From: an uncultured Collinsella sp.
GTDB lineage: Bacteria > Actinomycetota > Coriobacteriia > Coriobacteriales > Coriobacteriaceae
NCBI GenBank assembly: GCA_958453575.1
Contig: CAUDYH010000001.1
Span: forward strand, 1-17,675
Direction: 5' to 3'
Length of the DNA stretch: 17,675 nt
The notes beneath the pieces are model-generated. The model was not told the origin of the DNA. It saw only the letters and a list, made by a program, of their open reading frames with translations, and searched no databases. This document shows, piece after piece, positions 1-17,675 of this stretch. The first letter of the stretch is position 1. Every line of letters begins with the position of its first letter. A program made the translations under genes and the position numbers.

Positions 1-1835
1 TCAGAGCGTTGGAGTACATACTGGTCGCCATTGTTCACCGACATATTCCACGAATCGATGAGTGTGGGCCACGACCCCGACCAGGCCTTGGTGGTCCATT
101 TGAACATCACGAACTGGAGTATCACGTCGACATCGACGTCTGCGCCCACGCGCAGCCGCGGAAGCTGGTGTCCATCTGCCTTCTCGTACCCAATGAACAG
201 TGTGAGAGATGCGGCGCCACGCACAGCGGACGAAGCGACGCTTGCAACGCCGGCTCCAAAGGTGACGGCAAGCCCGATTTGGATGGTGAACGAGCCCGAC
301 GTGTTGGAATAGTCGAGCGAAATGTTCTTGAAAAACGCCGCGCCGCTACCGTGCGTGTGGGCGCCCACGGCGAGCGCCAGTTTTGCCAGCACCCAGGGGT
401 TGACGTTTAGAAAAAAAGGCACCGGTCCTAGGGTAAACTGCTCGGTCCAATTGAGGTCGGTTCTTACCTGGAAGAGGGCCTTAATATTGCCGTATGCGGG
501 GTCGTTGTTGTTACCCCAGGTTTTGCCCACCCAATCGTAGGCGAGCGAGCCGTACAGTTGCGTGGCGATATCCATCGTGAACAGCAGCGTGCAATGGTGG
601 CGAAGGAGCTTGGTGTTTCTTGGATCGGTACCCGAACCGGCACTCATGCTCTTGTACTGATTCCACTTCCCCTCCATCTCGTCGAGGTAGCGGTTTGCCT
701 GCTTGGCGCCCGACTCACGCGGTGACTTCTTCCAGTACTCCGGATCCGGATTGCCCGAATCGTTCATATAGCTGGCTGGTTTGTATCCCGCGCCAAACAG
801 TACGTACCCGGCAAACGAGAAATCGAACAGAATGGGGAACGAGGGCATCCAGCAGGTGAACTTGTTGCCGCCGATGCCGGGAAACGCCGCTGGGAAATCA
901 AACGGAGTGATCTCTTGGTCCATGGTAGTGGGAATGATGGTGGTCGAGCCCGATTCCGCCTTTGCGGCCGGCGCGGTGACAACGGCCATGGGGGAGGAGA
1001 GTGTATAGGTTTTGCCCTGATAGTCGAGGACAAAGCGCAGCTTGCATCCTTCCTCCAGAAGGTTTGACGCTGCATCGAGGAACTTATCTTCGAGTGTGAA
1101 CGTCGCCAGATTATCCGTGCCCGATGCGCTGGCCTTGACTTGGCCAATCTGCGTGACGGTTTCGGGTGAGCTGCCCGCGGCAGGCGTCACTTTATTGATA
1201 TGTAACGTTGCCTGCCCGCCCTGCGGCAGATGGGCCTGCACGGTAAAAGCGTGCGTGTTGGGCTGGTCGTTTGCTGCTCCGTCCGCTGGCATTGCCATAA
1301 ACGTGGCGTCGGCGTACTGGATGTCCCATTCGTCGAATGTGAGCTGGCGGAAGTACGGCTCGCCGTCGGAAAGCGGACGCGTGGGCGCGGTTATAGCGGT
1401 GCCGCCTTGGACGTGCGCGAGGGGAATCTCGACATCGCGGTAGCCCGCCATGCTAATGGAGATGCCGCCGTTAAAGTCGTACGCGTCGAGAAGCGTTGCC
1501 TCGTCCACGTAGCCTTCCGAAAGCGGCGCGACCTCAAAGATGGCCGTGCCTTCGTCATCGGTCGTGGCGGCGAGCTGCTTGCCTGCGGCGTAGCGCGACG
1601 TGAGCGTGACCTTGGCACCTGCGATGGGCGTATTCTTGTTGGCGACGTCGACCACGACCACACCGAACATGGTGCGCGAGAGAACGAGCACCCTGAAGGG
1701 GTCTTTTTCATCGGCATAGGCTTCGGTGGGTGCGAACGGCAATATGAAGGCGTTTTCGCTTCCCGGCACGCGCGGCAACATAATGCTCGCTAACGAGGAC
1801 GCTCCGGCAACAAGTAACGAACGGCGATCAAGCAT
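1..1835 (-). CDS. Large secreted protein with Tat-like leader (partial, continues beyond left edge)
   Basis: The minus strand is open for 611 codons from ATG 1835 to the window edge, with no stop. GGGAG lies about 6 bases before the ATG. The N-terminus has a twin-arginine-like leader (DRRSLLVAGA near residue 3, hydrophobic stretch to about residue 20) and a likely signal peptidase site after AYA at residue 41. Residues about 47-130 (VLVLSRTMFGVVVVDVANK, GAKVTLTSR, TTDDEGTAIFEV) look like a carboxypeptidase-regulatory or prealbumin-like beta sandwich, a fold common in surface proteins. The rest is beta-rich with no catalytic motif I recognise. No C-terminal anchor is visible because the end lies outside the window. 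Function is unknown; I infer an extracytoplasmic structural or binding protein. A LuxR-type regulator lies directly upstream on the same strand. The plus-strand ORFs over this region are shadows. Confidence 0.82.
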   Translation of the reverse strand, partial: MLDRRSLLVAGASSLASIMLPRVPGSENAFILPFAPTEAYADEKDPFRVLVLSRTMFGVVVVDVANKNTPIAGAKVTLTSRYAAGKQLAATTDDEGTAIFEVAPLSEGYVDEATLLDAYDFNGGISISMAGYRDVEIPLAHVQGGTAITAPTRPLSDGEPYFRQLTFDEWDIQYADATFMAMPADGAANDQPNTHAFTVQAHLPQGGQATLHINKVTPAAGSSPETVTQIGQVKASASGTDNLATFTLEDKFLDAASNLLEEGCKLRFVLDYQGKTYTLSSPMAVVTAPAAKAESGSTTIIPTTMDQEITPFDFPAAFPGIGGNKFTCWMPSFPILFDFSFAGYVLFGAGYKPASYMNDSGNPDPEYWKKSPRESGAKQANRYLDEMEGKWNQYKSMSAGSGTDPRNTKLLRHHCTLLFTMDIATQLYGSLAYDWVGKTWGNNNDPAYGNIKALFQVRTDLNWTEQFTLGPVPFFLNVNPWVLAKLALAVGAHTHGSGAAFFKNISLDYSNTSGSFTIQIGLAVTFGAGVASVASSAVRGAASLTLFIGYEKADGHQLPRLRVGADVDVDVILQFVMFKWTTKAWSGSWPTLIDSWNMSVNNGDQYVLQRS

Positions 1836-1990
1836 CTTGGGCTCCCATCCCGCAAATATCGGTGGAAATAATCCAATTTTGCGAGAAGGTGCCCCGTGGC
1901 GGTAGTGCCGTTCAAGGGTCAAAATGTCCAATTTAGGCGAGCGAAGTGCCGGGTTCCGGAACGCGTTCGATGCGCTTGGCGGCCCGATCG

Positions 1991-2995
1991 CTAACGCAAC
2001 ATATGCGCGACCAGCTCGGCGCGCGTGCCGATGCCAAGCTTTGCATATACGCCGGATAGGCGGTTTTTAACAGTGCCCGGCGACACGCCCATATGGCGTG
2101 CGATTTCGGCGTTGGTCCACCCACGGCAGGCGAGCCTGGCCATGGTGAACTCCGTGGTCGTTAGATCGTCGGCCACGTCCTCGCCCGAATCGGGGTTGTG
2201 GATGCGCCGCCAGCCGTAGCTGAATCGATACGTAATCTCGATGATGCGAGCGAAATCGTCAGGGTATTGCGATTTTAGGCATGCCTCGATGAGTCCCTGC
2301 AAAAGGCCATGGTGTTCGCCGATGAGCTCGATAAGGCCGTCGGCGCGCGCAATGTCCCAAGCGGCGCCAAAGTGCGCTTTTGCGGCGTCGACGTCTTTGA
2401 GACTCATACAAGCCATCGAGGCCGACAAGTGCAGGAATAGCTCCGAGATGGGGTAGCTTCCCTGTTTCATAATCAGGGCGTTTTCCGCCATGCCACGACT
2501 GCGGCCGTATTCGCCGCGCAGATACAACGCGTGCGCCATCACGTAGCTGGCGAACAGGCGCAGGCCTTCGGGCAGATGCGCCGCAAGTGGATAAAACTCT
2601 TCGGCGGAATACGGAGAGGGAAGATGCAGCAGAACGCTTGCCGCCGAGGCGAACAGGATATGCGTGGCGTGGACGGCGGGGGAGTCGCTTTCCGTCGGTG
2701 TGTTAAGGATGCCCGCGAGGCAACGGCGGGCATCGGCGATGCGGTTGAGCGACAGGCTGGCATATCCGCAGATGAAGCATGCAGAATAGCGCAGCGCGGG
2801 ATCGGTGGCGTAAAGATAGGGGCGTGCCGTCTCAGCAGCGAGGGTGGCCTGCCCGCGAAAGTACAGCGCTTCTGCCGTGGCGATGGCGCGCGAATCGGGG
2901 TCGGAAATGCTTGCAACCGCAGCGTCAATCTGCCCCGGCACAAAGGCGGTGCACATCAACGGCATGGGAACGCGTGGGTAGCCATCGCAGTCCAT
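1991..2995 (-). CDS. LuxR-family transcriptional regulator
   Basis: A 334-residue cytosolic DNA-binding protein. The last 60 or so residues form a clear LuxR/GerE helix-turn-helix: LTTTEFTMARLACRGWTNAE, followed by IARHMGVSPGTVKNRLSGVY and AKLGIGTRAELV. The upstream 270 residues are alanine- and leucine-rich helices, like the TPR-type sensory regions of large LuxR regulators. There is no receiver domain and no Walker motif. I chose ATG 2995 because GGGAG precedes it with about 7 bases of spacing; a TTG at 3022 extends the frame by 9 residues but lacks a convincing site. The secreted-protein gene follows on the same strand after about 155 bases, so it may be the target or a cotranscribed partner (inference). 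The ligand is unknown. Regulators of this type are abundant in Coriobacteriia. Confidence 0.87.
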   Translation of the reverse strand: MDCDGYPRVPMPLMCTAFVPGQIDAAVASISDPDSRAIATAEALYFRGQATLAAETARPYLYATDPALRYSACFICGYASLSLNRIADARRCLAGILNTPTESDSPAVHATHILFASAASVLLHLPSPYSAEEFYPLAAHLPEGLRLFASYVMAHALYLRGEYGRSRGMAENALIMKQGSYPISELFLHLSASMACMSLKDVDAAKAHFGAAWDIARADGLIELIGEHHGLLQGLIEACLKSQYPDDFARIIEITYRFSYGWRRIHNPDSGEDVADDLTTTEFTMARLACRGWTNAEIARHMGVSPGTVKNRLSGVYAKLGIGTRAELVAHMLR

Positions 2996-3021
2996 CTTCC
3001 ATCTCCCAACAGCTGGCAACA

Positions 3022-3141
3022 ATGCAGCAATTGTACTCCTGTTGCTCGGGACTGGAATTTGTGGGTATCGCCTACGATTATGCCGAACGTATAAAGGAAG
3101 AGTCTATTGGCGATGCTCCCAAGGTGGCTACCGAAGCCTAG
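3022..3141 (+). other. Possible 39-codon coding relic or small ORF
   Basis: A short plus-strand frame (ATG 3022 to TAG 3139-3141) reads EFVGIAYDYAERIKEE and then SIGDAPKVATEA before the stop, which looks more like real protein than most shadow frames. There is no good ribosome binding site before the ATG, and the frame lies in the gap between the LuxR gene and the GMP synthase gene. It may be the tail of a decayed gene or chance. I recognise no family. Confidence 0.2.
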
Positions 3142-3196
3142 CTGGCCTCGATATTAGGAAAAATTGCCACCCCTGCAAAAAGCTCTGTCGCGGCGA

Positions 3197-3225
3197 TGGG
3201 AAACGAACCTCGCTCTGCATATAAT
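3197..3225 (+). promoter_or_regulatory. Candidate promoter of the GMP synthase gene
   Basis: A perfect TATAAT stands at 3220-3225, about 67 bases before the ATG. The hexamer 17 bases upstream (TGGGAA at 3197-3202) is a poor -35, so the call rests on the -10 box and its place in the gap. Confidence 0.45.
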
Positions 3226-3291
3226 GAGGTCATATGACGGTGCGTTTGCATACGTGTAGCGCATTCCCATCGAACCGAAAAGGAGCTTTGC

Positions 3292-4272
3292 ATGGATCCC
3301 AACAAGCGTCCCGACGACATGGTGCGTATCACCACTCCCGAACTTGCCCAGGTGTTCATCGATGAGCAGGTTGCTGCAATCCGCGAGCAGATTGGCGACA
3401 AGAAGGTCCTGCTGGCTCTTTCCGGCGGCGTCGACAGTTCTGTAGTTGCGGCCCTGCTCATCAAAGCTATCGGCAAGCAGCTCATCTGCGTGCACGTGAA
3501 CCACGGCCTGATGCGCAAGGGCGAGAGCGAACAGGTCGTCGACGTCTTCAAGAACCAGATGGATGCGAACCTGGTCTATGTCGACGCTACTGATCGCTTC
3601 CTGGATAAGCTCGTGGACGTCGAGGAGCCCGAGGCCAAGCGCAAGATTATCGGCGCCGAGTTCATTCGCGTGTTCGAGGAGGAGGCCCGCAAGGTTGGCG
3701 ACGAGGTCAGTTTCCTCGCCCAGGGCACCATCTATCCCGACATTCTGGAGTCGCAGGACGGCGTGAAGGCTCACCACAACGTTGGCGGCCTGCCCGAGGA
3801 CCTGCAGTTTGAGCTCTGCGAGCCCGTCAAGCTGCTGTACAAGGACGAGGTGCGCGTTGTGGGTCGCGAGCTCGGCCTGCCCGAGAACATGGTCGAGCGC
3901 CAGCCGTTCCCCGGCCCCGGCCTGGGCGTCCGTTGCCTTGGCGCCATCACCCGCGACCGCCTCGAGGCACTGCGCGAGGCCGACGCCATTGTGCGCGAGG
4001 AGATCGACAAGGCGGGTCTGACCATCTGGCAGTATTTTGCCGTCGTGCCCGACTTCCGCGCCACCGGCGTGCGCGAGGGCAAGCGCGCCTACGACTGGCC
4101 CTGCATCATCCGCTGCATCAACACCGTCGATGTCATGACCGCCGAGGTACCTGAGCTCGACTGGGCGCTGCTCAAGCGCATTACCGCTCGCGTGACCGCC
4201 GAGGTCTCCGGTATTTGCCGCGTTTGCTACGACCTCACGCCGAAGCCCGTCGGCACGGTCGAGTGGGAGTAA
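3292..4272 (+). CDS. guaA: GMP synthase, ATP-pyrophosphatase and dimerisation subunit without glutaminase domain
   Basis: 326 residues. It converts XMP to GMP by adenylation and amination, the last step of guanine nucleotide synthesis, in the cytosol. The PP-loop SGGVDSS is at residues 44-50; [17 protein letters not shown] and [11 protein letters not shown] are standard GuaA motifs, and the protein ends GTVEWE, like the usual C-terminus. The typical bacterial enzyme is about 510-525 residues with an N-terminal class I glutamine amidotransferase domain. Here the protein starts right before the ATPase domain, and there is no glutaminase frame upstream. The start is firm: ATG 3292 has AAGGAG about 7 bases upstream. 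It therefore resembles the archaeal two-subunit form (GuaAB type) and would need a separate glutaminase, or free ammonia. It is monocistronic, with a terminator just downstream. Confidence 0.93.
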
Positions 4273-4284
4273 GCTAACTCACCT

Positions 4285-4318
4285 AGCCCCCGTTTCCGCT
4301 TGGAAGCGGGGGCTTTTT
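4285..4318 (+). terminator. Rho-independent terminator after the GMP synthase gene
   Basis: AGCCCCCG (4285-4292) pairs with CGGGGGCT (4307-4314), and TTTCC pairs with GGAAG inside it, giving a 13-bp stem with one U-G pair and a GCTT loop. TTTTT follows directly. It lies 12 bases after the guaA stop. Confidence 0.93.
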
Positions 4319-4369
4319 GCTGGCGCTTCGCCCAATTTCGCGCATCTTGGGCCTCACGTATCCTGCGAA

Positions 4370-5545
4370 CTAACAGATGTGACAAAGGGGCAGTTCCTTT
4401 GTCGCATCTTCGATGTTATGCGCGGGAAGGGTCACGAGCATGGTCGTTCCGCGCTCCGAGCTCTCTTCGACCTCGATGGAGCCGCCGTGGAGTGCGGCAA
4501 TCTCCCAGACCAGTGCAAGCCCCAGCCCCACGCCGCCATATGCCCTGCTGCGCGATTTGTCGACGCGATAGAAGGGCTGAAAGATGCTCGTCTGGTATTG
4601 CTCGGGAATGCCCGTCCCCTGGTCGCGCACGCGTAGCAGCACGCGGTCGCCTTCGGCGCAGGCGTTGATTTGCACGGTCGAGTTGGGCGCGCTGTAACGT
4701 ATGGCGTTTTCGGCCAAGTTGAACAGCAGCCGATAGATTAGCGTATCGCTGCCGATCGTTTGCGCGTCGCCCTCACTTGTAAGCGTGATGTCTTTTTGCT
4801 CGGCAAGGGGCGCCAGGTCCGTGAGTACTTCTTCGATCATCGGCGCAAGGTCAATCGCATCGTTGCAAGGGACACTGCGCAGCTCGCTCATCTCGAGCAG
4901 GGTCTTTGTCATGTGCGTCATTCGCTCGGTCTGCTCCTGCAGCAGCCCGAGCAGGCTCGCTGTATCGGCGTCGACGTCGGGGTGCTCGGCGCAAAACAGC
5001 TCAACCTGGGCCTGCATGAGCGCAAGCGGCGTGCGCAGTTCGTGCGCCGCATTGCCCGTAAACTGTCTTTGTGCGGAAAATCCCTCGTCAAGGCGGGCAA
5101 TCATGTCGTTAAACGACGCGCTGCAGCGCCTGAGTTCAGAGGGCACGTCCTCGCTGATTTTTGTGTCGGCGAGGTTGTCGGGCCGCACGCTCTCGACTTG
5201 CGTCGCAAAGAAGCGCAACGGCCGCAGCGCATGTCCGCTTACAAAGTAGGCCAGCACGCCGCCGAGCAGCGTCACCGCCGCAGTTATATACCAGCTCGTC
5301 GCGCCAAACGATTCTTGGGCGTCGTTCACGACGATGGTCAGCGCGTCGTCGAGCTCTTTGTTTGTCGGGTCAAATGAGCTGGGCGAGGCCGCCTCCACCT
5401 TGCTGTGCGCCGACGCTTCTGCACCAATCGAGTCCATGTAGCGCATGCCGGAGTAGCCAACCAGGCAATTCATAAGTACGCAGGTCGAACATATCAGCAG
5501 TGCCGTCATCAACGTGATGCGCCACTGCAGCGACAGCCGCTTCAT
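4370..5545 (-). CDS. Sensor histidine kinase of an OmpR-type two-component system
   Basis: 391 residues. A membrane segment at about residues 9-31 is followed by a short extracytoplasmic loop (32-83), a second membrane segment (about 84-103) and a HAMP linker (about 104-157). The H-box is FTGNAAHELRTPL with phospho-acceptor His168. N-box NLAEN is at 276-280, G1 DQGTGIP at 308-314, F-box FQPFYR at 322-327, and G2 GGVGLGLAL at 337-345. The start ATG 5545 overlaps the response regulator stop by 4 bases (ATGA), with GGAGG about 7 bases before it, so translation is coupled. The catalytic domain would normally end near VTLPA (residue 375). The extra tail ending ATKELPLCHIC is encoded by a dispersed palindromic repeat at 4377-4430. 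The stimulus is unknown; the small sensor loop suggests a membrane or surface cue. Confidence 0.93.
   Translation of the reverse strand: MKRLSLQWRITLMTALLICSTCVLMNCLVGYSGMRYMDSIGAEASAHSKVEAASPSSFDPTNKELDDALTIVVNDAQESFGATSWYITAAVTLLGGVLAYFVSGHALRPLRFFATQVESVRPDNLADTKISEDVPSELRRCSASFNDMIARLDEGFSAQRQFTGNAAHELRTPLALMQAQVELFCAEHPDVDADTASLLGLLQEQTERMTHMTKTLLEMSELRSVPCNDAIDLAPMIEEVLTDLAPLAEQKDITLTSEGDAQTIGSDTLIYRLLFNLAENAIRYSAPNSTVQINACAEGDRVLLRVRDQGTGIPEQYQTSIFQPFYRVDKSRSRAYGGVGLGLALVWEIAALHGGSIEVEESSERGTTMLVTLPAHNIEDATKELPLCHIC
4377..4430. repeat. Dispersed palindromic repeat, copy A (inside kinase 3' end)
   Basis: ATGTGACAAAGG (4377-4388) pairs with CCTTTGTCGCAT (4396-4407), allowing one G-T pair, around GGCAGTT. 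With the following 23 bases it aligns to copy B at 10284-10337 without gaps, 43 of 54 identical by my count. The first 32 bases match copy C, 29 of 32. This copy is read as the last residues of the histidine kinase. Confidence 0.8.
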
Positions 5546-6216
5546 TTGCCGTCCTCCATAACGTAGCCTTCGCCGATTCGGTTGCGGATGGGGTCGTGCC
5601 CCAACGCACCGCGCAGCTTTTTTCGCAGCGACGAGATATGCACGCGGGTCGCGTTGCTAAAGCTGTTGACGCTGCTGTCCCATACATGCTCGATAAGCTC
5701 TTCCTGGCTCACCGGCCGCCCCTGGTTAAGCATCAGGTATTCCAAGATGCCGGTCTCCTTGCGCGTGAGGGATAGAGTCTCGCCGCCCACGGAGGCGAGG
5801 CGCGCCTTGGTGTCAAAGCTCAACAATCCACAGGCTAGAACAACGTCGTTTTGCGTAAAGCGCCTGAGCGTGAGACTGCGTATGCGTGCCGCCAGCTCGT
5901 CAAGATGGAACGGCTTGGTGAGGTAGTCGTTGGCGCCCGCATCGAGCCCCGCTACCTTGTCGGAGACCTCGCCACGTGCCGAGAGCACAAGCACCTTGGT
6001 CTCACAATCAGTTGTCCTGAGTTGCCTGAGCACGGTCATGCCGTCGACATGGGGGAGATTGAGGTCGAGCACGACAAGATCAAAGGTCTCGACATCGAGT
6101 AGATCGAGGGCCTGCTGCCCGTCGTAGCAGCAGTCGACGCTATAGGCCAAGTTGCGCAGGCTGCGTGCGATCGCATCGCACAGCGCCCGCTCGTCCTCGA
6201 CGACCAAGATGCGCAT
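5542..6216 (-). CDS. OmpR/PhoB-family response regulator
   Basis: 224 residues. The receiver domain (about 1-115) has the acidic pair E7/D8, phospho-acceptor Asp51 in VVLDLNLP, Ser79 in LVLSAR and Lys101 in LTKPF. The C-terminal winged helix (about 125-220) carries LSLTRKETGILEYLML, then VHISSLRKKL and IGEGYVM near the end, typical of OmpR/PhoB DNA-binding domains. The start at ATG 6216 has AAGGAG about 6 bases upstream. It is the first gene of a regulator-kinase operon, overlapping the kinase start by 4 bases. The operon diverges from the redox gene block starting at 6306, so that block is a natural candidate target, but no binding repeat was established. Confidence 0.95.
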   Translation of the reverse strand: MRILVVEDERALCDAIARSLRNLAYSVDCCYDGQQALDLLDVETFDLVVLDLNLPHVDGMTVLRQLRTTDCETKVLVLSARGEVSDKVAGLDAGANDYLTKPFHLDELAARIRSLTLRRFTQNDVVLACGLLSFDTKARLASVGGETLSLTRKETGILEYLMLNQGRPVSQEELIEHVWDSSVNSFSNATRVHISSLRKKLRGALGHDPIRNRIGEGYVMEDGK

Positions 6217-6244
6217 AACGTTCTCCTTGCATAGTCATTCACGC

Positions 6245-6272
6245 TTAACACGGATTTTATAGTCGGTATGGT
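6245..6272 (+). promoter_or_regulatory. Candidate promoter for the CXXC miniprotein and Fe-S protein operon
   Basis: TTAACA (6245-6250), a 16-base spacer and TATGGT (6267-6272) fit a sigma-70-type promoter about 33 bases before the TTG start at 6306. The reverse strand holds TATAAA (6256-6261) that could serve the divergent response regulator, although I see no good matching -35. Confidence 0.35.
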
Positions 6273-6305
6273 CCAATGGGTCGCGAAACGAAAGGAGTGG
6301 TCAGA

Positions 6306-6452
6306 TTGTTCAAAGCGATTAAGCCTGTGGCGCAGGTGGCTTTGCTGATCGTTGGGGTAGCCATGGTTGGCTTTGGAATTATGCGCGGCGAGGCAGATGC
6401 CGTGCTGGCCAAGGCAATCAGGCTGTGCTTGGAGTGTATCGGAATTGGATAA
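6306..6452 (+). CDS. CD1871A-type CXXC motif miniprotein
   Basis: 48 residues from TTG 6306, with AAGGAG 8 bases upstream. A single hydrophobic helix (VAQVALLIVGVAMVGFGI, about residues 8-25) is followed by MRGEADAVLAKAIRLCLECI, with Cys41 and Cys44 forming CLEC and the end reading GIG. The pattern RGE, then KA, then CLECIGIG matches the CD1871A family of CXXC miniproteins, which I recall being encoded beside 4Fe-4S and TlpA-like proteins, as here. Its biochemical role is not established. I infer a membrane-anchored thiol or metal-binding partner of the Fe-S protein. Its stop overlaps the next gene's start by 8 bases, so translation is likely coupled. Confidence 0.85.
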   Translation: MFKAIKPVAQVALLIVGVAMVGFGIMRGEADAVLAKAIRLCLECIGIG

Positions 6453-7356
6453 AAGAAAAAACACTGCATCGCATCTTTTAGCGCGATTTCGTGGATTGAT
6501 TCAGGCGGCGGCGACGCTTGCGACCAATATTCACCTGCCTAACTTTGCCAAGGGCGGTATCTACCAGGGAGCCGGCAAAGCCGTCTGCGTGCCGGGGCTT
6601 AACTGCTACTCGTGTCCAGCGGCCTCGGGTGCGTGCCCCATCGGGTCGTTTCAGTCGGTGGTGGGATCGTCTAAGTTCAGCTTTTCGTATTACGTCACCG
6701 GAACGCTCATTCTGATCGGCGTGTTACTGGGACGTTTTGTATGCGGCTTTTTGTGTCCGTTTGGATGGCTGCAAGAGCTTCTGCATAAGATTCCCAGCAA
6801 AAAGCTCTCCACGAAAAAGCTCAAGCCGCTCACGTACATCAAGTATGCCGTGCTACTGTTTGCCGTGGTGCTGCTGCCCGTCTTGGTGGTTAACGATGTG
6901 GGTATGGGCGACCCGTTCTTTTGCAAGTACATCTGCCCGCAGGGTGTGCTGGAGGGCGCGATTCCGCTGTCCATCATGAACATGGGAATCCGCTCTGCGC
7001 TGGGAAAGCTCTTTTCCTGGAAGCTCGCGATCCTCATTGCGGTTGCGGTGCTGAGCGTGCTGTTCTACCGCCCCTTCTGCAAATGGATTTGCCCCCTCGG
7101 CGCATTTTATGCACTCATGAACAAGGTGTCGTTGCTGGGGATTCAGGTCGATCATTGTAAATGCGTCTCGTGCGGCAAGTGCGCCAAGGTGTGCCAGATG
7201 GACGTGGACGTTACGCGTACGCCCGACCATGCCGAGTGCATTCGTTGCGGCAAATGCGTGGGCGCGTGCCCCGTCGATGCTATTAGCTTTCGCTACGGGC
7301 TGGGTGTGACGGGCGACAAACCCGCGCAGTCCACGCAAGCCCGCGAAAACAAATAG
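6445..7356 (+). CDS. NapH/YccM-like polytopic membrane 4Fe-4S protein
   Basis: 303 residues. The start TTG 6445 overlaps the miniprotein stop; an earlier ATG at 6367 would run through the miniprotein gene in another frame, so I reject it. Residues 48-64 hold a Cys cluster (C48, C54, C57, C64: PGLNCYSCP and GACPIG). Membrane helices lie at about 84-102, 133-150 and 192-208. Each of three CxxxCP elements (CGFLCPFG at 100, CKYICPQG at 160, CKWICPLG at 212) sits at or just after a membrane segment. The C-terminus has two ferredoxin motifs: C240/C243/C246/C250, and C265/C268/C271/C275 ending in CP. Related proteins pass electrons between the quinone pool or ferredoxin and extracytoplasmic partners. 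Here the partner is probably the thioredoxin lipoprotein encoded 35 bases downstream. The exact donor and acceptor are unknown. Confidence 0.92.
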   Translation: MDKRKNTASHLLARFRGLIQAAATLATNIHLPNFAKGGIYQGAGKAVCVPGLNCYSCPAASGACPIGSFQSVVGSSKFSFSYYVTGTLILIGVLLGRFVCGFLCPFGWLQELLHKIPSKKLSTKKLKPLTYIKYAVLLFAVVLLPVLVVNDVGMGDPFFCKYICPQGVLEGAIPLSIMNMGIRSALGKLFSWKLAILIAVAVLSVLFYRPFCKWICPLGAFYALMNKVSLLGIQVDHCKCVSCGKCAKVCQMDVDVTRTPDHAECIRCGKCVGACPVDAISFRYGLGVTGDKPAQSTQARENK

Positions 7357-7391
7357 GTACCTATATAAGTTTCGATATAAACGGAGGAACC

Positions 7392-8354
7392 ATGAAACTG
7401 TCAAAAATTGCGGCTCTGTTGATGCTGCCCGTGCTGGCGCTGACTCTCGCGGCGTGCTCTGCCCCCAAGGGCGACGCGAAGGATGCCACGAGCGGCGATG
7501 CGCAGATTGCCGAGCTTGTGGCACAAAAGCCGTCGAGCGCCGAGGAGGCGGCCAAGCTGTACCAGCAGCTGCTGCAAAAGGAAAACGAGATCTTTGCGAG
7601 CGATAACGCCCTATGGGAAAAGGTGTTCCTTGCGGCCAACAAAGACACTCCCATGATTGAGGACGGCAAGAACTACGGTGACTTCTTGCTCGATACCATC
7701 GAGGGCGCCAAGGATCAGTTTGCGGCTGACGAGCTTAAGACGCTTAAGGCCGGCGCGCAGCAGGTCAAGGAGATCGAGGACAAGCTCATGGCGCTGGAGA
7801 AGGAGTTCCCCGGATGTGGCAGCACGCCCGGCGAGGGGGAGAGCGTTGATGCCTCGACCGCGGGCATGACCAACGGCGAGAGCGGGGAGACGAAGTTCCC
7901 CAGCTTTAAGGGCAAGGACTTGGACGGCAACGATGTAAACAGCGACGAGCTGTTCTCCAAGAACAAGGTCACCGTCATGAACTTCTGGTTTACCACCTGC
8001 AAGCCGTGCGTGGGAGAGCTGGGCGATCTGGAGAAGCTCAACAAGGAGCTTGCCGAGAAGGGCGGCCAGGTCGTGGGCGTTAATTCCTTTACGCTCGATG
8101 GCAACAAAGACGAGGTGGCTGATGCCAAGGACGTGCTTTCCAAGAAGGGCGTGACGTATAAGAACATCTGGTTTAAGTCGGACAGCGAGGCCGGAAAGTT
8201 CACCTCCAACCTGTACTCGTTCCCGACCACCTACGTGATCGACCAGAACGGTAACATTGTGGGAGAGCCGATCATGGGCGGCATCAACTCCGCTGAGCAG
8301 CGCGAGGCGCTCAACAAACTGATCGATCAGGCACTCGCGAAGAGCGAACAGTAA
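7392..8354 (+). CDS. TlpA-like thioredoxin-fold lipoprotein
   Basis: 320 residues, with GGAGG just before ATG 7392. The signal peptide ends in the lipobox LAAC, with lipid-anchored Cys22. Residues 23-150 form a helical, charged region (KLYQQLLQKENEIF, KEIEDKLMALEKEFPGCG) that I do not match to a named domain. A low-complexity Gly/Ser/Glu linker (about 150-170) leads to a thioredoxin/AhpC-TSA-like domain: MNFWFTTCKPC with active-site Cys203 and Cys206, and SFPTTYVIDQNGNIVG with the cis-Pro loop. It should act outside the membrane as a thiol-disulfide oxidoreductase. No CcdA/DsbD-type reductase is encoded nearby, so the membrane Fe-S protein upstream may keep it reduced (inference). A terminator follows 25 bases after the stop. 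Confidence 0.94.
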   Translation: MKLSKIAALLMLPVLALTLAACSAPKGDAKDATSGDAQIAELVAQKPSSAEEAAKLYQQLLQKENEIFASDNALWEKVFLAANKDTPMIEDGKNYGDFLLDTIEGAKDQFAADELKTLKAGAQQVKEIEDKLMALEKEFPGCGSTPGEGESVDASTAGMTNGESGETKFPSFKGKDLDGNDVNSDELFSKNKVTVMNFWFTTCKPCVGELGDLEKLNKELAEKGGQVVGVNSFTLDGNKDEVADAKDVLSKKGVTYKNIWFKSDSEAGKFTSNLYSFPTTYVIDQNGNIVGEPIMGGINSAEQREALNKLIDQALAKSEQ

Positions 8355-8379
8355 GTCCGTGGGACAGACAACTGAAGGG

Positions 8380-8407
8380 GAGTCGCTGAAAACAGCGACT
8401 CTTTTTT
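8380..8407 (+). terminator. Rho-independent terminator after the thioredoxin lipoprotein gene
   Basis: GAGTCGCTG (8380-8388) pairs with CAGCGACTC (8393-8401) around an AAAA loop, then six T. The rhodanese-like reading frame begins immediately after the T run. Confidence 0.92.
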
Positions 8408-8425
8408 CTGCTTCGGGGTAGCATC

Positions 8426-8578
8426 ATGGGTATACGTCGAAAGGGCACGCAGCTTTTCGTGCATTGCCTGAGCGGTGCGCGAAGCAACCAAGCTGTGAGT
8501 TTTCTTAAGCGTTCTGGGTATGGCAGTGTCAAGAATATCGGCGGCATAAGCGGCTACACGGGAAAGGTGGTGCGTTAG
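8426..8578 (+). pseudogene. Truncated rhodanese: C-terminal half only
   Basis: The frame from ATG 8426 to TAG 8576-8578 encodes 50 residues: FVHCLSGARSNQAVSFLKRS, then GYGSVKNIGGISGYTGKVVR. This is the second half of a single-domain rhodanese, with the catalytic loop CxxGxRS intact. The first half (DVR, GHIPGA-type motifs) is missing. Rhodanese-like reading continues upstream of the ATG to about 8411, where it meets the T run of the terminator, so I infer a deletion joined the 3' part of the gene to the terminator. There is no clear ribosome binding site. It lies 2 bases before the reductase-rhodanese gene. A functional 50-residue product is unlikely, because the active-site loop needs the missing sheet. 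Confidence 0.75.
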
Positions 8579-8580
8579 CT

Positions 8581-10272
8581 ATGAAGGTGGTTATCGTTGG
8601 AGGCGTCGCGGGCGGCGCATCGGCGGCGGCACGTTTGCGCAGACTCGACGAGCAGGCCCAAATTGTCATCTTTGAGCGCACGGGTTTTGTATCGTATGCC
8701 AACTGTGGGCTTCCGTACTACATTGGCGGCGTGATAGAAGAAGAGAGCGCATTGACGCTGCAGTCTCCCAAGGGCTTTTGGGATCGCTTTCGCATTGCGG
8801 TCAAGACGAGTCACGAGGTGTTTGCCATCCATCCCGATTCGCATACGGTCGAGGTTCGCAATATGCTGACGGGCGAGGAATTTGTCGAGACGTATGACAA
8901 GCTCATCCTGTCGCCGGGTGCAAAGCCGATTCGCCCTGCGTTGCCGGGCATCGACTCGGATAAAATCTTTAGCCTACGCACCGTTGAGGACACGCTGCGT
9001 ATTCACAGCTATGTTCGAGAGCGGCGACCGAGCAGTGCCGTCGTGATCGGCGGCGGCTTCATTGGCGTCGAGACGGCGGAGAATCTGTGTGAGCTGGGGC
9101 TCCAGGTGACCCTTCTGCAGCGTCCCGTCCAGCTTATGAACAACCTGGATTACGACATGGCGACCCTTTTGCATACCGAGGTGCGTGAGCACGGTATCGA
9201 TCTGCGCCTCAAGGCCGATGTGACAGGTTTTGAGGAAGTTGATGGCCGCGTTGTCACCCATGTTGCGGGCGATGACCCTATCGGAGCCGATATGGTGCTG
9301 CTTGCCATTGGCGTGGCACCTGAGAGCCATCTGGCGCAAGAGGCGGGGCTCGAACTGGGCATCAAGGGGGCTATTGTGGTCAACGACCGCATGGAGACCT
9401 CTGCTGCCGACGTGTATGCCGTGGGCGATGCCGTGCAGGTCACGCATCAGGTGACCGGCGAGGACGCGGTCATTTCGCTCGCCGGCCCCGCCAACAAGCA
9501 GGGGCGTGTCGTCGCCGATGTCATAGCCGGCATGGACAGCTGCTACCGCGGATCGTTGGGCTCATCGGTTATCAAGGTATTCGACTTGACGGCGGCAAGC
9601 ACGGGACTATCCGAAAAGGCAGCACGCGCGGCGGGAATTGACTGCGACAGCGTGGTCCTGTCGCCCGGTTCGCATGCGGGTTATTATCCGGGTGCAACGC
9701 CCATGACCATGAAGGTTGTCTTCGAGAAGCAGGGATTGCGCCTGCTGGGTGCGCAAATCGTGGGCATCGATGGTGTGGACAAGCGTATCGACGTTCTGGC
9801 GACTGCCATCCAGGCAGGCATGCGCGGCGATAGGCTTAAGGATTTGGACCTAGCATACGCGCCGCCGTATTCATCGGCGAAGGATCCCGTCAATATGGCG
9901 GGCTTTATGATCGAGAACCTCAATCGCGGCATACTGGCGCAGTGGCATTGGGAGGATGAGCCCAACTTGCCACGCGATGGCAGCGTGCAGCTGCTCGATG
10001 TTCGTACGGAAGGGGAGTATGAGCGCGGGCATATCGATGGTTTCGTAAACATTCCCGTCGATGATCTGCGCAATCGCCTGGGCGAGCTCGACCGGGCCAA
10101 GCCGGTCTACGTGATTTGCCAGAGCGGCATTCGCAGCTACATTGCTTGCCGCATTTTGGCGCAGCATGGCTTTGAGTGCTTTAACTTCTCGGGCGGCTAT
10201 CGCTTCTTTGTGGCCGTGACTGAGGCTCGCCGCGGCAGCGCTAACGTTATGCCGTGCGGGCTCGAAAAGTAG
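8581..10272 (+). CDS. FAD-dependent CoA-disulfide/persulfide reductase fused to a rhodanese domain
   Basis: 563 residues. The FAD-binding motif VIVGGVAGGASAAARLRR is at residues 4-21. The single active cysteine is Cys42 in SYANCGLPYYIGG, the signature of the CoA-disulfide reductase/NADH oxidase family. A second nucleotide motif (VVIGGGFIGVE, about 153) binds NAD(P)H, and VYAVGDAVQV near residue 279 is the second FAD contact. A dimerisation domain follows. A rhodanese domain begins near residue 465 (LLDVRT with Asp473, GHIDGFVNIP) with catalytic Cys513 in CQSGIRS. This matches the CoADR-RHD type known from Bacillus and Shewanella (Npsr), which reduces CoA-disulfide, CoA-persulfide or polysulfide. 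The start ATG 8581 has GGAAAGG upstream inside the rhodanese remnant. It is cytosolic, and I infer sulfur or persulfide detoxification or reduction. Confidence 0.93.
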   Translation: MKVVIVGGVAGGASAAARLRRLDEQAQIVIFERTGFVSYANCGLPYYIGGVIEEESALTLQSPKGFWDRFRIAVKTSHEVFAIHPDSHTVEVRNMLTGEEFVETYDKLILSPGAKPIRPALPGIDSDKIFSLRTVEDTLRIHSYVRERRPSSAVVIGGGFIGVETAENLCELGLQVTLLQRPVQLMNNLDYDMATLLHTEVREHGIDLRLKADVTGFEEVDGRVVTHVAGDDPIGADMVLLAIGVAPESHLAQEAGLELGIKGAIVVNDRMETSAADVYAVGDAVQVTHQVTGEDAVISLAGPANKQGRVVADVIAGMDSCYRGSLGSSVIKVFDLTAASTGLSEKAARAAGIDCDSVVLSPGSHAGYYPGATPMTMKVVFEKQGLRLLGAQIVGIDGVDKRIDVLATAIQAGMRGDRLKDLDLAYAPPYSSAKDPVNMAGFMIENLNRGILAQWHWEDEPNLPRDGSVQLLDVRTEGEYERGHIDGFVNIPVDDLRNRLGELDRAKPVYVICQSGIRSYIACRILAQHGFECFNFSGGYRFFVAVTEARRGSANVMPCGLEK

Positions 10273-10283
10273 CGCGCATTGGA

Positions 10284-10337
10284 ATGTGACAAAGTGACAG
10301 CCTCTTTGTCGCATCGGGGATGTTATATGCGGGATGG
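10284..10337. repeat. Dispersed palindromic repeat, copy B
   Basis: ATGTGACAAAG (10284-10294) pairs with CTTTGTCGCAT (10304-10314) around a 9-base loop, then GATGTTAT and GCGGGA as in copy A. It begins 11 bases after the stop of the reductase-rhodanese gene. Apart from this element, the gap to 10493 holds only a GC-rich leader. Confidence 0.75.
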
Positions 10338-10456
10338 TGCGCCATGCGGCGTGCTGTCCCGTTCGTTTTTTGGCGCGGTTCGTTACACTCCTCACTGGTA
10401 TCGGCCAAAAATGAGGATAGAGTAGGACAAACACGCCGAACGTGAACGGCGGGGGA

Positions 10457-10474
10457 GCGGGCGAGCGCGCCCGC
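10457..10474 (+). promoter_or_regulatory. GC-only leader hairpin beside the ABC gene ribosome binding site
   Basis: GCGGGCG (10457-10463) and CGCCCGC (10468-10474) pair around AGCG. The hairpin ends two bases before GAGAGAGG (10477-10484), the probable ribosome binding site for ATG 10494. It could tune translation or simply reflect GC-rich sequence. Confidence 0.35.
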
Positions 10475-10493
10475 GCGAGAGAGGTTGCCGTCC

Positions 10494-13400
10494 ATGCTGG
10501 ATCTCAGAGTTATTTGCAAAAGGTACGTTACGCAGTCGTTTACGCAGGTAGCGCTCGACAGCGTAAGCCTGTCTTTTCGCGATAACGAGTTCGTAGCCAT
10601 TCTGGGTCCCTCGGGTTCGGGTAAAACTACGATGCTCAACGTCATCGGTGGACTCGATCATTTCGATTCGGGCGATCTGCTGATCGACGGCATCTCGACC
10701 AAGGACTTCAACGACCACGATTGGGATGCCTATCGCAATAATCGCATCGGCTTTGTGTTCCAGAGCTATAACCTCATTCCGCACCAGAGCATTTTGGAAA
10801 ACGTGGAGTTGGCGCTTACGCTCGCGGGCGTGGGGCATGCCGAGCGCCGCCAACGTGCGCGCAAGGCGCTCGAGGCAGTCGGTCTGGGCGAGCACGTTGA
10901 CAAGCGCCCGAGCCAGCTTTCGGGCGGGCAGATGCAGCGCGTGGCCATTGCCCGCGCCCTGATCAATGACCCCGAGATTGTGCTGGCTGACGAGCCGACC
11001 GGCGCCTTGGACTCAACGACGTCCGTCCAGGTCATGGATTTGCTCAAGGACGTTGCGCGCGACCGTCTGGTCATCATGGTCACGCACAATCCCGAGCTGG
11101 CGTACAAGTACGCCACGCGCATTGTCAACCTGGCGGACGGCAAGGTCACCGACGATTCAGATCCCTTTGATGCTGCCGAGGCCGCGCGTCGCGAGGCCAA
11201 GCCCACGCGCAAAACCTCGATGAGCTTTGTGACGGCGCTTGGGCTTTCTGCCCGAAACCTCATGACCAAGAAGGGCCGCACGGCCATGACGGCCTTTGCA
11301 GGTTCGATTGGCATTATTGGCATCGCGGCGATTCTGGCGCTCTCCAACGGCGTAAACGGCTACATCAAAAAGGTCGAGGAGGACACACTCTCGAGCTACC
11401 CGCTTACGATTTCCAAACAAGATTATGACCTGTCATCCATGATGGGCGGGAATGGGGCCACGGATGACGATACGTCCAAGAACGAGGGTTCGTCCGACGA
11501 CGGCACCGACGGCAAGGCTCAGGGGACCGATAAGATCCCTGTGGTCACGGCCGTAAAGGATATGTTCGCAAGCGTTAAGTCAAACGACATGACGAGCTTT
11601 AAGGCATGGCTCGATGCCGGTGGCGACGGCATCGATAAAGAGGTCAACGCCATTCAGTACGGCTACGGCGTGACGCCGGTTGTCTATCGTGCCGGCAAGG
11701 GCGATGAGAAGCCTGTCCGGCTGGTGCCCAACGCCATGACCGAGGCCATGAGCGGAGGCGCGAGCTCGGCGGCAACGGTGAGCATGGAATCCATGGGAAC
11801 CTCGGTCTTTAACGAGATGATTGACGACCAGAGCCTGCTCGACAGCCAGTACGATGTCGTTGCCGGCCATTGGCCTACGTCCGCCAACGAGGCCGTGATG
11901 GTGCTTTCGAGCCGCGGAACGGTGGGCGACTACACGCTCTACAGTATCGGCGCGCTGGATATCGATGAGCTCAACGACCTGGTTAACAGTGCCATGACGG
12001 CCGACGGCAAGGTCAAGACGCCCAAGACCGGCAGCGACTTTACCTACGACGATGCACTGTCCACGACGTTTAAGGTGTTGTCGCCGGCCGATGCCTATCG
12101 CAAAAACGAAGAGACCGGCATGTGGACTGACATGTCTGGCGACGCCGACTTTATGAAAGCCAAGGTTGCCGACGGTATTGACGCGCGCATTGTGGGCGTG
12201 GTGCGACCCAACGAGACGGCAAACGCGAGCGCATTGTCCCCGGGCATTGTCTATACGCATGCGCTGACTCGCCAGCTTATGGAGCGTGCTGCCGATTCGC
12301 AGATTGTGCAGGAGCAGCTTGCCCACCCCGAGACGGATGTCTTTACGGGCAAAACCTTCGACGAGCTGCAGGGCGAAGCCAAGCAGGGCGTGGATTTGGG
12401 CGGTATGTTCAGCGTAGACGAGGCGGCACTGAAGAGCGCGTTCTCACTCGATACGTCTGCGCTCTCGGGCGCAGCCGGCGGTATGGACCTTTCTGGTCTC
12501 GACTTGTCCGGGCTGGACATTGACCTTTCGGGTGTTGGGAGGGACATCGACTTTAGTGACATCATGGCCAAAGCGCCGGCCCCAGATTTCTCGGGCATCT
12601 TTGATGGTCTTGAGCTCACGCCTGAGCAAATGCAGCAGGTGGGAGCACTTGCCAACCAGCTGTTTGAGGGCTTTATGCGCTCTGATCAGTTTAAGGCGCT
12701 GTCACCCGAAGATCTTAAGGATGCGTCAAAGCTTGCTGCCGCATTCTCGGCGTATCTTGAGCATGATGCCGCAGCCCAGCAAATCCTGGCCCAGCTCAAA
12801 GCGCTCGGCGGCGATGCCCTGGCCGAGCGCCTGCAGCAGGCGATGACCGACTATGTACAAAAGCAGCTGGCTCCGTATCTGCAGCAGGCTATGGATCAGG
12901 TGATGAAGGCGGTCAGCGAGCAGATTGCGACGACGGTATCAACCCAGCTCAAGGCGGGTGCGGCAGGGCTCACGGACCAAATGGCGACGCAGATGTCTTC
13001 GAGTTTTGCCAACCTGGCGAGCGCCATGCGCGTGGATGCGGGCGCCTTTGCTCGTGCCATCCACTTCAACATGGACGCCGAGGACCTGAGCTCGCTCATG
13101 ATGAGCTATGCCAAGGCGTCGAAGCTCACCTACGACAACAATCTGACCACGTTGGGCTATGCGGACGAGGCGGACCCCATTTCGGTCAAGATTTTCCCGC
13201 GCGACTTTGAGGCCAAGGAGCGCGTGCTCGATTACATCGATGCGTACAACAAGCAGGTCAAAGCCGCTGGTCACGATGAGCAGGCAATCTCGTATACCGA
13301 CTACATGGGCATCATCATGGGCTCGGTGACCGACATCGTGAACACCATCAGCTTGGTGCTCATCTCATTCGTGAGTATCAGTTTGGTGGTGAGCTCCATC

Positions 13401-13748
13401 ATGATCGGCATCATCACCTACATCAGCGTGCTGGAGCGCAAAAAGGAGATTGGCATCCTGCGCGCGATCGGCGCGTCAAAGCGCAACGTGGCAAACGTAT
13501 TTAATGCCGAGACCTTTATCGAAGGCCTCATTGCCGGCGTCTTTGCCATTGTCGTCGTGGTGGCCGTGAGCTTTCCGGTTAATGCCTGGGCGCTTGCGGC
13601 CAAGCAGGTGCCCAACCTGATGAGCCTGCCCGTTCAAGACGCGCTGATGCTCATTGTAATTTCGGTGCTGCTGACGGTCGTTGCCGGCCTGCTGCCGGCT
13701 CGCAGCGCATCCAAGAAAGACCCTGTGGAAGCCCTACGCTCCGAATAA
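10494..13748 (+). CDS. MacB-like ABC transporter, fused ATPase and FtsX-type permease with giant extracytoplasmic domain
   Basis: 1084 residues from ATG 10494, preferred over TTG 10485 because GAGAGAGG abuts the TTG but lies 9 bases before the ATG. The ATPase domain (1-225) has Walker A GPSGSGKTT at 38-46, signature LSGGQ at 142-146, Walker B VLADEPTG at 163-170 and switch His198; this is the LolD/MacB family. A first membrane helix at about 265-286 is followed by some 650 extracytoplasmic residues: an acidic linker (about 311-345), a short LSGLDLSGLDIDLSG repeat (about 665-680) and helical, probably coiled-coil segments (about 786-845). The FtsX-type end (about 945-1084) has three helices and VLERKKEIGILRAIGASKRN. 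MacB is about 650 residues in total, so the outer region is greatly enlarged. Related exporters handle peptides, lipoproteins or cell-wall signals; the substrate here is unknown. Confidence 0.92.
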   Translation: MLDLRVICKRYVTQSFTQVALDSVSLSFRDNEFVAILGPSGSGKTTMLNVIGGLDHFDSGDLLIDGISTKDFNDHDWDAYRNNRIGFVFQSYNLIPHQSILENVELALTLAGVGHAERRQRARKALEAVGLGEHVDKRPSQLSGGQMQRVAIARALINDPEIVLADEPTGALDSTTSVQVMDLLKDVARDRLVIMVTHNPELAYKYATRIVNLADGKVTDDSDPFDAAEAARREAKPTRKTSMSFVTALGLSARNLMTKKGRTAMTAFAGSIGIIGIAAILALSNGVNGYIKKVEEDTLSSYPLTISKQDYDLSSMMGGNGATDDDTSKNEGSSDDGTDGKAQGTDKIPVVTAVKDMFASVKSNDMTSFKAWLDAGGDGIDKEVNAIQYGYGVTPVVYRAGKGDEKPVRLVPNAMTEAMSGGASSAATVSMESMGTSVFNEMIDDQSLLDSQYDVVAGHWPTSANEAVMVLSSRGTVGDYTLYSIGALDIDELNDLVNSAMTADGKVKTPKTGSDFTYDDALSTTFKVLSPADAYRKNEETGMWTDMSGDADFMKAKVADGIDARIVGVVRPNETANASALSPGIVYTHALTRQLMERAADSQIVQEQLAHPETDVFTGKTFDELQGEAKQGVDLGGMFSVDEAALKSAFSLDTSALSGAAGGMDLSGLDLSGLDIDLSGVGRDIDFSDIMAKAPAPDFSGIFDGLELTPEQMQQVGALANQLFEGFMRSDQFKALSPEDLKDASKLAAAFSAYLEHDAAAQQILAQLKALGGDALAERLQQAMTDYVQKQLAPYLQQAMDQVMKAVSEQIATTVSTQLKAGAAGLTDQMATQMSSSFANLASAMRVDAGAFARAIHFNMDAEDLSSLMMSYAKASKLTYDNNLTTLGYADEADPISVKIFPRDFEAKERVLDYIDAYNKQVKAAGHDEQAISYTDYMGIIMGSVTDIVNTISLVLISFVSISLVVSSIMIGIITYISVLERKKEIGILRAIGASKRNVANVFNAETFIEGLIAGVFAIVVVVAVSFPVNAWALAAKQVPNLMSLPVQDALMLIVISVLLTVVAGLLPARSASKKDPVEALRSE

Positions 13749-13779
13749 TGTGACAAAGGGGCAGTCCCTTTGTCACATT
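13747..13779. repeat. Dispersed palindromic repeat, copy C (terminator-like, overlaps ABC stop codon)
   Basis: AATGTGACAAAGGG (13747-13760) and CCCTTTGTCACATT (13766-13779) form a perfect 14-bp inverted repeat around GCAGT. It starts inside the TAA stop of the ABC gene. There is no T run, so it is not a classical terminator. A smaller palindrome, ATTGGG with CCCAAT (13777-13790), overlaps its right end. Confidence 0.88.
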
Positions 13780-13832
13780 GGGGGCCCAATTACCGTTCGG
13801 CACGTTAAGGGTCCCCGCTCCCCGCTTAACAC

Positions 13833-13861
13833 TTGACGAAGAATCTCCATCTTTATATACC
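13833..13861 (+). promoter_or_regulatory. Candidate promoter of the MFS transporter gene
   Basis: TTGACG (13833-13838), a 17-base spacer and TATACC (13856-13861) form a plausible promoter 47 bases before ATG 13908. The -10 box overlaps the CGGTAGG-containing inverted repeat. An inverted repeat of GTTAAG (13804-13809) and CTTAAC (13825-13830) lies just upstream of the -35. Confidence 0.45.
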
Positions 13862-13894
13862 TATCGGTAGGCATATAGGTTGCATTGCCGATAG
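13856..13894. promoter_or_regulatory. Candidate TetR operator in front of the MFS gene
   Basis: The 20 bases 13856-13875 are an imperfect palindrome (TATACCTATC against GGTAGGCATA). A second pairing, CTATCGG (13861-13867) with CCGATAG (13888-13894), overlaps it. The core CGGTAGGCATATAG resembles CGGTAGGTATAGTAG in front of the deiminase gene, which supports a common regulator. Its position over the -10 box would allow repression. Confidence 0.5.
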
Positions 13895-13907
13895 AAACGG
13901 AGTAACC

Positions 13908-15188
13908 ATGACTCTCATCGCACCAGCCGAAAAGGACCGCCCCCGTGAGAGCGGCGCATTTGCTTGGATTGTCGTTATTGCGCTCGGTTTAATGTCTGCG
14001 GGAACAACCGGCACCTACAGCATCATTGCCGGCTCATTCATCGCTCCTGTATGTGAAGACCTGGGCTTTGACTACACTTCTTTCTCTTTCTATTTCACCG
14101 CGATTCTTCTTGGCCTTGCGCTTGGGCTTCCGCTTTTGAGTCGTTTCATTCCAAAAGTAATCGGCAAACCATGGCATATTTGCGTTGAACTCGTCCTTAT
14201 TGCCGCCGGCGCCGCAATGGCGTTCTACACCGAGGTCTGGATGTTCATCGTCTCCGCCGCAGTGATCGGCATCTGCTTTTCGTTCACAACGGGTGTCTGC
14301 ATGTCCGATGTCATTGACCAATGGTTCAGTAAATCGTCTGGTCTTGCCATCGGCCTTGCGTGGGGCGTTAATTCTCTCTGCACGCTGCTATTGAGTCCTG
14401 TCATTACACTGGTCATCGAGCAGCAAGGCTGGCGTACGGGTTACATCGTACTTGCGGCCGTTTCTGCAGCCATGATATTGCCCACAAGCGCATTTATCAT
14501 TCGCCTTAAGCCTTCTGATCGCAATATGCTTCCGTACGGAGAGACTACCTCCGAAACCCATGAGAGCTACAGCGCCGATGAAAAGGAAGATGTCTCTTCG
14601 GGCATGGCGCTCCGCGATGCCGCGAAAACGCCATCTTTTATTCTCTGTGCCCTTCTGCTCTGCGTGGCGCAACTCACCTGCTGCATGAACCAGCTGTTCC
14701 CGACCTATGCAAGCGAGGTCGGCTTCAATCCCATCGTGGGAAGCCTAATGGTTTCGGCGGCCTCGCTCTCCGATATTTTCCTAAATCCCTTCGTAGGCAA
14801 AACATGCGACAAGCTCGGTGCTATTAAAGCAACGGTCGCATGGACGGGAGTCAGCATTCTTTCATTCCTACTTCTCATCTTTGGCGGAAGCAACGAGACC
14901 GTTTCCATCATCGCGGCCGGCGTAAACGACGTCATGTTCGCCATCGTTGGAACTGCAATGCCGATGATTCTCCTCTCGCTCTTCGGATCACGCGATTTTG
15001 GAAGGATCTATTCGATTATTTGCTCAGCGGGCTATGTTGTCGGAGCTTTCGGAATGCCAGTCATGATGAAGGTTTACGGTATGGCAGGGTCTTTCCAAGG
15101 AGTATTCGTCTTCTGTATCATCTGCAACCTTCTGATTGCGACATTTGCTTTAGTTTCCGGTCTCCTCAATAAGACTACCGCGAAATAA
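13908..15188 (+). CDS. MFS transporter, oxalate/formate-antiporter-like
   Basis: 426 residues with about 12 hydrophobic helices and a polar central loop (about residues 205-245: PSDRNMLPYG, then SYSADEKED). I chose ATG 13908 because GGAG lies 5 bases upstream; the longer frame from 13833 would include the promoter and operator. Motifs such as GWRTGYIVLAAVSAA at the end of helix 5 and the WGVNSL segment in helix 4 fit the OFA/monocarboxylate group of major facilitator transporters. The substrate cannot be read from sequence. Its shared operator motif with the deiminase gene, and the nearby TetR regulator, suggest transport of the deiminase substrate or product, for example agmatine, arginine or putrescine (inference; known agmatine antiporters are usually of the APC family). 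It converges on the TetR gene across a long inverted repeat. Confidence 0.85.
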   Translation: MTLIAPAEKDRPRESGAFAWIVVIALGLMSAGTTGTYSIIAGSFIAPVCEDLGFDYTSFSFYFTAILLGLALGLPLLSRFIPKVIGKPWHICVELVLIAAGAAMAFYTEVWMFIVSAAVIGICFSFTTGVCMSDVIDQWFSKSSGLAIGLAWGVNSLCTLLLSPVITLVIEQQGWRTGYIVLAAVSAAMILPTSAFIIRLKPSDRNMLPYGETTSETHESYSADEKEDVSSGMALRDAAKTPSFILCALLLCVAQLTCCMNQLFPTYASEVGFNPIVGSLMVSAASLSDIFLNPFVGKTCDKLGAIKATVAWTGVSILSFLLLIFGGSNETVSIIAAGVNDVMFAIVGTAMPMILLSLFGSRDFGRIYSIICSAGYVVGAFGMPVMMKVYGMAGSFQGVFVFCIICNLLIATFALVSGLLNKTTAK

Positions 15189-15241
15189 CCTGACCAACGA
15201 ACTGCCCTTCAGCCCTGTCATTTGTCTCCGCAAGTTAAAAC

Positions 15242-15286
15242 GAAATTGGGGCCGATTCCAACATAGCTGGAATCGGCCCCAATTTC
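15242..15286. terminator. Long inverted repeat, probable bidirectional terminator
   Basis: GAAATTGGGGCCGATTCCA (15242-15260) pairs perfectly with the 19 bases 15268-15286 around a 7-base loop. It lies between the convergent MFS and TetR genes. T tracts outside the stem are short (TTTCTATT on plus, TTTCGTTTT on minus), so termination is likely in both directions but not certain. Confidence 0.75.
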
Positions 15287-15390
15287 TATTCAACAACTTT
15301 TGCAATCATCGCGAACACGGGTTTCGAACCATTCCGCGACCCCGCAAGTCGTCGCATCGCGCTTGCCAAGGTGCCTCTGTTATTACGCGC

Positions 15391-15954
15391 CTATTTAAAC
15401 ATGAGTTCGACGATCCCTGCCCAAACAGCCTTTTCATCGATGTCTTCATCTTGGGCAACGGTATTGCTCGCTCCCTCAAGTACGGTGTAAAGAATCTGCA
15501 CGTACAGCATGACGTCTGTTTCATCGGAAAACGCGCCAATTTCTAGGCCATGGAGAAGGATGTCTTTAAGCGCGTCCATAGTTCGGTTGATCGCCGTTGC
15601 CTGACGTGCCTGAACTGCAGGGATTCGATTTGCCTGAATACTGACCTCGGCCAGCACGCGACGGCGCTTTTCATCACTACGATAGCCACCTATAACCGAA
15701 TTGCCGAGCTCGATAAGCGCCGCCTTGAATCCGTCCCTATCGACTATTAGCGAGTAGTCGCGCTGATAGTCGATAGTCGGAAACATACTATCTAAGAGCG
15801 TGGTGAAAATATCCTCTTTAGAGGGAAAGTAGTAGTACACCGATGGCTTGGATATACCGACACGGTCGCAGATTTTTCCAATGGACGCCTTGTCGTAACC
15901 GACTTCTGCCACAAGATCATACATTGCGTCCAATATTTTTCCCTTTGTGCTCAC
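15391..15954 (-). CDS. TetR/AcrR-family transcriptional regulator
   Basis: 187 residues from GTG 15954, with GGAG about 9 bases upstream. The N-terminal helix-turn-helix is typical: GKILDAMYDLVAEVGYDKAS, then KICDRVGISKPSVYYYFPSK. The C-terminal 130 residues are helical and should bind a ligand and form the dimer. It diverges from the deiminase operon, with a perfect 8-2-8 palindrome in the shared region. I infer that it represses the deiminase-carbamoyltransferase operon and probably the MFS gene, released by a small effector such as an arginine-derived guanidine or polyamine. It ends near the long inverted repeat shared with the MFS gene. Confidence 0.93.
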   Translation of the reverse strand: MSTKGKILDAMYDLVAEVGYDKASIGKICDRVGISKPSVYYYFPSKEDIFTTLLDSMFPTIDYQRDYSLIVDRDGFKAALIELGNSVIGGYRSDEKRRRVLAEVSIQANRIPAVQARQATAINRTMDALKDILLHGLEIGAFSDETDVMLYVQILYTVLEGASNTVAQDEDIDEKAVWAGIVELMFK

Positions 15955-15994
15955 GCTTCACTTCTCCATTGCAAATCACTTCCGCATTGCCAAC

Positions 15995-16022
15995 ATTATT
16001 AAGAATGGCAACGGAACATCAA
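15995..16022 (-). promoter_or_regulatory. Candidate promoter of the TetR gene
   Basis: Read on the minus strand, TTGATG (16022-16017), a 16-base spacer and AATAAT (16000-15995) stand about 41 bases before the GTG start. No operator palindrome overlaps it; the nearest CGGTAGGT half-site is at 16057-16064. Confidence 0.4.
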
Positions 16023-16056
16023 TTCGTGTCCAAACACGACCACTATAAACGGTGAA

Positions 16057-16064
16057 CGGTAGGT
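16057..16064. promoter_or_regulatory. Operator half-site CGGTAGGT
   Basis: GAACGGTAGGTAT occurs here and again at 16103-16115, within the full palindrome. The left arm is degenerate at this copy. The two CGGTAGGT right arms are 49 bases apart start to start, which could let two TetR dimers bind the shared control region. Confidence 0.4.
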
Positions 16065-16095
16065 ATCGACAGGCGAATGGCAATTATACAAAAAC

Positions 16096-16113
16096 ACCTA
16101 CCGAACGGTAGGT
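16096..16113. promoter_or_regulatory. TetR operator in the deiminase control region
   Basis: ACCTACCG (16096-16103) and CGGTAGGT (16106-16113) form a perfect inverted repeat around AA. Size, symmetry and location in the region between the TetR gene and its divergent neighbour fit a TetR operator. No strong promoter boxes for the plus strand could be fixed here; TATAGT at 16113 and TACTAT at 16121 are possible -10 elements. Confidence 0.7.
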
Positions 16114-16193
16114 ATAGTAGTACTATAGCTGGTGTAACCCCGCTATTGTCGCGGCCGGACAGCATTGCGGGAAACCCGACGGAAGGACCAACC

Positions 16194-17432
16194 ATGTACG
16201 AGAACTATCGTATGCCGGGCGAGTTTGAGAAGCGCTCCAACGTCTATGTGACATGGCTTCCCGATTACATTCGCGCAGAGGGCTTCGATAATCGCCAGCC
16301 CTGCGTTGACGTAATTAAAGCTTTGCTTGAGTATGGCGATGTTACGGTCAACCTCAACTGTGGCACCCCCGGCTCCTACGAGGAAGCCTGCTCGCGCCTT
16401 AAAGAAGAAGGGGTGGATCTCGACCGTATCCAGATTACGCAGTTCGAAGACTCCAACTTCTACGTTCGCGACAACGGCCCCAGCATCATGGTCGACGACG
16501 AAGGCCATTCCTATATGGTCAACCCCGCTTGGACCTATTATGGCGTGTGGGACAAGAACTCCCCAGAGTGCCAGTCCGCACGCAGGGCAGCTGTTCACAT
16601 GGCGGTTGCGCTCGGGTGCTTCGATATCGTCAATTCCGAAATGGTTTCGGAGGGCGGCGACCGCGAGTTTGACGGTCACGGCACCCTGATCGCCATCGAG
16701 GACACGGAATGCCGCAAGCGCAATCCCGAGTTCTCAAAAGAGGAAGTGGAGGCCGAGTACAAGCGCATCTACAACCTCAACAAGGTTATCTGGCTGCCGC
16801 AGCCTATGCTTGAGGACGACGACTATCGACTGGGCATCCTCGACGAGAAGGAAGATGGAACTCCTGTCTTCGGCATGAGCTTCGCCGCCCACATCGATGA
16901 GATGTGCCGCTTTATCACCCCGAACAAGATTCTTCTTGCCGAGGTATCCGATGAGGAGGCCGCCTCGAGCAAGGCGGGCGCGGAATCGCGTCGTCGCATC
17001 GACGCCGCCTACGAGATTCTACGCGCCGAGACGGACTGGGAGGGCAAGCCCTTCGAAATCGTCCGCATGCCCACTGCCGAGCCGATCGAGGTTGTCATCG
17101 CCCCCGGCGACGAGGACTACGAGCTGTATAAGGGCTTCATCGACGAAATGGGCGGCAAGTTCATGGATGGCACCCCTTGGCCCGAAGGCCCCGTTCACTT
17201 TTATGCCGCAGCAAGCTACTGCAACTTCCTCATCTGCAACGGCGTCGTTCTTGGCCAGCGTTATTACCACGAAGGCATGAGCGAAGTCGTGAAGGAGAAG
17301 GACAAGCAGGCCAAGGCGGTTCTTGAGAGCTGCTTCCCCGATCGCAAGGTCATCATGATCGACTCTCTCGCGCTTAACCTGTCCGGCGGCGGCGTGCACT
17401 GCTGGACCAAGGACGTGGCCGCCAGCTGCTAG
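16194..17432 (+). CDS. Agmatine deiminase / peptidylarginine deiminase family guanidino hydrolase
   Basis: 412 residues from ATG 16194, with GGAAGGA about 7 bases upstream; the longer frame from 16077 would run through the operator. Motifs follow the PPAD/agmatine deiminase fold: YRMPGEFE at 5-12, VRDNGPS with Asp93, EGGDREFDGHGT at 153-164, HIDE with His233 and Asp235, and GGGVHCW with nucleophile Cys403. The enzyme should hydrolyse a guanidino group to a ureido group and ammonia. It has no signal peptide, so it is cytosolic. Agmatine deiminases are about 370 residues and typically read HVDN and GGGNIHC; this protein is longer and reads HIDE and GGGVHC, so the substrate may be agmatine, arginine or another guanidine. 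The carbamoyltransferase gene that follows suggests a carbamoyl-phosphate-forming catabolic pathway. Confidence 0.87.
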   Translation: MYENYRMPGEFEKRSNVYVTWLPDYIRAEGFDNRQPCVDVIKALLEYGDVTVNLNCGTPGSYEEACSRLKEEGVDLDRIQITQFEDSNFYVRDNGPSIMVDDEGHSYMVNPAWTYYGVWDKNSPECQSARRAAVHMAVALGCFDIVNSEMVSEGGDREFDGHGTLIAIEDTECRKRNPEFSKEEVEAEYKRIYNLNKVIWLPQPMLEDDDYRLGILDEKEDGTPVFGMSFAAHIDEMCRFITPNKILLAEVSDEEAASSKAGAESRRRIDAAYEILRAETDWEGKPFEIVRMPTAEPIEVVIAPGDEDYELYKGFIDEMGGKFMDGTPWPEGPVHFYAAASYCNFLICNGVVLGQRYYHEGMSEVVKEKDKQAKAVLESCFPDRKVIMIDSLALNLSGGGVHCWTKDVAASC

Positions 17433-17479
17433 CAAGTTCTTAAACTTGCGCTGCCTGATCCAAGCGCCACATTTACAGT

Positions 17480-17509
17480 CCCCGAGGGATATCCGTGTTT
17501 CCCTCGGGG
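17480..17509 (+). other. Intercistronic hairpin without T run
   Basis: CCCCGAGGGA (17480-17489) pairs with TCCCTCGGGG (17500-17509) around a 10-base loop in the gap between the deiminase and carbamoyltransferase genes. GCGCATTC follows, not a T run, so this is more likely a stability or processing element, or a Rho-linked attenuator, than an intrinsic terminator. Confidence 0.6.
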
Positions 17510-17553
17510 GCGCATTCGACACTTACCCATCAAACAATTGAAAGGAAATAGGC

Positions 17554-17675
17554 ATGAACAACAGCCTTCGCGGTCGCGACTACCTCAACATCCACGATCT
17601 TTCCTCTGAGGATTTCCGTTACCTCATCGATCTTGCCTGGAACCTCAAGGCCCAGAAAAAGTCCGGTGTCGACCA
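17554..17675 (+). CDS. Ornithine/putrescine carbamoyltransferase, N-terminus (partial at right edge)
   Basis: 40 codons are visible from ATG 17554, with AAAGGA upstream. The protein begins MNNSLRGRDYLNIHDLSSED and then FRYLIDLAWNLKAQKKSG, matching the first helix of the ornithine carbamoyltransferase family (the usual form is GRDFLSLHDLT, then LLDLA, then LK). The catalytic STRT and HCLP motifs lie beyond the window. Next to a deiminase it probably works in the catabolic direction, splitting citrulline or carbamoylputrescine into carbamoyl phosphate plus ornithine or putrescine. Which one cannot be told from this fragment. Confidence 0.85.
   Translation, partial: MNNSLRGRDYLNIHDLSSEDFRYLIDLAWNLKAQKKSGVD

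Follow-up and report, generated by a model that had tools for sequence, protein, structure and literature searches.

A small thiol-reducing gene set built on iron-sulfur proteins appears to have spread horizontally and to be present in many gut anaerobes. Comparison of sequences indicates that this set probably encodes a CcdA/DsbD-independent, Fe-S-based transmembrane system supplying reductant to extracytoplasmic thiols. It was studied in a Collinsella-like stretch of 17,675 nucleotides, hereafter the window, for which the nearest genome among those searched was G001. This reading is based on conserved gene linkage, a NapH-like/TlpA fusion, Cys residues specific to the family, a TGA codon at the TlpA catalytic position, adjacent MsrAB genes and a co-inherited two-component system. 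Functional coupling of the genes of the unit is near certain.

An earlier, sequence-only reading had described a tightly packed three-gene redox module whose parts fit an electron relay. A check of open reading frames found all three genes intact where they had been placed (Table 1), with the 8-base overlap and the 35-base gap that had been described, and profile searches recovered the families that had been recognized: CD1871A (NF040920), Fer4_5 with Fer4, and AhpC-TSA/Redoxin. The parts of the relay are also present, namely two four-Cys ferredoxin motifs, four membrane-region Cys groups, CLEC and a thioredoxin with a lipobox. The three genes do form a conserved unit, but that reading overlooked a two-component system (4370-6216, minus strand) which, judged by the comparisons below, belongs to the unit in the lineage of the window, making five genes there. 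The sequence AAAGGAG lies directly 5' of the miniprotein TTG start at 6306.

Table 1. Features of the redox unit and its regulatory region in the window
Feature	Position	Strand	Details
Sensor histidine kinase, in co-inherited block	4370..5545	-	HisKA + HATPase_c
OmpR/PhoB-type response regulator, divergent from redox genes	5542..6216	-	Response_reg + Trans_reg_C
Operator-like motif CTTAACACGGATTTTA, divergent promoter	6244..6259	+	Pattern CTTAACA-nn-GATTTTA, picked once sequences had been seen
Possible -10 element TATGGT, 7 bases 3' of operator-like motif	6267..6272	+	By eye; weak
CD1871A-family one-helix miniprotein ending ...CLECIGIG	6306..6452	+	48 aa, TTG start; NF040920, E 2.2e-18
NapH-like membrane Fe-S protein, 18 conserved Cys, two C-terminal [4Fe-4S] motifs	6445..7356	+	303 aa, TTG start; PF12801 E 6e-24
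TlpA/ResA-like thioredoxin-fold lipoprotein, CKPC active site, N-terminal helical insert	7392..8354	+	320 aa, ATG; AhpC-TSA E 1.4e-15

The miniprotein is a member of the CD1871A family, scoring 65.8 bits against NF040920 (curated cut-off 32) over profile positions 2-38 of 38. At all 186 loci counted, a set that leaves out the re-fetched loci L203-L212, its C-terminus consists of a CxxC, three to five further residues (nearly always four) and the stop. The ending is CLECIGIG or CLECVGIG at 118 of the 186 loci, and C-x-E-C is present at 158. Given that net charge is about +2.6 on the N side of the helix and +0.2 on the C side, the C-terminal CxxC is predicted to lie outside.

Evidence that the genes belong together came from a search for CD1871A in 149 Coriobacteriia, 197 Oscillospirales and 398 Clostridia-phylum genomes, where the second sample is the order of a Faecalibacterium carrier, which we take to be Oscillospirales, and the third is the phylum to which a Blautia carrier belongs. 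The family was found in 21, 22 and 60 genomes, respectively (15 of the 60 below the curated cut-off), at 22 + 24 + 60 = 106 places. A NapH-like gene adjoins 105 of these places, on the same strand and within 300 bp in 101, and a TlpA gene lies near 93 (22/22 in Coriobacteriia, 23/24 in Oscillospirales, and 29/30 and 19/30 when the phylum sample is split in half). Scored as misses were L138, a CD1871A match with neither partner, and L097, with TlpA 5.3 kb away rather than within 2.5 kb. Coriobacteriia TlpA genes were counted by tblastn since the stretches cut the gene (a profile found 7 of 22), and L145 was also counted by tblastn. Whether TlpA lies downstream or upstream varies with the lineage, suggesting that the linkage has outlived rearrangement. 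A reverse search from the NapH-like protein gave a similar picture: the best 80 of at least 593 relatives all had the miniprotein, and 74 of the 80 had TlpA within 2.5 kb. These 80 named loci were chosen by similarity to the window and are thus an uneven sample, which overlaps the Coriobacteriia set in some Collinsella genomes. Together, the linkage counts point to the miniprotein and NapH-like pair as the core and TlpA as its usual partner. Rare adjacency of the three families elsewhere would have spoken against the sequence-only reading; they are commonly neighbors, and fusions of NapH-like and TlpA domains also occur.

The fusion was recognized at L140, where a single gene encodes the NapH-like region, a ferredoxin domain, a membrane helix and then a WCTPC-containing TlpA domain; the reading frame of a CxxC miniprotein stops shortly 5' of this gene. 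A search with the L140 fusion gave 7855 relatives, and NapH-like and TlpA domains occurred together in 120 of 120 among the matches listed, with one TlpA domain in 89 and two in 31, a ranking biased to fusions because the query is itself a fusion. The arrangement was seen in one Clostridia lineage. Its layout fits a ferredoxin end predicted to lie inside and TlpA outside, and we regard it as the strongest evidence that electrons may pass between the two proteins. A native fusion of the miniprotein with the NapH-like protein was not found in six-frame segments, where the sole candidate reads through a TGA stop.

The NapH-like protein contains two Fer4_5 stretches plus Fer4 (Pfam) and has the two CX3CP motifs and two C-terminal [4Fe-4S] motifs of the NapH type. 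It falls far below the NapH cut-offs, with 69.1 vs 213 bits for TIGR02163 and 57 vs 234 bits for PRK09477, and its neighbors are the two-component system, the miniprotein and TlpA rather than nap genes. The membrane-region Cys residues form the groups 48/54/57/64, 100/104, 160/164 and 212/216. Across 173 core loci, ten of which are re-fetches (L203-L212), Cys 48, 54, 57, 64, 100, 104, 160 and 164 are kept in all 173, and Cys 212, Cys 216 and the eight ferredoxin Cys in 172. Comparison with one NapH and one YccM showed only C100, C104, C212, C216 and the eight ferredoxin Cys to be common to the three proteins; neither this NapH nor this YccM has C48, C54, C57, C64, C160 or C164. Charge pattern and hydropathy place these six extra residues on the predicted outer face, where the N-terminal helix was assumed from the likeness to NapH, hydropathy alone giving only three clear membrane helices. 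We infer two redox sites, an inner one that NapH relatives also have and an outer one peculiar to the CD1871A-linked family. One point against the main reading is that NosR was reported to contain not more than eight Fe per protein (parts of PMC5928378), so that the CX3CP pairs could be thiols instead of clusters. An AlphaFold model was weak (mean pLDDT 61), and a structure search with it was confident for the ferredoxin domains only, other matches being by chance. Four longer NapH homologues (P0004-P0006 and P0080) have internal self-repeats, look like assembly chimeras and were left out.

The likeness to NapH raises an alternative source of electrons, in which the NapH-like protein would oxidize menaquinol as true NapH does and pass electrons from the quinone pool outward to TlpA. 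The shared membrane core with two CX3CP motifs has been proposed as the quinol-oxidizing domain of NapH (parts of PMC5928378). Retention of the ferredoxin Cys at all but one core locus argues against quinol as the donor, and we consider this alternative unlikely. Menaquinol is also too oxidizing for a typical TlpA dithiol.

Two observations would suit a broader role, in which the miniprotein and NapH-like protein form an outward electron-transfer pair of general use, TlpA being just the most frequent of several partners. No TlpA was found near 12 of the 105 pairs (e.g., L181, L187, L201 and L202), and among 22 lower-scoring members (L181-L202) 8 have no C160; 21 of these members have the first Cys out of register. 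Given that TlpA lies near so large a share of the 106 places and is fused to the NapH-like protein in one lineage, we view a general pair as somewhat unlikely.

TlpA itself has the features of TlpA/ResA-like thiol:disulfide proteins: an AhpC-TSA/Redoxin fold, a CxxC (CKPC), a cis-Pro and export, with LTLAAC as the lipobox. C203, C206 and P278 are invariant in 33 aligned TlpA sequences including that of the window, the lipobox Cys is present in at least 90%, and the solved relatives are thiol:disulfide proteins. The score against the ResA model PRK03147 (47.3 vs 170 bits) is below its cut-off. In the Clostridia-phylum sample, 19 of 47 TlpA neighbors have a single TGA exactly at the first catalytic Cys, with a Cys at +3. 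TGA at this position was found in 0/22 Oscillospirales, 0/7 readable Coriobacteriia and 0/75 named TlpA genes, and the TlpA of the window has Cys there. SelB was over the cut-off in 18 of the 19 genomes with TGA-type TlpA vs 10 of 19 others (Fisher p 0.008); G001 is also SelB-positive. In the Clostridia sample, a TGA placed in this way in genomes that nearly all have SelB matches a selenoprotein TlpA variant, and the TGA is predicted to encode selenocysteine.

In other bacteria, the transfer of electrons across the membrane to a surface thioredoxin-like protein falls to CcdA/DsbD, a membrane protein unrelated to the NapH-like pair. No CcdA/DsbD domain was found with Pfam in the ten larger open reading frames of the window, a set to which the ABC transporter at 10485-13748 does not belong; no DsbD_TM membrane domain was found in the five genes of the unit, and G001 lacks PF02683 and PF13386. 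Carriers of the unit were depleted in PF02683 relative to non-carriers in Coriobacteriia (2/21, one only at E 8e-6, vs 96/128; Fisher p 1e-8), in Oscillospirales (2/22 vs 66/175; p 0.008) and in the Clostridia phylum (12/45 over-cut-off carriers, one at E 9e-4, vs 254/338; p 3e-10), in tests that ignore kinship of the genomes. With weak CD1871A matches included, 17 of 60 Clostridia-phylum carriers have PF02683, as do 10 of 50 named carriers asked, a subset of the 80. PF13386 was over the cut-off in 13 of 77 carriers (87 minus G396, G444, G539, G569, G612, G695, G714, G716, G736 and G775). Within Collinsella, carriers and non-carriers show no contrast (PF02683 in 1/11 and 1/8, respectively), and 7 of the 8 non-carriers thus have neither the unit nor PF02683. 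This pattern counts against simple replacement of CcdA. The absence of CcdA/DsbD noted in the sequence-only reading thus holds for the window frames profiled and is reflected in the depletion among carriers, but as a tendency only; CcdA/DsbD is under-represented in carriers, not excluded.

A candidate client is encoded beside some units. A fused MsrA-MsrB with a lipoprotein signal lies downstream of TlpA in L052, L056, L060 and L066, with remnants in L049, L064 and L070. MsrAB is also downstream in L212 and, with a membrane anchor, upstream in L018, and can thus stand on either side of the unit. A fused-size MsrAB frame was present in 3 of 42 carriers asked, a set that leaves out G208 (the genome of L138); it adjoins the unit in G079 and G360, and the copy in G071 lies elsewhere, without an evident signal sequence. 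MsrA was found in only 9 of the 42, and MsrAB was for this reason rejected as a general client. The same 42 carriers bear on a further proposal, that TlpA draws electrons from the NapH-like protein for the maturation of cofactors, either cytochrome c or copper sites. ResA, CcmG and MauD-type TlpA proteins do act in cofactor maturation. PF01578 (cytochrome c assembly) was over the cut-off in only 4 of the 42 carriers and was not found in G001, so a role in cytochrome c maturation was rejected for most carriers; maturation as a whole appears highly unlikely.

The two-component system accompanies the redox genes well beyond the window. A divergent response regulator lies within 450 bp of the miniprotein at 55 of the 80 named loci, with an adjoining kinase at 52, and 6 further loci have a co-directional kinase upstream of the miniprotein. 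The other 19 fit neither rule, some of them reaching the contig start (L052 and L085) or having the pair further off (L100, L104 and L110). The motif CTTAACA-nn-GATTTTA, a pattern picked after the sequences had been inspected, was found upstream of the miniprotein at 35/80 named and 12/22 Coriobacteriia loci, which are related to one another (about 0 expected in shuffles), and at 0/24 Oscillospirales and 1/60 Clostridia-phylum loci. When positions 4001-10300 of the window were compared with Tractidigestivibacter (L037), the sole DNA match at E 1e-5 was one of 91.7% over 4422-8339, a stretch that corresponds to the two-component system plus the three redox genes. A related block is 93-98% alike across several Clostridia genera (L053, L054, L056, L059, L060, L064 and L070). 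This identity between genera suggests that in these lineages the unit travels as a cassette that includes a regulator of its own. No plasmid record covers 80% of the five-gene block, and the ten best cover 3-4%. The downstream CoA-disulfide reductase gene (8581-10272) was rejected as a member of the unit because its cluster occurs at 2 of the 80 named loci. A CAAX-type protease cluster occurs at 6 of the 80, not always immediately downstream, and was kept out of the unit.

These data can be combined into a model in which a cytosolic low-potential donor, probably ferredoxin, would reduce the NapH-like protein at its two C-terminal [4Fe-4S] clusters. Electrons would cross the membrane from the inner site (C100/C104/C212/C216) to an outer site drawn from C48/C54/C57/C64/C160/C164. 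The outward CLEC dithiol of the miniprotein would then, at the exit, reduce the disulfide or selenenyl-sulfide in the TlpA active site with two electrons, and the lipid-anchored TlpA would serve extracytoplasmic clients, including MsrAB in some genomes. In the lineage of the window, the divergent two-component system would switch the operon on. The first and last parts of this path draw on family knowledge; the order of the clusters, Cys sites and CLEC in between is our suggestion, as are the role given to the miniprotein and its place in the path. We likewise infer the direction of flow, the cofactors, the donor, the clients and the signal sensed.

A further alternative is reverse flow, in which TlpA would form disulfides in exported proteins and electrons would run through the miniprotein and NapH-like protein to the cytosol, as in a DsbA/DsbB-like system. 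The sequence does not fix direction, and an oxidase could likewise be built from an outward CxxC and a redox protein in the membrane. We nevertheless consider reverse flow quite unlikely, given that adjacent MsrAB requires reductant, that CcdA, itself a reductant conduit, is depleted in carriers, that selenocysteine is predicted at the attacking position of TlpA, and that the solved TlpA relatives are thiol:disulfide proteins. TlpA/ResA relatives are reductants.

Linkage, fusions and CcdA/DsbD depletion lend comparative support to the suggestion in the sequence-only reading of an alternative electron route to extracytoplasmic thiols. A more specific version can be advanced tentatively, at somewhat short of an even chance: the unit may be a transmembrane ferredoxin:thioredoxin reductase, in which an Fe-S wire and a miniprotein dithiol, reduced in two one-electron steps by an outer cluster, charge exported thioredoxins (Cys or Sec) from ferredoxin. 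If this is true, the unit would be a second, evolutionarily independent answer to the CcdA/DsbD problem, carried as a self-regulated five-gene cassette among gut anaerobes. To our knowledge, surface-thiol reduction in strict anaerobes without CcdA/DsbD has hardly been studied, and the unit offers a testable answer from different parts. It would link ferredoxin to the repair of oxidized surface proteins, give a 48-residue miniprotein a job and give context to a group of TlpA proteins with Sec. Because these small genes occur in common gut bacteria, the idea is quickly testable.

In the literature searched, which had most subscription papers and bioRxiv preprints outside its scope, we found no description of the module of CD1871A, NapH-like protein and TlpA, no mention of CD1871A, and no paper treating NapH, TlpA and CcdA together. 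A published selenoprotein table lists UxxC thioredoxin-like families and one TlpA family given as UGC (PMC13188914, in part). The two sets of proteins share Sec at a thioredoxin-fold active site, the TlpA motif being UxxC here and UGC there, and a partnership of selenoprotein TlpA with NapH-like protein or CD1871A is not mentioned in the parts of that paper examined.

From the portions of the papers considered, the closest characterized system found is the Fusobacterium nucleatum msrAB-trx-ccdA-ModRS locus, which encodes a two-component system, a thioredoxin, MsrAB and CcdA (PMC9239216). The common plan is a surface TlpA-like protein, a linked two-component system, MsrAB in some genomes and a logic of oxidative stress, whereas CcdA there is matched by the NapH-like Fe-S protein and CLEC miniprotein here. 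Pneumococcal Etrx/MsrAB2 belongs to the same class of CcdA/DsbD-thioredoxin-MsrAB systems, and, as far as the parts of PMC3914529 considered go, its conduit likewise differs from the NapH-like and CLEC pair. A membrane core with two CX3CP motifs is common to the NapH-like protein and NapH, MauN, YccM, NosR and RdhC, and the C-terminal [4Fe-4S] motifs are common to it, NapH and YccM. It differs from these relatives in having a thioredoxin-fold partner and six extra invariant Cys, predicted on the outer face, whose absence elsewhere is judged from one NapH and one YccM. Ferredoxin:thioredoxin reductase delivers electrons at the level of ferredoxin to a dithiol in the cytosol. The clostridial ferredoxin-dependent thioredoxin reductases are described as cytosolic in the parts of PMC10880999 considered; they and the NapH-like unit would both pass ferredoxin electrons to a dithiol, with the NapH-like unit predicted to do so across the membrane.

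Among loci from other genomes that carry the three-gene unit (a CD1871A-family miniprotein, a NapH-like Fe-S protein and a TlpA lipoprotein), 19 TlpA genes have a TGA codon at the first active-site position (L147, L155, L156, L158-L161, L164-L167, L169-L172, L174, L175, L177 and L179). Plain ORF calling breaks the TGA-containing genes of this L147-L179 set into pieces. No TlpA was found near the lower-scoring miniprotein/NapH-like pairs L180, L181, L183, L184, L186, L187, L192, L194, L197, L201 and L202, and in several pairs of this L180-L202 group the miniprotein has a CLSCIGIQ-type end. At L201 and L202, the pair is followed by a gene that, by eye, resembles RNase HIII.

A lipoprotein of ~230-280 aa is encoded immediately 5' of the miniprotein in four loci (L095, L099, L104 and L110); a Pfam search with the L110 lipoprotein returned no match. 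On the 3' side, there is an Rce1/CAAX-type membrane protease gene at L089, L092, L094 and L105, and an FMN reductase gene at L087. MsrAB (fused MsrA-MsrB) genes 3' of the unit are partial or deleted at L049, L064 and L070 (near position 9.8-10.3 kb), while close relatives retain intact copies.

Three other features of the window are listed below. The short rhodanese-like stretch (VHCLSGARSNQAV...) looks, by eye, like a remnant.

Other features of the window
Feature	Position	Observation
ORF like ATP-pyrophosphatase/C-terminal half of GMP synthase	3292-4272	Solitary, without amidotransferase half (by eye)
Rhodanese-like fragment	8426-8578	Directly 5' of CoA-disulfide reductase/rhodanese gene (by eye)
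Peptidyl-arginine deiminase family protein	16077-17432	PF04371 match

The miniprotein/NapH-like pair also occurs on a plasmid, an 809-kb replicon of Peptoclostridium acidaminophilum (L223), where the existing annotation places one member in the CD1871A family and names the other a 4Fe-4S binding protein; a TlpA gene lies ~1.5 kb 5' of the pair, with an MFS gene in between. Enterococcus faecium plasmids (237 Enterococcus records) encode a protein with a ferredoxin stretch resembling the window NapH-like protein, the likeness covering 44 residues at 64% identity in most of the matches listed.
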